Assembly (NCBI RefSeq): GCF_036227485.1
Contig: NZ_CP109479.1
Span: 1,302,001-1,366,000 of the forward strand
Source: Streptomyces sp. NBC_01451
GTDB lineage: Bacteria > Actinomycetota > Actinomycetes > Streptomycetales > Streptomycetaceae
Direction of reading: 5' to 3'
Length of the DNA: 64,000 nt
Shown one piece after another: positions 1-64,000 of this stretch (position 1 is the first letter of the stretch; each line of letters starts with the position of its first letter). Under the pieces are notes generated by a model. The model was given only the letters and a program-made list of their open reading frames with translations. It was not told where the DNA came from and ran no database searches. Position numbers and translations under genes: made by a program.

Positions 1-1
1 C

Positions 2-1201
2 ACGGTCGGCGAGGTCTCGGGCGGCGAGGCGGTCCTCCTGCGGCTGGCCGCGCTGCTGCTGGACCGGCCGGACGTCCTCCTGCTGGACGAGCCCACCAAC
101 AACCTGGACCTGTACGCACGCCGACGGCTGTACGCGGCCGTCTCCTCCTGGCCCGGCGTGCTGATCGTGGTCAGCCACGACCGCGAACTCCTGGACCTGG
201 TCGACCAGATCGCCGACCTGCGCTCGGGGGAGGTCACCTGGTACGGCGGCAACTTCTCGGCGTACGAGGAGGCACTCACCACCGAACAGGAGGCGGCCGA
301 GCGCATGGTGCGCGTGGCCGAGGCCGACCTGAAGAAGCAGAAGCGCGAACTGGCCGACGCCCAGGTCAAGTTGGCCCGCCGCAAGAAGTACGGACAGAAG
401 ATGTTCGAGCAGAAGCGCGAGCCGAAGATCGTCATGGGGGCGCGCAGACGGTCCGCCCAGGAGTCGGCGGGCAAGCACCGGATCATGCACGAGGAGCGGC
501 TCGCCGGCGCGAAGGAGCGGCTCGACGAGGCGGTGGAGGCCGTACGGGACGACGACGAGATCCGCGTCGACCTGCCGTACACGGCCGTACCGCCCGGGCG
601 TACCGTACTGACGCTCCTGGACCTGGAGTTGGCGTACGGCGCGAGCGCGGGCTCCTTCGATCTGCGCGGGCCCGAGCGGGTCGCGCTGATCGGGCGCAAC
701 GGGGCGGGCAAGACGACCCTGTTGCGGACGATCGCCGGGCAACTGGCCCCGGTGTCCGGGGAGACGAGGACGCACGTACCGCTGCGCTTTCTGCCGCAGC
801 GGCTCGACGTCCTCGACGACGAGCTGACGGTCGCTCAGAACGTGGCCCGGTTCGCACCGGGCGCCACCAACAACCGGGTCCGTGCCCGGCTGGCCCGCTT
901 CCTGTTCCGGGGTGCGCGCGCCGACCAGCCGGCGGCGACCCTGTCGGGCGGCGAGCGGTTCCGCGCCGCCCTGGCCGCCCTGATGCTGGCGGAGCCCGCC
1001 CCCCAGCTCCTGATGCTGGACGAGCCGACGAACAACCTGGACATGGCGAGCGCGCGCCAGCTCACGACGGCTCTGGACTCGTACGAGGGAGCACTGATCG
1101 TCGCCAGTCACGACCTGCAGTTCCTGGAGTCGATCGGGATCACCCGCTGGCTGCTGCTGGACGGGGAGCTGAGGGAGATCGACCCGGAGGAGGTGGCGTG
1201 A
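2..1201 (+). CDS. ABC-F family ATP-binding protein, 5' truncated
   Basis: This is the last 399 residues of a duplicated ABC ATPase; the start lies upstream of the window. The visible part opens inside the first nucleotide-binding domain, at an SGGE signature followed by LLLDEPTNNLD. A charged Lys/Arg-rich linker (roughly residues 95-175 of the visible part) leads to the second domain, which has the Walker A motif GRNGAGKTT, a second SGGE and a second DEPTNNLD. Two ABC domains with a linker and no membrane segment define ABC-F proteins, which act on the ribosome as translation factors or antibiotic-protection factors. Which of these it is cannot be decided without the N-terminal half. It ends 106 bases before the dimethylargininase gene. 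Confidence 0.93.
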   Translation, partial: TVGEVSGGEAVLLRLAALLLDRPDVLLLDEPTNNLDLYARRRLYAAVSSWPGVLIVVSHDRELLDLVDQIADLRSGEVTWYGGNFSAYEEALTTEQEAAERMVRVAEADLKKQKRELADAQVKLARRKKYGQKMFEQKREPKIVMGARRRSAQESAGKHRIMHEERLAGAKERLDEAVEAVRDDDEIRVDLPYTAVPPGRTVLTLLDLELAYGASAGSFDLRGPERVALIGRNGAGKTTLLRTIAGQLAPVSGETRTHVPLRFLPQRLDVLDDELTVAQNVARFAPGATNNRVRARLARFLFRGARADQPAATLSGGERFRAALAALMLAEPAPQLLMLDEPTNNLDMASARQLTTALDSYEGALIVASHDLQFLESIGITRWLLLDGELREIDPEEVA

Positions 1202-1307
1202 TCGGCGGAGGGGTCCGGGCCGCGGTCTGACCTCCGGGGCTTTTGTCCGCACAGTCCCACCCTGCATGATGTGCGCGAACACCCCCTTCCGATACGGAGC
1301 CCGCCTC

Positions 1308-2084
1308 GTGCCCAGCAAGAAGGCCCTCATACGCCGCCCCAGCCCGCGCCTGGCCGAGGGCCTCGTCACGCACATCGAGCGCGAGGAGATCGACACCGAC
1401 CTCGCCGGCCGGCAGTGGGAGGCGTACGCGGAGGCCCTGCGCGCGCACGGCTGGGAGACCGTCGAGGTGGATCCGGCGGACGACTGCCCGGACTCGGTGT
1501 TCGTCGAGGACGCGGTGGTCGTCTACCGGAACGTAGCGCTGATCGCGCGGCCCGGCGCCGAGTCCCGGCGCACCGAGACCGGTGGCGTCGAGGAGGCGGT
1601 CGCCCGCCTCGGCTGCTCGGTGAACTGGGTCTGGGAGCCGGGCACCCTGGAGGGCGGTGACGTCCTCAAGGTCGGCGACACGATCTACGTCGGGCGGGGC
1701 GGGCGGACGAACGCGGCCGGGGTGCAGCAGCTCAGGGCCGTGTTCGAACCGCTGGGCGCCCGGGTCGTCGCCGTGCCGGTGAGCAGTGTGCTGCATCTGA
1801 AGTCGGCGGTCACCGCGCTGCCGGACGGGACCGTCATCGGGCATGCGCCGTTGGTGGACTCCCCGTCCCTGTTCCCCCGCTTCCTGCCGGTGCCGGAGGA
1901 GTCCGGGGCGCACGTGGTGCTGCTGGACGGCGGGAAGCTGCTGATGGCGGCGAGCGCGCCGAAGACGGCCGAGCTGCTCGCGGATCTCGGGCACGAGCCG
2001 GTGCTCGTCGACATCAGCGAGTTCGAGAAGCTCGAAGGCTGTGTGACCTGCCTCTCGGTCCGGCTGCGGGAGCTGTACATCTAG
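1308..2084 (+). CDS. Dimethylargininase (DDAH), amidinotransferase family
   Basis: A 258-residue protein of the guanidino-group-modifying superfamily, expected to hydrolyse N-omega,N-omega-dimethylarginine to citrulline and dimethylamine. Visible landmarks are DDCPDSVFVED (acidic guanidinium-binding segment), EPGTLEGGDVLK, the catalytic His in VLHLKSAV and the nucleophilic Cys region EGCVTCLS near residue 245. The GTG at 1308 is chosen because the conserved family N-terminus (PSKKALIRRPSPRL) follows it directly and a weak GGAG lies 10 bases upstream. An ATG at 1266 in the same frame would add 14 unconserved residues. The gene stands alone and no regulator is obvious. Confidence 0.9.
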   Translation: MPSKKALIRRPSPRLAEGLVTHIEREEIDTDLAGRQWEAYAEALRAHGWETVEVDPADDCPDSVFVEDAVVVYRNVALIARPGAESRRTETGGVEEAVARLGCSVNWVWEPGTLEGGDVLKVGDTIYVGRGGRTNAAGVQQLRAVFEPLGARVVAVPVSSVLHLKSAVTALPDGTVIGHAPLVDSPSLFPRFLPVPEESGAHVVLLDGGKLLMAASAPKTAELLADLGHEPVLVDISEFEKLEGCVTCLSVRLRELYI

Positions 2085-2188
2085 CCTGGCGATCGGGGTA
2101 CTCGTTCGGCCCCGGACCTGCGAGTACCGAGCCCTTCCGGGTCCCGCTGACAAACCCGCTGATCAGCGATCTTTACAACATTCTTAAC

Positions 2189-2233
2189 TTACGGTGGCGT
2201 AACCTACGGGAACGTAGCCTACGATGCCGTAGG
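2189..2233. promoter_or_regulatory. Three 15-bp-phased palindromes upstream of the desaturase
   Basis: Three adjacent inverted repeats, TTACGGTGGCGTAA (2189-2202), CTACGGGAACGTAG (2204-2217) and CCTACGATGCCGTAGG (2218-2233), share the core TACG-N4-CGTA. Their centres are exactly 15 bp apart. They end 54 bases before the desaturase start, in an otherwise A/T-richer stretch. This looks like a multimeric operator for a TetR-type fatty-acid regulator; no such regulator gene is adjacent, so it would act in trans. Confidence 0.7.
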
Positions 2234-2287
2234 TCGAGTTGAAGCAGTCCCCGCTCACCCGCTCGCGACGTCATTACTGGAGCATTC

Positions 2288-3265
2288 ATGACGATCACTT
2301 CCCCGCACCTCGGCAGCCCGTCCAGCGAATGGACCGACGCTCGGCTGCTGTACGCCCTGGAGGAAGTGGTCGAGACGGAACTCAACCGTCACCTGAAGGT
2401 CGCCAAGGACTGGATGCCGCACGAGTACGTGCCGTGGAGCGACGCCCGCAACTTCCCCGGCCTCTTCGAGGACGGCGAGGCCTGGGACAAGGAGCAGTCC
2501 AAGGTCACCGAGCTCGGCCGGATCGCCCTGGTCGTCAACCTCCTCACCGAGGACAACCTCCCCAGCTACCACCACGAGATCGCCAGCCTGTTCGGCCGCG
2601 ACGGCGCCTGGGGCACCTGGGTGCACCGCTGGACGGCGGAGGAGGGCCGGCACGGCATCGTGATGCGCGACTACCTGCTCGCCTCCCGCGCGGTCGACCC
2701 GGACAAGCTCGAAGCGTTCCGTATGCAGCACATGGCCGAGGGCTTCGAGTCGGACAACCGGCACTCGATGCTGCACTCGGTGGCGTACGTCGCCTTCCAG
2801 GAGCTGGCCACCCGCGTCTCGCACCGCAACACCGGCCACCAGTCCGGTGACCCGGTCTGCGACCGCATGCTGGCCCGCATCGCGACCGACGAGAACCTGC
2901 ACATGGTCTTCTACCGGAACCTGCTGAAGGCCGCGTTCGAACTCGCGCCCGACCTGACCATGCAGGCGGTACGGGACGTGATCGTCAACTTCCGGATGCC
3001 CGGTCACGGCATGCCCGGCTTCGAGCGGGCCGCCGCGCAGATGGCGATCGGCGAGGTCTACAACATGCGCATCCACCACGACGACGTGCTCCAGCCCGTC
3101 CTGCGCCACCTGAAGGTCATGGACATGGGCGACCTCGGCCCCGAGGGTCTCCAGGCCCAGGAGGAACTGGGCATGTTCATGGGCGGCCTGGACGCGGAGG
3201 CCTCCAAGTTCGACGCGAAGCTCGCGGCCCGCAAGGCCCGCATGGCGGCCCGCGCCGCCGGCTGA
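2288..3265 (+). CDS. Acyl-ACP desaturase (ferritin-like diiron)
   Basis: A 325-residue soluble diiron desaturase of the stearoyl-ACP 9-desaturase type, introducing a double bond into acyl-ACP or acyl-CoA. The two iron-binding signatures are visible: WTAEEGRHG (EExxH, about residues 117-125) and ATDENLHMVFYR (DExxH, about residues 198-209). The preceding helix TEDNLPSYHHEIA supplies a further acidic ligand. Length fits the family. The ATG at 2288 lies soon after GGAG (2279-2282). The gene is monocistronic, convergent with the large gene at 3293-6652, and preceded by three phased palindromes, so expression probably responds to lipid status. Confidence 0.92.
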   Translation: MTITSPHLGSPSSEWTDARLLYALEEVVETELNRHLKVAKDWMPHEYVPWSDARNFPGLFEDGEAWDKEQSKVTELGRIALVVNLLTEDNLPSYHHEIASLFGRDGAWGTWVHRWTAEEGRHGIVMRDYLLASRAVDPDKLEAFRMQHMAEGFESDNRHSMLHSVAYVAFQELATRVSHRNTGHQSGDPVCDRMLARIATDENLHMVFYRNLLKAAFELAPDLTMQAVRDVIVNFRMPGHGMPGFERAAAQMAIGEVYNMRIHHDDVLQPVLRHLKVMDMGDLGPEGLQAQEELGMFMGGLDAEASKFDAKLAARKARMAARAAG

Positions 3266-3292
3266 CCCGCCCGGGACTCACCGGCCCAACGG

Positions 3293-6200
3293 TCACTCGT
3301 ACGCCGTCACCTCGTCCAGCGCCGCGTCCCGCACGTCGGCCACGGGGTGGCGGCGCAGTGCTCTCAGCTCCTCACACCAGGGCGCGGCCCAGCCGGTGCG
3401 GCTGCCCAGCGCTCCGGTGACGGCGACCGCGAGGAGTCCTTCGGCATGGCCGCCCCGGGCGGTCAGGCCACGCACCTCGGCCAGCAGTGCGCCGGGGTCG
3501 CCCTCCTGTTCCCGGCGCGCCAGCCGTTCGCCGAGCTCACCGGCGGTGCGGACGGCGAGGGCGGGGCGACCGGCGGTGAGCGCGGCCAGCTGTTCGAGAC
3601 GGGGCGGCCGGGCTTCGAGGTCCAGGTGGTACGCCGCCAGGGTCGCCGCCTGCGGTACGTGGGCGTCGTACCCGGCCAGCAGCTCGCTCGCGGCGAGGGC
3701 GGCGGGCCGGACCGCTCCGGCGGCCGACGTGCCGGACCGGCAGAGGTGGGAGACGACGTACTCGACACGTCGGCGGGCGGGCCGGTCGCGCCCCTCCCCC
3801 GCGTCCAGGTCCGCCTCGGCGTCCTCGGCCGGGGGCTCGGCGAGAATCCGCAGGGCCTCCAGGAGCCAGCGCGCGCCCTGCGGGGAGCCCTCCGCGACGG
3901 TCACCAGCCCGTCGGCCGCCACCTGCCAGTTCGTCCGGTCGTCGAGATCCGTCGCGACCCGGACCAGCACCGCGGGCGCGTCCGGCGACCAGGGTGTCCA
4001 CCGGGCCAGTGCGCCGAGGGCGAGGGCCGCCGTCCCGGGATCGTCGGTGGCGCACACGTCGAGCACGAGCCGGGCATAGCGCTCACGGTGGGGTTCGGGC
4101 AGGTCGAGGGGGCGTACCCGCAGCACGGCCCGGCGCAGCACCGGCTCGGCGCCGGCCGCGTCACGCAGCATCTCCCAGACCGGTTCGTGCGCGACCAGCA
4201 CGCCAGCGAAGGCCACACACGCGGTACGCACATCGCGGTGGGTGCCCGGTCGTCCGTACGTCCCGCTCAGCAGCGTCGCGGCCGACGGTGCCGGGAGACG
4301 TGTCGCCGCGAGGCGGACCGCTTCCTTCCGGCTGGTCACCTTGGCGTCCGGCGCGCGCAGCATCTCCCCCAACTGCACGGCCAGCAGCGACGGCCGCGCG
4401 TGCCGGGAGGCCCCGGTGGCCGCGTGGACGGCGACGCGGGCCCGGTCGCCGCCCGCGTGGGCGAGCAGTTCGGGCAGTGCGTCCTGGGGCCGGCCGGTGC
4501 GGGCGAGCGCGGCGAGGGCCGCCTCGGCGAGGACGACGTCCCCGGAGCCGGTCCACTGCCGTACGAGCGTGATGCCGGACTCCGGGACGTGCGCGGCCTG
4601 TTCGATCGCGTCGGCCCGCCGGTACAGCGGCAGCGCGGAGTCGGCGGCGACGTCGGCCAACTGCTTGATGAGAGCCTGCTGTTGGCGGGGCAGCCAGCGC
4701 CGGACGTCGTCGTGCCCCCGTGCGGTCCAGGGCTCGCGCTTCGGCAGGAAGCGGCCGTACGGCGGGCTCTCGGCGAGATACGGGTCGAGCAGGTCGGTGC
4801 GGCGGCGGGCGAGGACGCGCCACACGACGGGCAGCGCCCCCGCGGAGGGTTCGTGCGCGAGGATGCGCGCGACCCGCTCGTCACGGGTGGCGGGCGGCTC
4901 CAGCCAGAGGTCGACCGCCGTGCGTACGGTCGAGTCCTTGCCGCCGTACCGGATCGCCTGCCAGAGCAGGTCCTGGAGTTCGGCCATGCCGGCGGCGCGC
5001 CGTCCGACGGCCCGGGTGAGGGCGAAGGCGAGGCTGTAGTCGGCCTTTTCGGCGCCCGCCTCGATCCAGGGGCGCAGGGCCTCGAAGACACGGTGCTCCT
5101 GACCGCGCGCGAGGGTGTGGTCGAGGCGGCCGAGGTCGGCGGTGCAGGTGTGGCCGGTGATGCGGACCAGGGTACGCAGCGCCCAGTTCACCAACTCCCG
5201 TGGTCCGCCCGCCGCGTGCTCGCGCAGCACCCCGAGGGCGAGGGTGCTGAGCCGCTGCCGGGTGAGGGCGGAGGAGTCGCGGGCCGCTACGGCGTCCCCG
5301 GCGACACGGTCGAGGTGCGGCTCGGCGTCCTCGGTGAACAGGGCGGCGCGGACGTCCGCCAGCGCCCCCAACGCGGCCGAGCGCACGGGGTCTTGCTCGT
5401 TCCGCAGCCGTTCCATCTCCTCCAGTACGGCGGTGACGTCGGCCGGGTCGCCGGAGCGCGCGGCGTTGCGGATCAGCAACGGCCAGGCCAGAGCCCGGTC
5501 TTCGGCGGCCGGACGCCGGGTGGCCGCGACGATCCTGGCGCGCACCTCGTCGACGGGCAGGAACGATTCGACCAGGAGTACGGCGTGCCAGTCGGCGCCT
5601 CGTTCCCGGGCGGCGGCGGCCGCCCGGCGGGCCTCGTCGGGGGCGTGGGTGCGGGGCAGCGCCGAGAGGACCGCCTGGTCGGCGATGAGGGCAGCCGGGC
5701 CCCGGCCCTCCCGTACCGCGGTGAGGAAGGCGTGACGCCTGCCGGGTGGCATGGCGTTCAGAAGCGCCGGGAGTTCCCCGGAGGCCGCCGGCATCCTTCC
5801 GTAGGCGATCAGTTCGGGTCCTCCCGTGCGGGCCAGTCCGCGCAGCACGGAGGTGTCGAGCGAGCGGACTCCCAGGGCGGCCCAGCCGGGCGTGGCGAGC
5901 AGGCGCAGGACGCGCTCGGGGGCGGCGGCAGCGAACACACCTGCGCGGGAGCGGAGTTGGCGGGGGAGCGCCCTGGGTGGCCGCTGTTCCAGGAAGCCGA
6001 GGACGCGCAGGGGATCGTGCGGCGCGACGGCGGCCATGGCACCGGCGAAGCGCTCCCACCAGGTGTCGTGCAGCGCGGTCGGCAGTTCGGCCAGTTCCCG
6101 TTCCGCCACGTCGAGGAGGATGCCGGGATGGCGTCGGGCGAGCGCCCGCCAGCCGCCGAAGGCGTGGAACAGCTCGGGGAGCAGCCGCGTCACCGTCTGC

Positions 6201-6652
6201 GGCGTGCAGCCGGGCAGCAGTCGCGCCGCCTCGGCGTCTCCCCAGTCCTGCCGGAGTCCGTCCAGCAGCCGGTCGGCGAGTGCGGTGCGCCGGCCTGCGA
6301 CGATCGCGCGCAGCAGGTCCCGGCGTACCGCCTCGGAGGCGTCGGCCAGGCCCGACTCGTAGGCGGCGTCGGGGACTCGGAGGCTGTCGGCGACGGCCAG
6401 CGCGTGGCCTCGCACGAACGGGTCGGGGTCGGCGATCCGGTCCGCGATCCATGCGGAGTCCCGCCCGACGGCCGCCGCGACGACCGCGAGGTCCCGGCCG
6501 TACGACCCGCGTTTCTCCAGTTCCGCCAGCACCGGCCGCAGGGGCGTGAACTCCCGTGTGCGGACGGCGAGTTCACGCATGCGCTGCGGAAACGGAAGCG
6601 GGTCTAGAGCGTTCAGCAGACTGTCGGCCTGCTGGTGCGGGGTCTGGGACAT
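3293..6652 (-). CDS. Large HEAT-like repeat protein of unknown function
   Basis: A 1119-residue protein with no signal peptide or membrane segment. It is built of Ala/Leu/Arg-rich helical pairs, many with HEAT-like turns such as DPDPFVRGHALAVADSL near residue 80 and HPVADVRDAALDEV at the C-terminus. HEAT solenoids are protein-binding scaffolds; no catalytic motif was recognised. Codon use matches neighbouring genes and the frame stays open for 3.4 kb, so it is real even though a long open frame also runs on the opposite strand. The ATG at 6652 is the only sensible start. It lies 57 bases downstream of the WhiB-like gene on the same strand and may be cotranscribed with it. Confidence 0.8.
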   Translation of the reverse strand: MSQTPHQQADSLLNALDPLPFPQRMRELAVRTREFTPLRPVLAELEKRGSYGRDLAVVAAAVGRDSAWIADRIADPDPFVRGHALAVADSLRVPDAAYESGLADASEAVRRDLLRAIVAGRRTALADRLLDGLRQDWGDAEAARLLPGCTPQTVTRLLPELFHAFGGWRALARRHPGILLDVAERELAELPTALHDTWWERFAGAMAAVAPHDPLRVLGFLEQRPPRALPRQLRSRAGVFAAAAPERVLRLLATPGWAALGVRSLDTSVLRGLARTGGPELIAYGRMPAASGELPALLNAMPPGRRHAFLTAVREGRGPAALIADQAVLSALPRTHAPDEARRAAAAARERGADWHAVLLVESFLPVDEVRARIVAATRRPAAEDRALAWPLLIRNAARSGDPADVTAVLEEMERLRNEQDPVRSAALGALADVRAALFTEDAEPHLDRVAGDAVAARDSSALTRQRLSTLALGVLREHAAGGPRELVNWALRTLVRITGHTCTADLGRLDHTLARGQEHRVFEALRPWIEAGAEKADYSLAFALTRAVGRRAAGMAELQDLLWQAIRYGGKDSTVRTAVDLWLEPPATRDERVARILAHEPSAGALPVVWRVLARRRTDLLDPYLAESPPYGRFLPKREPWTARGHDDVRRWLPRQQQALIKQLADVAADSALPLYRRADAIEQAAHVPESGITLVRQWTGSGDVVLAEAALAALARTGRPQDALPELLAHAGGDRARVAVHAATGASRHARPSLLAVQLGEMLRAPDAKVTSRKEAVRLAATRLPAPSAATLLSGTYGRPGTHRDVRTACVAFAGVLVAHEPVWEMLRDAAGAEPVLRRAVLRVRPLDLPEPHRERYARLVLDVCATDDPGTAALALGALARWTPWSPDAPAVLVRVATDLDDRTNWQVAADGLVTVAEGSPQGARWLLEALRILAEPPAEDAEADLDAGEGRDRPARRRVEYVVSHLCRSGTSAAGAVRPAALAASELLAGYDAHVPQAATLAAYHLDLEARPPRLEQLAALTAGRPALAVRTAGELGERLARREQEGDPGALLAEVRGLTARGGHAEGLLAVAVTGALGSRTGWAAPWCEELRALRRHPVADVRDAALDEVTAYE

Positions 6653-6709
6653 GAGCTGGATTGTGCCCGCTCGGAACCGGTCGGCGTACAGGAATTGCGG
6701 TCAGAGAGG

Positions 6710-6964
6710 TCAGTGCGAGGTGCGCGAGGTGCGCCGGAGGTTGAGCCGCTCCTTCTCCGAGAGCCCGCCCCAGACGCCGAACCGTTCGTCGTTGCTGAGT
6801 GCGTACTCCAGACAGGCGGGGCGCATCTCGCACATCCCGCAGATGCGCTTCGCCTCCCGCACCGAACTGCCCGGCTCGGGAAAGAAGAAGTCGGCCCCGG
6901 TCTCCGCGCACAGGGCCTGCGCCTGCCAGGCGCTGTCCATCGGGGTGATCGTCTCGTAGTGCAT
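6710..6964 (-). CDS. WhiB-like [4Fe-4S] regulator
   Basis: An 84-residue WhiB-family protein. Cys19, Cys42, Cys45 and Cys51 form the C-Xn-C-x2-C-x5-C iron-sulfur cluster motif, followed by the G[VI]WGG turn (residues 63-67) and a basic tail (ERLNLRR). These actinobacterial factors bind the principal sigma factor and control development or stress responses. The ATG at 6964 gives the normal family length; the frame is open further upstream but that extension is unrelated to the family. Sequence around the cysteines is closer to WhiB itself than to WblE types as remembered, but the subfamily is not certain. Confidence 0.9.
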   Translation of the reverse strand: MHYETITPMDSAWQAQALCAETGADFFFPEPGSSVREAKRICGMCEMRPACLEYALSNDERFGVWGGLSEKERLNLRRTSRTSH

Positions 6965-7275
6965 GCCCGAGATCGTGCCGGGCGGTGAAAAACGTTCGCT
7001 CAACGTCCGGTCAACGGCGACCTGGGGCCCGGTCGCCGAACGGCCCGGGCGCCTCGCCGGTCCGACCGATGATGCTCCCGCCGGATGCGCGAGCGCACGG
7101 CGGCGCGCGGAGCGTCCTGGCACAAGGCGCGTCTTCTCCCTCACCCAGGGTGACCGCGGCCGGTGCGCGGGTCCGTGGAAGCACTCCGGCAGCGATTGTC
7201 AGTGGGCGGTGCAAGACTCGGCAGAACAGGCAACGGGTCCCTCGCAGAGGGCGGGGCCCACAGAGGAGGGCAATG
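6965..7275. other. Divergent intergenic region between WhiB-like and VOC genes
   Basis: 311 bases between two divergent starts. It must hold both promoters. The only clear element is the strong AGGAGG (7264-7269) in front of the VOC gene. No palindrome or RNA gene was recognised. An open frame runs through it in continuity with the VOC gene but has no start signal. Confidence 0.5.
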
Positions 7276-8067
7276 ATGCTCACCACCCGTTTCGTGACCG
7301 GCGCTCCGAACTGGATCGATCTCGGCACCCCCGACATCGAGGGTGCCACCTCCTTCTACCGGGCGCTCTTCGGCTGGGAGTTCCGGTCGGCGGGCCCCGA
7401 GAGCGGCGGATACGGCTTCTTCCAGCTGGGCGGGCGGACCGCCGCGGGCGGCATGCAGAGCGGCGAGGACCAGGGTCCGCCGTCCTGGACGGTGTCCTTC
7501 CAGACCCCGGACGTCGACGCGACCGCCAAGGCTGCCGAGCAGGCCGGGGGCGGCACACCGGCGCCGCCGATGGATGTCATGGACGCGGGCCGGATGGCCG
7601 TCCTCACCGACACCACCGGCGCCGTCTTCGGCCTCTGGCAGCCCGGCCGGATCAAGGGCCTCGACATCGCCGGCGAGATCGGGTCCCTGTGCTGGGTGGA
7701 GCTCTACACGACGGACGTCCCCAAGGTCGCCGCGTTCTACGGCGCGGCGCTGGGCCTGGAGACCTCGGCGGCGCCGTTCCCGGGCGGCTCGTACACGTGC
7801 GTGAACCCGGCGGGTACCGGGGACGAGGGGATGTTCGGCGGAATCGTCGACGTCGACGACGACCCGGCGGGCACCGAGACCTCTCCCTACTGGCTGCCGT
7901 ACTTCGAGGTCGCCGACACCGACGCGACGGTCGCGACGGCCCTGGAGCACGGCGGTCAGGTCAGGATGCCGGCCACGGACGTGGCGGGCGTCGGCCGCAT
8001 CGCACGGCTCACCGACCCGTACGGGGCGCGGTTCGCGGTGATCAGGAGCGCGCCGGCCCAGACGTGA
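7276..8067 (+). CDS. Two-domain VOC (glyoxalase/bleomycin-resistance) protein
   Basis: 263 residues forming two tandem vicinal-oxygen-chelate domains. The first begins PNWIDLGTPDIEGATSFYR and the second, from about residue 130, begins with LCWVELYTTDVPKVAAFYG. VOC proteins bind a metal between paired beta-alpha-beta modules and include lyases, dioxygenases and drug-binding proteins; the substrate here is unknown. The second of two consecutive ATGs (7276) is preferred because it sits 6 bases after AGGAGG (7264-7269), whereas 7273 is too close. It converges on the LacI gene, separated by a repeat element. Confidence 0.85.
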   Translation: MLTTRFVTGAPNWIDLGTPDIEGATSFYRALFGWEFRSAGPESGGYGFFQLGGRTAAGGMQSGEDQGPPSWTVSFQTPDVDATAKAAEQAGGGTPAPPMDVMDAGRMAVLTDTTGAVFGLWQPGRIKGLDIAGEIGSLCWVELYTTDVPKVAAFYGAALGLETSAAPFPGGSYTCVNPAGTGDEGMFGGIVDVDDDPAGTETSPYWLPYFEVADTDATVATALEHGGQVRMPATDVAGVGRIARLTDPYGARFAVIRSAPAQT

Positions 8068-8092
8068 GGAGAGGGGGCCGAACGGCCGCCCG

Positions 8093-8142
8093 GCAGGGGC
8101 ACGGGGAACTGGGCGACCGGCCCCACCGGGCCCGCGGCCAGA
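8093..8142. repeat. Streptomyces-type dispersed extragenic repeat
   Basis: The segment GGGGCACGGGGAACTGGGCG followed by a G/C-rich palindromic tail (GGCCCCACCGGGCCCGCGGCC region) matches from memory the dispersed intergenic repeat with core GGGGAACTGCGCGAC found many times in Streptomyces genomes. It lies between the convergent VOC and LacI genes, the usual location. It probably forms a hairpin and may serve as a terminator. Confidence 0.6.
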
Positions 8143-8164
8143 AACCCGCCCGCCCCGCGGAACG

Positions 8165-9208
8165 CTACGCCGAGGCGCGACGGACCAGCGTGGTCGGCAG
8201 CACCACGCCGGCCGCCGCCCCGCCCGCCGGGCCGCCCTCGCCCGGAGAGCCAAGGAGCAGACGTGCCATCAGCCTGCCCATCTCCTCGATGTCCTGACGG
8301 ACCGTGGTGAGCGGCGGGTCGGTCTGTTCGGCGACCGGCAGCATGTCGTCGAAGCCGACAACGGCGACGTCCTCGGGCACGCGCCGTCCGCGTTCGCGCA
8401 GGACGCGGAGGGCGCCCGAGGCGGTGAGGTCGTTGGCGGCGAACACGGCGTCCAGGTCCGGGCACCGGTCCAGCAGTTCGCGCATCGCGCGTTCCCCGCC
8501 CGCCGGGGTGAAGTCGCCCCCGGCGATCAGTCGCGGGTCGGCGACGGGCAGGCCGTCCCGGAACCCGTCGAGCCGGTCCGCCGCCGAGGTCTGGTCGAGG
8601 GGGCCCGTGATGTGCGCGATCCGCGTGCGCCCCAGGGCGACAAGATGCTGTACGGCCGCCCGGGCGCCGCCCCGGTTGTCGCTGTCGACGTACACGGCGT
8701 CGCGGCTGCCGTCGCTCCAGCCGGGCCGGCCGCCGAACACGGTGGGGACGCCGGCGCGCTGGACCAGTCCGGGCAGCGGATCGTCGAGGTGCAGGGAGAA
8801 GACGAGGGCGCCGTCGACATGCCCGCCGGCGAGGTACCTGCCGACGCGGGAGTGGTCGTCGCGACCCTCGGTGAGCAGCAGCACGAGCTGGGAGTCGCGG
8901 GCGGTCAGCTCCTTGCTGATTCCCCGGAGCTGGAGCGCGAAGAAGGGGTCGGCGAAGACCCGCGTCTCCGGTTCGGCGATGACGACGGCGATGGCGTCGT
9001 GCCGCCTGGTCACCAGGGAGCGGGCCGCCTGGTTGGGCACGTACCCGAGTTCCTCGACGGCCTGCCTGACCCGTTCGACGAGGGGTTTGCGCACGCCGTA
9101 CCCGCCGTTCACGACGCGTGACGCGGTGGCCCGGGAGACCCCCGCCCGCGCGGCCACGGCCTCCAGGGTGGGACGCGACGCGGTCTCGGTCACTTCGGCG
9201 CTCCTCAT
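8165..9208 (-). CDS. LacI-family transcriptional regulator
   Basis: 347 residues: an N-terminal LacI helix-turn-helix with hinge helix (PTLEAVAARAGVSRATASRV, ending in GYVPNQAARSLVTRR) and a periplasmic-binding-protein-like sugar sensor (AVVIAEPETRVFADPFF; FAANDLTASGALRVL). The ATG at 9208 places the HTH in its normal position; upstream in-frame codons encode unrelated sequence. A perfect GAGAGCGCTCTC palindrome lies 42 bases upstream of the start, so autoregulation is likely. It lies just downstream of the laccase gene on the same strand and close to secreted sugar-oxidation genes, which suggests a saccharide effector; that is inference. Confidence 0.92.
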   Translation of the reverse strand: MRSAEVTETASRPTLEAVAARAGVSRATASRVVNGGYGVRKPLVERVRQAVEELGYVPNQAARSLVTRRHDAIAVVIAEPETRVFADPFFALQLRGISKELTARDSQLVLLLTEGRDDHSRVGRYLAGGHVDGALVFSLHLDDPLPGLVQRAGVPTVFGGRPGWSDGSRDAVYVDSDNRGGARAAVQHLVALGRTRIAHITGPLDQTSAADRLDGFRDGLPVADPRLIAGGDFTPAGGERAMRELLDRCPDLDAVFAANDLTASGALRVLRERGRRVPEDVAVVGFDDMLPVAEQTDPPLTTVRQDIEEMGRLMARLLLGSPGEGGPAGGAAAGVVLPTTLVRRASA

Positions 9209-9249
9209 CGGCGGTTGCCGATCAGGATAGTCCCGGCCCGGCAGCGGAT

Positions 9250-9261
9250 GAGAGCGCTCTC
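9250..9261. promoter_or_regulatory. LacI-type operator GAGAGCGCTCTC
   Basis: A perfect 12-bp palindrome, GAGAGCGCTCTC, with the central GCGC typical of LacI-family sites (compare the GAGCGCTC core of actinomycete sugar operators). It lies between the laccase stop codon and the LacI start, where autoregulatory sites of this family usually are. Confidence 0.75.
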
Positions 9262-9270
9262 GGATCCCGT

Positions 9271-10275
9271 TCAGTGCTCGTGCGACAACTGCGGCTCTCC
9301 CGCCCGCCCCGCGGTGACCGCGGTACCGTGCGGCTCGTGTCCGGGAATCGTCCCGTCCGTTCTCCGTACCAGGAACAGGCCCGCCATTCCCATGTCCGAG
9401 TGGCTCTGGACATGGCAGTGGTACATCCATGCGCCCGCCCCGACCCCCTCCCCCGCGATCACCTGGAAACCGAAGGAGTCCGCCGGGCCCACGATCTTGT
9501 TGTCGACGACCTGACTGGGGTCGTCGGGGCCGGTGAGCAGGCCGGTGCGGTTGTCCGCCCAGCGATGACCGTGCATATGGAAGGTGTGGTAGTACTCGCC
9601 GTGCGTGATCATCACGAACTCGACGCGGTCCCCCACCGTGGCCTCGAAGTCGGGGCTCTGATGGCCGGGCCGGTTGTTGATCGTCATGTCGTTGAAGACG
9701 ATCGTGTACGTGGTGTCCGGGAGGACGTCTCCCTTGCGCCTCACGATCACCGGGCCGTAGAGGCCCTTGCGGATGCCGCCGGTGCCGTGTTCGGTGCCGA
9801 CGACATGGTCGTGGTAGTGCCAGTAGCCCGCGCTGCCCGCCCGCCAGGTGCCGTCGGCGCGGCGGCCCGGGGCGTGTGTGCGCCAGGTGTAGGTGCGGGT
9901 GCCGCCGGGTTCGACGTCACTGCGGCTCAGTTTCGTGCCGTCGCTGGAGATCTCGTAGTCGAGGCCGTGGACGTGCAGGCTCACGGCCACGTCCGTCGTG
10001 TTCTCCAGGGTGATGTGCGCCGTGTCGCCCTCGTTCAGTTCGATCAGCGGGCCGGGAACCGACGCCGTGCCCTTCGTGAGGCCGTAACCCATCCGCCCGT
10101 CGGCGAGCCGCTCGGCGTACAGCTGAAGGTGTCGTACCTCGCCGCCGGCGGGGGCCGTCTTCGCGAGTGCGGCGGTCGCGGCGGTCGCGCCGCCGGCCTC
10201 CGGGGCCACCGACAACGATGTCGCGACGGCCGCGCCGCCCAGCAGCACCCGCCGGTTGAAGTCACGCCTGTCCAT
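9271..10275 (-). CDS. Small two-domain laccase, Tat-exported
   Basis: 334 residues matching the Streptomyces small laccase (SLAC/EpoA type), a homotrimeric two-domain multicopper oxidase that oxidises phenols and reduces O2 to water. The N-terminus [16 protein letters not shown] is a twin-arginine signal. All four copper motifs are present in order: [18 protein letters not shown] and the type-1/trinuclear stretch [14 protein letters not shown]. The start at 10275 has GGGGAG upstream and restores the Tat signal; a longer open frame upstream is not supported. It is divergent from the ThuA-dehydrogenase fusion. Such an enzyme could act on lignin phenols or serve as a terminal oxidase for cupredoxins. 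Confidence 0.95.
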
Positions 10276-10469
10276 GCCGAACTCCCCACCCTGGTACGGA
10301 AGATGCGCAGCGGGAACGAGAGGAACCGGTGAGACGGTAGCGGCACAGGACTCGTTTATCCACACTCAGGACAAAGTTCGTGCGATCCCGGTCATACCTC
10401 TTGGCGGGTCGTCAAAAGAGGTCTAGCTTCCTCTGCGTTTGCTGTGACCGAGGAGGGGTGGGTGACCAC

Positions 10470-13001
10470 ATGCGGTTCACATCGCATCAAGTGTCCATGC
10501 GTTCGAGGGAGTTGAGCGCAAGAAGCAGAGGCGGCGGCGGAAGCGGACGGAGACGGGCCTGGGCGGCCACCGTGGCCGCGTCGGCCGTCACCGCCGGACT
10601 GCTGTCGGGACCGGCCGCGAGCGCGGAACCGGCTCCCGATCCATCCGCGACAACGATGTCCGTCAAGTCGCCGCCCGGTGGCAGTGGAGTACGCGTCCTG
10701 GTCTTCCACGGTTCGGCGGCGGCCGGGGACGAGTCGCCGGTCGTCGACGCCGGTATCGAGGCGATCGAGCGGATCGGGCTGTCCGGTCCGGCGGAACAGC
10801 GCTTCGAGGTCGAGGCGACGGACGACGCCGCCGTGTTCACGGACGGGCCCCGGCTCGGGACCTTCAACGCGATCGTCTTCCTGACCGGGGGCGGCGACGT
10901 CCTCGACCCGGAGCAGGAGGCCGGGCTGGAGACCTACATGGAGGCCGGCGGCGGCTTCGTCGGCATCCATGACGCGGCCCGGGCGGAACCGTACTCCGAC
11001 TGGTTCACCGGCCTGGTGGGCGCCCGCCCCTCGGCCACCGGCCCGACAGCCGTACAGCGCGCGACCGTCGAGGTCGGTGACCGGCGGCATCCGGCCACGA
11101 AGGACCTGCCGGTGCAGTGGAAGCGGCCTGACCAGTGGCTGAACTGGGTGAAGAACCCCTCCGGCGACGTGCACACCGTGGCCCGGGTTCGCGAGTCGAC
11201 GTACACACCCGGTGCGAGCGCCAACGGCTGGGACCATCCGGTGAGTTGGTGTCGTGACTACGACGGCGGACGCTCCTTCTACACCGGCATGGGCGGCACC
11301 GTGTCGTCGTACGACGAGACGGACTTCCGCACCCATCTGCGCGGGGCGCTGCTGTGGACGACCCGGCTGGCACAGGCCGACTGCAAGGCCACCATCAACG
11401 CCGGTTACAAGGCGGAGCGCCTGACACAGCCCAACCAGCCCGGGCGGAGCGACCAGATCGGTGAGCCGCACGGGCTGGTGACCGCGCCCGACGGGCGGGT
11501 GTTCTACATCGGCCGGGGCGGTGCCGACTCCTCCCAGCCGGTGGTGACCGACTGGAACAATCCGGCCGTCGGCAAGGGCAGGGGCCAGATCCACGTCTAC
11601 GACCCGAGGACCAGGAAGGTCACTCTGGCGGGCGAGTTGACCGTCTTCGGCAACAAGGGCGGCGGGGACGAGCTGACCAAGGTCGAGGAGGGGCTGCTCG
11701 GTATCGAGCTCGATCCGTCCTTCGAGCGAAACGGCTGGGTGTATCTCCACTACACGCCCCACGCGCGGATCAACCGCGACACCAGGACGGCCGAACGCTA
11801 CGTCTCCCGCTTCACGCTCGACCCCGCCACCGACCGGCTCGACCTGAACAGCGAGAAGGTGCTGCTCAAGTGGCCGGTCCAGATCCACAGTTGCTGTCAC
11901 TCGGGCGGCGGGATGGCCTGGGACTCCAAGGGCAACCTGTACATCGCCACCGGCGACAACAACTCCAGTCAGTTCAGCGACGGTTACTCGGGCAACAACC
12001 CCCAACCCGCCTACAAGGGCGTGTCGTTCGCCGACGCCCGGCGCACCGCGGGCAACACCAACAACCTCAACGGCAAGATCCTGCGCATCCATCCGGAGTC
12101 CGACGGCACGTACACGCTCCCCGCGGGCAACCTCTTCACGGGCCGGGAGACCGACGAGGGCGGCGGAAAGACGCGCGGCGAGATCTATGTGATGGGGGTC
12201 AGGAACCCGGCCCGCATCTCCGTCGACAAGGCGACGGACACTCTGTACGCGGGCTGGGTCGGACCGGACGCGAGCGCGCCCTCGACGACGTGGGGGCCTG
12301 CGAAGTACGACACGTTCGCAGCCATCACCCGTGCGGGCAACCGGGGTTGGCCGTACTGCATGGGCAACAAGCAGCCCTACCGGGACCGCAATCTGCCCGA
12401 TCCGTCGAAGCCGCTGGGCTGGTACGACTGCGACCACCCGAAGAACGAGTCGCCGAACAACGACGGCCTGGTCGACCTGCCGCCCGTCACCGGCAACAAC
12501 ATCTGGTACTCGCCCCAGGGCGGCGGCCCCGACTTCCCGCGCGACGCGAACGGCGTCCCGTCCTACAAGCAGGCGGAGAGCACATATCTGCTGCCGTGGC
12601 TCAAGGGCGGCGGCCAGGCCGCGATGAACGGTCCGGTGTACCGCTACGACGCGGCGAGCGCGAGCACCACCAAGTGGCCGGCCTACTGGGACGGCAAGTG
12701 GTTCGTGGGCGACTTCTACGACGCCGACCAGCCGCGCAACGCGGTACTGACCGACCCGAAGAACCAGGGCGACGGCGGACTGCCCGTCCACTCCGAGTCG
12801 TTGAAGAAGATCGTGCCGATCGGGAACGACGGCATCAAGAACCTCATGGACTGGAAGTTCGGTCCCGACGGCTCGCTCTACGTCCTCGACTACGGCCGGG
12901 GCTTCTTCACCTCGGACGCCAAGTCGGCGCTGTGGCGGATCACTTACACCGGCGGCGGCCCGACGCCCGCGGTCGGCGACCTCGTGAGGGGAGCGGAGTA
13001 G
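10470..13001 (+). CDS. Secreted ThuA domain-sugar dehydrogenase (GSDH-like) fusion
   Basis: 843 residues with an Arg-rich N-terminus and hydrophobic signal segment ending near PAASAEPA (about residues 28-54). Next comes a ThuA-like trehalose-utilisation domain (about 70-310: VRVLVFHGSA, IVFLTGGGD, GGGFVGIHDAA). A six-bladed glucose/sorbosone-dehydrogenase-like propeller follows from about 330 to the end (EPHGLVTAPDGRVFYIG, EEGLLGIELDPSFERNGWVY, SGGGMAWDSKGNLYIATGDN, NLNGKILRIHPE). The predicted role is extracellular sugar oxidation, probably PQQ-dependent, coupled to a 3-keto-sugar activity. The start is uncertain: ATG 10470 is used, GTG 10458 lies too close to AGGAGG (10451-10456). Its stop overlaps the next start by one base, so the two are cotranslated. 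Confidence 0.85.
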   Translation: MRFTSHQVSMRSRELSARSRGGGGSGRRRAWAATVAASAVTAGLLSGPAASAEPAPDPSATTMSVKSPPGGSGVRVLVFHGSAAAGDESPVVDAGIEAIERIGLSGPAEQRFEVEATDDAAVFTDGPRLGTFNAIVFLTGGGDVLDPEQEAGLETYMEAGGGFVGIHDAARAEPYSDWFTGLVGARPSATGPTAVQRATVEVGDRRHPATKDLPVQWKRPDQWLNWVKNPSGDVHTVARVRESTYTPGASANGWDHPVSWCRDYDGGRSFYTGMGGTVSSYDETDFRTHLRGALLWTTRLAQADCKATINAGYKAERLTQPNQPGRSDQIGEPHGLVTAPDGRVFYIGRGGADSSQPVVTDWNNPAVGKGRGQIHVYDPRTRKVTLAGELTVFGNKGGGDELTKVEEGLLGIELDPSFERNGWVYLHYTPHARINRDTRTAERYVSRFTLDPATDRLDLNSEKVLLKWPVQIHSCCHSGGGMAWDSKGNLYIATGDNNSSQFSDGYSGNNPQPAYKGVSFADARRTAGNTNNLNGKILRIHPESDGTYTLPAGNLFTGRETDEGGGKTRGEIYVMGVRNPARISVDKATDTLYAGWVGPDASAPSTTWGPAKYDTFAAITRAGNRGWPYCMGNKQPYRDRNLPDPSKPLGWYDCDHPKNESPNNDGLVDLPPVTGNNIWYSPQGGGPDFPRDANGVPSYKQAESTYLLPWLKGGGQAAMNGPVYRYDAASASTTKWPAYWDGKWFVGDFYDADQPRNAVLTDPKNQGDGGLPVHSESLKKIVPIGNDGIKNLMDWKFGPDGSLYVLDYGRGFFTSDAKSALWRITYTGGGPTPAVGDLVRGAE

Positions 13002-15211
13002 TGCGACGCAGGCAGCTCTGGACGGCCCTGTTGGCGTCCCTGTTCATGGTCCTGGGACCGACGTCGGCGGCAGGGGCGCGCGGCGCCGCCGAACCCACCG
13101 CCGCAGCCGCCGAATCGGCCGCCGCACAGGTCCTCACCTGGACGGCGGGCGACGACATCACCAAGTACGCCTCCGTACCGGTCACGGCGGTGGCGGGCGC
13201 GACGACGATCGTCTTCGAGAACAGTGCGGCGACCGGCAACACCATGGGAATGCCGCACACGTTGACCTTCGACGTCTCCGACCCGGAGTACAACAACGAC
13301 GTCCCGCTGAACATCCTCGCCAACCCGAACGACGACCAGGGCGGCCGGCACACCGCAGAGGTGACGCTCGCCCCCGGCCGTTACCGCTACCACTGCACGA
13401 TCCCGGGCCACGGCCAGATGCAGGGCATCCTCGTGGTGACCGAGGGCGGCGGCGCCGACACGACGGCACCGGAGACCTCGGCGAATGTCACCGGTGCGCA
13501 GAACTCGCAGGGCCAGTACGTCGGTTCGGCGACCGTGGCGATCGGCGCGAGCGACGAGGGCTCCGGCGTCGACCGGGTCGAGTACGCGATCGGCTCCGAA
13601 GGCGCCTGGCAGCCGTACACCACGCCGGTCGTGATCGGCCAGGTCGGCAGCCACACGGTGCGCTACCGGGCGTTCGACAGGGCGGGCAACGCCGCCGCCG
13701 AGAAGAGCGTCACGTTCACGGTGGCCGCGCCGCCGACGGACGACACGGCGCCGCCGGAGACCTCGGCGACGGTGACCGGCGCGCGGAACGCGGACGGGGC
13801 GTATCTCGACATGGCGACGGTCACCGTCTCGGCCTCGGACACCGGGTCCGGGGTCAACACGGTCGAGTACGCGGTGAACAGCGGGAGTTGGCAGCCGTAC
13901 GGCGGGCCGGTGATGGTGCATCAGCTGGGCGTTCACAGCGTCCGCTACCGCGCCACCGACAGGGCGGGGAACGTCTCCGCCGAGAAGAGCGTCGCCTTCA
14001 CCGTCGTGGCCCAGCCCGCCGAGGACACCACCCCGCCCGTGACCGGGGTGACCGTCGAGGGCACCCGCAATGCGAACGGCGCCTACGTCAACAGTGCCAA
14101 GGTGACCGTCAGCGCGACGGACCACGGCGGCTCGGGTGTCGCCACGGCCGAGTACTCGCTCGACGGCGGACCGTACCTGACGTACATCGCTCCGGTGGTC
14201 GTCGACCGGGCAGGCGCGCACACCGTGACGTACCGGGCGAGCGACAGGGCGGGCAACACCAGCGACGCACGCTCGGTGAGCCTCACGGTCGTGGCGGGCG
14301 GCGGAGTTCCGGCACCCAACTGCCCCGAGTACGACGAGCGGTTGACGGTGATCGTCGGCACGGTCGACTCGGGGGTGCGCAACCGGGTCACCGACAGCCG
14401 TTGCCGGATCGGCGAGTTGATCGAGGACGAGCGGGAGTGGACGTCCCACGCCCTGTTCCTCAAGCACGTACGGACCGTTCTCGACCGGCTCCTCAAGGAC
14501 GGTGCCGTCGACGAACGTGAGGACGCGGCGATCGAGGAGGCGGCCCGCGCGTCCGGTGTCGGCAGGCCGGGACAGACCGGGGGCTACCGCACGATTCTCG
14601 ACGGTACGGCCGCGTCCTTCGCCAAGTGGCAGCAGGTGGGCGGCGGTTCGTTCGCGTTGAACGGCGACGGCTCGCTCACCAGCGGCACCACGGTGGCGGG
14701 CCTGGGCATGCTGTGGTTCCCGGAGCGGAAGTACGGCGACTTCTCGCTGAAGCTCCAGTGGCGGGACGACGCGCCCGGCACGGGCAACGCCAATTCCGGT
14801 GTGTTCGTGCGGTTCCCGTGGGTCCACGGTCACCCGGAGGAGGCGCGGCCCGAGTGGGCGGCCATCAAGTACGGGCACGAGGTGCAGGTGTTCGACCGGC
14901 CCGACGGCGACATGTACAAGACGGGCTCGGTCTACGGCTTCGACCGGGTGGGGCTCGCCGGGGCCGGCGTCACACAGAAGGGCACCTGGAACGACTACGA
15001 GATCCGGGTGGTCGACCAGCACTACTCGGTGTTCCGCAACGGCGTGCTGATCAACGAGTTCGACAACACCGGCGGCCAGGACTTCACCCCGCCGCGCTCG
15101 GACGACCCGGGCACGGACGGGCGGCGGTTCGCCTCCGGATACATCGGCCTCCAGGTGCACGGCACGACCGACGTGGTCTCGTACCGGGACATCCGGATCA
15201 AGGAACTGTGA
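13001..15211 (+). CDS. Secreted cupredoxin-OmpL47 repeat-DUF1080 (3-keto-disaccharide hydrolase) protein
   Basis: 736 residues. A signal peptide is followed by a plastocyanin-like domain (about 45-150) with type-1 copper ligands in MPHTLTF and YHCTIPGHGQM. Three tandem OmpL47/Ig-like repeats of 94 residues come next (each starting with a DTxPPETS-like segment and containing SGVxxVEYA and RAxDRAGN). After a helical linker (about 440-520), a C-terminal DUF1080 jelly-roll domain (about 525-736: SFAKWQQVGGGSFALNGDG, NSGVFVRFPW, YIGLQVHGTTDVVSYRDIRIKEL) completes the protein. DUF1080 enzymes cleave 3-keto-glycosides. The GTG at 13001 overlaps the upstream TAG. The copper domain next to a sugar dehydrogenase and a laccase suggests electron transfer. 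Confidence 0.85.
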   Translation: MRRRQLWTALLASLFMVLGPTSAAGARGAAEPTAAAAESAAAQVLTWTAGDDITKYASVPVTAVAGATTIVFENSAATGNTMGMPHTLTFDVSDPEYNNDVPLNILANPNDDQGGRHTAEVTLAPGRYRYHCTIPGHGQMQGILVVTEGGGADTTAPETSANVTGAQNSQGQYVGSATVAIGASDEGSGVDRVEYAIGSEGAWQPYTTPVVIGQVGSHTVRYRAFDRAGNAAAEKSVTFTVAAPPTDDTAPPETSATVTGARNADGAYLDMATVTVSASDTGSGVNTVEYAVNSGSWQPYGGPVMVHQLGVHSVRYRATDRAGNVSAEKSVAFTVVAQPAEDTTPPVTGVTVEGTRNANGAYVNSAKVTVSATDHGGSGVATAEYSLDGGPYLTYIAPVVVDRAGAHTVTYRASDRAGNTSDARSVSLTVVAGGGVPAPNCPEYDERLTVIVGTVDSGVRNRVTDSRCRIGELIEDEREWTSHALFLKHVRTVLDRLLKDGAVDEREDAAIEEAARASGVGRPGQTGGYRTILDGTAASFAKWQQVGGGSFALNGDGSLTSGTTVAGLGMLWFPERKYGDFSLKLQWRDDAPGTGNANSGVFVRFPWVHGHPEEARPEWAAIKYGHEVQVFDRPDGDMYKTGSVYGFDRVGLAGAGVTQKGTWNDYEIRVVDQHYSVFRNGVLINEFDNTGGQDFTPPRSDDPGTDGRRFASGYIGLQVHGTTDVVSYRDIRIKEL
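13457..14302 (+). repeat. Three tandem 282-bp coding repeats (OmpL47-like units)
   Basis: Three in-frame units begin near 13457, 13739 and 14021, exactly 282 bases (94 codons) apart. Each encodes a [DE]DT-x-PP-x-T segment, SGV-x2-VEYA and the RA-x-DRAGN turn. The equal spacing and high similarity indicate expansion by internal duplication. The units probably act as rigid spacers between the copper and hydrolase domains. Confidence 0.85.
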
Positions 15212-15235
15212 GGCGGACGACGGCTTCGACCGCCT
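15211..15235. terminator. Weak hairpin between convergent genes
   Basis: AGGCGG (15211-15216) pairs with CCGCCT (15230-15235) across a 13-base loop in the 40-base gap between the DUF1080 gene and the convergent P450. No U-tract is present. It may terminate both genes, but the stem is short. Confidence 0.35.
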
Positions 15236-15251
15236 TGTCGGCACAGGTCGT

Positions 15252-16628
15252 CTAGGGAGCGAAGGCGGCGGTCCGGCGCGTCACCGTCATGCTCAGGGGG
15301 CTGGGCCTCATGGTCCCCCTGACCAGCGGGGTCACCTCCCGTCCGGTGGCGTGCCGGAGCCGCCAGTGCCGCAGCAGGGTCGCGACGACGAGAGGTATCG
15401 CCGTACGGCCGTACACCTCGCCGATGCACTGCCGGGTGCCGGCGCCGAACGGGAGGTGCGCCTCCCGCTGGGCGTCGGTGACCCGGTCGGGGAGCCAGCG
15501 GTCGGGGTCGAAGCGGTGCGGGAAGGGGAATGCCTGCGGGGCCCGGTGCAGGCAGTGCAGGCTGAAGGCGATGTCGGCGCCGCCGGGAATCCGGTGGCCG
15601 CCGAGTTCGACGGGGCGGGTGGTGACGCGGCTGAGCAGCCAGAAGGGCGGGTGGAGGCGCAGTACTTCGGCGAACACCCGCTTGAACAGCGGGAGGTTGG
15701 GGAGGTCTTCGGCGCGCAGGGGCCGGTCGCCGACCGCGATACTCAGCTCACCGAGCACGGCCTCCTCCACCTCGGGGTGGACGGCGAGGTTGTGCAGCAA
15801 CCAGGCCGTCACACTCCCCGTGGTCTCGACGGCGGCCAACAGCATGCCGACGACCTGTTCCGTCAGTTCGGCGTGGGTGAGGGCGGCACCGGTGCGCGGG
15901 TCCGTGGCACGCATCATCGCGGAGAGCAGGTCTCCCGGGTCGCGCCCGCCGCGGCGGTACGTCTGGATCTCCTTGTCGACAATCCGGTTGATGCCGCTGA
16001 CGGCCGAGGCGAAGCCGATGTTGGCGGGCAGCGGCAGCCGGTGCACCCAGGCGACGGGGAGCAGCATCCTGCGGTGCAGCCCGGCGAGCAGATGCGGGAA
16101 CAGCCGCTGGATGTCCTGCCCGGCCTGCACGGTGCCAGGGCCGGAGAACAGGGTGCGGGTGACGACCTCGGCGGCCAGCCGGTGCATGCTCTGCACCATC
16201 TCCAGCCGCTGTCCGTCGCGCCAGGACCGCGCCAACGCGTCCGCGCACGCCTCGGTCGTCCGGGAGTAGTCGGCGATCCGCCGCTGCTGGAAGGCGGGTT
16301 GGAGGATCGGCCGCTGCACCTGGTGGTCGGCGGCGGGGCAGCCGGCGACGCTGTTGCCGGCGAGTGTCCGCAGGCCCTCGACATAGATGCCGCCCTGTTC
16401 GAAGGTCTCCGGGTCCGCCAGCAGTTGCCGTACGAGATCCGGGCGGGTCACGAGGTGGACGGGCCTCGGTCCGACGCGCACGACCACGACTCCGGTACGG
16501 GCCGCGGCGCCCGTGTGCCGGCGTTCGAAGAAGAGCAGCGGGTCGCGCAGGATCTGCCACAGATGCCCGGCCACCGGGAGGGCGCCGGGGGCGGCCGGCG
16601 GACTGGTGGCCGTCGAGGCCGGATTCAT
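15252..16628 (-). CDS. Cytochrome P450
   Basis: 458 residues with the heme-thiolate signature FGAGTRQCIG (Cys about residue 405), the K-helix EVLR and the PERF-equivalent FDPDRWLPD. In the I-helix the usual AGxxT is AAVETT, with Ala replacing the conserved Gly, although the acid and Thr are kept. A proline-rich hinge (PGALPVAGH) lies near residue 15, and there is no membrane anchor. From memory the closest resemblance is to terpene-oxidising Streptomyces P450s (CYP183/CYP170-like spacing), but no terpene synthase is adjacent. The substrate is unknown, and the redox partner must be encoded elsewhere. Confidence 0.9.
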   Translation of the reverse strand: MNPASTATSPPAAPGALPVAGHLWQILRDPLLFFERRHTGAAARTGVVVVRVGPRPVHLVTRPDLVRQLLADPETFEQGGIYVEGLRTLAGNSVAGCPAADHQVQRPILQPAFQQRRIADYSRTTEACADALARSWRDGQRLEMVQSMHRLAAEVVTRTLFSGPGTVQAGQDIQRLFPHLLAGLHRRMLLPVAWVHRLPLPANIGFASAVSGINRIVDKEIQTYRRGGRDPGDLLSAMMRATDPRTGAALTHAELTEQVVGMLLAAVETTGSVTAWLLHNLAVHPEVEEAVLGELSIAVGDRPLRAEDLPNLPLFKRVFAEVLRLHPPFWLLSRVTTRPVELGGHRIPGGADIAFSLHCLHRAPQAFPFPHRFDPDRWLPDRVTDAQREAHLPFGAGTRQCIGEVYGRTAIPLVVATLLRHWRLRHATGREVTPLVRGTMRPSPLSMTVTRRTAAFAP

Positions 16629-16792
16629 GGTGCGCTTCCCCCAGGGTCGAACTCGGACGTGTGCCGGGCAGAGCCCGTACGGTCGCAGGTCCGGCCGCCG
16701 CCGAGGAAGGCGCCCGGGGCAGCGCCCGTTGCACCCGGGAGGCTCGGTTCTCGCCTCGTACGCCCCTGACTGACCGTCTGATCCCTTGTGCG

Positions 16793-16838
16793 ACAGCCAA
16801 GTTGGCGAAGTCAGTCCTTGCGGGCCCGACTTGGCTGT
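16793..16838. repeat. 10-bp inverted repeat across the end of the polymerase gene
   Basis: ACAGCCAAGT (16793-16802) and ACTTGGCTGT (16829-16838) are perfect reverse complements separated by 26 bases. The right arm lies inside the last codons of the LigD-type polymerase gene. It could form a terminator stem for that leftward gene or be a protein-binding site; the large loop makes terminator function uncertain. Confidence 0.45.
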
Positions 16839-17821
16839 ACGCGCTTGGGTTCGCCCGGCATCTTCGGGTACTCCGGGGGATACGGCAGGTCACCGAGTCC
16901 GTGCTCGCGTTCGTCGCGGCCGGCGAGTTCGAGCAGGGCGTCGAGGGAGAAGGCGTGGTCGTCCATGTCCGCGTGGACGTCGCCGAGTCGGGCGAACCGG
17001 CCGGGCATGGTCGCGAGGTCGAAGTCGCGGGGCCACGCGTCCTCGACCTCCTCCCACTTCAGCGGCGCCGAGACGGGAGCGTGCGGGTGGGGCCGTACGG
17101 AGTAGGCGGACGCGATGGTGCGGTCCCGTGCGGTCTGGTTGTAGTCGACGAAGATCCGCTCCCCGCGTTCCTCCTTCCACCACTTGGTGGTCACCTGCTC
17201 CGGCATCCGCCGCTCCAGTTCCCGCCCGACGGCGATCGCCGCCCGCCGCACCTGCGTGAACGTCCACCTGGGTTCGATCGGTACGAAGACATGCAGCCCT
17301 CGGCCGCCGGAGGTCTTGGGCCAGCCGCGCAGACCGCCGAACTCGTCGAGCACGGTGCGCAGTTCGTGCGCCGCGCGCACCGCGTCGCCGTAGTCCGTAC
17401 CGGGCTGCGGGTCGAGGTCGATGCGCAGTTCGTCGGGGTGGTCGACGTCGGCGCGGCGTACCGGCCAGGGGTGGAAGGTGAGGGTGCCGAACTGTGCGGC
17501 CCACAGCACGGCGGCCACCTCGGTCGGGCACATCTCGTCGGCGCTGCGACCGCTGGGAAAGGTGATGTGGGCGGTCGGAATCCAGTCGGGCATGTTCTTG
17601 GGCGCCCGCTTCTGGAAGAAGTTCTCGCCGCTCACCCCGTCCGGATACCGCTCCAGAGTGGTCGGCCGGTCACGCAGCGCCCGCAGGATGCCGGGGCCGA
17701 CAGCGAGGTAGTACCGGGCGAGGTCGAGCTTGGTGAACCCCCGCTCCGGGAAGAACACCTTGCCCGGGCTGGACAGCCGTACTGTCCGGCCGAACGCCTC
17801 CAGCTCCACCGCTTCGCCCAT
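16811..17821 (-). CDS. Stand-alone LigD-type primase-polymerase domain (NHEJ)
   Basis: 336 residues of the archaeo-eukaryotic-primase-like polymerase domain of LigD, used in bacterial non-homologous end joining for gap filling and ribonucleotide addition. Landmarks are LSSPGKVFFPERGFTKLDLARYY at the N-terminus, the catalytic acidic pair in LRIDLDPQPG, and TSGGRGLHVFVP. The ligase and nuclease domains of full LigD are absent. The ATG at 17821 begins just before the conserved region; an in-frame extension to 17857 is not conserved. It is divergent, with 74 bases between starts, from a stand-alone ATP-dependent ligase, so the pair supplies split LigD functions. Ku is not in the window. Confidence 0.92.
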   Translation of the reverse strand: MGEAVELEAFGRTVRLSSPGKVFFPERGFTKLDLARYYLAVGPGILRALRDRPTTLERYPDGVSGENFFQKRAPKNMPDWIPTAHITFPSGRSADEMCPTEVAAVLWAAQFGTLTFHPWPVRRADVDHPDELRIDLDPQPGTDYGDAVRAAHELRTVLDEFGGLRGWPKTSGGRGLHVFVPIEPRWTFTQVRRAAIAVGRELERRMPEQVTTKWWKEERGERIFVDYNQTARDRTIASAYSVRPHPHAPVSAPLKWEEVEDAWPRDFDLATMPGRFARLGDVHADMDDHAFSLDALLELAGRDEREHGLGDLPYPPEYPKMPGEPKRVQPSRARKD

Positions 17822-17895
17822 GCGAGCCACGGTAGGCGGACCGCTTGAAGCTCGCATACCGGGCGATCACGGTCATGGGCGCGCAGAATCGACGT

Positions 17896-18966
17896 ATGGA
17901 TCTACCGGTCATGCCCCCCGTGAAGCCCATGCTCGCCAAGTCCGTGGCCAGGATCCCCCCGGACATGCAGTACGAGGCCAAGTGGGACGGTTTCCGCGCG
18001 ATCGTGTTCCGCGACGGCGCCGAAGTCGAAGTCGGCAGCCGCACCGGCAAGTCGTTGACCAGGTATTTTCCCGAGCTGGTGGCGGCACTGCGGGAGCGGC
18101 TTCCCGAGCGTTGCGTGGTGGACGGTGAGATCGTGATCGCCCTCGGCGGGCGCCTCGACTTCGACGCGCTGACCGAGCGCATCCACCCCGCGGAGTCCCG
18201 GGTGCGGACGCTGGCCGAGCGGAACCCGGCCTCGTTCGTCGCGTTCGACCTGCTGGCGCTGGGCGACGAGTCGCTCCTCGACGTCCCCCTGGCCGACCGG
18301 CGCGCGCTGCTCACCACGGCGCTGTCCGGTGCGGCCCCGCCGGTCCACGTGGCGCCGGCGACCACCGACATCGAGGTGGCGCAGCGGTGGTTCGAGCAGT
18401 ACGAGGGGGCGGGCCTCGACGGTGTCGTCGCCAAGCCGCTCACCCTGCGTTACCGGCCGGACGAACGGGTGATGTTCAAGGTCAAGCACGAGCGGACGGC
18501 GGATGTGGTGGTCGCCGGGTACCGGCTGCACAAGAGCGGACCGATCGTGGGCTCGCTGCTGCTCGGGCTGTACGACGCCCGGGGCACCCTTCAGCACGTC
18601 GGGGTGAGCGCCGCGTTTCCGATGAGGCGGCGGGCCGAACTCGTCGAGGAGCTGGAGCCGCTGCGGCTGGCGGACGTGGGCGGGCACCCGTGGGCCGCCT
18701 GGGCGGACGAGGCGGCCCACGAGGCGGCGCGGCTGCCGGGGGCACCCAGCCGCTGGTCGGCGAAGAAGGACCTCTCATGGGTTCCGCTGCGGCCCGAACT
18801 GGTGGCCGAGGTGGCGTACGACCACATGGAGAACGGGGCGCGCTTCCGGCACACCGCCCGTTTCCGGCGCTGGCGCCCGGACCGTACGGCCGACAGCTGC
18901 ACGTACGACCAGCTGGACGAGCCGGTGGGGTACGACCTCGCGCAGATTCTCGGCCCGCAGGGCTGA
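17896..18966 (+). CDS. ATP-dependent DNA ligase (LigC/LigD-ligase type)
   Basis: 356 residues. The nucleotidyltransferase motif I EAKWDGFRA carries the adenylated Lys29, with later motifs VVDGEIV, FVAFDLLAL, GLDGVVAK and MFKVKHERTADVVV leading into the OB-fold. The C-terminal VPLRPELVAEVAYDHMENGARFRH is typical of the family. It seals nicks or breaks using ATP, probably in Ku-dependent end joining with the divergent polymerase. The ATG at 17896 is chosen because PPVKPMLAKSV is the conserved beginning; earlier in-frame codons overlap the promoter region. Confidence 0.92.
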   Translation: MDLPVMPPVKPMLAKSVARIPPDMQYEAKWDGFRAIVFRDGAEVEVGSRTGKSLTRYFPELVAALRERLPERCVVDGEIVIALGGRLDFDALTERIHPAESRVRTLAERNPASFVAFDLLALGDESLLDVPLADRRALLTTALSGAAPPVHVAPATTDIEVAQRWFEQYEGAGLDGVVAKPLTLRYRPDERVMFKVKHERTADVVVAGYRLHKSGPIVGSLLLGLYDARGTLQHVGVSAAFPMRRRAELVEELEPLRLADVGGHPWAAWADEAAHEAARLPGAPSRWSAKKDLSWVPLRPELVAEVAYDHMENGARFRHTARFRRWRPDRTADSCTYDQLDEPVGYDLAQILGPQG

Positions 18967-19099
18967 GGTCACCCGTCGGACACCTCGCCCGTGGGCCGTT
19001 CGGCCCCTTCCGTGTGCGTGGACGGAACAGATCGGGTATGGCCACCAATGTTCCGATAAGCGCACAATCGTAGATACGGACTTGGTGGCGACGGTGGGC

Positions 19100-20107
19100 A
19101 TGCGACAGATGGCGCGAACGGCACGGACGCTGCGGCGCGGAACAGCTACGGCGGCGCTGGTGGCCGCCACCGTGACGGCCTCCCTGATGGCCGGCTGCAC
19201 GACGGACGGCCGCCCCTCCGACGACGGGCGCGGACAGACCCACAGCCGCAGCCAGGAGCCCGACCAGCGCGAATCACCGGATCCGGAGAGCGCCGGCCCG
19301 GTCCTCGCCGTGAAGATCGACAACGTCCGCGCGGCCCGCCCCCAGACGGGCCTGGACGCGGCGGACATCGTGTACGCCGAGCAGGTCGAGGGCGGTCTGA
19401 GCCGGCTGATGGCGGTGTACGCGACCCGGCTGCCGCAGGCTGTCGGGCCGGTGCGCAGCGCACGTGAGTCCGACCTGGAACTGCTGCGCCAGTTCGACGA
19501 GCCGACGCTCGCCTTCTCCGGGGCCCAGAGCAAGCTGCTGCCGCTGATCGACCGGGCACCGCTGACCGCCGTACCCCCGGAGTCGGCGGCCTCCGGCGCC
19601 TACTACCGGAGCGCGGACAAGGCGGCGCCGCACAACCTGTACCTGCGGCCGCGGCGGCTGATCGGCACCGCGCCGGGAGCGGACGCGCTGACGACCGGCT
19701 TCCGTTACGGTGCCCCTCCCGAGGGCGGAACCCCCGCGAAGTCGCGCACCGTCCGCTTCCCGTCGGCGCGCTTCACGTTCACCTGGTCCGCGGACCGGCA
19801 CGGCTGGCTGGTGTCGATGGACGGCACCCCGACCGCCGCGACCGACGGCAGGCAGGTCGCGGCCACGACGGTCGTCGTGCAGTACGTGAAGGTGCGCGGG
19901 TCACGGTTCCACGACGTCCTCGGCAACAACTCGCCGTACACCCGGTCCGTGGGCTCGGGCCGGGCCCAAGTGCTGCGCGACGGGCGGGCGTTCGACGTGG
20001 AGTGGCGGCGCGGGTCGGCCGCGGAGGGGACGGACTTCACGGCGGCCGACGGTACGCCGGTGAACTTCGCCAAGGGGCAGGTGTGGGTGGTGTTCGCGAA
20101 GGCGTGA
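19100..20107 (+). CDS. DUF3048 (YerB-like) lipoprotein
   Basis: 335 residues with an Arg-rich N-region and lipobox LMAGC (Cys33), so it is lipid-anchored outside the membrane. The mature protein carries the DUF3048 fold: VLAVKIDNVRAARPQTGLDAADIVYAEQVEGG near residue 60, the PVRSARESDL motif, and a C-terminal beta domain with FHDVLGNNSPYTRSVGSG. Function is unknown; homologues include Bacillus YerB. The ATG at 19100 places the signal sequence normally; GTG 19085 and TTG 19082 are in-frame alternatives and no strong ribosome binding site decides. It appears monocistronic. Confidence 0.82.
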   Translation: MRQMARTARTLRRGTATAALVAATVTASLMAGCTTDGRPSDDGRGQTHSRSQEPDQRESPDPESAGPVLAVKIDNVRAARPQTGLDAADIVYAEQVEGGLSRLMAVYATRLPQAVGPVRSARESDLELLRQFDEPTLAFSGAQSKLLPLIDRAPLTAVPPESAASGAYYRSADKAAPHNLYLRPRRLIGTAPGADALTTGFRYGAPPEGGTPAKSRTVRFPSARFTFTWSADRHGWLVSMDGTPTAATDGRQVAATTVVVQYVKVRGSRFHDVLGNNSPYTRSVGSGRAQVLRDGRAFDVEWRRGSAAEGTDFTAADGTPVNFAKGQVWVVFAKA

Positions 20108-20324
20108 CGGGCACGGCCTGACGCCGATGCGCGGCACGGACCCCGGGATGTCTCCCCCGATGGGCGTACCCGCGTGGGCCCGGAAGGCGCCGAGTACGGC
20201 ACCCCCGCCCCCACGGCGCACGCGGGGCAGCGGCACCCGCGGCGCCACCGCTCGGGCACGAAGCGCGAAGCGCGACCAGCCGCACGGGGCCCGGGGCGGC
20301 CGTACCGCGCACCCGGCGGAGCGC

Positions 20325-21110
20325 CTACGCCTCGAACGGCAGCCCCGCCCGGGCCAGTTTCCCCGCCGCCCCGCGCAGCGCCGCCGCGAACCGTGTCACC
20401 CGCTCCGGCGTGAACCGCGTACTCGGACCGCCAAAGGACAGCGCGGCCAGCACGGCCCCGCTCCTCCCCCGGACCGGCACCGCCACCGCCGACAGCCCCT
20501 CCTCGCGCTCGCCGTGGCTCACGGCGTAGCCGTGGTCGCGGGCCTCGCCGATCCAGGTCCGCAGGGTGGCCAGATGTGCGGCCCCGTACGGGGAGGCCTC
20601 CGCGACCCTGAGCAGCAGCCCGTCCGGGGCGTCCAGCAGCAGCGCCTTGGCGACGCCGCCCGCCCACAGCGGGAGCTCGTCGCCGACCCGCACGACCTGG
20701 CGCAGTGCCTGCGGGCCCTCTTCCTGGGCGATGCAGACGCGGTGGATGTCCCGGCGCACATACAGGTGCACCGTCTCCTTGTGCTCGGCGGCGAGGTCGC
20801 GCAGCAGCGCCTGTGCCTCGGCCGGAAGGCGCCAGGCCTGTTCGGCGAGCCGGGACCAGCGCAGCAGCGCGGGGCCGGCGAGGTAACGGCCGTGCTCGTC
20901 GACCCAGAGCAGTCCGTTGAGCCGCAGGGTCTGGAGCAGTCGCAGCACGGTGGTCTTCGGCAGCCCGGAGGCGGTGACGATCTCACGGAGGGACAGCGCG
21001 GGCCGGACCTCGTCGAAGAGTCCGAGGACGTCGATGGCCCGCTGGACGGTACGCATCCCCGCGGGTTCGGGCTCGCCTCCGGCCCCTGCCCCGGCTGCTC
21101 CGGCTGCCAT
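20325..21110 (-). CDS. IclR-family transcriptional regulator
   Basis: 261 residues: an N-terminal winged HTH (RTVQRAIDVLGLF, SLREIVTASGLPKTTVLRLLQTL) and a C-terminal IclR effector domain (VHLYVRRDIHRVCIAQ, LPLWAGGVAKALL, VSHGEREEGLSAVAVPV). IclR proteins such as PcaR, PcaU and PobR often control aromatic catabolism, and this gene follows pcaV on the same strand 111 bases downstream. The ATG at 21110 has AGGAGG seven bases upstream. Whether it controls the pca or vanillate genes is inference from position only. The 217-base gap to the upstream lipoprotein gene shows no clear element. Confidence 0.9.
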   Translation of the reverse strand: MAAGAAGAGAGGEPEPAGMRTVQRAIDVLGLFDEVRPALSLREIVTASGLPKTTVLRLLQTLRLNGLLWVDEHGRYLAGPALLRWSRLAEQAWRLPAEAQALLRDLAAEHKETVHLYVRRDIHRVCIAQEEGPQALRQVVRVGDELPLWAGGVAKALLLDAPDGLLLRVAEASPYGAAHLATLRTWIGEARDHGYAVSHGEREEGLSAVAVPVRGRSGAVLAALSFGGPSTRFTPERVTRFAAALRGAAGKLARAGLPFEA

Positions 21111-21221
21111 TCCTGTTCCTCCTCGGCTCCGGACCGCCCCATGGCCCGTGCGGCGGTCCCGCCCCCGCACGGTATCCGCTGCCGGTCCGCTGAGCGGACC
21201 CGGCCTGTCGCGGAAGTGCGC

Positions 21222-21686
21222 TCAGCGCGGGGAGGTGAGGGGTTCCGCCGGGTTGCGCAGCCCCTCCGCGGCGTCGGCGACGCGCTGGATGAGGTCGAGG
21301 AAGACGGCCTGTTCACCGGCGGAGAGGGGGGCCAGGAAGACCTGGTTCATCCGGGCCGTCCGCACGGTCAGTTTTCGGTGCGCGCGCACTCCGTCGTCCG
21401 TGGGGCGCAGCAGGGAGCGGCGGCCGTCCTCCGGGTCGCGCACCTTGTCGATGAGGTCGCGGCGGCCGAGCCTGCTGACGACCTCGGCGACCGTGGACCG
21501 GTCGAGGCCCACCCGCTCGCCGACCGTGCGCTGGTCCAGGCCCGGTTCGGCGACCAGCGCGTTCAGGACCGCGAACTGCGGCGAGGTGATCTCCTCGGAG
21601 ACCATCGCGTTCCACAGCAGGTAGTGCGCCTGCTGGAGTCGCCGGGCGAGGTGCCCGGGGTGGGTGGAGAGGTCCACCGCGGCCAT
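21222..21686 (-). CDS. pcaV: MarR-family protocatechuate-responsive repressor PcaV
   Basis: 154 residues, a typical MarR winged-helix dimer protein. The sequence is nearly identical, as remembered, to S. coelicolor PcaV, including Arg15 and His21, reported to contact protocatechuate. The recognition region is DQRTVGERVGLDRSTVAEVVSRL and the wing is RDPEDGRRSLL. PcaV represses the divergent pca structural genes and is released by protocatechuate. The ATG at 21686 has AGGAG six bases upstream. Divergent placement from pcaH with palindromes in between is exactly the expected arrangement. Confidence 0.93.
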   Translation of the reverse strand: MAAVDLSTHPGHLARRLQQAHYLLWNAMVSEEITSPQFAVLNALVAEPGLDQRTVGERVGLDRSTVAEVVSRLGRRDLIDKVRDPEDGRRSLLRPTDDGVRAHRKLTVRTARMNQVFLAPLSAGEQAVFLDLIQRVADAAEGLRNPAEPLTSPR

Positions 21687-21731
21687 GTCCGCTCCTGGGG
21701 TCGTCTGCTTCAGAGAGCATGATTTCGTTGG

Positions 21732-21746
21732 TGTACTGACGATACA
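21732..21746. promoter_or_regulatory. Possible second MarR site, TGTA-N7-TACA
   Basis: TGTA (21732-21735) and TACA (21743-21746) form a short inverted repeat 46 bases upstream of the pcaV start. It could be an autoregulatory site, but the arms are only four bases long. Confidence 0.3.
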
Positions 21747-21858
21747 GCCCGACGTCCACTATGTCTCCCACCGCGCTACATGGTCTCCACCTGCCGATTT
21801 ACCGGAACTCTTGACGACGAGACCGGCGAGTGACAGCGTGAGGGAAACCTTGCTGAAA

Positions 21859-21876
21859 TACTCAGTGCCCTGAGTA
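21859..21876. promoter_or_regulatory. Presumed PcaV operator TACTCAG-N4-CTGAGTA
   Basis: A perfect palindrome with seven-base arms, TACTCAG (21859-21865) and CTGAGTA (21870-21876), lies 30 bases upstream of the pcaH start in the pcaV-pcaH divergent region. Its position suits repression of the pca promoter. The same CTGAGTA half-site recurs in the array at 57126-57172. Confidence 0.75.
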
Positions 21877-21906
21877 ATTAGGCTCGGAAGAGACTAGGAA
21901 CTCCTC

Positions 21907-22680
21907 ATGGCTCTCACCCAGTCGGACATCGACGTCGAGGTCGGCGACCTCCAGGACGCCTACGACAAGGCGGTCGCCGAAGGCGCCCCCGTACAGAACC
22001 ATCCGCCGCGCGACTACGCCCCGTACCGCAGTTCGGTGCTGCGGTACCCGAAACAGCCGCTGGTCGCGGTGAGCGGCGGGGACCCGGAGACGGTCGAGCT
22101 GTCGGGGCCGGTGTTCGGGGTCACCGACATCACCGACATCGACAGCGACCTCACGATCCAGCACCGGGGCGAGCCGCTCGGCGAGCGCATCACCGTCTCC
22201 GGACGGCTCCTCGACCGGGGCGGGCGGCCCGTGCGCGGCCAACTGATCGAGCTGTGGCAGGCCAACGCCTCCGGCCGGTACGCCCATCTGCGGGACCAGC
22301 ACCCGGCACCGCTCGACCCCAACTTCTCCGGAGTGGGACGGGTCCTGACGGACGATCAGGGACGGTACCGGTTCACCACGATCAAGCCGGGCGCGTACCC
22401 GTGGCGCAACCACACCAACGCCTGGCGGCCCGCGCACATCCACTTCTCCGTCTTCGGCACGGCGTTCACCCAGCGGCTCGTGACGCAGATGTACTTCCCG
22501 AACGACCCGCTGTTCCGCTACGACCCGATCCTGCGCTCGGTGACCGACGAGGCCGCCCGGAGCCGTCTGGTCGCCGAGTACAACCACGACCTGTCCCAGC
22601 CCGAGTTCTCGCTCGGCTACGAGTGGGACATCGTCCTCGACGGTCCCTCCGCCACCTGGATCGAAGAAGGCCGCGACTGA
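21907..22680 (+). CDS. pcaH: Protocatechuate 3,4-dioxygenase beta subunit
   Basis: 257 residues, the iron-carrying subunit of protocatechuate 3,4-dioxygenase, which opens the aromatic ring between the two hydroxyls to give 3-carboxy-cis,cis-muconate. The intradiol signature runs from ERITVSGRLLDRGGRPVRGQ through IELWQANASGRY (first ligand Tyr) to GAYPWRNHTNAWRPAHIHFS, which holds the second Tyr and both His ligands. The N-terminal PCDO beta extension (NHPPRDYAPYRSSVLR-like) is present. The ATG at 21907 follows AGGAACTCCTC. It is the first gene of pcaHGBL, and its stop overlaps pcaG. Confidence 0.96.
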   Translation: MALTQSDIDVEVGDLQDAYDKAVAEGAPVQNHPPRDYAPYRSSVLRYPKQPLVAVSGGDPETVELSGPVFGVTDITDIDSDLTIQHRGEPLGERITVSGRLLDRGGRPVRGQLIELWQANASGRYAHLRDQHPAPLDPNFSGVGRVLTDDQGRYRFTTIKPGAYPWRNHTNAWRPAHIHFSVFGTAFTQRLVTQMYFPNDPLFRYDPILRSVTDEAARSRLVAEYNHDLSQPEFSLGYEWDIVLDGPSATWIEEGRD

Positions 22681-23252
22681 TGAGCGTCTCACCCGGCAAA
22701 CTCCTCCCCACCCCGTCCCACACCGTCGGCCCCTTCTACGGCTACGCCCTCCCCTTCCCCGAGGGCGAGCAGGTCGCGCCCAAGGGCCACCCGGACACGA
22801 TCACCCTCCACGGGTACGTCCTGGACGGCGCGGGCGATCCGATACCCGACGCCCTGCTGGAGTTCTGGCAGGCGGCGCCCGACGGCTCCGTCACCGGCGC
22901 CCCCGGCTCACTGCGCCGCGACCCGGTGACGGGCGGCCACCTGGGCCGCAACGGCACCGACTTCACCGGTTTCGGGCGGGTCGCCACCGACGCCGCCGGG
23001 CACTACGCGCTGTACACGCTGCCACCGGGCAACGCCGGTCTGCCCTACATCAGCGTGTGCGTGTTCGCGCGCGGTCTGCTGCACCACCTGTACACACGGG
23101 CGTATCTGGCGGACGGCGCCGATCCGCTCCTCGACTCCCTGCCGGTCGAACGGCGCGCCACGCTGGTCGCCGCCGAGGGCGAGCGGCGCACGTACCGTTT
23201 CGACATCCGCCTTCAGGGCGAGGGCGAAACGGTCTTCCTGGAGTTCGAGTGA
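22680..23252 (+). CDS. pcaG: Protocatechuate 3,4-dioxygenase alpha subunit
   Basis: 190 residues, the iron-free partner of PcaH. It begins with the characteristic PTPSHTVGPFYGYALPF and keeps the intradiol fold (ITLHGYVLDGAGDPIPDALLEFWQA; FTGFGRVATDAAGHYALYT) but lacks the Tyr/His ligand set of the beta subunit, as expected. The ATG at 22680 overlaps the pcaH TGA (ATGA), indicating translational coupling and fixed stoichiometry. The end overlaps the pcaB start by four bases. Confidence 0.95.
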   Translation: MSVSPGKLLPTPSHTVGPFYGYALPFPEGEQVAPKGHPDTITLHGYVLDGAGDPIPDALLEFWQAAPDGSVTGAPGSLRRDPVTGGHLGRNGTDFTGFGRVATDAAGHYALYTLPPGNAGLPYISVCVFARGLLHHLYTRAYLADGADPLLDSLPVERRATLVAAEGERRTYRFDIRLQGEGETVFLEFE

Positions 23253-24610
23253 CACCACCTGGCGATGCCGAGTCCGACGCCGACACCGGTCTGCTCTCCC
23301 CCGGACGGGCCGGTTCCCCGGCGGCCTCCGCGACGAGCGACACCGCGTACCTGCGGGCACTGCTCGACGCGGAGGCCGCGCTGACCCGCGCCCAGGCCGG
23401 TCTGGGACTGGCGCCACGGGAAGCGGCCACGGCGGTCGACACAGCGGTCGGCGAGGCCTCCGCCTTCGACGTGCGGTCGATCGCGCTGCGCGCCCGGGCC
23501 GGCGGCAACCCGGTGATCCCGCTGGTCGCGGACCTGACGGCGGCGGTCGGCGCGGAGTACGGGCCCTACGTCCACCGGGGTGCGACCAGCCAGGACATCC
23601 TGGACACGGCGACGATGCAGGTCGCCGCCCGCACCCTGGACCTGGTCCTGACGGACCTCGACCGCGTGGCGCGGGCCCTCGCCCGCACGGCCGCCGACCA
23701 CCGCGACACCGCGATGCCGGGCCGCACGCTCACCCAGCACGCCGTACCGACGACCTTCGGCCTGAAGGCGGCGGGCTGGCGCTTTCTGGTCCTCGACGCC
23801 CGGGACCGTCTGACGGCCGTACGCCACAGTCTCCCCGTCCAACTCGGTGGCGCCGCAGGCACCTTGGCCGCGTTCACCGTGTTCGGCCCGACCGGGGACA
23901 CTGTCGACACACAGGCCCTGGTCGCCGCCTACGCCCGTGAACTCGGCCTGGCCGAGCCGGTGTTGCCCTGGCACACCCTGCGCACCCCGGTCGCGGATCT
24001 GGCCGGGGCGCTCGCCTTCACCACCGGGGCCCTCGGGAAGACCGCCGCCGATGTGCTGACGCTGGCCCGTACCGAGATCGCCGAGGTGTCCGAGGGCAGC
24101 GGCGGGGGTTCGTCGGCGATGCCCCACAAGGCGAATCCCGTACGGTCGACCCTGATCGCCGCCGCGGCCCGGCGCGCACCGCAGCTCGCGGCCACCCTGT
24201 ACGGCGCGCTGGTCGCCGAGGACGAACGGCCGGCCGGCGCCTGGCACGCCGAGTGGGAGCCGCTCAGGGAGCTGCTGAGGCTGACCGGCGGCGCCGCCCG
24301 GGACGCCGTCGAGCTGACCGAGGGGTTGCGCGTCCACGCGGACACCATGCGCCAACACCTGGGCCTCACCCACGGGTTGATCGTCTCCGAGCGGCTGGCC
24401 GCGGAACTCGCGCCGGTACTGGGCCGGGCTCGCGCGAAGGCCCTGCTCACCGAAGTGGCCGCCCGCACCTACACCGAGGGCCGACCGCTCGCCGAACTCC
24501 TTTCCGAGGAGCCGGAGTTGAAAGGCCTGCCCCTCGACGACCTGACCGACCCCGCCCGTTACACCGGCTCCGCCGGAGCCCTCACCGACCGCGCCCTGGA
24601 GCGACCGTGA
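23249..24610 (+). CDS. pcaB: 3-carboxy-cis,cis-muconate cycloisomerase
   Basis: 453 residues of the fumarase/aspartase superfamily, converting 3-carboxy-cis,cis-muconate to 4-carboxymuconolactone. The superfamily signature GSSAMPHKANPVRS is present near residue 290, along with GATSQDILDTATMQ (about 112) and the catalytic-region histidine in LTQHAVPTTFG. The GTG at 23249 overlaps the pcaG stop (GTGA), so the long open frame running further upstream inside pcaG is ignored. Order and coupling are those of actinobacterial pca operons. Confidence 0.95.
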   Translation: MTPPGDAESDADTGLLSPGRAGSPAASATSDTAYLRALLDAEAALTRAQAGLGLAPREAATAVDTAVGEASAFDVRSIALRARAGGNPVIPLVADLTAAVGAEYGPYVHRGATSQDILDTATMQVAARTLDLVLTDLDRVARALARTAADHRDTAMPGRTLTQHAVPTTFGLKAAGWRFLVLDARDRLTAVRHSLPVQLGGAAGTLAAFTVFGPTGDTVDTQALVAAYARELGLAEPVLPWHTLRTPVADLAGALAFTTGALGKTAADVLTLARTEIAEVSEGSGGGSSAMPHKANPVRSTLIAAAARRAPQLAATLYGALVAEDERPAGAWHAEWEPLRELLRLTGGAARDAVELTEGLRVHADTMRQHLGLTHGLIVSERLAAELAPVLGRARAKALLTEVAARTYTEGRPLAELLSEEPELKGLPLDDLTDPARYTGSAGALTDRALERP

Positions 24611-25749
24611 CCGACAAGCTGCTGCACCACCGCGTCGAGGGTTCCGCCACCGCTCCCCCGCTGCTGCTCGGGCCCTCGCTCGGGACCTCGTACGCCCTGT
24701 GGGACAAGGTGGCGCCCGAGCTGTCCGTCACCCGCCGGGTGGTCCGCTGGGACCTGCCCGGGCACGGGGGTTCGGCGCCCGGCCTGATCGGGCTCGGGGC
24801 CACCGTCGGCGATCTGGCCGCACTGGTGCTGGCGCTCGCCGACTCGCTCGGGATCGGCCGATTCGCCTACGCGGGCGTGTCGTTGGGCGGCGCGGTGGGT
24901 CTGCATCTGGCCGTCCACCACCCGGAGCGGGTGTCGTCGCTCGCCGTTCTCTGCTCCTCGGCCCACTTCAACGGCAGCAAGCCCTGGGAGGAGCGGGCCG
25001 CGCTGGTGCGGAGCGAGGGGCTGGCCGGGCTGGCGGAGAGCGCCGACGCACGCTGGTTCACACCCGGGTTCACCGTGCCGGAGCTGGTCACGGACCACCG
25101 GAACGTCGATCCGGACGCGTATGCCGCCTGCTGCGACGCGCTGGGCGCCTTCGACCTGCGTGACCGGCTGGCCGGGATCGGCGTGCCCACGCTGCTCGTC
25201 GCCGGGCGGCAGGACCCGGCGACTCCCCCGGCCCATCTGCGGGAGATCGCGGACGCCGTGCCGGGTGCCACACTCGTCGAAATTCCGGGTGCCTCGCATC
25301 TGGCGGTCGCGCAGTGCCCGGAGGCCGTACTGGCCGCGCTGCGCCCGCACTTCGGGGCAGCGCCCCGACGGGGCATGGAGGTGCGCCGGCAGGTGCTCGG
25401 CGACACGCACGTGGACCGGGCGCAGGCACGGCAGACGCCCTTCACGGCCCGCTTCCAGGACTTCATCTCGCGCTACGCGTGGGGCGAGATCTGGACCGAC
25501 CCGACACTCACCCGGCGCGAGCGCAGCATGATCACGCTCACCGCCCTGGTCGCCCACGGTCACTACGACGAGCTGGCGATGCACGTCCGTGCCGCGCGCC
25601 GCAACGGGCTCACCCCCGAGGAGATCGGCGCGGTGCTGCTCCAGACGGCCGTGTACTGCGGGGTCCCGGCGGCCAACTCGGCGTTCGCGGCGGCACAGCG
25701 CGTGCTGGCGGAGGAGGACGCCGTGGAGGAGGACCGTACGGAAGGGTGA
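24607..25749 (+). CDS. pcaL: Fused 3-oxoadipate enol-lactonase / 4-carboxymuconolactone decarboxylase
   Basis: 380 residues joining two pathway steps. Residues 1-250 are an alpha/beta hydrolase (PcaD) with nucleophile Ser92 in AGVSLGG, acid Asp in GRQDPATP and His in GASHLAV. Residues about 260-370 are a carboxymuconolactone decarboxylase (PcaC) domain with FISRYAWGEIWTDPTLTRRERS and LLQTAVYCGVPAANSAF. The product is 3-oxoadipate. Fusion of PcaD and PcaC is usual in actinobacteria. The GTG at 24607 overlaps the pcaB stop. It is the last pca gene here; pcaIJF, for succinyl transfer and thiolysis, are absent from the window. Confidence 0.95.
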   Translation: MTDKLLHHRVEGSATAPPLLLGPSLGTSYALWDKVAPELSVTRRVVRWDLPGHGGSAPGLIGLGATVGDLAALVLALADSLGIGRFAYAGVSLGGAVGLHLAVHHPERVSSLAVLCSSAHFNGSKPWEERAALVRSEGLAGLAESADARWFTPGFTVPELVTDHRNVDPDAYAACCDALGAFDLRDRLAGIGVPTLLVAGRQDPATPPAHLREIADAVPGATLVEIPGASHLAVAQCPEAVLAALRPHFGAAPRRGMEVRRQVLGDTHVDRAQARQTPFTARFQDFISRYAWGEIWTDPTLTRRERSMITLTALVAHGHYDELAMHVRAARRNGLTPEEIGAVLLQTAVYCGVPAANSAFAAAQRVLAEEDAVEEDRTEG

Positions 25750-25813
25750 CCCTGCCGGTCGTAGTCCCAGCAGCACCTCGTACATGTCTGCCTCCCGTGC
25801 CTACGGTGGAGCC

Positions 25814-26605
25814 ATGTCCACTGTTCTGATCACCGGCGCCACCTCGGGGCTCGGCCGGTACGTCGCCTTCGAGCTGGTCCGTTCCGGTCACACCGTGCTC
25901 GCCCACGGGCGCGACCCCGGCCGTACCGAGCGGCTCGTCACCGAGCTGCGGGCCGAGGGCGCGGCCGAGGGGTTCGTCGCGGACCTGGCCTCACTGGCCG
26001 CCGTACGGCAGCTGGGCGCCGAGGTCTCGGCCGCGTACCCGGGGCTCGACGTGCTCGTCAACAACGCGGGCGTCGGGGCCGGTCCGCGTGGTTCTGGACG
26101 TGAACTGAGCGCCGACGGGCACGAGTTGCGGCTCGCGGTGAACTACCTCGCGCCGGTCGTTCTCAGCCGTGCCCTGGTGCCGGCGCTGCGCGCGGGCGCG
26201 CCCTCGCGGATCGTGAACGTCGGCTCGGCCGGTCAGGCGCCCCTCGACTTCGCCGATCCCGAACTCACCCGCGGCTACAGCGGGACCACGGCGTACGTCC
26301 GCAGCAAGTTCGCGCTCGCCGCCCACACCTTCACGCTCGCCGAGGAGTTGGCGGCCTGGGACATCTCCGTCAACGTGCTGCACCCGGCCACCTACATGGA
26401 CACCACGATGGTCCGCGAGGCCGGTGTCGCCCCCTGGTCGAGCGTCGCCGACGGTGCGGCGGGCGTTCTCGCGCTGGTGACCCGGGAGACGGGCAGCGGG
26501 CGCTACTTCGACGGTACGAGCCCGGCGCGGGCGCACGAGGAGGCGTACGACGAGGACGTGCGAGAGCGCCTGGCGAAGGTCACGGAGCAGCTGCTCCGGG
26601 TCTGA
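25814..26605 (+). CDS. SDR-family oxidoreductase
   Basis: 263 residues with the classical short-chain dehydrogenase motifs: cofactor loop TGATSGLGR (residues 7-15), VLVNNAG (about 79-85), the catalytic Ser in IVNVGSAG and the active-site YVRSK. Length and a C-terminal substrate region are normal. The ATG at 25814 is at the beginning of the Rossmann fold, with GGTGGA just upstream. It follows pcaL by 64 bases on the same strand and might be read through from the pca promoter, but no aromatic substrate can be deduced. It converges with the large ATPase gene. Confidence 0.9.
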   Translation: MSTVLITGATSGLGRYVAFELVRSGHTVLAHGRDPGRTERLVTELRAEGAAEGFVADLASLAAVRQLGAEVSAAYPGLDVLVNNAGVGAGPRGSGRELSADGHELRLAVNYLAPVVLSRALVPALRAGAPSRIVNVGSAGQAPLDFADPELTRGYSGTTAYVRSKFALAAHTFTLAEELAAWDISVNVLHPATYMDTTMVREAGVAPWSSVADGAAGVLALVTRETGSGRYFDGTSPARAHEEAYDEDVRERLAKVTEQLLRV

Positions 26606-26629
26606 CCCACGTGCCGGGCGCCCCGGCTG

Positions 26630-29311
26630 TCAGCGCAGCCCCCGTCCCGTGTCCAGCACCTCCCGCGCCTTGGCGACCAGGCCGTCGGCGCCGCACGACT
26701 TGGCCAGAGTCAGACCGCGTTGGATCTCGGCGACCGAGCGGGCGGCGATGCCGTACTCGACGCGGGCCGCGGCGTGTTCGTACTGGCAGGGTGACGCCTC
26801 CAGATAGGCGACCGCCTGGGCGGCCAGGCGTACCGCCCGCTGGCCGGTCTCCAGGGCCGCCGCGCAGCGCAGGGCCTCGCCGATGGCGGTGTCCGTGCCG
26901 AAGCGTTCGGCGTGCCGACGGGCGTCGGAGGCCAGTGTGGCGGCGCGGAGCGGGTCATCCGTCGCCAGGGCCCGGGCGAGGTCGACGGCCCAGGTGGCGA
27001 CCACCGGGTTGTGGAAGCCCCGTCCGGTCGCCGCCTTCTCCGCGGCCTCCAGTTCGTTGATGCCCTCCTTGGTCCGGCCGACGGCGAGGAGCAGCCTGCC
27101 GCGTACGGCGCGGGGTTCGGGCAGCACGATGGTCGACGGGTAGGGCGGGGCGAAGCCGTACTGCTCGGCGACGGTCCACGCCTCCTGGACATGGCCGCGG
27201 GCGAGCAGGGTGTCGACGAGGTTGCAGGTCGCCGACCAGTACAGGGGCAGACCGCGCCCGACGCGTTCGGCGAGGCGCAGGGACTCCCGCAGGGAGGTCT
27301 CGGCCTCTCTGAGGCGGCCCCGCCTGCGGTGCCCGAGACCGACGTACGCGTGGGCGAGGGAGAGGTGGCCGCCGCTCCAGCCCGCCGTCTCGTAGGCGCG
27401 CAGCGCTTCCGTGTAGAGGGCCTCGGCACGGTCGAGGCGGTCGGCGTAGGCGTACGAGCAGGCCAGCATCAGCAGCAGCTCGATGCCCCACTCGGGGTCG
27501 GTCCAGCCGAGTCCGGGGGCGAGGCGGCCGTTGACGAGGGCACGGTCGCACATCTCCACGACCTCCTCGGCGTTCTCGCCGTGGGCCATGGCGTCGAAGC
27601 CACGCAGCATGAGCAGCGCGCGCTCGGAGTTGTCCCGGCCGGTACAGGGACGGGCCAGTTCGGCGAGGCGCTCGGAGCGGCCCGGCGCGGGCGCGTCGCC
27701 GCCATGGAGGCACTCCAGCATGAACTGCGCGCCCTGCAACCGCATGCGGGCGGGGCCGGGCTGGTGCCGGGCGGCCTCCTCCTCGACCGTGCGGACCGCT
27801 TCTTCCATCTGGTCGTTGTGCAGCAGGGCCTGGGAGAGGCGGACGATCGCGTCGACACGCAGGTCGCCCTCGAGGCCGGGCAGCGCGAGCGCGGTCTGGA
27901 GGTGTCCGATGGTGGTGGCGGGCGCGGTGAGGAGGGTGACGCAGCCCAGTTCGTAGAGCACCTGCGCATGGCTCTCGGGCCGGGGCGGTTCCAGCAGGGC
28001 GCGCTCCAGACAGCGGCGGGCCGCGTCCGGGGCGCCGACCGCCTGGTGCTCACGGGCGGCCTCGCGGAGCTGGTCGACGAGTTCCTCGTCGTCGTCCGGA
28101 TACACGTGGAGCAGGTGGTGGGAGGCCGCGGCGGCGCCGCGCCCGGACTCGGTGACGACCTGGGCGGCGATGCCGTGCATGGCGGTGCGCATGCCGTCCG
28201 GGATGGAGTCGTAGACGGCGGTGGCGATCAGCGGGTGGACGAACTCCAGCTCGCTGCCCGCGCCTTGGCCGGCCGTCGGCTGCGGTTCGGTGAGGATGCG
28301 GGCGGTGCACAGGAGGTTGGCGCAGCGGTAGGCCTCGTTGTGGCTGAGGGTGGCCAGCCGGGCCACGAGGTCGACGGAGATGCCCGTACCGAGAATGGCC
28401 GCCGCCCAGGCGAAGCGGGTGGCCTCGACGCCCAGGTCCTCCAGTCGGGCGACGAGACCGCCGCCGCGTGCCGCGTTGTTGAGTTCGCGCAGCCGTCCGC
28501 AGGACGCCTCGACCGGGGCCAGTCCGGCGTCCTGCACCTTGGCGAGGAGTTCGACGGTCTCGTACGGGTTGCCGCCGGTGACCGCCCACACCTCGCGGCA
28601 GAACGGGGGATCGGCGTGCGGGCCGAGGGTGGTGCGGGTGAGGCCGGCGGCGGCTGCCGGGGTCAGGGCGTCGAGCGTGGCGACGGGGCCGGCCGCTTCG
28701 GCGATCTGCTCCAGGTGGACGGCACGGCCGTCGGTGGCCTCGCCGGGCCTGCGGGCGACCACGACGAGGACGGACAGGTCGTCGAGCCGCTCGGCGAACG
28801 CGGCCAGCCAGCGCAGACTCTCCTGGTCGGCCCAGTGCGCGTCGTCGATGAGCAGGACGAGCGGCCAGTCGCGCTTGGCGAGCCGCCGTACGGCCGCGAC
28901 CAGGCCGTCGCACACGCCCTGAGGGTCGGCCAGGCGGTCGCCGGGCTCCGTGATGCCGAGGGCGGGACCGGCGATGTCGTACCAGTCGCCGAGGTATTCG
29001 CGGGCCTCCTCCGGCATGAGCGAGAGGAGCGCGGGCTGCAGCAGTTGGCGCACGACGTTGAAGGGGACGGACTTGAGGGTCTCGCCGCCGCGCACCGACC
29101 ACACCGTGCAGTTGCGCCGCTCGGCGATACGCCGGGTCTCGGTCATGAGCGCGGTCTTGCCGAGGCCCGCATCGCCGGTGAAGAGCAGCAGACTGCCCGA
29201 GGAGGAGTTGTCGACACGTAAGGCGTCGATCGCCTGTTCCACGGCGGCGACTTGTGCGTCGCGCTCCCACAGGGCGGCAGAGCCGGCCGTCCCTGGCCGT
29301 TCCTCCGTCAT
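26630..29311 (-). CDS. LAL-like STAND ATPase/TPR protein lacking a LuxR domain
   Basis: 893 residues. The N-terminal AAA/STAND module has Walker A GDAGLGKT (residues 46-53) and Walker B LVLLIDDAHWAD, as in large LuxR-family (LAL/MalT) regulators. The rest (from about 340) is alpha-helical with TPR-like repeats (LYELGCVTLLTAPATTIGHL, LSLAHAYVGLGHRRRGRL). The C-terminus ends at AKAREVLDTGRGLR with no LuxR helix-turn-helix, and no HTH follows before the convergent SDR gene 24 bases away. It may therefore signal through another DNA-binding partner. The ATG at 29311 has GGGGAGG seven bases upstream. Confidence 0.85.
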   Translation of the reverse strand: MTEERPGTAGSAALWERDAQVAAVEQAIDALRVDNSSSGSLLLFTGDAGLGKTALMTETRRIAERRNCTVWSVRGGETLKSVPFNVVRQLLQPALLSLMPEEAREYLGDWYDIAGPALGITEPGDRLADPQGVCDGLVAAVRRLAKRDWPLVLLIDDAHWADQESLRWLAAFAERLDDLSVLVVVARRPGEATDGRAVHLEQIAEAAGPVATLDALTPAAAAGLTRTTLGPHADPPFCREVWAVTGGNPYETVELLAKVQDAGLAPVEASCGRLRELNNAARGGGLVARLEDLGVEATRFAWAAAILGTGISVDLVARLATLSHNEAYRCANLLCTARILTEPQPTAGQGAGSELEFVHPLIATAVYDSIPDGMRTAMHGIAAQVVTESGRGAAAASHHLLHVYPDDDEELVDQLREAAREHQAVGAPDAARRCLERALLEPPRPESHAQVLYELGCVTLLTAPATTIGHLQTALALPGLEGDLRVDAIVRLSQALLHNDQMEEAVRTVEEEAARHQPGPARMRLQGAQFMLECLHGGDAPAPGRSERLAELARPCTGRDNSERALLMLRGFDAMAHGENAEEVVEMCDRALVNGRLAPGLGWTDPEWGIELLLMLACSYAYADRLDRAEALYTEALRAYETAGWSGGHLSLAHAYVGLGHRRRGRLREAETSLRESLRLAERVGRGLPLYWSATCNLVDTLLARGHVQEAWTVAEQYGFAPPYPSTIVLPEPRAVRGRLLLAVGRTKEGINELEAAEKAATGRGFHNPVVATWAVDLARALATDDPLRAATLASDARRHAERFGTDTAIGEALRCAAALETGQRAVRLAAQAVAYLEASPCQYEHAAARVEYGIAARSVAEIQRGLTLAKSCGADGLVAKAREVLDTGRGLR

Positions 29312-30037
29312 CCCGCTACCTCCCCAAGTCGCCTGAACGACGTACAGAACTCGAGACTAGCCGTCCGGCCGCCGAAGTGGAGGCGGGTCCGCGCAGGTGT
29401 TGCCGGGACGAGTGACAGGGAGTGCGGCAGGGCGACGCGGCGGGCCCGCCGGCGGCCGTCGTGGAAGTCGCCGACGGTCAACAGCCCCTGGAACGAAGCC
29501 AGTTTTCCGTCATGGTCGGCAACATGTCCGCCCCTGTCACGCCCCTCCGGTCCGCCCTGTCCGCGCCCCCGGGAACAATCCCCAGGAGCGCGCCCCCGCA
29601 CGGCTCCGACCTGCGGACCCCCGGCCGGGGCACTCCCGAGGAGCCCTGCTAGCGGGTTCGGCCGGGCTCTTCGTCGAGCGGTCCGAGTCCGGCGGCCACG
29701 GCTGTTCCGCGACGGTGATCCCGACTCCGTTTCCTCGCACCGGAGGGTGGCAGCGCGGCCGGGGCGATGGTGAAAACGCATACGCCACCCGCACTGGCGT
29801 TCTCCTTCCCGCCGGCGGGCGCCGCCGTGGAGGCGCCGCGCACCCCCGAGGGACTGCGGCTGCCGCCGACGGCGGCGGAGACTGACGTGCCGGAGGTGCC
29901 GGTGCGGCCGTCGACAGAGGGGGCCCGACCTCTCGTATCCCGCTATCTCGGCATCTCGGCCCGCCTTTCTGCGCCTTTCCCGGCGGAAAGGGGACTCCTC
30001 TCATCCGCCTTTCACCCGGGCCTCATACGGTGGGGGC
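29312..30037. other. 726-base intergenic region without a supported gene
   Basis: This stretch separates the divergent ATPase gene and the first DUF2510 gene and must carry both promoters. Open frames exist on both strands (for example 29767-30090 and 29537-30004) but have Pro/Arg-rich, family-less translations and no ribosome binding site. No palindrome, RNA gene or repeat was recognised. Confidence 0.5.
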
Positions 30038-31048
30038 ATGACGCAGGAGACTCCTCCCGGCTGGTATCCCGACCCCGGGCAGACAAGTGACGGCCCCGCC
30101 ACCGAGCGCTGGTGGGACGGTAGAACATGGACGGAACAGACCCGTCCCGAAGGCTCGGCCGCCGCCTGGGGTCCACCGGTGATCGCCGCCGGCGGGGCCT
30201 ACCCGGCGTATCCCGACCATTCGCCGCCGGGCGGCGGGCGCGGACTGCGTACGGGCACAGCCGTCGCGGTGGCGATCGCCGTCCTCGCCGGCATAGGCGG
30301 CGGCGTGTACGCGCTGACCAAGGACGACGGGGGCGGCGGCAGCAACGTGGGCTCGCAGGTGCCGGGCGGCCAGGGCGGTCCCGGCGGGCAGGGCGGCACC
30401 GACGGACAGAGCGGCGGCCAGGGCGGTCCGGGCGGTGGCACCGGCGGCGGGCCCGGTGGCGGCTCAGGCGGTCAGACACCGGACCCGCAGCAGTCGGAGC
30501 CCTCCGAGAGCCCGAAGATCGACAGTGGTTCCGTGCCCGACCCGACCAACGGGATCAGCATTCCGATCCCGGACGGCTGGTACGGCCAGTCGATCACCGT
30601 GGGCGGGCAGGTGAGCTCGGACAGCACGTACAAGTGCCCGGGCGACACGACGAAGACCTGCACCAAGGGCGGGGCGTACTCGGCGCCCGCGCTGGCACTG
30701 GGCACGGCGGGCAGCACGGCCGAGGCGGTCGCCAAGGCGGACATCGCGGCGAACGCCGAGGACTCCTACGGCGGTACGACGTACGGGAAGATCACCTCGC
30801 ACGACGTACTGGCCTCCAAGGCGGTGACGGTGGCCGGGCAGAAGGGCTATCTGGTCCGCTGGAAGGCGATCACGAGCAAGGGCGTCGACGGCATCGTCGA
30901 GTCGCTGGCCTTCCCCGCGCCGTCGAACCCCCGGCAGATGGTCGTCGTCCGCTTCGGCGTCGACGCCGACCAGAAGGAGTCGGTGATCGACGAGATCACC
31001 GCGGGGATCAAGGTCTCCACGGCCGGCGGGAGCGGGCAGAACGTGTGA
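30038..31048 (+). CDS. DUF2510 membrane protein with Gly-rich linker
   Basis: 336 residues. A cytoplasmic DUF2510 motif at the N-terminus (GWYPDPGQTSDGPATERWWDG, Trp-rich) is followed by one transmembrane helix (about 68-88, TAVAVAIAVLAGIGGGVYAL). A Gly/Gln-rich flexible linker (about 95-147) then leads to an extracytoplasmic alpha/beta domain (about 165-330; NGISIPIPDGWYGQSI). DUF2510 is an actinobacterial module thought to mediate interactions near the membrane; the external domain is unrecognised. The gene ends 38 bases before a strong bidirectional hairpin. A second DUF2510 protein is encoded at 34020-34922. Confidence 0.8.
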   Translation: MTQETPPGWYPDPGQTSDGPATERWWDGRTWTEQTRPEGSAAAWGPPVIAAGGAYPAYPDHSPPGGGRGLRTGTAVAVAIAVLAGIGGGVYALTKDDGGGGSNVGSQVPGGQGGPGGQGGTDGQSGGQGGPGGGTGGGPGGGSGGQTPDPQQSEPSESPKIDSGSVPDPTNGISIPIPDGWYGQSITVGGQVSSDSTYKCPGDTTKTCTKGGAYSAPALALGTAGSTAEAVAKADIAANAEDSYGGTTYGKITSHDVLASKAVTVAGQKGYLVRWKAITSKGVDGIVESLAFPAPSNPRQMVVVRFGVDADQKESVIDEITAGIKVSTAGGSGQNV

Positions 31049-31085
31049 TCCGCCGATCCGCACCCCGGGCCCGTACAGGTGGATC

Positions 31086-31130
31086 GGCCGGGTGGGGCGC
31101 CTCTCCGCTCAAGAGGAACCCCACCCGGCC
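31086..31130. terminator. Strong bidirectional hairpin terminator
   Basis: GGCCGGGTGGGG (31086-31097) pairs perfectly with CCCCACCCGGCC (31119-31130), and an inner CCTCT/AGAGG pairs within the loop. It sits between the convergent DUF2510 and TetR genes. There is no U-tract, as is usual in Streptomyces. Confidence 0.85.
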
Positions 31131-31213
31131 GGGGGGTGCGCGCCGCCCCCGTCCCCACGGGTCGGCGCGGACAGGTCACCGTCCGGTTCGAGCCACGGAC
31201 GGCGGCCTGCGTC

Positions 31214-31825
31214 TCAGGTGATGCCGAGTGCGGGCAGCACCGCGGCCTCGACGAATCCGACGAGGTACTCCGGGTCGGCGTACCGCCCCTCCAGGACCGG
31301 GCGGGCCCGCAGGACGCCCATCATCTGCGCCGGCACGTACTCCAGCGCCGGATGGCCGGCGGGGATCTCGCCCCGCTCCACCGCGCGGCGGATCATCTCG
31401 CGGAACGCGGCCAGCTCCGGTTCGACGATCGCGTCGCGCAGTGCCTCCTGGAGCTCCGGGTCCTGCATGGCGGCATGGCCGAGGGCCTGCAGCAGCTGGG
31501 TGTCGTGCCCCGACGCCTCGCCGATCGCCCGCGCCGCCGCCCGCAGGTCCCCGGCGAGGGACCCGGTGTCGACGGCGAAGCGGGCATGTCTGGTGGAGCG
31601 CAGCGCGGCGGCCACGAACTGCGGCTTCGTCTTCCACTGCCGGTAGAGCGTCGACTTGCTGCACCGCGCGCTGGCGGCGACGCCCTCCATGGTCAGCGCG
31701 TCGTATCCGGACTCACGGATCTGGACGAGCACGGCGTCGAAGTACTCCTGCTCACGCTCCGGCGTGATCCTGGAGCGGCGCGAGGCGACGACCGGTTCCG
31801 GTCCCTCCGCGGCCTGCGACGTCAT
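31214..31825 (-). CDS. TetR-family transcriptional regulator
   Basis: 203 residues: an N-terminal TetR HTH (ITPEREQEYFDAVLVQIRES, then GVAASARCSKSTLYRQWKTK) and an all-helical C-terminal ligand domain of the TetR_C type (DPELQEALRDAIVEPELAAF). The ATG at 31825 starts just before the HTH; a longer frame to 31942 encodes a Thr-rich sequence reading through the operator side and is not conserved. It is divergent from the PAP2-DMT operon with a long palindromic array between them, so it most likely represses itself and that operon. Ligand unknown. Confidence 0.92.
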   Translation of the reverse strand: MTSQAAEGPEPVVASRRSRITPEREQEYFDAVLVQIRESGYDALTMEGVAASARCSKSTLYRQWKTKPQFVAAALRSTRHARFAVDTGSLAGDLRAAARAIGEASGHDTQLLQALGHAAMQDPELQEALRDAIVEPELAAFREMIRRAVERGEIPAGHPALEYVPAQMMGVLRARPVLEGRYADPEYLVGFVEAAVLPALGIT

Positions 31826-31940
31826 GACTGCTCTCCCTGCTTCCGTGGTTCCGGCAGTTCGGGTGGTGCGAGTGGTTCCGGTGGTCGTTGCTGTCGGGCT
31901 GCTCTGTGGCTTATTCCCGATTCCAGTGTGGTGTAAGTCC

Positions 31941-32010
31941 ATCGATACGCCAGTGTACCGGTACGGATTCGTTTCGGTACACTCTCGTATCGGTACACCA
32001 ACGTATCGAT
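31941..32010. promoter_or_regulatory. Nested TetR operator array
   Basis: A 24-base arm beginning ATCGATACG (31941-31964) is repeated in inverted orientation at 31987-32010 (ending CGTATCGAT) with only four mismatches. The 22-base centre contains another TCGGTACACT copy related to the right arm TCGGTACACC. The whole forms overlapping CGGTACA/TGTACCG half-sites. It lies 115 bases upstream of the TetR start and 82 bases upstream of the PAP2 start, well placed to control both. Confidence 0.75.
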
Positions 32011-32092
32011 GAGACGAGCGCCCGTACAGACGAGTTCCCGCCCATCACGCACCACGTGCGCACACGCGCCACCTCAGCGAAAGGGCCGGGGG

Positions 32093-32902
32093 ATGAAAGC
32101 CAGCACCGAGTCCGCCAAGGCGGAACCCGCCGGTATACGACGGCCGCCGCTCGTCCGTGAACTCCTGCTGGTGGCAGGGCTGTTCCTCGTCTACAAACTC
32201 GGCCGACAGCTGGCGACCGGGCACACCGCGGAGGCCTTCCGGAACGCGCGTCACGTCTGGGACTGGGAGCGGGCACTGCACCTCCCCGGCGAGGGCGCCG
32301 TCCAGTCGGCGCTCCTGCACAGCGACACCGCGGTCCACTTCGCGAACACCTACTACGCGACCGTGCACTTCCCGGCCACCGTCGCCTTCCTGGTCTGGCT
32401 CTACCTGCGGCGCCCCGCCCACTACGTCTGGGCCCGCCGGATCCTCGCCGCGGTCACCGGGGCGGCCCTGGTGATCCATCTCACCTTCCCGCTGGCGCCG
32501 CCGCGGCTGCTCGGCGAGGCGGGCCTCATCGACACCGGCCAGGTGTTCGGGCCGACCGTCTACGGTGCCTCGCCCGAGGCCGACACCCTGTCCAACCAGT
32601 TCGCGGCCATGCCGTCGCTGCACTTCGGCTGGGCCCTGATGGTGGCGGTCGGCCTGATCGTCGCGACCCGCTCCCGCTGGCGCTGGCTGTGGCTGCTGCA
32701 TCCGCTGGTGACGCTGCTGGTGATCGTCGGTACGGCGAACCACTACTGGCTCGACGCGATCGTGGCGTCGGCCCTGCTGGGCATCGCCCTCGCGGTCGTC
32801 CACGCACCCCACCGCACCGAATCGACGGCGGGCGAGGGCGGCCGGCTCGCCCCGGCCGACGAACCCGTCCTGGTGGGAGCCGGAATGGGGGCCGGACGAT
32901 GA
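32093..32902 (+). CDS. PAP2-superfamily membrane phosphatase
   Basis: 269 residues, integral membrane, with about six hydrophobic segments. The PAP2_3 signature is present: AAMPSLHFGWALM (catalytic His) and GTANHYWLDAIVAS (second His and Asp), preceded by HLTFPLAPPRLL. Such proteins remove phosphate from lipid phosphates or transfer inositol-phosphate headgroups. The ATG at 32093 follows a G-rich stretch (GGGCCGGGGG); codons upstream in frame lie in the TetR operator region. It overlaps the following transporter gene (ATGA), so the two are coupled and under the same TetR-type control. Confidence 0.88.
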   Translation: MKASTESAKAEPAGIRRPPLVRELLLVAGLFLVYKLGRQLATGHTAEAFRNARHVWDWERALHLPGEGAVQSALLHSDTAVHFANTYYATVHFPATVAFLVWLYLRRPAHYVWARRILAAVTGAALVIHLTFPLAPPRLLGEAGLIDTGQVFGPTVYGASPEADTLSNQFAAMPSLHFGWALMVAVGLIVATRSRWRWLWLLHPLVTLLVIVGTANHYWLDAIVASALLGIALAVVHAPHRTESTAGEGGRLAPADEPVLVGAGMGAGR

Positions 32903-33927
32903 ACGCCGCCACCCTGATCGCCGTCGCCCTCTCCCTCCTCTCCGCCGTCGGCTACGCCGCCGCGGCCGTCGCCCAGGAGCGGCTCGCCTCCCGCAACGCC
33001 GACGCGGGGATACGGCGGCTGCTGGCGAGCGGCGCCTGGTGGGGTTCGGTACTGCTCAACGCCGGGGGCGCGCTGCTGCACGTGGTCGCGCTCAAGTACG
33101 GGCCGCTCACGGTGGTGCAGCCGCTGGGCGCGCTCACGCTCGTCGCCGCGGTGCCGCTGGGCGCGCGGGTCGCCGGGCGCCGGGTCAGCGCGGTCGAGTG
33201 GCGCGGCACCGCGCTGACACTGCTCGGCCTGGCGGCGATCCTGGTCACGGCTTCCGGTCCGGCGCCGGACGACATCCTGAGCCTCCCGGAGGCCCTGGCG
33301 GTCGCGGGTACGACGATGGTCCTCATCGGTGTACTGGCCCGCCCCGGCGCCCGGCCCGGCCTGCGGCACGCGAGCGCTTCCGGCATGGCGTCCGGGGTGG
33401 CCTCGGCGCTCACCCAGACCGTCACGGTCGCGGCGACGGACAGTTCGGGTCCGCTGCTGAGCTGGCAGGTGATCGGGGTGGCGCTGCTGGTCGCGGCGTT
33501 CGCGGCGGGCGGCCTGATCCTGTCCCAGACCGCCTACCGGGGCGGCCTCGGCGGTCCGCTGGCCCTGGTGACCCTGGCCAACCCGGTCGCCGCGGCGGTG
33601 ATCGGCCTGACGCTGCTCGGCGAGCGGCTCCAGGGCGGGGCCGCGGGCCTGCTGCTGGCGCTGGCGGGCGCGGGGCTCGCCGGGTGGGGTGTGGTGACGT
33701 TGTCACGGGCGACGCCGGAGCCGGTTCCGGTGTCCGTTCCGGTGTCTCCGGAGCGCGTCGTGATTCCGTCGGCGGCTGCGGTGGCGGCTTCGGCAGCGGC
33801 TTCGGTCCTGGCCGACGAGGAGCACCCGGTGGCGTCGGTCCTCGCGCTGGAGGCCCATTCGGCACCCGTCGAGCCGTCGTTGATGCCCCGGCAGCCGTCG
33901 GAGCCGGGGCACCTCACGTCACTGTGA
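32899..33927 (+). CDS. DMT-superfamily (EamA-like) transporter
   Basis: 342 residues with about nine or ten hydrophobic helices, beginning TLIAVALSLLSAVGYAAAAVAQ and including the characteristic VVQPLGALTLVAAVPLGA and GPLALVTLANPVAAAVIGLTLLGERL. Members move metabolites, or in some branches magnesium or lipids. A long Ala/Pro/Val-rich hydrophilic tail (from about residue 275) is unusual and low in complexity. The ATG at 32899 overlaps the PAP2 stop. With a lipid phosphatase under a shared TetR operator, a role in membrane-lipid or envelope precursor handling is possible but unproven. Confidence 0.85.
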   Translation: MNAATLIAVALSLLSAVGYAAAAVAQERLASRNADAGIRRLLASGAWWGSVLLNAGGALLHVVALKYGPLTVVQPLGALTLVAAVPLGARVAGRRVSAVEWRGTALTLLGLAAILVTASGPAPDDILSLPEALAVAGTTMVLIGVLARPGARPGLRHASASGMASGVASALTQTVTVAATDSSGPLLSWQVIGVALLVAAFAAGGLILSQTAYRGGLGGPLALVTLANPVAAAVIGLTLLGERLQGGAAGLLLALAGAGLAGWGVVTLSRATPEPVPVSVPVSPERVVIPSAAAVAASAAASVLADEEHPVASVLALEAHSAPVEPSLMPRQPSEPGHLTSL

Positions 33928-33928
33928 A

Positions 33929-33974
33929 CCGACCGGTCCCTGTGAACACGCCTGTGAACAGGGGCCCCGGTCGG
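33929..33974. terminator. Bidirectional hairpin with repeated GTGAACCGACC motifs
   Basis: CCGACCGG and CCCTGT (33929-33943) pair with ACAGGG and CCGGTCGG (33958-33974). The surrounding 100 bases contain GTGAACCGACC three times (from about 33924, 33980 and 34006), so alternative stems are possible. It lies between the convergent transporter and DUF2510/LURP-one genes. Confidence 0.7.
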
Positions 33975-34019
33975 TCACTGTGAACCGACCGGGCCTCCAC
34001 GCGTCCGTGAACCGACCTG

Positions 34020-34922
34020 TCAGCCCAGGCCCCGTGAATCCTGCTTCAGCGCCGTGTCGACGGTCAGCGCCGTCGCCACCACGAGGCTCAGCAGGGGCTC
34101 GGGCAGCTGGTAGTGGATCTGCAGGACGTAGTTGTCCGCGGTCGTGAACATCGTCTTCGCCAGACCTTCCCAGGTCTTGGTGATGCGGGCGACCTCGTTC
34201 TCCGCGTGGTCGACGATCGCGAAGTTCCAGGCCCGCCAGTTCTCCGCCTTGATCGCGCCGACCTGCTGACCGCCCGCGTTGATCGCGAAGTTGATCTTCC
34301 CGATCATGTTCTGCTGGACGATCTCACCGACCGGCGAACCGTCCGGACGCTGCACGATCACCCGCGACTTCATGAACTTCCGGGGGCGCGTCAGCAGCAG
34401 CACCGGCTGCCCGTGGGCGTCCCGGATCTCCAGCTTGTGCGTCATGAACTGGTCGATGCTGGCGACGAAGCGCAGGATCTTCTTCAGCGCGCTCTGTCCG
34501 ACCTGGACGACCGAGCCGAGTTCCCGGCCCTGCTGGTCCATGACCTTGTACTCGTTGGTCAGCTCGATCAGCTTGGCCTTCTGGTTGACCACCAGCACCG
34601 GCTCACTGAACAGCGTGCCGCCGCCCGCGCCCGCCGCGACCCCGGCCTGCTGCTGCACCTGCCGCTGCACCCGTGCGTCGCCACCGGCGGCGGGCTGCGG
34701 CGCGCCGAACCCCTTGTGGGGCTGACCCTGGGGCCGGCCGAGTCCCTGCTGCGGCGGCTGAACCGGCGCCGCCTGCGGCTGCTGGGCCTGGGGCTGCTGC
34801 GCCTGCTGCTGGTCGGTGTTGGTGTGGTCGGTCCACTGGGAACCGTCCCAGTACCGGAGCGTCCGGGGCGCTCCATGGGGATCCGGGTACCAACCTGCAG
34901 GTATGTTCGATTGCGTGGTCAC
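34020..34922 (-). CDS. DUF2510 and LURP-one/phospholipid-scramblase-like protein
   Basis: 300 residues. N-terminal DUF2510 (AGWYPDPHGAPRTLRYWDGSQW), a Gln/Pro-rich linker (about 35-95), then a scramblase-related LURP-one beta-barrel domain (about 105-290: FSEPVLVVNQKAKLIELTNE, YKVMDQQGRELGSVVQVGQS, LLLTRPRKFMKSRVIVQRPDG). No transmembrane helix was seen except a weak C-terminal hydrophobic stretch. Function is unknown; the domain family binds membranes or phospholipids. The start is the GTG at 34922 directly before the DUF2510 motif, with only a weak ribosome site. Confidence 0.85.
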   Translation of the reverse strand: MTTQSNIPAGWYPDPHGAPRTLRYWDGSQWTDHTNTDQQQAQQPQAQQPQAAPVQPPQQGLGRPQGQPHKGFGAPQPAAGGDARVQRQVQQQAGVAAGAGGGTLFSEPVLVVNQKAKLIELTNEYKVMDQQGRELGSVVQVGQSALKKILRFVASIDQFMTHKLEIRDAHGQPVLLLTRPRKFMKSRVIVQRPDGSPVGEIVQQNMIGKINFAINAGGQQVGAIKAENWRAWNFAIVDHAENEVARITKTWEGLAKTMFTTADNYVLQIHYQLPEPLLSLVVATALTVDTALKQDSRGLG

Positions 34923-34998
34923 CGGGGCACACTACCGTGACGTGGCTGGATGACAACCATGTCACGGTCAAGGCACCCCGGGCCCCGCTCCGCCCTTC

Positions 34999-37053
34999 TC
35001 AGCAGGTCGCGATCGCCGGGTCGCTCACGCCCGCCCGGCCGTTCTCCACGTGCCCGGCGAACCTGCGCAGGAACGACGCGTCGGCGTCGGAGGTGACGGT
35101 GACGTCGTACCACCGCCTGCTGGCCCCCAGGTCCACGCGGTGGCGCACGGTGGCCCCGGCCCGCACCCTGATCTTCCGCGAGTGTCCCCCGTATCCGCTG
35201 CTCAGCTTCAACTCCACCGCGCCGGAGCTCTTGTTGGTGAGGGTCAGCTCAAGGTCGTCGCCGACGTGCCGTGCGGTCACCTCGGGTCCGGCGGCGCCCT
35301 TGCCGCGGCCCTTGAAGACCCGCAGGAAGCCGTTCGGGCCGTGCACCGTCAGGTCGTGGACGTCCTTCGAGTACGCCGAGTTCCAGGTGTCGGCGACGGT
35401 CTTGCCCGCGCCTGTGGTGTACACCCACGGGCCGTCGGTGCGGTTGCCCGAGGTCACGAGGAAGGAGGCGCCGGCGTGGGTGCCGGAGGCGAAGGAGAGC
35501 GTGAGCTTTCCGGCCACCAGGTCTGCCGAACCGTCCACGTACGGGGCGTACTTGAGCGGACGGGCCGGGCGCAGGCCGCGCTCCTGCCGGGGCAGGACCG
35601 GGTTCGCGGGCGGCGTCGGGACGTAGTCGGGGTGGCGGTCCTTGTCCGGCGGCCGGTAGCCGTCGGTGTCGGGGAGGGCGACGGGCCTGGTGTCCTTGCG
35701 GGAGAAGTCGAAGGCGGCCGTCAGGTCACCGCAGACCGCGCGCCGCCAGGGCGAGATGTTGGGCTCGTGCACGCCGAAGCGGCTCTCCATGAACCGGATG
35801 ACCGACGTGTGGTCGAGCGTCTCCGAGCAGACGAACCCGCCCTTGCTCCAGGGCGAGACGACCAGCATCGGCACCCGCTGGCCGAGCCCGTAGGTACCGG
35901 CCGCGTGCCTGCTGTCGCCCTTGAACAGGTCAGGGCCGACGTCGACCGTCGACTTGCCCTGTGCGGCGGACTGGGGCGGGAACGGCGGCACGAGGTGGTC
36001 GAAGAAGCCGTCGTTCTCGTCGTACGTGATGAACAGGGCCGTCCTCGCCCACACGTCGGGGTCGGAGGTGAGCGCGTCCAGGACCTGGGCGATGTACCAG
36101 GCGCCGTAGTTAGCGGGCCAGTTGGGGTGTTCGGTGAAGGCCTCGGGGGCGACGATCCAGGAGACCTGCGGCAGCTTCCCCCCTGACACGTCGGCCTTGA
36201 GCTGGTCGAAGAAGCCCTCGCCCTTGCGGGCGTCGGTGCCGGTGCGGGCCTTGTCGTAGAGGGGGTCGCCGGGCTTCGCGTCACGGTACTGGTTGAAGTA
36301 GAGGAGCGAGTTGTCGCCGTAGTTGCCCCGGTAGGCGTCCTCGATCCAGCCCCAGGAACCGGCCGCGTCGAGCCCGTCGCCGACGTCCTGGTAGATCTTC
36401 CAGGACACGCCCGCCTCTTCGAGTCGCTCCGGGTACGTCGTCCAGCTGTATCCCACCTCGTCGTTGCTGAGGACGGGGCCGCCACCCTTGCCGTCGTTGC
36501 CCGTGTAGCCCGTCCACATGTAGTAGCGGTTCGGGTCGGTCGAGCCGATGAACGAGCAGTGGTACGCGTCGCAGATGGTGAAGGCGTCGGCCAGCGCGTA
36601 GTGGAACGGGATGTCCTTGCGGTTCAGATAGGCCATGGTCGTCGACGACTTGGCCTGGATCCACTTGTCGTACTTGCCGTTGTTGAAGGCGACGTGCCCG
36701 TCGCTCCAGCCGTGCGGGAGGTCCTGGATGAAGGCCAGCCCCAGGTCGTCGGCGTCCGGACGGAAGGGCAGTACGTCCTTCGTGCCGTCCGACTGGTGCC
36801 ACACCGACTTGCCGTTCACCTGGGTGACCGGGTGCGGGTCCCCGAAGCCCCGGACACCGCGCAGCGAACCGAAGTAGTGGTCGAAGGACCGGTTCTCCTG
36901 CATGAGGACGACGATGTGCTCGACGTCCTCGATCGTCCCGGTGCGGTGGTGCGCGGGGAGGGCGGCAGCGCGCTCGATGCTGCTGGAGAGCGCGGTGAAC
37001 GCCGTTGTCGCGCCCGCGAGTTGGAGGAAGTGGCGCCGGTTGACTTCGGGCAT
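34999..37053 (-). CDS. Phosphocholine-specific phospholipase C, Tat-exported
   Basis: 684 residues. The N-terminus EVNRRHFLQLAGATTAF is a twin-arginine signal. The phosphoesterase domain (about 45-450) starts with HIVVLMQENRSFDHYFGSLRGVRGF and holds the metal/active-site segments DAFTICDAYHCSFIGSTDPNR and FITYDENDGFFDHLVPP. Two C-terminal DUF756-type beta domains (about 490-680) complete the family architecture. It should hydrolyse phosphatidylcholine or sphingomyelin outside the cell. The ATG at 37053 restores the Tat signal; the longer upstream frame is not supported. The gene upstream on this strand is 438 bases away. Confidence 0.93.
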   Translation of the reverse strand: MPEVNRRHFLQLAGATTAFTALSSSIERAAALPAHHRTGTIEDVEHIVVLMQENRSFDHYFGSLRGVRGFGDPHPVTQVNGKSVWHQSDGTKDVLPFRPDADDLGLAFIQDLPHGWSDGHVAFNNGKYDKWIQAKSSTTMAYLNRKDIPFHYALADAFTICDAYHCSFIGSTDPNRYYMWTGYTGNDGKGGGPVLSNDEVGYSWTTYPERLEEAGVSWKIYQDVGDGLDAAGSWGWIEDAYRGNYGDNSLLYFNQYRDAKPGDPLYDKARTGTDARKGEGFFDQLKADVSGGKLPQVSWIVAPEAFTEHPNWPANYGAWYIAQVLDALTSDPDVWARTALFITYDENDGFFDHLVPPFPPQSAAQGKSTVDVGPDLFKGDSRHAAGTYGLGQRVPMLVVSPWSKGGFVCSETLDHTSVIRFMESRFGVHEPNISPWRRAVCGDLTAAFDFSRKDTRPVALPDTDGYRPPDKDRHPDYVPTPPANPVLPRQERGLRPARPLKYAPYVDGSADLVAGKLTLSFASGTHAGASFLVTSGNRTDGPWVYTTGAGKTVADTWNSAYSKDVHDLTVHGPNGFLRVFKGRGKGAAGPEVTARHVGDDLELTLTNKSSGAVELKLSSGYGGHSRKIRVRAGATVRHRVDLGASRRWYDVTVTSDADASFLRRFAGHVENGRAGVSDPAIATC

Positions 37054-37491
37054 GGGAGAGGGGCCTCTCGTCCTGATGACGGCAATGGGTGGAACGTGAC
37101 GGAATGCGCGCGCCTGGAGTTTCCCAGGGGCACCGAACGGCACGGAAGGGTCCGATGGCATCCGCGTGAAGGTCGTCGGTACGTGAGATGTGCGGCGGAC
37201 CAAGGGCGGCCCAAGAGACCCCCCGCATAGGCGGCCCTCCGACCGCGCACCGCACCCACCGCACCCACCACGCCCCGGCCCCGGCCCCGGCACGACCCCA
37301 AGCCGTACTCCTCAACCACTCCCCCGTAGAAACGCACATGCCAGCAAACTCCGCCATGATCCCGGCTCATGCGATGCGACAGCAGACCTGTCCCTCGCAT
37401 CTGCGGCATTATCATCGGCGTACGCGTTCCCGTCGGGGCCGGGAGAACCCCCTTCCGGCGGGGCATCCGTGAGAGCAAAGGGAGCAGACCC
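37054..37491. other. Divergent intergenic region, phospholipase / modA
   Basis: 438 bases holding the promoters of the phospholipase C gene (leftward) and modA (rightward). GGGAG at 37480-37484 is the modA ribosome binding site. The stretch 37360-37430 is comparatively A/T-rich (for example CGGCATTATCATCGGCG) and is the likely modA promoter. No clear ModE-type inverted repeat or molybdenum-cofactor RNA was identified. Confidence 0.45.
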
Positions 37492-38316
37492 GTGACGACC
37501 CGTTCCGCACGCCGGACCCGCCGGACCCTCCAGGCGGCCGGTGCGAGCGCCGCCGCGCTGCTGGCCCTGAGCGCCTGCTCCTCCTCCGACGACTCGGCGT
37601 CCTCCGGCTCCCCCGCGTCCACGTCCGCGTCGGCGAAGCCGTCCGGCACGGTGACCGTGTTCGCCGCCGCCTCCCTCAAGGAGAGCTTCACCGCGCTCGG
37701 CAAGGAGTTCGAGGAGACGAACCCGGGTACGAAGGTCACCTTCAGCTTCGGCGGCAGCGACTCCCTCGCCGCGAGCATCACCGGGGGCGCCCCGGCCGAT
37801 GTGTTCGCGTCCGCCAGCCCCAAGACGATGAAGATCGTCACCGACGCGAAGGACGCCGCCGGCACCCCCGCCACCTTCGTCCGCAACCAGTTGGAGATCG
37901 CCACCCTGCCCGGCAACCCCGACAGGATCGCCTCCCTCAAGGACCTGACGAAGTCGGGCCTGAAGGTCGTCCTCTGCGACAAGGAGGTGCCGTGCGGCGC
38001 CGCCGCGCAGAAGACCCTCGACGCGAGCGGACTGAAGCTCACCCCGGTGTCGTACGAGCAGGACGTCAAGAGCGCCCTGACGAAGGTCGAGCTGAAAGAG
38101 GCCGACGCGGCCGTCGTCTACCGGACCGATGTGAAGGCGGCGGGTGACAAGGTGGAGGGCGTGGAGTTCCCCGAGTCGGCCGAGGCCGTCAACGACTACC
38201 CGATCGTCCTGCTCAAGGACGCGCCGAACGCCGACGCCGCGAAGGCGTTCATCGAGCTGGTCAGGTCGGCCGAGGGACGGCAGGTCCTGACCGGGGCCGG
38301 ATTCCTCCAGCCGTGA
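37492..38316 (+). CDS. modA: Molybdate ABC transporter substrate-binding lipoprotein
   Basis: 274 residues with lipobox LSAC (Cys29) after a basic, hydrophobic signal. The mature part has the ModA landmarks TVTVFAAASLKESFTALGKEF, FSFGGSDSLAASITGGAPADVFASAS and a C-terminal IELVRSAEGRQVLTGAGF. It binds molybdate or tungstate outside the membrane and delivers it to ModBC. The GTG at 37492 is preceded by GGGAG at the right distance. The stop overlaps the modB start (GTGA). Confidence 0.95.
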   Translation: MTTRSARRTRRTLQAAGASAAALLALSACSSSDDSASSGSPASTSASAKPSGTVTVFAAASLKESFTALGKEFEETNPGTKVTFSFGGSDSLAASITGGAPADVFASASPKTMKIVTDAKDAAGTPATFVRNQLEIATLPGNPDRIASLKDLTKSGLKVVLCDKEVPCGAAAQKTLDASGLKLTPVSYEQDVKSALTKVELKEADAAVVYRTDVKAAGDKVEGVEFPESAEAVNDYPIVLLKDAPNADAAKAFIELVRSAEGRQVLTGAGFLQP

Positions 38317-39170
38317 CCGGGCCCGGCAGGTCCGGTGCCGCGGCCGACACCCTGACCGGCGGGCCGCGGCCCGGACGCGTCCGGCGGCGTCGGGCAAGCG
38401 TTCCGGTTCCGCTCCTCGTCCCCGCGCTCGTCGGGCTGGTGTTCCTGCTGCTCCCGCTGCTCGCGCTGCTGGTACGCACACCGTGGCGCAGCCTGCCCGA
38501 GCAGTTGACCAGCCCCGAGGTCTGGCAGGCCCTCCGACTGTCCCTGTTCTGCGCCACCGCGGCGACGGCGGTGAGTCTGGTGCTGGGCGTGCCGCTGGCC
38601 TGGCTGCTGGCCCGCGCCGAGTTCCCGGGACGTGGTCTCGTACGGGCCCTGGTGACGCTGCCGCTGGTGCTGCCGCCGGTCGTCGGTGGTGTGGCGCTGC
38701 TCCTCGCCCTCGGACGCAACGGCGTCGTCGGACAGTGGCTGGACTCGTGGTTCGGCGTCACGCTGCCGTTCACCACGGCGGGCGTCGTGGTCGCGGAGGC
38801 GTTCGTGGCGATGCCGTTCCTGGTCATCACCGTGGAGGGCACACTGCGGGCCGCCGACCCGCGCTACGAGGAGGCCGCCATGACGCTGGGAGCCTCCCGC
38901 TTCACCGCGTTCCGCCGGGTCACGCTGCCGCTCGTCGCCCCCGGGGTGGCGGCCGGCGCGGTACTGGCCTGGGCGCGGGCGCTGGGCGAGTTCGGGGCGA
39001 CGATCACCTTCGCGGGCAACTTTCCCGGCCGTACGCAGACCATGCCCCTGGCGGTCTATCTGGCGTTGCAGAGCGACCCGGCCGCCGCCATCGCCCTGAG
39101 CCTGGTCCTGCTCGCCGTCTCGATCGCGGTCCTGGCCGGGCTGCGCGACCGTTGGATGACCGCATCATGA
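38313..39170 (+). CDS. modB: Molybdate ABC transporter permease
   Basis: 285 residues with about six transmembrane helices and the binding-protein-dependent permease loop EEAAMTLGASRFTAFRRVTLPL (EAA motif). The end of the loop region, GEFGATITFAGNFPGRTQTMPLAVYLAL, is characteristic of ModB. Translation starts at GTG 38313, overlapping modA, and the TGA overlaps the modC ATG, so modABC is one coupled operon. Confidence 0.95.
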   Translation: MTGPGRSGAAADTLTGGPRPGRVRRRRASVPVPLLVPALVGLVFLLLPLLALLVRTPWRSLPEQLTSPEVWQALRLSLFCATAATAVSLVLGVPLAWLLARAEFPGRGLVRALVTLPLVLPPVVGGVALLLALGRNGVVGQWLDSWFGVTLPFTTAGVVVAEAFVAMPFLVITVEGTLRAADPRYEEAAMTLGASRFTAFRRVTLPLVAPGVAAGAVLAWARALGEFGATITFAGNFPGRTQTMPLAVYLALQSDPAAAIALSLVLLAVSIAVLAGLRDRWMTAS

Positions 39171-40282
39171 CCTCCATGCGTGAAACGAAGTCCGGCCTCA
39201 CTTCGCCCTCCGGCGGCGACTCCGGTTCCCCCAGCGCACCCGACGGCGGCCTCGACGCGCGGATCGTCGTCGACCGGGGCTCCTTCCGCCTCGACGTCCC
39301 GCTGAGGGCGGCTCCCGGTGACGTCGTCGCGCTGCTCGGCCCCAACGGCGCCGGGAAGACCACCGCGCTGCGTGCGCTGGCCGGGCTGACCCCGCTCGAC
39401 GGCGGCCATCTGCGCCTGGACGGGGCGGAGTTGGGGCGTACGCCGCCGGAGTCCCGGCCGGTGGGCGTCGTCTTCCAGGACTACCTGCTCTTTCCGCACC
39501 TCACCGCCCTCGACAACGTCGCCTTCGGCCCGCGCTGCCAGGGGGCGAGCAGGGCGGAGGCCCGGGCGACCGCCACCGCGTGGCTGGAGCGGATGGGGCT
39601 CGCCGAGCAGGCCGGCGCCAAGCCGCGCAGGCTCTCCGGCGGCCAGGCCCAGCGCGTCGCCCTCGCCCGCGCCCTGGCCACCCGTCCCCGGCTGCTGCTC
39701 CTCGACGAACCGCTGGCCGCGCTGGACGCCCGCACCCGCCTCGACGTCCGCGCCCAACTCCGGCGCCACCTGGCCGACTTCGAGGCCGTGGCGGTCCTGG
39801 TCACGCACGATCCGCTGGACGCGATGGTGCTCGCGGACCGGCTGGTGGTCGTCGAACACGGCCGGATCGTCCAGGAGGGGGCGCCCCAGGACATCGCACG
39901 GCGTCCGCGCACCGACTACATCGCCCAGCTGGTCGGCCTGAACCTCTACCCGGGCCGGGCGGACGGCCACACCGTCACGCTGGACACCGGTCCGGCGATC
40001 ACCACCACCGAGGACCTCACCGGGCCGGTCTTCGTCGTCTTCCCGCCCAGCGCCGTGACCCTGCACCGCCACCGCCCCACCGGCTCCAGCGCCCGCAACC
40101 TGTGGCGCTGCGAGGTGGCCGGTCTGGACATCCACGGCGACCAGATCCGCGCGAACCTCACCGGCGAACTCCAGCTCGCCGCCGACCTCACCACCGTCGC
40201 CGCGGCCGAACTCGAACTCCGTCCCGGTGCGGAGGTCTGGGCGACCGTCAAGGCGACACAGACGCACGCGTACCCGGCCTGA
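39167..40282 (+). CDS. modC: Molybdate ABC transporter ATPase with TOBE domain
   Basis: 371 residues. Walker A GPNGAGKTT (about 58-66), Q-loop VVFQDYLLFPH, signature LSGGQAQRVALARAL, Walker B LLLLDEPLAALD and switch His in LVTHDP are all present. A C-terminal TOBE/Mop-like domain (about 300-371; WRCEVAGLDIHGDQIRANLTG) probably senses intracellular oxyanion. The N-terminal 30 residues are a Ser/Pro/Gly-rich extension not usual in ModC, so a later start is possible, but the ATG at 39167 overlaps the modB stop and is preferred. Confidence 0.94.
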   Translation: MTSMRETKSGLTSPSGGDSGSPSAPDGGLDARIVVDRGSFRLDVPLRAAPGDVVALLGPNGAGKTTALRALAGLTPLDGGHLRLDGAELGRTPPESRPVGVVFQDYLLFPHLTALDNVAFGPRCQGASRAEARATATAWLERMGLAEQAGAKPRRLSGGQAQRVALARALATRPRLLLLDEPLAALDARTRLDVRAQLRRHLADFEAVAVLVTHDPLDAMVLADRLVVVEHGRIVQEGAPQDIARRPRTDYIAQLVGLNLYPGRADGHTVTLDTGPAITTTEDLTGPVFVVFPPSAVTLHRHRPTGSSARNLWRCEVAGLDIHGDQIRANLTGELQLAADLTTVAAAELELRPGAEVWATVKATQTHAYPA

Positions 40283-40372
40283 CCGGGACCCGGCGCCCGG
40301 CCCGGCTAGCGTGAGCCTCACAAAAGCCCCAAAAGCGGGCGCTACCCCATCTTCTCTGTGAGGCGTTCCGCC

Positions 40373-40792
40373 ATGAGCCTGAGCATCCGCAACCAGCTTC
40401 CCGGCACCGTCATCGCCGTCACCACCGGAGAGGTCATGGCCACCGTCAGGGTCCGCCTCGACGGCGGTCAGGAAATCACCGCCGCGATCACACGGGAATC
40501 CGTCGGGGATCTCGGACTCGTCCGGGGCACCGCCGTGCGCGCCCTGGTCAAGTCCACGGAGGTCTCGCTCGCCACCGCCGCCGTCGAGGGCGTCTCCATC
40601 CGCAACCAACTCCCCGGCACGGTCACCGACATCACCAGGGGCGCCGCCATGTCGTCCGTCAAGGTCACCGTCGCGGGCGGCACACTCACGGCCGCGATCA
40701 CCACCGACGCCGCACACGACCTGGGCCTGGCGGCCGGCTCCCCGGTCGTCGCCCTGATCAAGTCGACCGAGATCTCCCTCGCGACCAGGTGA
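40373..40792 (+). CDS. Tandem Mop-domain molybdate-binding protein (molbindin)
   Basis: 139 residues consisting of two consecutive Mop domains, each beginning SIRNQLPGTV and ending ALVKSTEVSLAT or ALIKSTEISLAT. This di-Mop arrangement is the ModG/molbindin type, small cytoplasmic oligomers that store molybdate. The ATG at 40373 is directly before the first domain, about 90 bases downstream of modC, so it probably belongs to the same transcription unit. Immediately beyond it the sequence turns into pseudogene debris. Confidence 0.92.
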   Translation: MSLSIRNQLPGTVIAVTTGEVMATVRVRLDGGQEITAAITRESVGDLGLVRGTAVRALVKSTEVSLATAAVEGVSIRNQLPGTVTDITRGAAMSSVKVTVAGGTLTAAITTDAAHDLGLAAGSPVVALIKSTEISLATR

Positions 40793-40799
40793 GCGGTAC

Positions 40800-40961
40800 G
40801 CCTCCTGGGTCACCAGGGCGCGGTTCTTCACCTCGCCGCAGGTCACGTACGAGTGCTCGCGGGCGCAGACCATGCCGTTGCGCGGCCTCCACCGCAAGCC
40901 GCCCGACGCTGTCGGTCGCGCCGACCACGAGTACGTCGGCGATGCGCTGCTTCTGGAACAT
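40800..40961 (-). pseudogene. N-terminal remnant of an NAD(P)-binding SDR/NmrA-like protein
   Basis: Reading leftward from an ATG at 40961, the translation IADVLVVGATDSVGRLAVEA followed by RHGLRPRALVRD is the beta-alpha-beta start of an atypical SDR (NmrA-like) protein. The similarity stops after about 40 residues and the frame then runs into the molbindin gene. No downstream part of the fold is found, so this is a truncated relic. Confidence 0.6.
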
Positions 40962-41049
40962 GGGGAGGTCCTGGTCGGTGGGGTGGGTGCCGTCCCAGGA
41001 CGTCGAAGAGGTGCCCCTCCCGGGCGGGTGCTCGGGGCCGTACAGAAAA

Positions 41050-41440
41050 AGTGCTCACGCGGGAGCTCGTAACGCGGTCCGACGGCAAGGCGTGCTTCAG
41101 CTGGGCCGGCTTCCTCACCCACCAGGGGAGACCCTCGAAGGACGTGCCCGCGTTCGACGCCTTCGATCTGTCCACGTCCGAGACGAACCAAGCTGAACAT
41201 GATGAGACCCATGTACCACCTCGCCCAGGACGTCAACGAGGAGCGGTCCAGGCAGTGGTGGGTCCGCGACGGTGTCCCGGAATCCGCCACCTCGCTCTCG
41301 GTCGTCGGCAATCTGCACGCCCGTCCGGGCGACGACGTCAACACCTCGCGCCGCATGGGACGCCGGCGGCGCGGACGAGGACCCCGGCGACTTCATCGCG
41401 TGGATCGCCCGGGTGCCGGGCCGCGAGGACTCGGTAGCGA
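41050..41440 (+). pseudogene. Frameshifted C-terminal remnant of a tannase/feruloyl-esterase-like hydrolase
   Basis: Three rightward frames carry consecutive pieces of one family: KDVPAFDAFDLSTSETNQ (about 41136-41190), then MRPMYHLAQDVNEERSRQWW continuing to SLSVVGNLHARPGDDVNT (41202-41345), then WDAGGADEDPGDFIAWIARV (about 41356-41415). The second and third pieces align with the leftward relic at 42862-43205 (RWWIHLGTEDTDNSL; WDEGHGANSDAADFITWVAQ). At least two frameshifts and loss of the N-terminal catalytic half make it a pseudogene. Confidence 0.55.
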
Positions 41441-41561
41441 AGCAGCCAGGGATGCGCGGCAGCCTGGCGGCACTGCCAGAGGCAGCGCCGCCAGGACCGC
41501 CACCGCCATCCCGACCGTCACGCGCAGTGCTGACAGGACGGCGAGATCGGCAAGTGGTTCA

Positions 41562-42683
41562 TCAGAAGGAGAACTCTCCCCCGTAGTCGGTGTCGTGGTC
41601 CCGGAACACGGTGTGGTAGTGGATCTGGTTCTGGTAGACCAGACCGTTCTGGCAGACGAACTCGATCCAGACGCCCGGTCCGTCGATGCGTACATAGTTG
41701 CCGGTGGCGTCCAGCCCGGTTCCCCCGGAGTACGCGATGTAGGTCTCGTCGAGTTCCGACTCGTAGGCGCTCAGCACGGAAGCGGCACTCGTGTCGTCCG
41801 CGACCTCGACCCACGGCGCGATGGCGTTGAGCACCAGTTCCTGCTGATCGTCGGAGAGCTCACTGACGGCGAGGCCCTCCTTGGTCTCCGGGAAGTCGCC
41901 GTCCTCGCCCGGTCCGACCAGCACATCGCTGTACGAGGCGGAGAGTTGGGCTTCCGACAGCTGGGAGGAACTCAGGCTGTCGAGCATGTCGAGCAGTCCG
42001 TCCCGCATCCCTGACAGGGGGGCGTACGAGGTGCCGTCGTCGTCGGTCCAGCTGGTGGGCTCGACCCCGATGAAGAAGGGGCTGACGCCTTCGACCGCCC
42101 CGTCCGCGTAGGTGAGGTTCACCGCGAGGTGGTGGCCGCCGAAGTGCAGCTGCCAGGTGCCGTCCGCGCTCGGGGTGCCCAGGAACGCCAGGAAGTAGAT
42201 GTCGCTGCCGTACCCGCTGGCGGTCTCACCGAGGACGTCGTCCGCGGCCAGGATCTGCGAGATCTGGTCGTATCCGGTGCCTGTGCCCGTGCCTGTCGCC
42301 GCCTTGAGTACCGCCTTGGCGGCGGCCAGCTGATCATCACTGAGCGAACCCAGCTCGATGCCCGGCCGGCAGGAAGAACCGCACGGGAGGTTGGACCAGG
42401 CGGTGGCGTTCTCCTCGGTGAAGTCGAGGAGCACCTCGGCCTGCTGGTCCTCGTCCAGGGTGGCCAGGAAGGCGTCGGCGGCGGCCACCACGTCCGAGAC
42501 GGACGTGGTGGCCTCGGTCGAGACCGAGGACTCAGTGGACGAGGAGCTGCTGCCGGCTTCGGACGTGGCATTCGCCGTGGCGGCGTACACCGCTCCGCCG
42601 AGAAGGGCCGTCGTGACGGAAAGGGCCAGGCCGGCTCGCTTCCAGCGTCCCATCGACCTGCGGTGCGCGTTGTTGCTGTGCAA
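41562..42683 (-). CDS. DUF3500 secreted protein (first copy)
   Basis: 373 residues. A signal sequence (GRWKRAGLALSVTTALLGGAV, cleavage near TANA) and a Ser/Thr-rich segment precede a DUF3500 domain. Visible conserved features are DAFLATLDEDQQAEVLLDF (about 75), FGGHHLAVNLTYADG (about 200) and the C-terminal QIHYHTVFRDHDTDYG (His-x-His, Arg, DYG). DUF3500 has no assigned function; the HH and HxH motifs suggest metal binding. The start is TTG at 42683, supported by AGGAGG (42696-42691) seven bases upstream in the reading direction; the longer frame to 42740 contains no better signal. A paralogue lies at 44643-45740, with a metal transporter between. Confidence 0.8.
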   Translation of the reverse strand: MHSNNAHRRSMGRWKRAGLALSVTTALLGGAVYAATANATSEAGSSSSSTESSVSTEATTSVSDVVAAADAFLATLDEDQQAEVLLDFTEENATAWSNLPCGSSCRPGIELGSLSDDQLAAAKAVLKAATGTGTGTGYDQISQILAADDVLGETASGYGSDIYFLAFLGTPSADGTWQLHFGGHHLAVNLTYADGAVEGVSPFFIGVEPTSWTDDDGTSYAPLSGMRDGLLDMLDSLSSSQLSEAQLSASYSDVLVGPGEDGDFPETKEGLAVSELSDDQQELVLNAIAPWVEVADDTSAASVLSAYESELDETYIAYSGGTGLDATGNYVRIDGPGVWIEFVCQNGLVYQNQIHYHTVFRDHDTDYGGEFSF

Positions 42684-42861
42684 TTCACTGCCTCCTTGAA
42701 AAAGGACTCCGGAGGACTTCCGAAAACTCCTTCGCAGCACACGCGAAAGGAAAGAGAGTTTCAGGTCGTCCCGTACCGTTGTCAGGGCGAGATAAATTGC
42801 ACCGCGCAGCTCTGTGATTTACACCCCGGCGAATCTTTGTTTTACCCGTGGATTATGGACC

Positions 42862-43205
42862 GGGTCCACAGACGGAAAACCCTGACCCTGATTGAGCCGA
42901 AATATCAGCCGGCCACCTTGGGCGACCCATGTGATGAAATCGGCCGCATCACTGTTCGCACCGTGCCCCTCGTCCCAGTACATACGATGACTCACGTCGG
43001 CACCGAGGTTGTCCAGTGCGGCCGCGAGATTGGACGTCACTGTGAGCGAGTTGTCGGTGTCCTCAGTGCCGAGGTGGATCCACCAGCGCTTCGCCCGGTC
43101 GGGGTTCTTCTGCCCGATGAAGTACATCGGGCTCATCAGACACAGATTCTCGGGGATTTCGAGGTCGGTGATGTGAATCGGCCGACAGACCATGGTCATG
43201 GCCAC
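42862..43205 (-). pseudogene. C-terminal remnant of a tannase/feruloyl-esterase-like hydrolase
   Basis: The leftward translation NLCLMSPMYFIGQKNPDRAK, RWWIHLGTEDTDNSLTVTS and YWDEGHGANSDAADFITWVA (catalytic-His region GH) is the C-terminal part of an alpha/beta-hydrolase of the tannase/feruloyl-esterase-like group. The nucleophile-bearing N-terminal two thirds are missing; upstream the NicO gene ends at 43242. It is homologous to the rightward relic at 41050-41440, in inverted orientation around the DUF3500 gene. Confidence 0.6.
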
Positions 43206-43241
43206 CCGGTATACGAGGCATGCCGCATTCCTGCGCGTGAC

Positions 43242-44639
43242 CTATCCCATGAGTCCGCCCACTCCGTTGACCGCGATCGTCAGGCCGAGAACAGTCACCA
43301 CACCGGCGGATGCCGTCGGCAGCCACCGCGTCACCGGGCTCGGCGCCGGGCGCCGGAAGCGTTCCAGACCCTCGCGGGCTTGCACCAGAATCAGGCCCAG
43401 GCCGACCAGGACACCCGCGAGGCCGACACTGAAGGCGATGATCATGGTGAGACCGAGCACTGTGCGGCCCAGGCCAATCGCGAGCAGGAGGACGGTGAGC
43501 GCCTCGGGACAGGGGACGATTCCGCCGGAGACACCCATGGTGGCGATGGAGCGGAAGGTCGTGGGCATGACGAGCGGATGATGATGATGGTGCCCGCCGG
43601 GCCCATGGCTGTGTCCTTCCTGGTGAGCGCCCGCATGAGCGTGCGCGTGGGTGCGCTCGGCCTCGCTCTGCCGCGGCCATCTCCGTCGCAGCAGTCGTAC
43701 CCCCAGGACCAGCACCACCGCCCCGGCGGCCACCTCCAGCACCGGCACCATGACGCCCGGCACGATGAACTGCCCCGCGACCAGCACCGCCGTGCCGAGA
43801 GCGATCACGGAGGCCGTGTGCGTGACGGTGATGACGCCGCCGAGGATCACCGCCTGGCGGGCCGTGCTGTGGGCGCCCACCAGGTAGGAGGCGAGCAGGG
43901 CCTTGCCGTGGCCGGGGGTGAGGGCGTGGAAGGCACCGAGCAGCGCGCAGGTGCCGATCAGGGCCAGCAGGGCCCAGGGCGAGGAGAGCGGGGAGCTCAG
44001 GGCGCTGAGCATGGCACCTCCGCCCGACGCGACCTGCTGCTCGGAGCCCGCTGGACTCGTCTCCGACGCGGGGGAATCGGCGAGCGCAACGATGATTGTG
44101 CGTCCTTCGTCGGCGCGTTCGACGTCCGCCGGTTCCGCCGGCGCTCCGGCCGGAACCAGCACGTTCGCCTGCACGGTCGTGGCCGAACTGCCCGGCGGGT
44201 CGTACGCGTTGGTGAAGGTGACGCTGCTGCTGCCGGACGGCAGGGTGGCCGTGAGGTCGAGGGTGACGGCACCGGCGGCGGAGGCGAGCAGCGCGTAGTC
44301 CGCGTAGGTGGACCTGGCCAGCTCCAGCGGGACGGCATGTCCGTCGGCCTCCAGTCCGAGCGCCGACATCACGCGCCGGGCATGTGCGGCCCTCTCGTCG
44401 GCGTCGAGTTTCCCGTCGCCGTCGGTGTCGAGGGCTTCGGCGAAGGCGGGGGCCACCAGCACGCCCGGTGTGAGGGCGAGTTCTATGTCGAGCCGGGAAT
44501 CGTCGGGGGTGAGGTAGGCCTGCTGGACGATCTCGTCCGTGGGATGGGCCTGGGCCGGTGCGGCCGCGAGGCCTGACCCGGCGGCGGCCAGCACGAGGCC
44601 GACCGTCCACCGGGCCAGGCGGCGTTGGACAGGGCTCAA
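43242..44639 (-). CDS. NicO/RcnA-like nickel-cobalt transporter with EF-hand and His-rich loop
   Basis: 465 residues. Signal peptide (1-31) and extracytoplasmic domain (about 32-215) containing an EF-hand-like loop DTDGDGKLDADE (71-82). Then come six or so membrane helices with the NicO signature GAFHALTPGHGKALLASYLVG (235-255), a His-rich cytoplasmic loop (331-354: HAHAHAGAHQEGHSHG then HHHHH), and GGIVPCPEALTVLLLAIGLG. Predicted to move Ni, Co or another divalent metal. Start is TTG 44639, three bases after the upstream DUF3500 stop, with GGGGGA at about eight bases, so the two are coupled. Confidence 0.85.
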   Translation of the reverse strand: MSPVQRRLARWTVGLVLAAAGSGLAAAPAQAHPTDEIVQQAYLTPDDSRLDIELALTPGVLVAPAFAEALDTDGDGKLDADERAAHARRVMSALGLEADGHAVPLELARSTYADYALLASAAGAVTLDLTATLPSGSSSVTFTNAYDPPGSSATTVQANVLVPAGAPAEPADVERADEGRTIIVALADSPASETSPAGSEQQVASGGGAMLSALSSPLSSPWALLALIGTCALLGAFHALTPGHGKALLASYLVGAHSTARQAVILGGVITVTHTASVIALGTAVLVAGQFIVPGVMVPVLEVAAGAVVLVLGVRLLRRRWPRQSEAERTHAHAHAGAHQEGHSHGPGGHHHHHPLVMPTTFRSIATMGVSGGIVPCPEALTVLLLAIGLGRTVLGLTMIIAFSVGLAGVLVGLGLILVQAREGLERFRRPAPSPVTRWLPTASAGVVTVLGLTIAVNGVGGLMG

Positions 44640-44642
44640 GGA

Positions 44643-45740
44643 TCAGTCCCCCGCGCCGTAGTCGTTGCCGGTCTCACGGTAGATGGCGTGGATATGGCTG
44701 GTGCCGCCCATGTTCCGCTGGTGGGCGAACTCGATGGTGAAGTCGGGACTCTGGACGCGGTAGTAGATCGGCTGGTCGCTCGACGTGGAACCTGACCAGG
44801 CGAAGTACGTGGAGCCGAGGTTCGCCTCCGCCGACTCCAGCTTGGACGCGGCCTGTTCGTCATTGAGCGGGCTGATCCACTCGGCGACCAGGTCGAGCAG
44901 CAGCGTCCGCTGCGCGGTGGTGAAGGTGGACGCCTGGACGCCCTCGTAGGCCAGGGTCTTCCCGTCCTGACCAGCGCCCAGGATGATCTCGGTGACGGCC
45001 GTGTCCAGGACGGCGGCGGCGAGTTGGGTGCTGTCGAGGGACTGGACGACCGCGAAGGCCTTGTCGGTCTCGCCGGCCAGCGGCTCGTAGCTCACACCGT
45101 TGAGGGTGTAGGTGGCGGGCTGGACGCCGAAGAGGGTCGGGGCCAGGGTCATGGTGTCCCCGGTGAGCGTGATGTTGACGGCCAGGTGGTGGCCGCCGTA
45201 CTGGACGGTCCACCGTCCGGTCGAGGACGGGGTGCCCAGGATGCGGATCCAGTAGTGGTCGGAGCCGTAGTCGTCGCTTCCGGTGGAGGTGTGCAGGACA
45301 CCGTCGGCGGTGGTGATGCCGACGACCTGCTCGTATCCCTCGTCGCTGAGCGCCGCCTGCAGGATGGCGAGCACCGCCGCCCGCTGGGTGGAGGTGAGCG
45401 TGTCCATGCGCAGACCCGCGCGCGTGAACAGGCCGTCGGGCAGGTTGGACCACTGGGAGAGGTTGGACTGGGTGCGGGAGGCCTGGACGGTCGACTGCTG
45501 TGTGCTGCTGAGCGTGGCCAGGAACGCGTTGACCGCGGCGAGGGTCTCGGAGGCCGCCGTGGCCTCGGCGGAGTAGGCGACGGTGGTGGTGTCGGTGTCG
45601 GTGCGAGCGACGGACCCGAGTCCGGCGTCGCTCGTCGAGAGGACTGCCGCGACCAGAGCCGCGGTGGCGACGGTGAGGGCTGCACGGCGGGGGCGGCGAA
45701 AGGGGCGGGGCGAGACGGAGTTTCTCGGGAGTGGTAACAC
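44643..45740 (-). CDS. DUF3500 secreted protein (second copy)
   Basis: 365 residues with a signal segment (PRRAALTVATAALVAAVLS) and a DUF3500 domain: VNAFLATLSSTQQSTV (about 70), YGGHHLAVNITLTGD (about 185), and the C-terminal SHIHAIYRETGNDYG. These match the first copy at the same places (GGHHLAVN; HxH-x3-R-x4-DYG). The protein ends at GAGD a few residues after that motif. The GTG at 45740 is preceded by AGGAGGCCAC. It is the first gene of a leftward set DUF3500-NicO-(esterase relic)-DUF3500. An imperfect palindrome lies about 100 bases upstream. Confidence 0.8.
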   Translation of the reverse strand: MLPLPRNSVSPRPFRRPRRAALTVATAALVAAVLSTSDAGLGSVARTDTDTTTVAYSAEATAASETLAAVNAFLATLSSTQQSTVQASRTQSNLSQWSNLPDGLFTRAGLRMDTLTSTQRAAVLAILQAALSDEGYEQVVGITTADGVLHTSTGSDDYGSDHYWIRILGTPSSTGRWTVQYGGHHLAVNITLTGDTMTLAPTLFGVQPATYTLNGVSYEPLAGETDKAFAVVQSLDSTQLAAAVLDTAVTEIILGAGQDGKTLAYEGVQASTFTTAQRTLLLDLVAEWISPLNDEQAASKLESAEANLGSTYFAWSGSTSSDQPIYYRVQSPDFTIEFAHQRNMGGTSHIHAIYRETGNDYGAGD

Positions 45741-45838
45741 GTGGCCTCCTGTTCGGAAGGCGGCATGGCCTTGTGCGCGGGCACGCCGGTGGCTGTGAAC
45801 CGGTCACGTCAATTCCGGTTCAAGAGAGCATCAAATTA

Positions 45839-45856
45839 GTCAACGATTCCGTTAAC
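45839..45856. promoter_or_regulatory. Imperfect palindrome upstream of DUF3500-NicO genes
   Basis: GTCAACG (45839-45845) and CGTTAAC (45850-45856) are reverse complements with one mismatch in an unusually A/T-rich stretch. A second imperfect repeat, GTGATTC...GATTCAC, follows about 15 bases further on. Both lie upstream of the second DUF3500 gene and could bind a metal-responsive repressor, which is not encoded nearby. Confidence 0.4.
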
Positions 45857-45884
45857 AATGTGGCTGACGTGATTCATGTGAGAT

Positions 45885-46592
45885 TCACAGGCCTGCCCTG
45901 CGATGCCGGACCAGGACGGTGCGCGACTCGGTCGTGTCCCGCACTGCGTAGGCGGGTCCCTCGGTGCCCTGGCCGCTGTCCTTGACCCCGCCGTACGGCA
46001 TGGGATCGGGGTGCGTGCTGGACGTGTCGTTGATGACCACGCCACCCGTCTCCAGGCGGCGGGCGAAGGTGAGGGCGATGTCGAGGTCCTGGCAGAACAC
46101 CCCGGCCCGCAGGCCGTACCGGGTGGCGTCGGCCAGGCGTACCGCCTCGTCGAGGGAGCCGAAGGAGGCGGTCGCGAGCAGCGGGGCGAACGCCTCCTCT
46201 GAGGCGAGCCTGGCGCTTTCGGGCAGCCCGCTGAGCAGTGCCGGGGCCATCATCGAGCCTGCTCGCCGTCCTCCGGTGACCAGGCGGCTCCCGTGGCCGA
46301 CGGCGACCGCGACCAGCGTTTCGGCGTGCACGGCCGCCTCGGTGCTGATCAACGGGCCGACCTGGGTGCCGGGCGCGCGCGGATCGCCGTACGCGAGGTC
46401 ACCGACCAATGCGGCGAGTCGCTCGGTGACCTCGTCGGCGATCGTCTCGTGTACGAGGAGACGCTGGACGGAGGTGCACACCTGCCCGGCCTTGCGGTAT
46501 CCGGCGCGGACGACCAGCGGAAGGGCGTGGTCGAGGTCGGCGTCGTGCCAGAGCAGGGTCGGGGAGTTGGAGCCGAGTTCCAGGTGGGTGCG
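45885..46592 (-). pseudogene. Aldehyde dehydrogenase, C-terminal half only
   Basis: The leftward frame starts abruptly with RTHLELGSNSPTLLWHDADL (general-base Glu motif) and continues through the catalytic Cys motif KAGQVCTSVQRLLVH, SEEAFAPLLAT and GVVINDTSSTHPDPMPYGGV to a normal C-terminus. The N-terminal NAD-binding half (about 240 residues) is missing. Immediately upstream, in another frame, is the N-terminus of an MmgE/PrpD protein, so an internal deletion joined the two genes near 46593. Lacking its cofactor domain, it cannot be active. Confidence 0.8.
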
Positions 46593-46918
46593 GGCGAGGC
46601 CGCCACCGCGAAGGCCGCAGCGAGGATCGGGGCACCGGGGTGATGAAAGGCGTCGCGACAGATGTCGTCGAGCTTCCCGGCGTGAGCGGCGGTCCCGTTG
46701 AGCAGCGCCGCCGTCCGCACGTCCGCGGTCCGTCCGGAAGGAATGGGCCGCGCAGGTCCGCCGGTCGGGGCGAGCGCCTCGGTCAGGGTGCGGGCGGTCG
46801 GCGTTTCGGAGCCCGGGACGATGGCCGCGCCCCAGTCCATGACCGCGCGCACGGCGGCGTGCCGTACGTCCACCCTGAGGGGGTTCTTCCACTGGGCGAC
46901 CGCTTCGACGGCGGTCAT
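46593..46918 (-). pseudogene. MmgE/PrpD-family protein, N-terminal fragment
   Basis: About 108 residues from ATG 46918 (with GAGGAG upstream): DVRHAAVRAVMDWGAAIVPG, PSGRTADVRTAALLNGTAAH, DDICRDAFHHPGAPILAAAF. This is the N-terminal MmgE/PrpD region (2-methylcitrate dehydratase, cis-aconitate decarboxylase and relatives). Similarity ends at FAVA, where the aldehyde dehydrogenase half begins in a different frame. The normal protein is about 450 residues. The gene starts 17 bases after the TPP-enzyme stop and was part of the same operon. Confidence 0.75.
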
Positions 46919-46935
46919 GGGAGGCTCCTCTCGGC

Positions 46936-48543
46936 CTAGAACTGGGCCTCGTACTGGGCCGGATCGATGCGTGCCTCGATGAGCAGCGGCCCGCTCGGGC
47001 CCGTGAGTCCGGCCATGGCCTTCTCCAACCCGGCCGCCGATGACACGCGTACGCCGTGGCAGCCCATCGATCCCGCGAGGGCGACCAGATCGATGTCGTG
47101 GAGGCGGGTCGCCGTGCTCGGGTAGCCGAGGGCCCGCTGCTTGAGCTCGATGCGGTTGAGGCTGCCGTCGCAGAACACCACCACCGCCAGCCTCAGTTGA
47201 CGGGCGACGGCCAGCCGGAGTTCGGTGGCGGCCATCGTGAAGCCACCGTCGCCGATGAGGGCGACGACCGGGGCCTCGCCAAGTGTCATCTGGGCGGCGA
47301 TCGCCCCGGGAAGCCCGAAACCCATGGAGGACAGGCCGTTGCTCATCAGAACGCTCCGGGGCCGGCGGGCCTGCCAGCCCTGGCCCACGAGGAGCTTGTG
47401 CGAACCCACGTCACAGGTGACGACGGTTTCGGCGGGCGCGCTCGCGCGGACGACGTCGATGACGTCGGTGGGGTTGAGACGACCGGCGACCCGCCCCGCG
47501 TAGTAGGCCGTGCGCAGCCGGTCCCGGTGCGCGGCCACGTCCCGTTCGTCCCATCGGGGCTCGCCCCGCCACTCGTCGGCGAGCCAGTCGATGCTCGCCG
47601 AGACGTCGCCGACCACCTCGCAGTCGCTGGGATAGACCTGGTCGGTGTTGGGGGTGGTGTCCACGTGCAGTACCGGTACGGCCAGGGACCAGGGCCTGAT
47701 GAGCTCGACCGGGTCGAAGCCGGCGGCGACGACGAGGTCGCTGCCTGCCAGGAAGTCCCACAGGACCTGGTTGCACGCCATGTCGAGGACCCCGGCGAAG
47801 AGCGGGTGGTCCTCGGGGAACACCCCTTTGGCCATCGGTGACACCACCACGGGGGCAACGGCCCGCTCCGCCAGCCGGATCAACGCATCAGAGGCACCGC
47901 ACCGGGTCGCCCCGGCCCCGGCGAGCAGTACCGGACGCCGGGCGGCGCGCAGTACGGCCGTAGGATCCGGGCCGCCCTCCGTGCGGTGGACCCGCACTCC
48001 CCCGGCGCCGCCGCCGAGCGGCGGCGGGGTGACGGCGTTGTCGGGAGCGGGCGCGGCGAAGGTCTCGGCGGAGCCGGTGAGGTGGACGGCACCCGGTCGT
48101 TCGGCGACGGCCAGCCGCAGTGCCTTGCGCATCACCGTGTCGACGGACCTGGGCTCGATCCGGCCCGCCCATTTGGTCACGGGAGAGAAGAGCAGTTTGT
48201 GATCGACCACTTGATGGGTGACCACGTCCTCGCGCCCGGCGTCGATCTGCCCGGAGATCGCCAGCAGCGGCACGCGGTCCCAGGTGGCGGCGGCCACCCC
48301 GTTGACGATCGACGTCGACCCGGGTCCCAGTGTCGACAGGCAGACGCCGGGCAACCCGGTCACCATCGCCTGCGCCTCGGCCATGAACACCGCGGTGCCC
48401 TCTCGGCCGGCGAGGACGACTTCGACGTCCTGGGCGCGCATGGCTTCCATCAGCTCGATGATCGGATCGCCCGGGTAGGCGAAGACGAACCGGCCCCCGG
48501 CGGCTCGGACGTAATCGGCCACCACCTCAGCGGTGTTGCCCAT
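46936..48543 (-). CDS. Thiamine-diphosphate-dependent enzyme (acetolactate-synthase-like)
   Basis: 535 residues with the three-domain TPP-enzyme layout. N-terminal pyrimidine domain (GGRFVFAYPGDPIIELMEAM; catalytic Glu in AGREGTAVFMAEA), central domain (about 190-320; LLAGAGATRCG), and C-terminal diphosphate domain with VALIGDGGFTMAATELRLAV to FCDGSLNRI. It decarboxylates or ligates a 2-keto acid; the substrate is unknown. The ATG at 48543 overlaps the end of the TcuB remnant. Neighbours are an ABC transporter operon, a DUF6282 hydrolase and decayed oxidoreductases, so it probably served catabolism of an imported acid rather than branched-chain amino-acid synthesis. Confidence 0.88.
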   Translation of the reverse strand: MGNTAEVVADYVRAAGGRFVFAYPGDPIIELMEAMRAQDVEVVLAGREGTAVFMAEAQAMVTGLPGVCLSTLGPGSTSIVNGVAAATWDRVPLLAISGQIDAGREDVVTHQVVDHKLLFSPVTKWAGRIEPRSVDTVMRKALRLAVAERPGAVHLTGSAETFAAPAPDNAVTPPPLGGGAGGVRVHRTEGGPDPTAVLRAARRPVLLAGAGATRCGASDALIRLAERAVAPVVVSPMAKGVFPEDHPLFAGVLDMACNQVLWDFLAGSDLVVAAGFDPVELIRPWSLAVPVLHVDTTPNTDQVYPSDCEVVGDVSASIDWLADEWRGEPRWDERDVAAHRDRLRTAYYAGRVAGRLNPTDVIDVVRASAPAETVVTCDVGSHKLLVGQGWQARRPRSVLMSNGLSSMGFGLPGAIAAQMTLGEAPVVALIGDGGFTMAATELRLAVARQLRLAVVVFCDGSLNRIELKQRALGYPSTATRLHDIDLVALAGSMGCHGVRVSSAAGLEKAMAGLTGPSGPLLIEARIDPAQYEAQF

Positions 48544-48727
48544 GTGAGCGCTCCAGGTTGTCGTGGTGGACGGACAGCGTCCGGAAGATCCCGTGGACGA
48601 ATCCGGTGTACGGCGCGAGCCCGAACGCGACCACGACCGCGGCCACATGGAGCAGCGGCAGCGGACCGAATGCCCCTGTCTCCCGCAGCAGCAGGGTGAG
48701 CATCCCGGAGGCCGCGAGGACGAGCAG
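48527..48727 (-). pseudogene. TcuB-like membrane protein, C-terminal fragment
   Basis: In the frame ending at 48527, TPLLVLAASGMLTLLLRETG, GPLPLLHVAAVVVAFGLAPY and GFVHGIFRTLSVHHDN form two transmembrane helices and the short C-terminus typical of TcuB, the electron-transfer partner of tricarballylate dehydrogenase. The N-terminal iron-sulfur part is absent. The fragment is preceded without a gap, but out of frame, by a TcuA N-terminus, so a deletion removed the sequence between them. Confidence 0.65.
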
Positions 48728-49457
48728 CGGCGTCCACCGCGACGGCATGGAACCCCCGTTCCTCGCCCGCCTGTTGGGCTTCCGCGTCCAGCAACTCCCG
48801 GAAGAAGCCACCGTCGTTGTACGCCGGTCCCCGCACGTGGAAACCCTCGGCGGCCTCACCCCAGTACCGGCCCAGCCAGGCGAGGTCCGCCTCGAAGCCG
48901 CCGCTCGCGCAGATCACGGAGGAGGCCCGGACCCGGCGGCCGTCGTCGGTGTGGAGCGCCGTGCAGATCTCACCGTCGACCTCCAGGTGCGTGACCTTCG
49001 TGTCGTACGCGATCGCCACCCCGGCCCGTTCGGCCGTGCGGTAGTAGGAGTTGAGCAGGGCCCTGCCGCCGCCGAGGAAGAAGCGGTTGGCGCGGGCCAG
49101 GTTGAGGGTGCCGGTGAGGGCGGGCTGCCAGCGTGCGCCGTGGGCGCTCATCCAGGCCGGCGCGTCGGCAGATTGACGGATCGTCAGTTCCGCGAGGCGT
49201 TCGTCGCTCGGGACTTCGCCGACTCCGCACAGGTCGGCCCGGAGCTCGGCGAAGGGGTAGGGGCCGGTGGTGTACTCGTCGCCGGTGTCGTGGGCGCACC
49301 GGATGTTGCGGGTGTGCCGGCTGTTGCCACCGCGGAAGTGCACGGGCGCTCGCTCCTGCACCAGCACGCGCGCTCCGGCATCGGCGGCGGTCAGCGCGGC
49401 GACGATCGCCGCGTTGCCGCCACCGCCGACCGCGATGTCGGCGTCGCCCGCGCTCAC
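48728..49457 (-). pseudogene. TcuA-like FAD-dependent tricarballylate dehydrogenase, N-terminal fragment
   Basis: About 242 residues from GTG 49457, whose codon overlaps the stop of the substrate-binding-protein gene. The FAD-binding loop AVGGGGNAAIVAALTAADAG, the TcuA-specific FRGGNSRHTRNIRCAHD and SSVICASGGFEADLAWLG are present. After GFHAVAVDA the frame turns into unrelated Arg/Pro-rich sequence, while a neighbouring frame continues as TcuB. The C-terminal half of the flavoprotein fold is lost, so activity is not expected. Confidence 0.75.
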
Positions 49458-50476
49458 GTCTCGCGCAGGTTCGACGGCACGAGCGCGTCGTAGTCGGGAT
49501 CCTTCGTGATGAGGCCGGATGCCTTGTGGAAGGCGACCGCGGCGTCGAAGGAGGTGCGCGGGAAGCCGTTCGTCGTCCGGATCTCCTCCTTCAGCAGCGG
49601 GAGCAGCGCCTCCAGCGCGGAGTCGGGCATGCCGCTGCGGTATCCGGCCAGCAGCTTCTTGATCTCCGCGGAGTCGCCTCCGTGGATGTCCTTCCGCGCC
49701 CGGACCAGGGCTCGTTGGAAGGCGGCTATCTCCTCGGCCTTCTTCTTCATGACGCTTGCGGTGGTGAACATGACTCCGTGGGACACGTGCTGCAGACCGG
49801 GGACGTCACCGCGGCACGGGGAGATGTACGTGATGCCGATGCCGTCCCCCTCCGCCTGCTGGGCCAGCGGCTGGGCGAACGACAGGGCGTCGACCTGGCC
49901 GCCCTTCAGGGCGCCGATCGCCGCGGTGGGCTCGCTGCCGAGGTTGACCAGTTCGGCGTCCTTCTTCGGGTCGAGGCCGACCTTCTTGAAGAGGTGGATG
50001 ACCAGTGCCTCGGTTCCGCTGCCCGGCCCGGTGATGCCGATCTTCCTGCCCTTCAGGGACTCGATCCGCTCGTCCAGCGAGGCGTCGACCGCCGCTCCCC
50101 CGAACTTCGTGCCGGTGATGATGTCGATGTAGTAGGTGTCCACCATGTCCGCGACGAGGCTGAGGTTGTCGCCGGTCTGCGACAGTTTGAGGACGTCCGT
50201 CATCACCCCGCCGCCGAGTTCGATGCTGCCGGACTTCAGCGCGGCGGCCACCTTGGAGCCGTTGCCGAGCACCGCGGGCTCGTCGAAGGTGACGCCCTCC
50301 TTCTCGAAGTAGCCCTTCTCGGTCGCGACGAACATCGGGAAGAACGCGATCGACGTGCTCACCTGCCCGATGGAGAGCCTGCCGGTCTTGGTGGCGCCGG
50401 CGTCGGTGCAGCCCGCGCCGGTCAGCGTGACCACGCCGGTGGCGAGTACGCCCTTGACGAGTTGACGACGGTTCAT
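49454..50476 (-). CDS. ABC transporter substrate-binding lipoprotein (SsuA/ThiY-like)
   Basis: 340 residues. N-terminus MNRRQLVKGVLATGVVTL with lipobox GAGC (Cys23). The NMT1/SsuA-like fold is visible in VSTSIAFFPMFVATEKGYFE, LKSGSIELGGGVMTDVLKL, LKGRKIGITGPGSGTEALV and LGSEPTAAIGALKGGQVDAL. It binds a small organic ligand, of the sulfonate, nitrate or pyrimidine type by family; the real ligand is unknown. The ATG at 50476 overlaps the permease stop (ATGA). The downstream tcuA-like fragment overlaps its own stop, showing that the decayed genes belonged to this operon. Confidence 0.9.
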   Translation of the reverse strand: MNRRQLVKGVLATGVVTLTGAGCTDAGATKTGRLSIGQVSTSIAFFPMFVATEKGYFEKEGVTFDEPAVLGNGSKVAAALKSGSIELGGGVMTDVLKLSQTGDNLSLVADMVDTYYIDIITGTKFGGAAVDASLDERIESLKGRKIGITGPGSGTEALVIHLFKKVGLDPKKDAELVNLGSEPTAAIGALKGGQVDALSFAQPLAQQAEGDGIGITYISPCRGDVPGLQHVSHGVMFTTASVMKKKAEEIAAFQRALVRARKDIHGGDSAEIKKLLAGYRSGMPDSALEALLPLLKEEIRTTNGFPRTSFDAAVAFHKASGLITKDPDYDALVPSNLRET

Positions 50477-51357
50477 GCGCGGCCCTCCAGAGGCTTCCAG
50501 CGGTTGGCCCTTCGATCGAGCACGCCGACGACCAGGTTCAGGACCGTGGCGATCGTTCCCAGCACGGCGAGCGTCGCGAAGACGCCGGCCGTGTCGTAGT
50601 TGGCGGCCGCGTCGCTGATCAGATAACCCAAGCCCCGGTTGGACGCGACCAGTTCGCCGATCACCGCGCCGATCAGGGAGTAGGGGACGGCGACCTTGAG
50701 GCCGGTGAGCAGACCGGTCATCGAACCGGGAAGGACGACCTTCCACACCACGTCACGGCGGCGTCCGCCCATCAGCCGGACCGCGTCGATCAGCCCACGG
50801 TCGACCTCCCGCACACCGACGGCGGTGTTGAGGAAGACCAGGAAGAACACCGTGACGGCGGCGAGCACCACCTTCATCTGCAGGCCTATGCCGAACCAGA
50901 CGATGAACAGCGGCGCGAGAGCGACCTTCGGCAGCGAGTACAGCGCCACGATGAACGGGTCGACCACGCGATAGAAGGTCGGCAGGGAGGCCAGGACGAA
51001 CCCGGCGAGCGCACCGGACCCGGCGCCGAAGGCGAACCCGAGCATGACCTCCTGGAGGGTGACCCAGGTGTTGGACCAGAGCAGACCGTCCCGGTGCCAT
51101 TCGGCCAGCCGGCGCATGACGTCGAGCGGCCGACTGGTGAAGGTGACGTCGAACAGACGGCCCGCGCACAACTGCCAGGCGGCCAGCAGGACCACGACGA
51201 AGACCAGCCGGCCACCCCAGATGATCACCGCGCCGCCGTGCTTGTCCCACCAGCCCCGGTTCAGGGGCACGGTCACCGACTCACCGACGCTCTTCTCCGT
51301 GCTCTCCCGCGTACTCATGGCCGTGTCCGTCGTCTTCTTCTCGTCGACCGTGCTCAT
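50473..51357 (-). CDS. ABC transporter permease (SsuC/TauC-like)
   Basis: 294 residues: a hydrophilic N-terminal tail of about 45 residues rich in Thr/Ser/Glu, then about six transmembrane helices with the permease loop DAVRLMGGRRRDVVWKVVLPGS. AVPYSLIGAVIGELVASNRGLGYLI is characteristic of SsuC-type subunits. The ATG at 51357 overlaps the ATPase stop. It works with the ATPase at 51354-52115 and the lipoprotein at 49454-50476. Confidence 0.92.
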   Translation of the reverse strand: MSTVDEKKTTDTAMSTRESTEKSVGESVTVPLNRGWWDKHGGAVIIWGGRLVFVVVLLAAWQLCAGRLFDVTFTSRPLDVMRRLAEWHRDGLLWSNTWVTLQEVMLGFAFGAGSGALAGFVLASLPTFYRVVDPFIVALYSLPKVALAPLFIVWFGIGLQMKVVLAAVTVFFLVFLNTAVGVREVDRGLIDAVRLMGGRRRDVVWKVVLPGSMTGLLTGLKVAVPYSLIGAVIGELVASNRGLGYLISDAAANYDTAGVFATLAVLGTIATVLNLVVGVLDRRANRWKPLEGRA

Positions 51358-52115
51358 TGCGCCTCCCGCAGCGCCGCTGACATCTCCTTGTGCAGGGCGA
51401 CGAAGTGCGGGTCCACCCGCAGCTCGTCGGCGTCGCGCGGCCTGGGCAGGTCGATCTCCTTGTCCAGGACCACGCGGCCGATCCGGCCGAGCACCACGAC
51501 CCGGTCGCCCAGCAGCAGCGCCTCCTCGATGTCGTGCGTCACGAACACCACGGTCTGCCCGCTGTCCTGCCACAGCCGCAGCAGCTCGGCCTGCAGCACG
51601 GAGCGCAGCTGCGCGTCGAGAGCGCCGAAGGGTTCGTCGAGGAGCAGCACCTCCGGACCGCCGGCGAGCATCCGGGCCAGGCTCGCCCGGCGCCGCATAC
51701 CGCCGGACAGCTCGCGGGGGTAGTGACGCTCGAAGCCGCTGAGGCCGACCCGCTCGATGAGATCCATCGCGCGTTTGCGGCGCTCCTGCGCGTCGACCCC
51801 CTTGATCTCCATGGGCATCTCGACGTTGCGGACGACATCGCGCCAGGGCATCAGGGTGTCGGACTGGGTCATGTAGCCGACCTCGGTGCGCGGGCCCGAC
51901 ACGGGCTTGCCCCGGTAGGTCACGTCACCCGACGTGGGCTGCATGAGCCCGGACATCATGTTCAGCATGGTCGACTTGCCGCAGCCGCTGCGGCCCAGGA
52001 CCGTGACGAAACAGCCCTCCTCGATCCCGAGACTCAGGTCCCGCAGCGCCATGATCCCCAGATCGCCCTTGGCGAACTGCTTGGTCAGCCCCCGGACTTG
52101 CACAACACTGCTCAT
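51354..52115 (-). CDS. ABC transporter ATP-binding protein (SsuB/TauB-like)
   Basis: 253 residues with Walker A GRSGCGKST (about 39-47), Q-loop VGYMTQSDTLMPW, signature LSGGMRRRASLARML, Walker B LLLDEPFGALD and switch His in VTHDIEEALLLGD. The signature GGMRRR instead of GGMRQR is a minor variation. The ATG at 52115 overlaps the hydrolase stop (ATGA), so hydrolase, ATPase, permease and binding protein form one coupled leftward operon. Confidence 0.94.
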   Translation of the reverse strand: MSSVVQVRGLTKQFAKGDLGIMALRDLSLGIEEGCFVTVLGRSGCGKSTMLNMMSGLMQPTSGDVTYRGKPVSGPRTEVGYMTQSDTLMPWRDVVRNVEMPMEIKGVDAQERRKRAMDLIERVGLSGFERHYPRELSGGMRRRASLARMLAGGPEVLLLDEPFGALDAQLRSVLQAELLRLWQDSGQTVVFVTHDIEEALLLGDRVVVLGRIGRVVLDKEIDLPRPRDADELRVDPHFVALHKEMSAALREAQ

Positions 52116-53062
52116 CGCTCACGCCGGTCCTTGGAAACGCCGGCGAGCCAGCGGGTGTTGTCCACGGCCATGACGTGGACCTCCTCCTCGGTGAACCCGG
52201 CGGCGAGCAACCGGTCGGCGAGGAGCGGCAGTCCGTCCTCCACCGGCGGGTTGAAGGGCTGGCCGAGATCGCTGGAGAGCACGGAGTGTTCCGGCCCGAC
52301 CGCCCGGATGTTCTCCAGCCACAGTTCCCAGGAGACCTTGCCGGTGTACGGCGTGGTGAAGCACCGCTCCAACAGGGCGCCCTTCGCGGCGAGTTCACAC
52401 TGACGCTCCACCCCCACGCGCTGGGAGGTGAACTCCGGGTGGGTAACGACGATCCGCCGTACGCCCTCCTCTGCCGCGGCGTCCACGACGGCCGCGATCT
52501 CGTCGGAGTGGAGATGACCGGTGGCGAGCGTCATGTCGTGCGCGGCGATCACCCGGAACACCTGCCGGGCACTCTCCAGCACCGCCCCGTCCGGCCCGAG
52601 CACGTCCACCGGGTCGGCCGTCATGCCCGCGGCCCGCAGTTCGTTCTGCAGCTGCACCCACATGGGCGGTGTGGCACCCTCGGGACTGTCCGCCGTACAG
52701 GCCCGTTCGTTGGCGCTGTCCACGGTCGGCAGCCAGACGAACTGTGCCCCGCCACGGCCGGCGATCTCCACGGCGATCGGGTTCATCCCACCCACCGAGG
52801 CGTTCAGGGTGATCGCCCCGACCGCGGCGAAGCCGGGCACCGCGTGGCGTACCACCTCGGCCCGTTCAGCCGTCGGGACGTAATGAGACTTGAGCACGAA
52901 CCCGTCGAGACCGACCTCGGCGAAGCGGGACGCCAGAGTCAGATCGTCGACCCGTCGTTTCATCAGGTCGGGAGCGATGTGCACGTGGATGTCGTAGGCC
53001 CCCGCGACGAGAGCGCGGGCCCGGGCCGAAGGTGTCGGATGCGTGACTGATGGGTCGGCCAT
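52112..53062 (-). CDS. DUF6282 (amidohydrolase-like) protein
   Basis: 316 residues with metal-dependent hydrolase features: YDIHVHIAPDLMKRR (HxH metal motif, about residues 24-30), FVLKSHYVPTAERA, ATGHLHSDEIAAVV (His motif), VTHPEFTSQRV and VLSSDLGQPFNPP (metal Asp). This set matches the DUF6282 group of the amidohydrolase superfamily; reaction unknown. It is the first gene of the ABC operon, so it probably acts on the imported compound. A GATTG-TT-GACAATC-type palindrome 32 bases upstream is shared with the GntR gene. Confidence 0.85.
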   Translation of the reverse strand: MADPSVTHPTPSARARALVAGAYDIHVHIAPDLMKRRVDDLTLASRFAEVGLDGFVLKSHYVPTAERAEVVRHAVPGFAAVGAITLNASVGGMNPIAVEIAGRGGAQFVWLPTVDSANERACTADSPEGATPPMWVQLQNELRAAGMTADPVDVLGPDGAVLESARQVFRVIAAHDMTLATGHLHSDEIAAVVDAAAEEGVRRIVVTHPEFTSQRVGVERQCELAAKGALLERCFTTPYTGKVSWELWLENIRAVGPEHSVLSSDLGQPFNPPVEDGLPLLADRLLAAGFTEEEVHVMAVDNTRWLAGVSKDRRER

Positions 53063-53093
53063 GTACGGCTCCTGTCGCCAATTTGGTGAGCCA

Positions 53094-53107
53094 GATTGTT
53101 GACAATC
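53094..53107. promoter_or_regulatory. GntR operator GATTGTTGACAATC
   Basis: GATTGT and ACAATC (53094-53099 and 53102-53107) form a perfect palindrome around TG, 32 bases upstream of the DUF6282 start. The core ATTGTTGACAAT recurs as ATTGTTGCCAAT at 53908-53919. FadR-subfamily GntR proteins bind sites of the TTGT-N2-ACAA kind. Confidence 0.75.
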
Positions 53108-53185
53108 ATCCGAGGAGCGTCAATGGTCCGCGCAGAAAGTGATGCCCGAACTCCGGCCGCACGCCCTCCACCAGGGGCGACGCAC

Positions 53186-53857
53186 CTAACTCACAGGGAA
53201 AGAGGGCGAGTTGTTCGCGCTGCGCAGGGCGTCGATCACGCTCCCGATATGGTGTCCGACGGCCCTCTCCGCGGCTTCGGGATTCCGCCTGCAGATGGCA
53301 TCGATGATCGCGAGATGCTCCGGCAGCGAGACGGACGGCCGTCCCGGCTGCACGGCGAGCCGAAACTGATGCCGCACCGACTGACCGCGCAACCGCTCGA
53401 TCACGCCCTCGGCAATGCCCTGTCCGCTCATCTCCAGCACACGGCGATGCAGTCGATTGTTCAGCTCCGAGCAGGTCATCACCGCACCCGCGTCGACCGC
53501 GGCGGCCATCCGCTCGCCCATCTCGCACAGTTCGGCGATCTCCGCCTCGGTCGCCCGCTGCGCCGCCTTGGCCGCACAGAGCGCCTCCACCACCATTCGG
53601 ACCTCGGTGATCTCGATCGCCTCCGCCAGGGACACCGCCCTCACCCGCGCACCCCGGTTCGGGATGCGTTCCACCAGCCCTTCGCTGTCCAACTGGAGCA
53701 GGGCGGAGCGCACGGCCCCGCGACCGACCTCGAACCGCTCCGACAGATCGGCCTCCACAAGCCGTCGCTCCGGTACATAGTCCCCGCTCAGGATCGCCTC
53801 CCGGATCGCCTCGACCACCTGGGCGGGCCCGGACGGGACTTTGCGTGCAGCCGGCAC
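53186..53857 (-). CDS. GntR-family (FadR subfamily) regulator
   Basis: 223 residues: an N-terminal winged HTH (VVEAIREAILSGDYVPERRL, ADLSERFEVGRGAVRSALLQ, IPNRGARV) and an FCD effector domain with metal-binding histidines (NRLHRRVLEM about 125, LPEHLAIIDAI about 175, RAVGHHIGSVIDAL about 200). Such regulators sense organic acids. The start is GTG 53857, four bases after GAGGAGG; the frame open upstream is not conserved. It is encoded upstream of the ABC operon on the same strand, and both promoters carry ATTGTTG[AC]CAAT. Confidence 0.9.
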   Translation of the reverse strand: MPAARKVPSGPAQVVEAIREAILSGDYVPERRLVEADLSERFEVGRGAVRSALLQLDSEGLVERIPNRGARVRAVSLAEAIEITEVRMVVEALCAAKAAQRATEAEIAELCEMGERMAAAVDAGAVMTCSELNNRLHRRVLEMSGQGIAEGVIERLRGQSVRHQFRLAVQPGRPSVSLPEHLAIIDAICRRNPEAAERAVGHHIGSVIDALRSANNSPSFPVS

Positions 53858-53897
53858 GTGGCCTCCTCTCCATGCCTCCCCCACGCGGAGGGAAGAC

Positions 53898-53919
53898 TGG
53901 CGACGATATTGTTGCCAAT
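53898..53919. promoter_or_regulatory. Second GntR operator, ATTGTTGCCAAT
   Basis: TGGCGACGATATTGTTGCCA (53898-53917) is a 16/20 palindrome, and the ATTGTTGCCAAT at 53908-53919 differs by one base from the operator at 53095-53106. It lies in the 77-base gap between the divergent GntR gene and the truncated dehydrogenase gene, so it probably controls both. Confidence 0.7.
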
Positions 53920-53934
53920 TCCGGGGAGTGGTCC

Positions 53935-54360
53935 ATGAGTTCCACCACCGTGCAGGCCCTGCGGATCGCGGTACTCGGCCTGGGAGAGGCGGGCAGCGCC
54001 ATCGCGGCCGACCTGGTCGCCGCGGGCGTACACGTGCGCGGCTACGACCCCAGGGGCGCGGCACTCCCGGGTGTGGAGGAGACCGACAGCGAGTCGGAGG
54101 CCGCCGCGGACTGCGATCTCGTTCTGAGCGTCAACAGCGCCGCGGACGCTGCGGACGCCCTGCGGGCGGGCCTGGCCGGCACGACACCCGGCTGCCTCTG
54201 GGCCGACCTGAACACCGCGTCACCCACGCTGAAACGCCTCCTGGGCAGGACCGCCGGTGACGCCGGCACCGGCACCGGCGGCCGTCCGGCCTGGCCATGG
54301 CCGAGCGGGACGTGGACCGGCGGGAACCACAGACCGCGCAGGACCAGCTCGCCGGGCTGA
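53935..54360 (+). pseudogene. Truncated NAD(P)-dependent dehydrogenase (6-PGDH/3-HIBDH-like)
   Basis: 141 residues from ATG 53935. The first about 105 residues are the NAD(P)-binding Rossmann domain of the 6-phosphogluconate/3-hydroxyisobutyrate dehydrogenase family: RIAVLGLGEAGSAIAADLVA, YDPRGAALPG, CDLVLSVNSAADAADAL, CLWADLNTASPTLKRLL. After about 54250 the translation is Gly/Pro/Arg-rich and unrelated, and the C-terminal helical domain is missing. An IS21 remnant lies just downstream, so insertion or recombination probably truncated it. Confidence 0.75.
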
Positions 54361-54389
54361 CACGTCGTGCGCGAGACCGGATCCACCGG

Positions 54390-54680
54390 CAGGCAGGCGG
54401 CCTCTGCGGCTCGACCGCGTCGACCGCGTCGACCGCCGAGCCCTTCAGCGGCCGCGAGTACGTCGGCGGCCGGTCGGTGGCCAGTTCCCGCTTCACCGTG
54501 TCTTCGAGATGCCCAGATGCCGGGCGATCGCCCTGATCGTCATCTCCTCGGCCCGGTGCAGCCTGCGGATCTCTGCCCGGTCCTCCACTTGGATCACCCT
54601 CTCCTCCCGATCTCGAATCAAGATCAGGCCGATATGGACGCCACGAGACAGGTCCGGTTTGATCCACCGTCAGAGAGTCA
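54390..54680 (-). mobile_element. IS21-family element remnant, istA N-terminus
   Basis: Leftward from GTG 54597 (AGGAG upstream) the translation VIQVEDRAEIRRLHRAEEMT then IRAIARHLGISKTR is the HTH start of an IS21 IstA transposase. A frameshift follows, and the neighbouring frame continues TVKRELATDRPPTYSRPLKG and SAVDAVDAVEP, with a small internal duplication. The DDE domain and istB are gone. The stretch 54598-54680 (TGACTCTCTGACGGTGGATC reading leftward) resembles the left end of such elements. Confidence 0.65.
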
Positions 54681-54739
54681 CGGTTCAAACGACGCCGACA
54701 ATCCGGACCAACCCTCTGACCACGCCCTTTACATTGATC

Positions 54740-54756
54740 CTTCCGTGAGGCGGAAG
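54740..54756. promoter_or_regulatory. Palindrome CTTCCG-N5-CGGAAG upstream of vanA
   Basis: CTTCCG (54740-54745) and CGGAAG (54751-54756) are a perfect inverted repeat 67 bases upstream of the vanA start, just downstream of the A/T-rich TTTACATTGATC. It is a candidate operator for a vanillate regulator; no such regulator is adjacent. Confidence 0.5.
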
Positions 54757-54823
54757 CAGTATTGCGCCCCCGTGACGCCCTTCCGGACGATGTCGCCATC
54801 ACCCAACGACGGGAGCCGCAGCC

Positions 54824-55888
54824 ATGCCGCACACGACCGCCTTCGCCAGGAACCAGTGGTACGTCGCCGCCTACAGTCACGAGGTGGGGCGGGAGTTGCT
54901 CGGCCGCACGATCCTCGGTGAGCCGCTCGTCTTCTACCGCACCGAGGGCGAGGGGACGCCCGTCGCCCTGCACGACCGCTGTGTGCACAGGCGCTACCCG
55001 CTCTCCGAGAGCGGACTGGACGGCGACCGGATCGTGTGCGGTTACCATGGCTTCACCTACGACACCACGGGTACGTGCGTGTACGTGCCCGGGCAGAAAC
55101 GCATCCCGCGCACCGCCCGCGTCGCCTCCTACCCGGTGGTCGAGCAGGACGCCCTGATCTGGGTGTGGATCGGCGACCCGGCCCTCGCCGACGCCGACAC
55201 CATTCCGCGGGCCCGGCACCTCGACTCCCCCGGCTGGGTCACCGTCAGGGGCATGGAGCCGATAGACGCGGACTACGGACTGCTCGTCGACAACCTCCTC
55301 GACCTCTCCCACGAGACCTATCTGCACGGCGGCTACATCGGCACCCCCGAGGTCGCCGAGACGCCGATCACCACGGAGGTCGACGAGGGCGCGGGCATCG
55401 TCCGGGTGAGCCGGCACATGGACGACGCCGAGTGCCCGCCGTTCTACGCCAGGTCGACCGGCATCGAGGGGCGGATCACGCGCTGGCAGGACATCGAATA
55501 CCACGCGCCGTGCCTGTATCTGCTGCACAGCCGGATCGCGCCGGTGGGTGTCCTGCCCGAGGCCGACGGCAGCGACCCGAACGGCTTCCACACCGAGATC
55601 ACGTACGCGATCACGCCGTCGGCCGACGGGAAGGTGTACGACTTCTGGATGGTCTCGCGCGACTGGGCGACGGACGACGACGAGGTCACCGAGTTCCTGC
55701 GGGGCAACAACCACACCGTCGTCATGCAGGACGTCGACGCGCTCAACCTCCTTCAGCGGACGCTGGGCTCGGAACGGTCCGGGTACCAGGAGCTGAGCAT
55801 CAACATCGACACCGGCGGTCTCGCCGCCCGCCGTATCCTCGCCCGGCTGGTCGAGGAGGGCGACAAGCCCGTGGAGAAGGCCCTGTGA
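54824..55888 (+). CDS. vanA: Vanillate O-demethylase oxygenase (Rieske) subunit
   Basis: 354 residues. The Rieske [2Fe-2S] ligands are Cys53-x-His55 (DRCVHRRY) and Cys72-x2-His75 (VCGYHGFTYD). The mononuclear iron segment is DNLLDLSHETYLH (about 157-169). Length and the N-terminus ARNQWYVAAYSHEVG are typical of VanA, which removes the methyl group of vanillate as formaldehyde, giving protocatechuate, with electrons from VanB. The ATG at 54824 follows GGGAG. The close aromatic demethylases (LigM-independent, DdmC-like) cannot be wholly excluded. Its stop overlaps the start of a small gene. Confidence 0.9.
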   Translation: MPHTTAFARNQWYVAAYSHEVGRELLGRTILGEPLVFYRTEGEGTPVALHDRCVHRRYPLSESGLDGDRIVCGYHGFTYDTTGTCVYVPGQKRIPRTARVASYPVVEQDALIWVWIGDPALADADTIPRARHLDSPGWVTVRGMEPIDADYGLLVDNLLDLSHETYLHGGYIGTPEVAETPITTEVDEGAGIVRVSRHMDDAECPPFYARSTGIEGRITRWQDIEYHAPCLYLLHSRIAPVGVLPEADGSDPNGFHTEITYAITPSADGKVYDFWMVSRDWATDDDEVTEFLRGNNHTVVMQDVDALNLLQRTLGSERSGYQELSINIDTGGLAARRILARLVEEGDKPVEKAL

Positions 55889-56085
55889 GCGGCCGGCCCC
55901 TCTCCGAAACACCCCGCGAGATCTACCGCATCGCCTGGCTGCCGGGCACGGACGTCCTGCACGGCACCTGTCACTGCGGCCGTGAGCACAACTCCCAGGA
56001 CCCCATCGAGATGTGGGAGTGGATGCTCGCTCATCCGCAGGGACATCAGCCGCAGGCGGACCAGGCGCAAGGAATCAGCTCATGA
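55885..56085 (+). CDS. Small CHC-motif protein between vanA and vanB
   Basis: 66 residues starting at GTG 55885, whose codon overlaps the vanA stop, and ending over the vanB ATG, so it is coupled on both sides. The translation has no signal or membrane segment and contains GTCHCGREHNSQDPIEMWEW with Cys29, His30, Cys31 and His35, a possible small metal site. No function is known to me. Its conservation is not testable here, but double overlap inside a vanillate operon argues that it is real and may assist the oxygenase or reductase. Confidence 0.7.
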   Translation: MSGRPLSETPREIYRIAWLPGTDVLHGTCHCGREHNSQDPIEMWEWMLAHPQGHQPQADQAQGISS

Positions 56086-57017
56086 GCGTGTACGAGGCCG
56101 AACTCGTCGTCGAGCGGCGGGAGTCGGCCGCCGACGGCGTGCTGGCGCTCACCCTGCGGCATCCGCTGGGTGAGGAACTGCCGGGCTGGGAGCCGGGCGC
56201 GCACATCGATGTCGTGCTCGGGCCGGAGCTGGAGCGGCAGTACTCGCTGTGCGGCGATCCCGCCGACCGGTCGGCGTGGCGGATCGCGGTGCTGCGCGAG
56301 CCGGACGGGCGCGGTGGATCGGCGTACGTGCACGAATCGTTGGGGTCCGGCAACAAGGTGCGGGTACGCGGGCCCCGGAACCACTTCGCCCTCAAGCCGG
56401 CGCCGCGCTACCGCTTCGTCGCGGGCGGTATCGGCATCACACCGATCCTGCCGATGCTCGCCGCCGCCGAGGCCGCGGGCGCCGAGTGGACACTGCTGTA
56501 CGGCGGGCGCACCCGTGACTCCATGGCGTTCACCGAGGAGTTGGGACGCTACGGGGACAAGGTCACCTTCGCTCCGCAGGACGAGACCGGGCTCCTGGAC
56601 CTCGACTCGGAGATCGGGCGGCTGCCGGAAGGCACCCTCGTCTACTGCTGCGGCCCCGGGGCGCTGCTCGACGCGGTGGAGACGGTCTGCCCGGCCGGTG
56701 CGCTGCACGTGGAGCGGTTCGCGCCGAAGGCCCGACAGGGCGGCGAGGACAGCGAGTTCGAGGTCGTTCTGCAGCGCAGCGGTCGTACGCTGACCGTGCC
56801 CGTCGAGGTGTCCGTACTGGACGCCGTGCGCGGCGCCGGGGTCGAGGTGCTCTTCTCGTGCACCGAGGGCACGTGCGGCACCTGTGAGACGGACGTGCTC
56901 GAAGGCACCCCGGACCACCGGGACTCGGTGCTCTCGGACGAGGAGCGGGAGGCGGGCGAGACGATGCTCATCTGTGTGTCCCGGTGCCGTGGTCCGCGGC
57001 TCGTCCTCGACCTCTAG
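56082..57017 (+). CDS. vanB: Vanillate O-demethylase reductase (FNR/ferredoxin) subunit
   Basis: 311 residues: a flavin-binding barrel (RQYSLCGDPADRSAWRIAVL about 62), an NAD-binding domain (VAGGIGITPILPMLAAAE about 112) and a C-terminal plant-type ferredoxin with CTEGTCGTCETDVL and the last cluster Cys in LICVSRC. This order (FMN-NAD-2Fe2S) is that of VanB and phthalate dioxygenase reductase; it passes NADH electrons to VanA. The ATG at 56082 overlaps the small gene's stop. A perfect hairpin follows 11 bases after the stop. Confidence 0.93.
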   Translation: MSVYEAELVVERRESAADGVLALTLRHPLGEELPGWEPGAHIDVVLGPELERQYSLCGDPADRSAWRIAVLREPDGRGGSAYVHESLGSGNKVRVRGPRNHFALKPAPRYRFVAGGIGITPILPMLAAAEAAGAEWTLLYGGRTRDSMAFTEELGRYGDKVTFAPQDETGLLDLDSEIGRLPEGTLVYCCGPGALLDAVETVCPAGALHVERFAPKARQGGEDSEFEVVLQRSGRTLTVPVEVSVLDAVRGAGVEVLFSCTEGTCGTCETDVLEGTPDHRDSVLSDEEREAGETMLICVSRCRGPRLVLDL

Positions 57018-57028
57018 CGCCACTCTCC

Positions 57029-57063
57029 CGCCGTCCCGGTCCCGGCCCCGCACCGGGACGGCG
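57029..57063. terminator. Perfect 12-bp hairpin after vanB
   Basis: CGCCGTCCCGGT (57029-57040) and ACCGGGACGGCG (57052-57063) pair perfectly across an 11-base loop, 11 bases after the vanB stop. It should end the vanillate transcript and isolate the following ABC genes. Confidence 0.85.
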
Positions 57064-57082
57064 ACCTCGCACGGCAAAAGCA

Positions 57083-57110
57083 TTGACCATGCATCCCCGG
57101 GGCTTTACGT
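57083..57110 (+). promoter_or_regulatory. Possible promoter of the second ABC unit
   Basis: TTGACC (57083-57088) and TTACGT (57105-57110) are spaced by 16 bases, after the vanB terminator and directly before the 10-bp array. The -10 match is weak, so this is tentative. Confidence 0.4.
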
Positions 57111-57125
57111 TCCCGCTGAGAACGA

Positions 57126-57172
57126 CTGAGCATGACTGAGTACTACTGAGTACGACCGCGAACGACTGAGCA
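57126..57172 (+). repeat. 10-bp-periodic CTGAG[TC]A array
   Basis: CTGAGCA (57126), CTGAGTA (57136), CTGAGTA (57146), a degenerate unit (57156, CCGCGAA) and CTGAGCA (57166) recur at exact 10-bp steps, one helical turn. The unit equals a half-site of the pcaV-pcaH palindrome TACTCAG-N4-CTGAGTA. It lies between a possible promoter and the TTG start of the substrate-binding protein gene, a good place for cooperative regulator binding on one DNA face. Confidence 0.7.
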
Positions 57173-57252
57173 CGTCCGCGCTGTCCGCGCACAGCTCGCC
57201 ACCACCTGGCACAACCTGTCGGAGTACCTCGATCGGTCCCACAGGAGGAGTC

Positions 57253-58224
57253 TTGCGTCGTCTGTTCACCGGTCTCACGGCCGTCACGCTCATCGTCACC
57301 GCGACGGCATGCGGGTCGTCGGACGGTTCCGGTTCGCCGGAGGGCACCTCGCCGTCCGGCGGTACCACCACTCTCAAGGTCGGCATCATCCCCATCGTCG
57401 ATGTCGCACCCCTCTATCTCGGTCAGCGCAAGGGCTTCTTCAGCGAGCGCGGGCTCAAGCTGTCCCTGACCCTCGCGCAGGGCGGCGCGGCAATCGTGCC
57501 GGGTGTCGTCAGCGGGCAGTTCCAGTTCGGCTTCAGCAACGTGACCTCACTGATGCTCGCCCAGGCCGGCAACGTGCCCGTCAAGGCTGTCGCCAACGGC
57601 ATCGCGTCGACCGGCGTGGCGGGCAAGGACTTCAGCGCCCTCACCGTGAAGAAGGACAGCCCGATCAGGTCGGCGAAGGACCTCGAAGGCAAGAAGGTCG
57701 CCGTCAACACCCTGAAGAACATCAACGAGACCTCGGTGCGCGAGTCGGTGCGCAAGGCGGGCGGCGACCCGGACAAGGTGACGTTCGTCGAGCTCGCCTT
57801 CGACCAGATGCCCGCCGCCCTCGACGCCGGACAGATCGACGCGGCCCAGGTGGTCGAGCCGGCCCTCGCGACGGTCAAGAGCCAGGGCGGCCGTGAGATC
57901 GCCTGGCCACTGGTGGACGTCGCACCGGACTGCACCGTCGCGATGTACTTCACCTCGACCCAGTACGCCCGGAAGAACCCGGAGTTGGTGAGGAAGTTCC
58001 AGGAGGCCACCGCCGAGTCCCTCGCGTACGCCGACGCCCACCCGGACGAGGCCCGCCAGGCCGTCACGACGTACACCAAGATCCCGGCGGACGTGCTGGC
58101 GAAGGTGACCCTGCCGAAGTGGCCGGCCGAGGCGAACCGTGCCTCGATCGAGGCACTGGAGAAGCTGGGCGAGGCGGACGGTCTGTTCAAGCAGTCCCCC
58201 GACCTGGACGAGCTGCTGCCGTGA
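57253..58224 (+). CDS. ABC transporter substrate-binding lipoprotein (SsuA/NMT1-like)
   Basis: 323 residues with lipobox ATAC (Cys20). The fold is the NMT1/SsuA type: LKVGIIPIVDVAPLYLGQRK, VVSGQFQFGFSNVTSLMLAQ, LEGKKVAVNTLKNINETSVR, AALDAGQIDAAQVVEPAL. The start is TTG 57253, preceded by AGGAGG (57243-57248). Located directly after vanAB and behind the CTGAGTA array, its ligand may be an aromatic acid, though the family also binds sulfonates and nitrate. An ATPase follows but no permease. Confidence 0.9.
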   Translation: MRRLFTGLTAVTLIVTATACGSSDGSGSPEGTSPSGGTTTLKVGIIPIVDVAPLYLGQRKGFFSERGLKLSLTLAQGGAAIVPGVVSGQFQFGFSNVTSLMLAQAGNVPVKAVANGIASTGVAGKDFSALTVKKDSPIRSAKDLEGKKVAVNTLKNINETSVRESVRKAGGDPDKVTFVELAFDQMPAALDAGQIDAAQVVEPALATVKSQGGREIAWPLVDVAPDCTVAMYFTSTQYARKNPELVRKFQEATAESLAYADAHPDEARQAVTTYTKIPADVLAKVTLPKWPAEANRASIEALEKLGEADGLFKQSPDLDELLP

Positions 58225-58311
58225 GGCGGGACGAACGCCCTGCCCGTCGGCGCCCTCGGCGACGTGCCGTCGGCGGCCGCGGTGAACCTCGTGCACGCGA
58301 AAGGGCGGTTC

Positions 58312-59166
58312 ATGGGCGCGCTTCTCGATGTTTCCGGCCTCAGCAAGCTCTACGAGGGTTCAGGACGCCGGGTCGAGGCGCTGCGGGACCTCACCTTCGG
58401 CGTCGAGTCGGGTGAACTCGTCTGTCTGGTCGGGCCTTCGGGGTGCGGCAAGACGACGCTGCTGAAGTGTGTGGGCGGGCTGTTGGCACCGACGGGGGGC
58501 CAAGTGACGCTCGCGGGAAGGCCGGTGAACGGGCCGCCGCCCGGGATGGCGTTCGTCTTCCAGGAGTACGGCCGCAGCCTGCTTCCCTGGATGCGCGTCG
58601 GCGACAATGTCGAACTCCCGCTCAGGCAGAAGAACCTGACCAGGCAGCGACGCCGCGAACTGGTCGCGGACGCGCTGCACTCGGTCGGCCTGTCGGACGC
58701 CGCAGGGGCGTACCCCTGGCAGTTGTCCGGGGGTATGCAGCAGCGGGTCGCGATCGCCCGCGCGCTCGCCTACGAGCCCGACGTGCTGCTGATGGACGAG
58801 CCGTTCGCCGCGGTCGACGCCCAGACGCGCGCCGATCTGGAGGATCTCGTACGGGGGCTGTGGCGGGAGCGCGGGATCACGATCCTGTTCGTCACGCACG
58901 ACATCGACGAGGCCGTGTATCTCGGCGAGCGGGTGATCGTCCTGTCCGCGTCCCCGACCGTCGTCAAGGAGGAGCTGAGGATCGATCTGCCGGACGAGCG
59001 CGACCAGTTGCACACCCGCGTCGCCCCGCGCTTCGCCCAGCTCCGTACGCGTGTCTACGAGCAGATCCAGGCGGGCAAACGCGGAACACCGGATCCGGGT
59101 CCGGACCCGGATCCGTCGGACGGGATCGAGGACAGGACTCCGGACAAGACGCAGGACAGTGCCTGA
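58312..59166 (+). CDS. ABC transporter ATP-binding protein (SsuB-like)
   Basis: 284 residues. Walker A GPSGCGKTT (about 43-51), Q-loop FVFQEYGRSLLPW, signature LSGGMQQRVAIARAL, Walker B LLMDEPFAAVDAQ and switch VTHDIDEAVYLGE are intact. The tail from about 255 is Asp/Pro-rich. The ATG at 58312 is used; GTG 58264 is in frame but encodes nothing conserved. It probably energises uptake of the ligand bound by the protein at 57253-58224. The expected permease gene is absent: the next gene is on the other strand after a terminator. Confidence 0.9.
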   Translation: MGALLDVSGLSKLYEGSGRRVEALRDLTFGVESGELVCLVGPSGCGKTTLLKCVGGLLAPTGGQVTLAGRPVNGPPPGMAFVFQEYGRSLLPWMRVGDNVELPLRQKNLTRQRRRELVADALHSVGLSDAAGAYPWQLSGGMQQRVAIARALAYEPDVLLMDEPFAAVDAQTRADLEDLVRGLWRERGITILFVTHDIDEAVYLGERVIVLSASPTVVKEELRIDLPDERDQLHTRVAPRFAQLRTRVYEQIQAGKRGTPDPGPDPDPSDGIEDRTPDKTQDSA

Positions 59167-59241
59167 GACGGTGAGCGGGCGGTGGCCCCGGTGCCGTCGA
59201 CGACCTGAACGCCGACGGTTCCGGGGCCAGGTCCCGTCTCA
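59164..59241. terminator. Long bidirectional hairpin
   Basis: TGAGACGG (59164-59171) pairs with CCGTCTCA (59234-59241). Inside it TGGCCCCGG-TG-CCGTCG (59183-59199) pairs with CGACGG-TT-CCGGGGCCA (59213-59229). It covers the gap between the convergent ATPase and MmyB-like genes and should terminate both. Confidence 0.85.
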
Positions 59242-59910
59242 CGCCTCCGGGGCCGGCACCACACTCAGGTGGCTCGCCGAGCGCCGCGGGCGGCGTGGTC
59301 CACGCGGGGCGTCCGCCGGGCGCCGCGTCTCGCGGAGCACCAGCGTCAGCCTCGTATAGCCCATGTCCTCAAGGGACTTGGGCGTCTCGCCCACGATGCG
59401 GCACTCGGTGGCGCCCCAGCGCGGGTCGGGGTGCAGCAGCGGTCGTACGGCCCCGTCGTGCTGGAAGGCCTCCGCGCCGACCGCCCGGATCCAGTGCGGC
59501 AGGCCCTGCCGGTAGGCGGCCTCCATGATCGGGTCCTGGGCGATGTCCCGGCGGATGGACTGGAGGCCGCGGTCCTGGGCGTGCAGTTCCACGGCGGCGG
59601 CGAAGTACGCGAGCATCGGCAGGCACCAGCTCGCCTCGTGCTCGCCGAGGACCGTGCCCGCATCCGGATGGAAGAGGACGAAACGGAGGAAGTTGTCGCC
59701 GGGCATGGCCGTGGGATGTGGACCGACACCGCGGAAAAGTGTCTCGAACGCGGTGTTGGAGAGGACCACGTCCCAGCGGTGGTCGAGGACGACGGACGGA
59801 AAGGTCACGGCCTCCAGAAGCGTGGCGTAGTCCCGCAGATACGCCTGGGCCTCGGGCCCCTCGGGGACGGGCCGCGGCGCAGGCCGCTGCCCTCCTGCCT
59901 GAAATGCCAT
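59239..59910 (-). CDS. MmyB-type ligand-binding domain protein without HTH
   Basis: 223 residues matching the MmyB-like transcription-regulator ligand-binding domain normally found C-terminal to an XRE helix-turn-helix. Landmarks are FPSVVLDHRWDVVLSNTAFE (PAS-like start), NFLRFVLFHPDA and WGATECRIVGETPKSLEDMG. Here the domain begins at residue about 25 and no HTH precedes it; upstream DNA has no in-frame HTH. The C-terminus is Arg/Pro-rich. It could be a solitary sensor or a remnant of a regulator. Lipid-like ligands are reported for the family. It is convergent with the ABC ATPase. Confidence 0.8.
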   Translation of the reverse strand: MAFQAGGQRPAPRPVPEGPEAQAYLRDYATLLEAVTFPSVVLDHRWDVVLSNTAFETLFRGVGPHPTAMPGDNFLRFVLFHPDAGTVLGEHEASWCLPMLAYFAAAVELHAQDRGLQSIRRDIAQDPIMEAAYRQGLPHWIRAVGAEAFQHDGAVRPLLHPDPRWGATECRIVGETPKSLEDMGYTRLTLVLRETRRPADAPRGPRRPRRSASHLSVVPAPEA

Positions 59911-60109
59911 CGGGAGGTCACCCCTCTTGCCTATGCGGCCTTCACGCGGCGCCCTGATCCTGCTGCCCTGGGATGAGCCGTGTCAACTATCGTGGCATTT
60001 CATGCCTGTTGACGGCTGAATCTGGCCACAGATGTGGCGAGAGCTGGATGTGAGTTCGAACAACCCGCTACTCTCTCCGGGCAGTTCACGGCGAACGGCG
60101 AAGCCGTGG

Positions 60110-60178
60110 ACGAAGACGTGGCGGACGTACACGAAGACGCCACGGAAGCACCACGAAGACGCCAGAACACAGAAGACG
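60110..60178 (+). repeat. Direct repeats ACGAAGACG at 21-22 bp spacing
   Basis: ACGAAGACG begins at 60110, 60131 and 60153, with a degenerate fourth copy (ACAGAAGACG) at 60169, directly upstream of the XRE regulator start. The 21- and 22-base steps equal two helical turns, suggesting tandem binding of a regulator, possibly the downstream protein itself. Confidence 0.5.
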
Positions 60179-60193
60179 GTAGGAGACCTGTCG

Positions 60194-60850
60194 GTGACGG
60201 ATGGCTACGAGGTTCCGGACGCCACGGCGACGGTTCTGCTGTCCGCCGTCGTGGTCCGGGTCACCGCACTCGCGGACCGGCTCGGCGCGTCGCACGCCGA
60301 GGTCTTCCACACCGGGCGGCTCTCCGCCGCGTCCGGGGTTCCGGAGAGCGTCGTCAAGGCTCTGCTGAGCGGACAGAGCGCCGGCGAACCCGATCTCCAG
60401 GCCCGGTTCCTTCAGCGGCTGGGTCTGCTGCGCCGCACCCGCCTCAAGCCGAACGGCCGCAGGTACACGCAGCAGGAGATCGCCGACGGCGCCGGCATGT
60501 CGCGCCAGCAGGCGGGCGCCCTCATCAACGGAGACCGGCGCCCCACCATGGAGCACTGCGACGCCATCCAGCGCTTCTTCAGGGTGCACGCCGGTTTCCT
60601 CACCGCGGAGGATCCCGAGGCGCTCGCCGGCGCTCTCCAGCGCTCCGAACAGGAGCTCCTCCAGCGACTCGCGGACCGTGAGCGCGAGGCGGCGAAGGCC
60701 ACCAGCGACCCGCTGGAGCGGCTGCTGCAGGACCACGGCGTCCGCGGAATCGCCTGGCGGGCCGCGCAGTTGCCCTCCGACCAGCACCGCGACAAGGTCG
60801 CCGAGTGGCTGGACATGCTTCTGGAGAGCGTCAAGCGGCCGGAGTCGTGA
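60194..60850 (+). CDS. XRE-family HTH regulator
   Basis: 218 residues. A central helix-turn-helix is visible in YTQQEIADGAGMSRQQAGAL then INGDRRPTMEHCDAI (about 95-130), preceded by a helical N-terminal region and followed by a long charged helix (ALQRSEQELLQRLADREREA). The start is GTG 60194, eight bases after AGGAGA; the open frame further upstream runs through direct repeats and is unlikely to be coding. Its stop overlaps the next start (GTGA), coupling it to an ImmA/IrrE-like protein, as in many actinomycete regulator/protease pairs. Confidence 0.85.
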   Translation: MTDGYEVPDATATVLLSAVVVRVTALADRLGASHAEVFHTGRLSAASGVPESVVKALLSGQSAGEPDLQARFLQRLGLLRRTRLKPNGRRYTQQEIADGAGMSRQQAGALINGDRRPTMEHCDAIQRFFRVHAGFLTAEDPEALAGALQRSEQELLQRLADREREAAKATSDPLERLLQDHGVRGIAWRAAQLPSDQHRDKVAEWLDMLLESVKRPES

Positions 60851-61410
60851 TCCGAGGGATGACTGTGAACATCGGCAAGGAAATGCGCCGCCTGTGCGGC
60901 GAGCTGGTGACCGAGCTGAGGCTTCCGGCACCGGCCGAACCCGCCGACCTCTACGCCGCGCTGTGCGACGCCATGAGCAGACGCCGCGGTCGTCCCGTCG
61001 TGTTCCGCGCGGCCCCCTTCCCGCCCGGTACGGCCAGCGGGCTGTGGCTCGACATGGCCGACCAGGACCTCATCGTGGTCGAGGAACGCACCGCGCCCGA
61101 CCACCAGTTGGTGATCCTGGGGCACGAGCTGTGGCACATGCAGGCCGGGCACTGCGGCCATCACGTCGAGGGCGCGGCGGTCGCCGCCCGGCTGCTCAGC
61201 GACACCGCGGACCTCCAGGCCACGGTCCGCAAGGTGGCCGCCCGTACCCGCTCCGACCTCGCCGACGAGCAGGACGCCGAGAGCTTCGGCCTGCTGCTGG
61301 CCAGCAAGTGCCGTACGTGGCTGGCCGGTTCGGCGCGCCAGCCGGTCCGGCGCGACCAGCTCGCGGGCCGGATCGAGGCCTCCCTGGGCTATCGCGGGCC
61401 GCAGAGCTGA
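60847..61410 (+). CDS. ImmA/IrrE-type metallopeptidase-like protein
   Basis: 187 residues with the zinc motif ILGHELWHMQAGH (HExxH at residues 93-97, a further His at 102) and a downstream acidic segment DEQDAESFG that can supply the third ligand. ImmA/IrrE proteins cleave or inactivate XRE-type repressors; in Streptomyces they are often annotated as toxin components. The GTG at 60847 overlaps the XRE stop, so the two are cotranslated, and the XRE protein is the obvious partner. The next gene starts 13 bases after its stop. Confidence 0.87.
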   Translation: MIRGMTVNIGKEMRRLCGELVTELRLPAPAEPADLYAALCDAMSRRRGRPVVFRAAPFPPGTASGLWLDMADQDLIVVEERTAPDHQLVILGHELWHMQAGHCGHHVEGAAVAARLLSDTADLQATVRKVAARTRSDLADEQDAESFGLLLASKCRTWLAGSARQPVRRDQLAGRIEASLGYRGPQS

Positions 61411-61423
61411 GGCGGCGCCCGCC

Positions 61424-62602
61424 GTGAACGACTCCAGCTACTACGTGCCGTCCGCCGCGATGGTGATCGTCCTCCTCCTCAAGGGCCGGGCGGTGCTGCG
61501 CGCCTGGCGCGACCCGCTCCTGCGGTCGGTGTACGCGCTGCTCCTGCTGTCCGTGCTGGTGTTCCTCTTCGCGGCACCGCCGACCATCGGGTGGGTCAAC
61601 CGCGTCACCGGCGTCCCGAACTTCTCGGCGCCGCTCGTGTACTGCCTGCTGAGCGCCTTCAGCGCCTCCTGCCTGGTGCTGATCATCAACTGGCGGGGCG
61701 GCCCGCCCGAGGCCACCCGGCGCGCCTCGCGCCGCTGGATCGCCGGGTACGCGGTGGTGATCGTGGCGACGGCCGCCCTGTTCGTCCTCGGGGACGCGCC
61801 CGAGCAGCGCCTGCGCGACTTCGACACGCACTACGCGAACACGCCGTTCATCCGCGAGATGATCGTGCTGTACCTCGTCGCGCTCACGGTCTCGAACATC
61901 GCGATGAACATGGTGTGCTGGCCGTGGGCGCTGCAGGTGCACGGCTGGCTGCGGGTCGGTCTGCTCGTCATCGTGGCCGGCTTCTTCTGCAACATCGCCT
62001 TCGCGGCCACCAAGCTGACGGCCGTCGTCGCCCGCTGGAACGGTGAGAACCTCGACTATCTGAGCACGTACGTCGCCCCCGCGATGGCCGCCGCCGCGGA
62101 GGTCGTCACCGCGGCCGGCTTCTGCATCCCGCTGGCCTTCCAGCGCGTCGGGGACGTGTGGAGCACCTGGTCGACGTACCGCCGCCTCAGTCCGCTGTGG
62201 CGGGCGCTCGCCCCCCTGTCGGACCAGGGCGGGCGCGCGGTCCGGATCGCCTGGTGGTCACCGGCAGAACTCCAGGTCACCCGACGGGAGTCCGACATCC
62301 ACGACGGCATGCTCAGCCTGTACCCGTACTTCGACCCGACCGTCCGGGCAAGGGCCTACGACGCGGCCCGCACCGCGGGCTCCTCCCCCGAGGGAGCCCG
62401 GGCCGAGGCGGACGCGGCCATGGTGACGGCGGCCTTACGGGCCCGGGCGGCGGACCCGGAGGGCAGCGTGATCAGCGCGGCGGCGGCAGGGGAGGACGGC
62501 CCTCCGTCGTCGACCGAGGGCCCCCGTGACCTGGTGGGCATGTCCCAGGCGCTGCAACGGTCCCCGGTGGTGGCGGAAGTGCGGGAGGGAAGGAGCCTCT
62601 AG
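61424..62602 (+). CDS. MAB_1171c/DUF6545-like membrane protein
   Basis: 392 residues. Seven or so hydrophobic helices occupy residues 5-235 (for example VYALLLLSVLVFLFAAPPT, WIAGYAVVIVATAALFVLG, VGLLVIVAGFFCNIAFAATK). A cytoplasmic domain follows (about 245-392; STYRRLSPLWRALAPL, RESDIHDGMLSLYPYFDPTV). This layout matches the MAB_1171c/DUF6545 family, of unknown function, which in Streptomyces habitually follows XRE and ImmA/IrrE-like genes. The GTG at 61424 is the only suitable start. It may be the sensor or effector of the trio. Confidence 0.82.
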   Translation: MNDSSYYVPSAAMVIVLLLKGRAVLRAWRDPLLRSVYALLLLSVLVFLFAAPPTIGWVNRVTGVPNFSAPLVYCLLSAFSASCLVLIINWRGGPPEATRRASRRWIAGYAVVIVATAALFVLGDAPEQRLRDFDTHYANTPFIREMIVLYLVALTVSNIAMNMVCWPWALQVHGWLRVGLLVIVAGFFCNIAFAATKLTAVVARWNGENLDYLSTYVAPAMAAAAEVVTAAGFCIPLAFQRVGDVWSTWSTYRRLSPLWRALAPLSDQGGRAVRIAWWSPAELQVTRRESDIHDGMLSLYPYFDPTVRARAYDAARTAGSSPEGARAEADAAMVTAALRARAADPEGSVISAAAAGEDGPPSSTEGPRDLVGMSQALQRSPVVAEVREGRSL

Positions 62603-62656
62603 GGGTGGCAGCAACCGCGCGACAGCCCACGACGGCACGCCGCCCGCAGCCGGAAA

Positions 62657-63667
62657 CTACGTCGCACTGCGCTCGCTGACCTCCCGCAGCCCCTGTTCCA
62701 TCACCTGCGCGGGCCGCCCGTCGATCAACAGCTCCCGCCAGTGCTCCCGGCTCCAGTCGGCCGGGGCGCTCTCCCCGGTGAACTCCTCCACCAGCGCGAC
62801 GAACCGCGCCGGATCGCTGTGGAACGGGAAATGCCCCGCCCCCTCGAAAATCTCCAGGCGGCTCCCCGGCATCGCCTCGTGCGCCCCGTACGCGTGCCGC
62901 ACCGGCACCACGCTGTCCCGGTCCCCCCACAGCAGCATCGTCGGCATGCCCTCGGTGAGATAGCACCGGTCGAGCATGGTCACCACCTGCCCCCGCCAGT
63001 CGACCACCGCGCGCAACGTACGGATGAAGGCGTTGCGCGAGGTCTCGTCGGGCAGCGCGTCCACGAGAGTCAGCAACTCGGGCGCGTCCTGCCCCAGATC
63101 GGTGTCCAGAAGCTTCATCAGCCGCACGACGAGGCCCACTTGCATCCGCATCCCGGGCAACCGCAGCGCGGAGAGCGCGAGATGGGCGCCGGGCAGTGAG
63201 GCCGCCCGCAGGACCGGGTTGACCTCGCGGCCCACGCCGCCCGCGCTGACCAGGATGAGCCGCTCGGTGCGCTCGGGGAACTGGTAGGCGAACTGCATGG
63301 CCACCCCGCCACCGAGGGAGTGTCCGACGAGCGTCGCGGACTCGATGCCGAGGGTGGTGAGCAGATCGCGCACGCCGTTGGCGTAGGCGGCCACGGAGTA
63401 GTCGGCGCGCGGTTTGTCGGAGGCGCCGTGGCCGAGCAGGTCGGGGGCGATCACGGTGTGGCTGCGGGCCAGGTCGGGGATCAGCTCGGCCCAGGTCGCC
63501 GAGGAGTCCCCGATGCCGTGGATGAGCACCAGCGCGGGGCCCTCGCCCGCCATGCGGAAGGCCCGCCGGTACCCGTGCACGACGCGGTACCGCAGTTCCA
63601 GTTCGCCGTCGGCGACCGGTCGCAGCCGTACGGCGCGTGCCGGTCCGTGACGCGGGATGTCCGTCAC
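62657..63667 (-). CDS. Alpha/beta-fold hydrolase
   Basis: 336 residues. LVLIHGIGDSSATW (oxyanion region), nucleophile elbow LVGHSLGGGVAMQF (Ser about 117), acid Asp in LLWGDRDSVVP and His in EGAGHFPFHSDP form a complete catalytic triad. There is no signal peptide. Substrate unknown; lipase, haloperoxidase-like or C-C hydrolase are all possible. The GTG at 63667 is preferred because GGGGAGG lies eight bases upstream; GTG 63676, three codons earlier, would overlap that site. It is convergent with the membrane protein gene. Confidence 0.88.
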   Translation of the reverse strand: MTDIPRHGPARAVRLRPVADGELELRYRVVHGYRRAFRMAGEGPALVLIHGIGDSSATWAELIPDLARSHTVIAPDLLGHGASDKPRADYSVAAYANGVRDLLTTLGIESATLVGHSLGGGVAMQFAYQFPERTERLILVSAGGVGREVNPVLRAASLPGAHLALSALRLPGMRMQVGLVVRLMKLLDTDLGQDAPELLTLVDALPDETSRNAFIRTLRAVVDWRGQVVTMLDRCYLTEGMPTMLLWGDRDSVVPVRHAYGAHEAMPGSRLEIFEGAGHFPFHSDPARFVALVEEFTGESAPADWSREHWRELLIDGRPAQVMEQGLREVSERSAT

Positions 63668-63882
63668 ACCCTTCACCTCCCCGCTTCCTGTCCCCCGGGC
63701 CCCTGGCCGAAAACCCCTTCCTCCCAGTGTAGAACCCCATTCTCACAGGGCGTTTCGAGGAAGTTGCGTATCTGCTAACCGAGCGAACCGACGTGCGCGG
63801 CAGCGGGATTGTCAGTGGCGGGCGGCAAGCTGGGAGGTGCAGGCATGAGCAGAGATGACGCCGACATGGGGAGAGCCGTCCG

Positions 63883-64000
63883 ATGCCGACCGCCGTACTG
63901 ACCGACCGTGAGCGCACCGCCGTACAGGCCTACTTGCGGCTGCTGCACACGGTCCGCGCAGCCTTCGACGTACCGCCGGGGAGCCACCGCCCGCCCGTCG
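63883..64000 (+). CDS. Unknown protein, 3' truncated by window end
   Basis: The first 39 residues (PTAVLTDRERTAVQAYLRLL, then HTVRAAFDVPPGSHRPPV) are visible from ATG 63883, with GGGGAGAG about ten bases upstream. The segment is helical and soluble-looking, with no recognisable domain. The 215 bases between it and the divergent hydrolase start should hold both promoters. Confidence 0.5.
   Translation, partial: MPTAVLTDRERTAVQAYLRLLHTVRAAFDVPPGSHRPPV

Follow-up and report, generated by a model that had tools for sequence, protein, structure and literature searches.

A clade of exported DUF3500 proteins paired with membrane partners that carry anglerase-like outer domains

DUF3500 genes are linked with metal transporter genes, and the link is found across several phyla. 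In the window, by which we mean the whole 64,000-nucleotide stretch of Streptomyces sp. NBC_01451 analysed here, an earlier note had described two secreted DUF3500 paralogues around a NicO-type transporter and proposed that the three form one metal-carrying system. Our analysis shows that this trio is a conserved pair, DUF_A and the NicO protein, plus a stray member of another pair, DUF_B. The explanation that we put forward, tentatively and with somewhat less than even confidence, replaces the trio of carriers by an enzyme and its anglerase-type partner.

Results

A coupled pair and a stray paralogue

The two DUF3500 reading frames around NicO are borne out, with coordinates and strands as first described, all three genes lying on the minus strand and scoring above their Pfam cut-offs. 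With PF12006 (DUF3500; cut-off 27.2), DUF_A (44643..45740), an exported protein of 365 aa that has a GTG start and belongs to the NicO-linked group, reaches 293 bits, and DUF_B (41562..42740), an exported protein of the HupE-linked group, 254 bits; the DUF3500 fold here agrees with that of the solved family member. The middle frame (43242..44639; 465 aa, TTG start) scores 40.3 bits with PF03824 (NicO; cut-off 27.7) and encodes a transporter with a signal peptide and an anglerase-like outer domain. The proposed coupling of the upstream two genes also stood, 3 nt separating the TGA stop of DUF_A (44643-44645) from the NicO start at 44639, whereas the GTG start listed for DUF_B at 42740 is doubtful; judging from the sequence, an in-frame TTG at 42683, preceded by AAGGAGG, is the likely start.

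Between NicO and DUF_B lies a scrap from the C-terminal end of a tannase of subtype B (42819..43205, minus strand; NF041556, E 1.2e-21, profile positions 389-462 of 463). The scrap is outside the DUF_A-NicO unit and, because it intervenes, DUF_B is uncoupled from NicO. The view of the trio as one unit had to be given up: DUF_B is of the type that precedes a HupE/UreJ-2 permease, an arrangement of which the window's genome itself has two cases (L155, L156), and no HupE match was found in the window. A second tannase scrap (41190-41412, plus strand) lies on the other side of DUF_B, which is thus flanked by C-terminal pieces on opposite strands that are about 39-48% alike in parts; a tannase-like stretch also adjoins a Tat-type DUF3500 gene at L012/L168. 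RNA structure upstream of DUF_B (42741-42830) was nothing above chance, and a Zur-like box had 0 matches in the window. The host genome (10.27 Mb) holds 6 DUF3500 genes; near G000:C1:4958235 in the same genome (L003/L154), a truncated Tat-type DUF3500 runs in frame with an apparent response-regulator start, probably through rearrangement.

DUF3500 adjoins NicO and HupE/UreJ-2 permeases

Among the 120 matches listed for each of DUF_A and the NicO protein, drawn from 8000 scored candidates, 39 DUF3500 rows pair with a NicO row on a contig of identical size, and such pairs have adjacent locus tags (for example ACTI_70740/70730 and Ade02nite_32650/32640). For both proteins, those near relatives that carry a species name come from Streptomyces. 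A genome scan with the NicO alignment returned 197 loci, and in 23 of the best 80 a DUF3500 gene lies within the flank, immediately upstream of NicO on the same strand in 20. A HupE gene intervenes in L076 and L077 (order DUF3500-HupE-NicO), and in L118 the DUF3500 gene is downstream of NicO on the opposite strand. Record titles place these 23 loci in Actinomycetota, except for L087 and L091, which are titled Chloroflexi; the 57 unlinked loci are mostly more distant, but nearer ones are among them (L079, L098, and L078, which ends at a contig edge). The partner's nearest candidate start falls -4 to +18 nt from the DUF3500 stop in 9 of the 10 loci measurable by script, the tenth (L091, 589 nt) being perhaps a script error. 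Statistical linkage of DUF3500 with metal transporters, on which the earlier note had let its proposal depend, is thus real in records of several phyla. Within the genus, 24 of 121 sampled genomes carry DUF3500 and the window's locus is the sole DUF3500-NicO pair seen; in a PF03824 control of 10 chosen genomes, compared by eye, no NicO match was adjacent to a DUF3500 match.

HupE/UreJ-2 is the second partner. Across 60 DUF3500 regions drawn from the genus and phylum samples, a gene for a HupE/UreJ-2 permease (PF13795, cut-off 24.5) stands downstream of those of DUF_B type, with four actinobacterial partners scoring 119-152 bits; three partners from the Acidobacteria sample score 142-146 bits. 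Of the 17 HupE_UreJ_2 genes in the 121 sampled genomes of the genus, 9 adjoin DUF3500 when positions are compared by eye and split hits merged, against about 0.005 expected by rough arithmetic. L103 combines both partners in the order DUF3500-HupE-DUF3500-NicO. The sister of DUF_B, L073_12093, has downstream a HupE piece that lacks its first part, and was scored as linked although only this piece is there. In L176 (G084), a Sec-type DUF3500 gene of the DUF_B kind overlaps a frame that matches HupE weakly (58 bits) and may be what is left of a HupE gene. At L298:8862-9419, between DUF3500 and a full HupE protein, an outer domain of HupE type is encoded by itself (186 aa, without a Pfam match). 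Homology of the NicO outer domain with that of the actinobacterial HupE partners was considered and rejected, since the hhalign match disappeared without signal peptides and was level with controls.

A single clade holds the partnered proteins

In a tree of 88 DUF3500 rows, every NicO- and HupE-linked row falls inside one clade of 40. A larger tree of 149 rows (148 different, L092 and L200 being one gene) adds samples of two further phyla, centred on Acidobacteria and Chloroflexi genomes; its smallest clade holding all 49 linked rows, 26 of which come from loci collected with the NicO alignment, has 55 rows, with a support of 99, or 100 under a richer model. The six unlinked rows in this clade are the window's DUF_B, L163, L176, L294, L311 and L313. 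No partner was found among the 94 rows outside it, which include 14 Tat-clade rows and many Sec-exported proteins of the Acidobacteria sample. The partner is NicO with an outer domain of the window's kind for 24 rows, HupE with an outer domain of its own for 18, and the window-type domain on HupE for 3 (two loci) or on an anchor for 4. Partner type changes state 8 times on the tree versus a shuffled mean of 46, and the 31 rows with the window-type domain as a single clade have an AU p of 0.133.

The search for partners used profiles built from 24 NicO and 3 HupE sequences, on stretches that often end at contig edges and with genes from a home-made caller. The larger tree gained 61 rows, 7 of them from four genomes reached via NicO loci (G510, G511, G517, G520); the second Acidobacteria-sample batch was picked partly for a tandem-type look, and part of the Acidobacteria- and Chloroflexi-sample hits were taken. 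The 8-kb regions leave out 8 of 50 match rows of the genus sample (seven fragments or gene halves and one full gene on a 7.6-kb contig), and six further match rows from four genomes (G147, G151, G447, G492) were left out.

Export types were judged by inspecting the N-terminal sequences by eye, together with a hydrophobicity score. By this reading of the 60 genus and phylum regions and the two window genes, 11 of 14 Sec-type DUF3500 genes are linked versus 0 of 48 others (Fisher 7e-10), and no partner stands beside a Tat-exported member (0/13, or 0/14 counting the truncated L154). That Sec export itself predicts a transporter did not hold: many Sec-exported DUF3500 proteins in the Acidobacteria sample have no partner, and so it is the clade, not the export route, that predicts one.

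An anglerase-like outer domain on three membrane parts

The outer domain of the NicO protein (44070..44546, about residues 32-190) is a beta-sandwich whose first residue would be His32 if the signal is cleaved as predicted, and its best solved match, of the same fold, is Cu-bound Ang-1 (9gce). The EF-hand-like loop that had been noticed here (DTDGDGKLDADE, residues 71-82, 44394..44429) was confirmed: D71 and E82 show no variation when the window's protein is aligned with 23 relatives (24 sequences), and in the model the loop, of the form D-x-D-x-D with Glu as its twelfth residue, lies between helices 63-70 and 80-92. Pfam EF-hand_5 gives it 14.8 bits, under the cut-off of 25.9. The transporter's His-rich loop is likewise present (about residues 328-354, 43578..43658, from sequence), with H331 invariant in the 24 sequences. 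Linked NicO frames keep the EF loop in 24 of 25 cases and an A-H near the predicted cleavage site in 24 of 25, compared with 48/57 and 35/57 for unlinked NicO; in six partners of the Acidobacteria sample the figures are 5/6 and 6/6. By analogy with its structural match, the outer domain of the membrane partner probably grips metal ions.

This domain adjoins DUF3500 on three membrane parts, namely NicO, HupE and a C-terminal anchor. In L288 and L293 it is fused to HupE/UreJ-2, the L288 partner being 30% identical to the window's NicO protein over 152 residues. In L290, L295, L308 and L329 the partners are of 209-229 aa, match about the first 190 NicO-profile positions (88-99 bits) and end with a hydrophobic stretch followed by basic residues; a search of the 5-7 kb beyond for the two families found no separate NicO or HupE part. 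Since these four loci carry the outer domain on anchors only, transport is not the constant element.

The RcnA nickel/cobalt exporter has the NicO membrane part and a His-rich loop in common with the window protein, which has an additional outer domain and scores 102.2 bits with the RcnA-type NF007454, under the cut-off of 195. CopC-CopD also joins an outer domain with an N-terminal His to a membrane metal transporter, but the families differ. The likeness to the anglerase (Ang-1/Ang-2)-HupE/UreJ-2 proteins consists of a signal peptide, a predicted N-terminal His, a beta-sandwich outer domain and a membrane metal permease, and the DUF_B-type partners have the same Pfam 13795 permease; the window differs by its NicO permease, the EF-hand loop in the outer domain and the coupled DUF3500 gene. 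According to the anglerase study, Ang domains bind metal, and proteins of unknown function, which may include DUF3500 unnamed, rank first in neighbourhood counts (Nat Commun 2025, PMC12537917). Its main text has 0 occurrences of "NicO", "EF-hand" or "calcium", and DUF3500 was not found there; our literature search found no paper naming both DUF3500 and NicO.

Hints on the metal diverge, the 9gce match suggesting Cu and the neighbours of NicO relatives, ABC genes with ArsP_1 and DUF1980, being of Zn or Mn type. In L120, L125, L141 and other Chloroflexi loci, NicO with a related outer domain sits in sets of ZnuABC and ArsP_1/DUF1980 genes; the L120 protein has an additional C-terminal beta-propeller.

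A conserved site throughout the family

The GGHHLAVN and HxHxxxR motifs, earlier pointed out as possible metal ligands, are present in both DUF3500 proteins (in DUF_A, GGHH at residues 182-185, 45186..45197, and H349, H351 and R355 at 44676..44696, with E337 just ahead), but they are family-wide and not special to this layout. All 49 linked rows keep H184, H185, E337, H349, H351, R355 and Y326, as do 98 of 100 unlinked rows for H184, H349 and H351, 99 for H185, E337 and R355, and 98-99 for Y326; D146 marks the linked clade (49/49 versus 10/100). Because the His motifs are kept equally in cytoplasmic and Tat-exported members that have no such partner, they are no argument for delivery to a transporter, contrary to the use first made of them.

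The sole solved DUF3500 member, ApmL/Amc20 (PDB 9x86), is a dehydratase by its PDB title, and a review describes AN10530 of A. nidulans as a putative ring-cleaving dioxygenase in gallate breakdown (PMC12388069). The reactions named for the two thus differ. We know of no partner gene for either. Among the first 25 of 128 families listed, the commonest for the neighbours of cytoplasmic members (97 of the 128 neighbours called) include FAD monooxygenases (6), short-chain dehydrogenases (5), alpha/beta hydrolases (5), TPP enzymes (4) and FAA hydrolases (3). The conserved site shared with unpartnered members, the solved member called an enzyme and the catabolic neighbours lead us to read DUF3500 proteins as probable enzymes with a putative metal site, not as metal carriers. 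At L158 (G095), a DUF3500 gene that is a near relative of Amc20/ApmL stands in a specialised-metabolite cluster with transketolase, aminotransferases and ACP, which is probably amipurimycin-like; Amc20 as an amycomicin protein was discarded, as the search was empty and the title of 9x86 points to amipurimycin.

Discussion

The families, the coupling, the linkage, the swapping of modules and the resemblance of domains described above are computed. They suggest that DUF3500 and its membrane partner probably exchange a metal outside the cell. Our leading reading, which we hold as possible and would not yet call probable, is that DUF_A is an exported metalloenzyme and the coupled NicO protein its metal partner, loading it outside the cell. 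The anglerase-like outer domain, with an N-terminal His at its front and a Ca-type EF-hand loop as a brace, would hold a transition metal and hand it to the His/His/Glu/His/His site of DUF3500, while the transporter module (NicO here, HupE/UreJ-2 elsewhere) would feed or drain the outer domain and could be swapped or absent. DUF_B, without its own partner at this locus, would be a related enzyme of HupE-linked type. In this model we infer metal binding (by DUF3500 included), protein contact, direction, the metal and the reaction.

Loading outside the cell draws support from the confinement of all 49 partnered rows to one 55-row clade with none found among the 94 outside, from the position of the closest candidate start, which in 9 of 10 measurable loci is -30 to +60 nt from the stop, and from the occurrence of the window-type domain on three membrane parts beside DUF3500. 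The match to Cu-bound Ang-1, a domain type reported to bind metal (PMC12537917), also speaks for it, as does the missing partner of Tat-exported members, for which loading could take place before export. A wider version, for which our confidence is lower, would make one exported DUF3500 clade the dedicated client of anglerase domains, a surface metal-exchange pair in which NicO, HupE/UreJ-2 or a bare anchor carries the domain and the constant purpose lies with the enzyme rather than with transport.

The direction could also be reversed, in a reading near the first idea about this locus: a secreted DUF3500 protein would scavenge metal or free it from a ligand and pass it through the anglerase domain to the permease and inward. 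Capture and uptake are indeed proposed for anglerase-permease proteins (PMC12537917), and NicO relatives in Anaerolineales/Chloroflexi records sit in ZnuABC and ArsP_1/DUF1980 sets, with ZnuA in 16 of the 57 unlinked NicO loci versus 0 of the 23 linked ones; yet none of the relatives in these Zn-uptake sets has a DUF3500 gene in its flank, the His/Glu site extends to cytoplasmic members, and the anchor-only partners have no NicO or HupE permease part in the stretch beyond. The NicO part, although its score stays under the RcnA cut-off, is moreover of the type of RcnA, which in E. coli is an exporter, and we consider uptake unlikely. We would rate just as low the reading of DUF3500 as an enzyme that acts outside the cell on plant or sugar compounds, by cleaving rings or by dehydration, and whose partner serves only to keep it at the surface or to dispose of surplus metal, so that the metal link is indirect. 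The proposed role of AN10530 in gallate breakdown (PMC12388069), the dehydratase label of ApmL, the FAD monooxygenases, hydrolases and FAA hydrolases near cytoplasmic members, and the tannase pieces around DUF_B and beside L012/L168 all agree with it, but it leaves unexplained why the partner retains an N-terminal His and metal permeases from two families. Chance or hitch-hiking with no functional link is very improbable: the NicO pair is a single case among the sampled genomes of the genus, but the same arrangement recurs in Actinomycetota, Chloroflexi and Acidobacteria-sample records, spacing is tight, and 9 of 17 HupE_UreJ_2 genes adjoin DUF3500.

To our knowledge, no role has been assigned to exported DUF3500 proteins. 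Likewise, as far as we know, no client protein is described for anglerase-permease proteins, which received their name in 2025 (PMC12537917). Joining anglerase partners and DUF3500 gives each a testable partner, and the pair would offer a route by which a secreted enzyme acquires its metal outside the cell, in systems whose membrane module our data suggest to be interchangeable.
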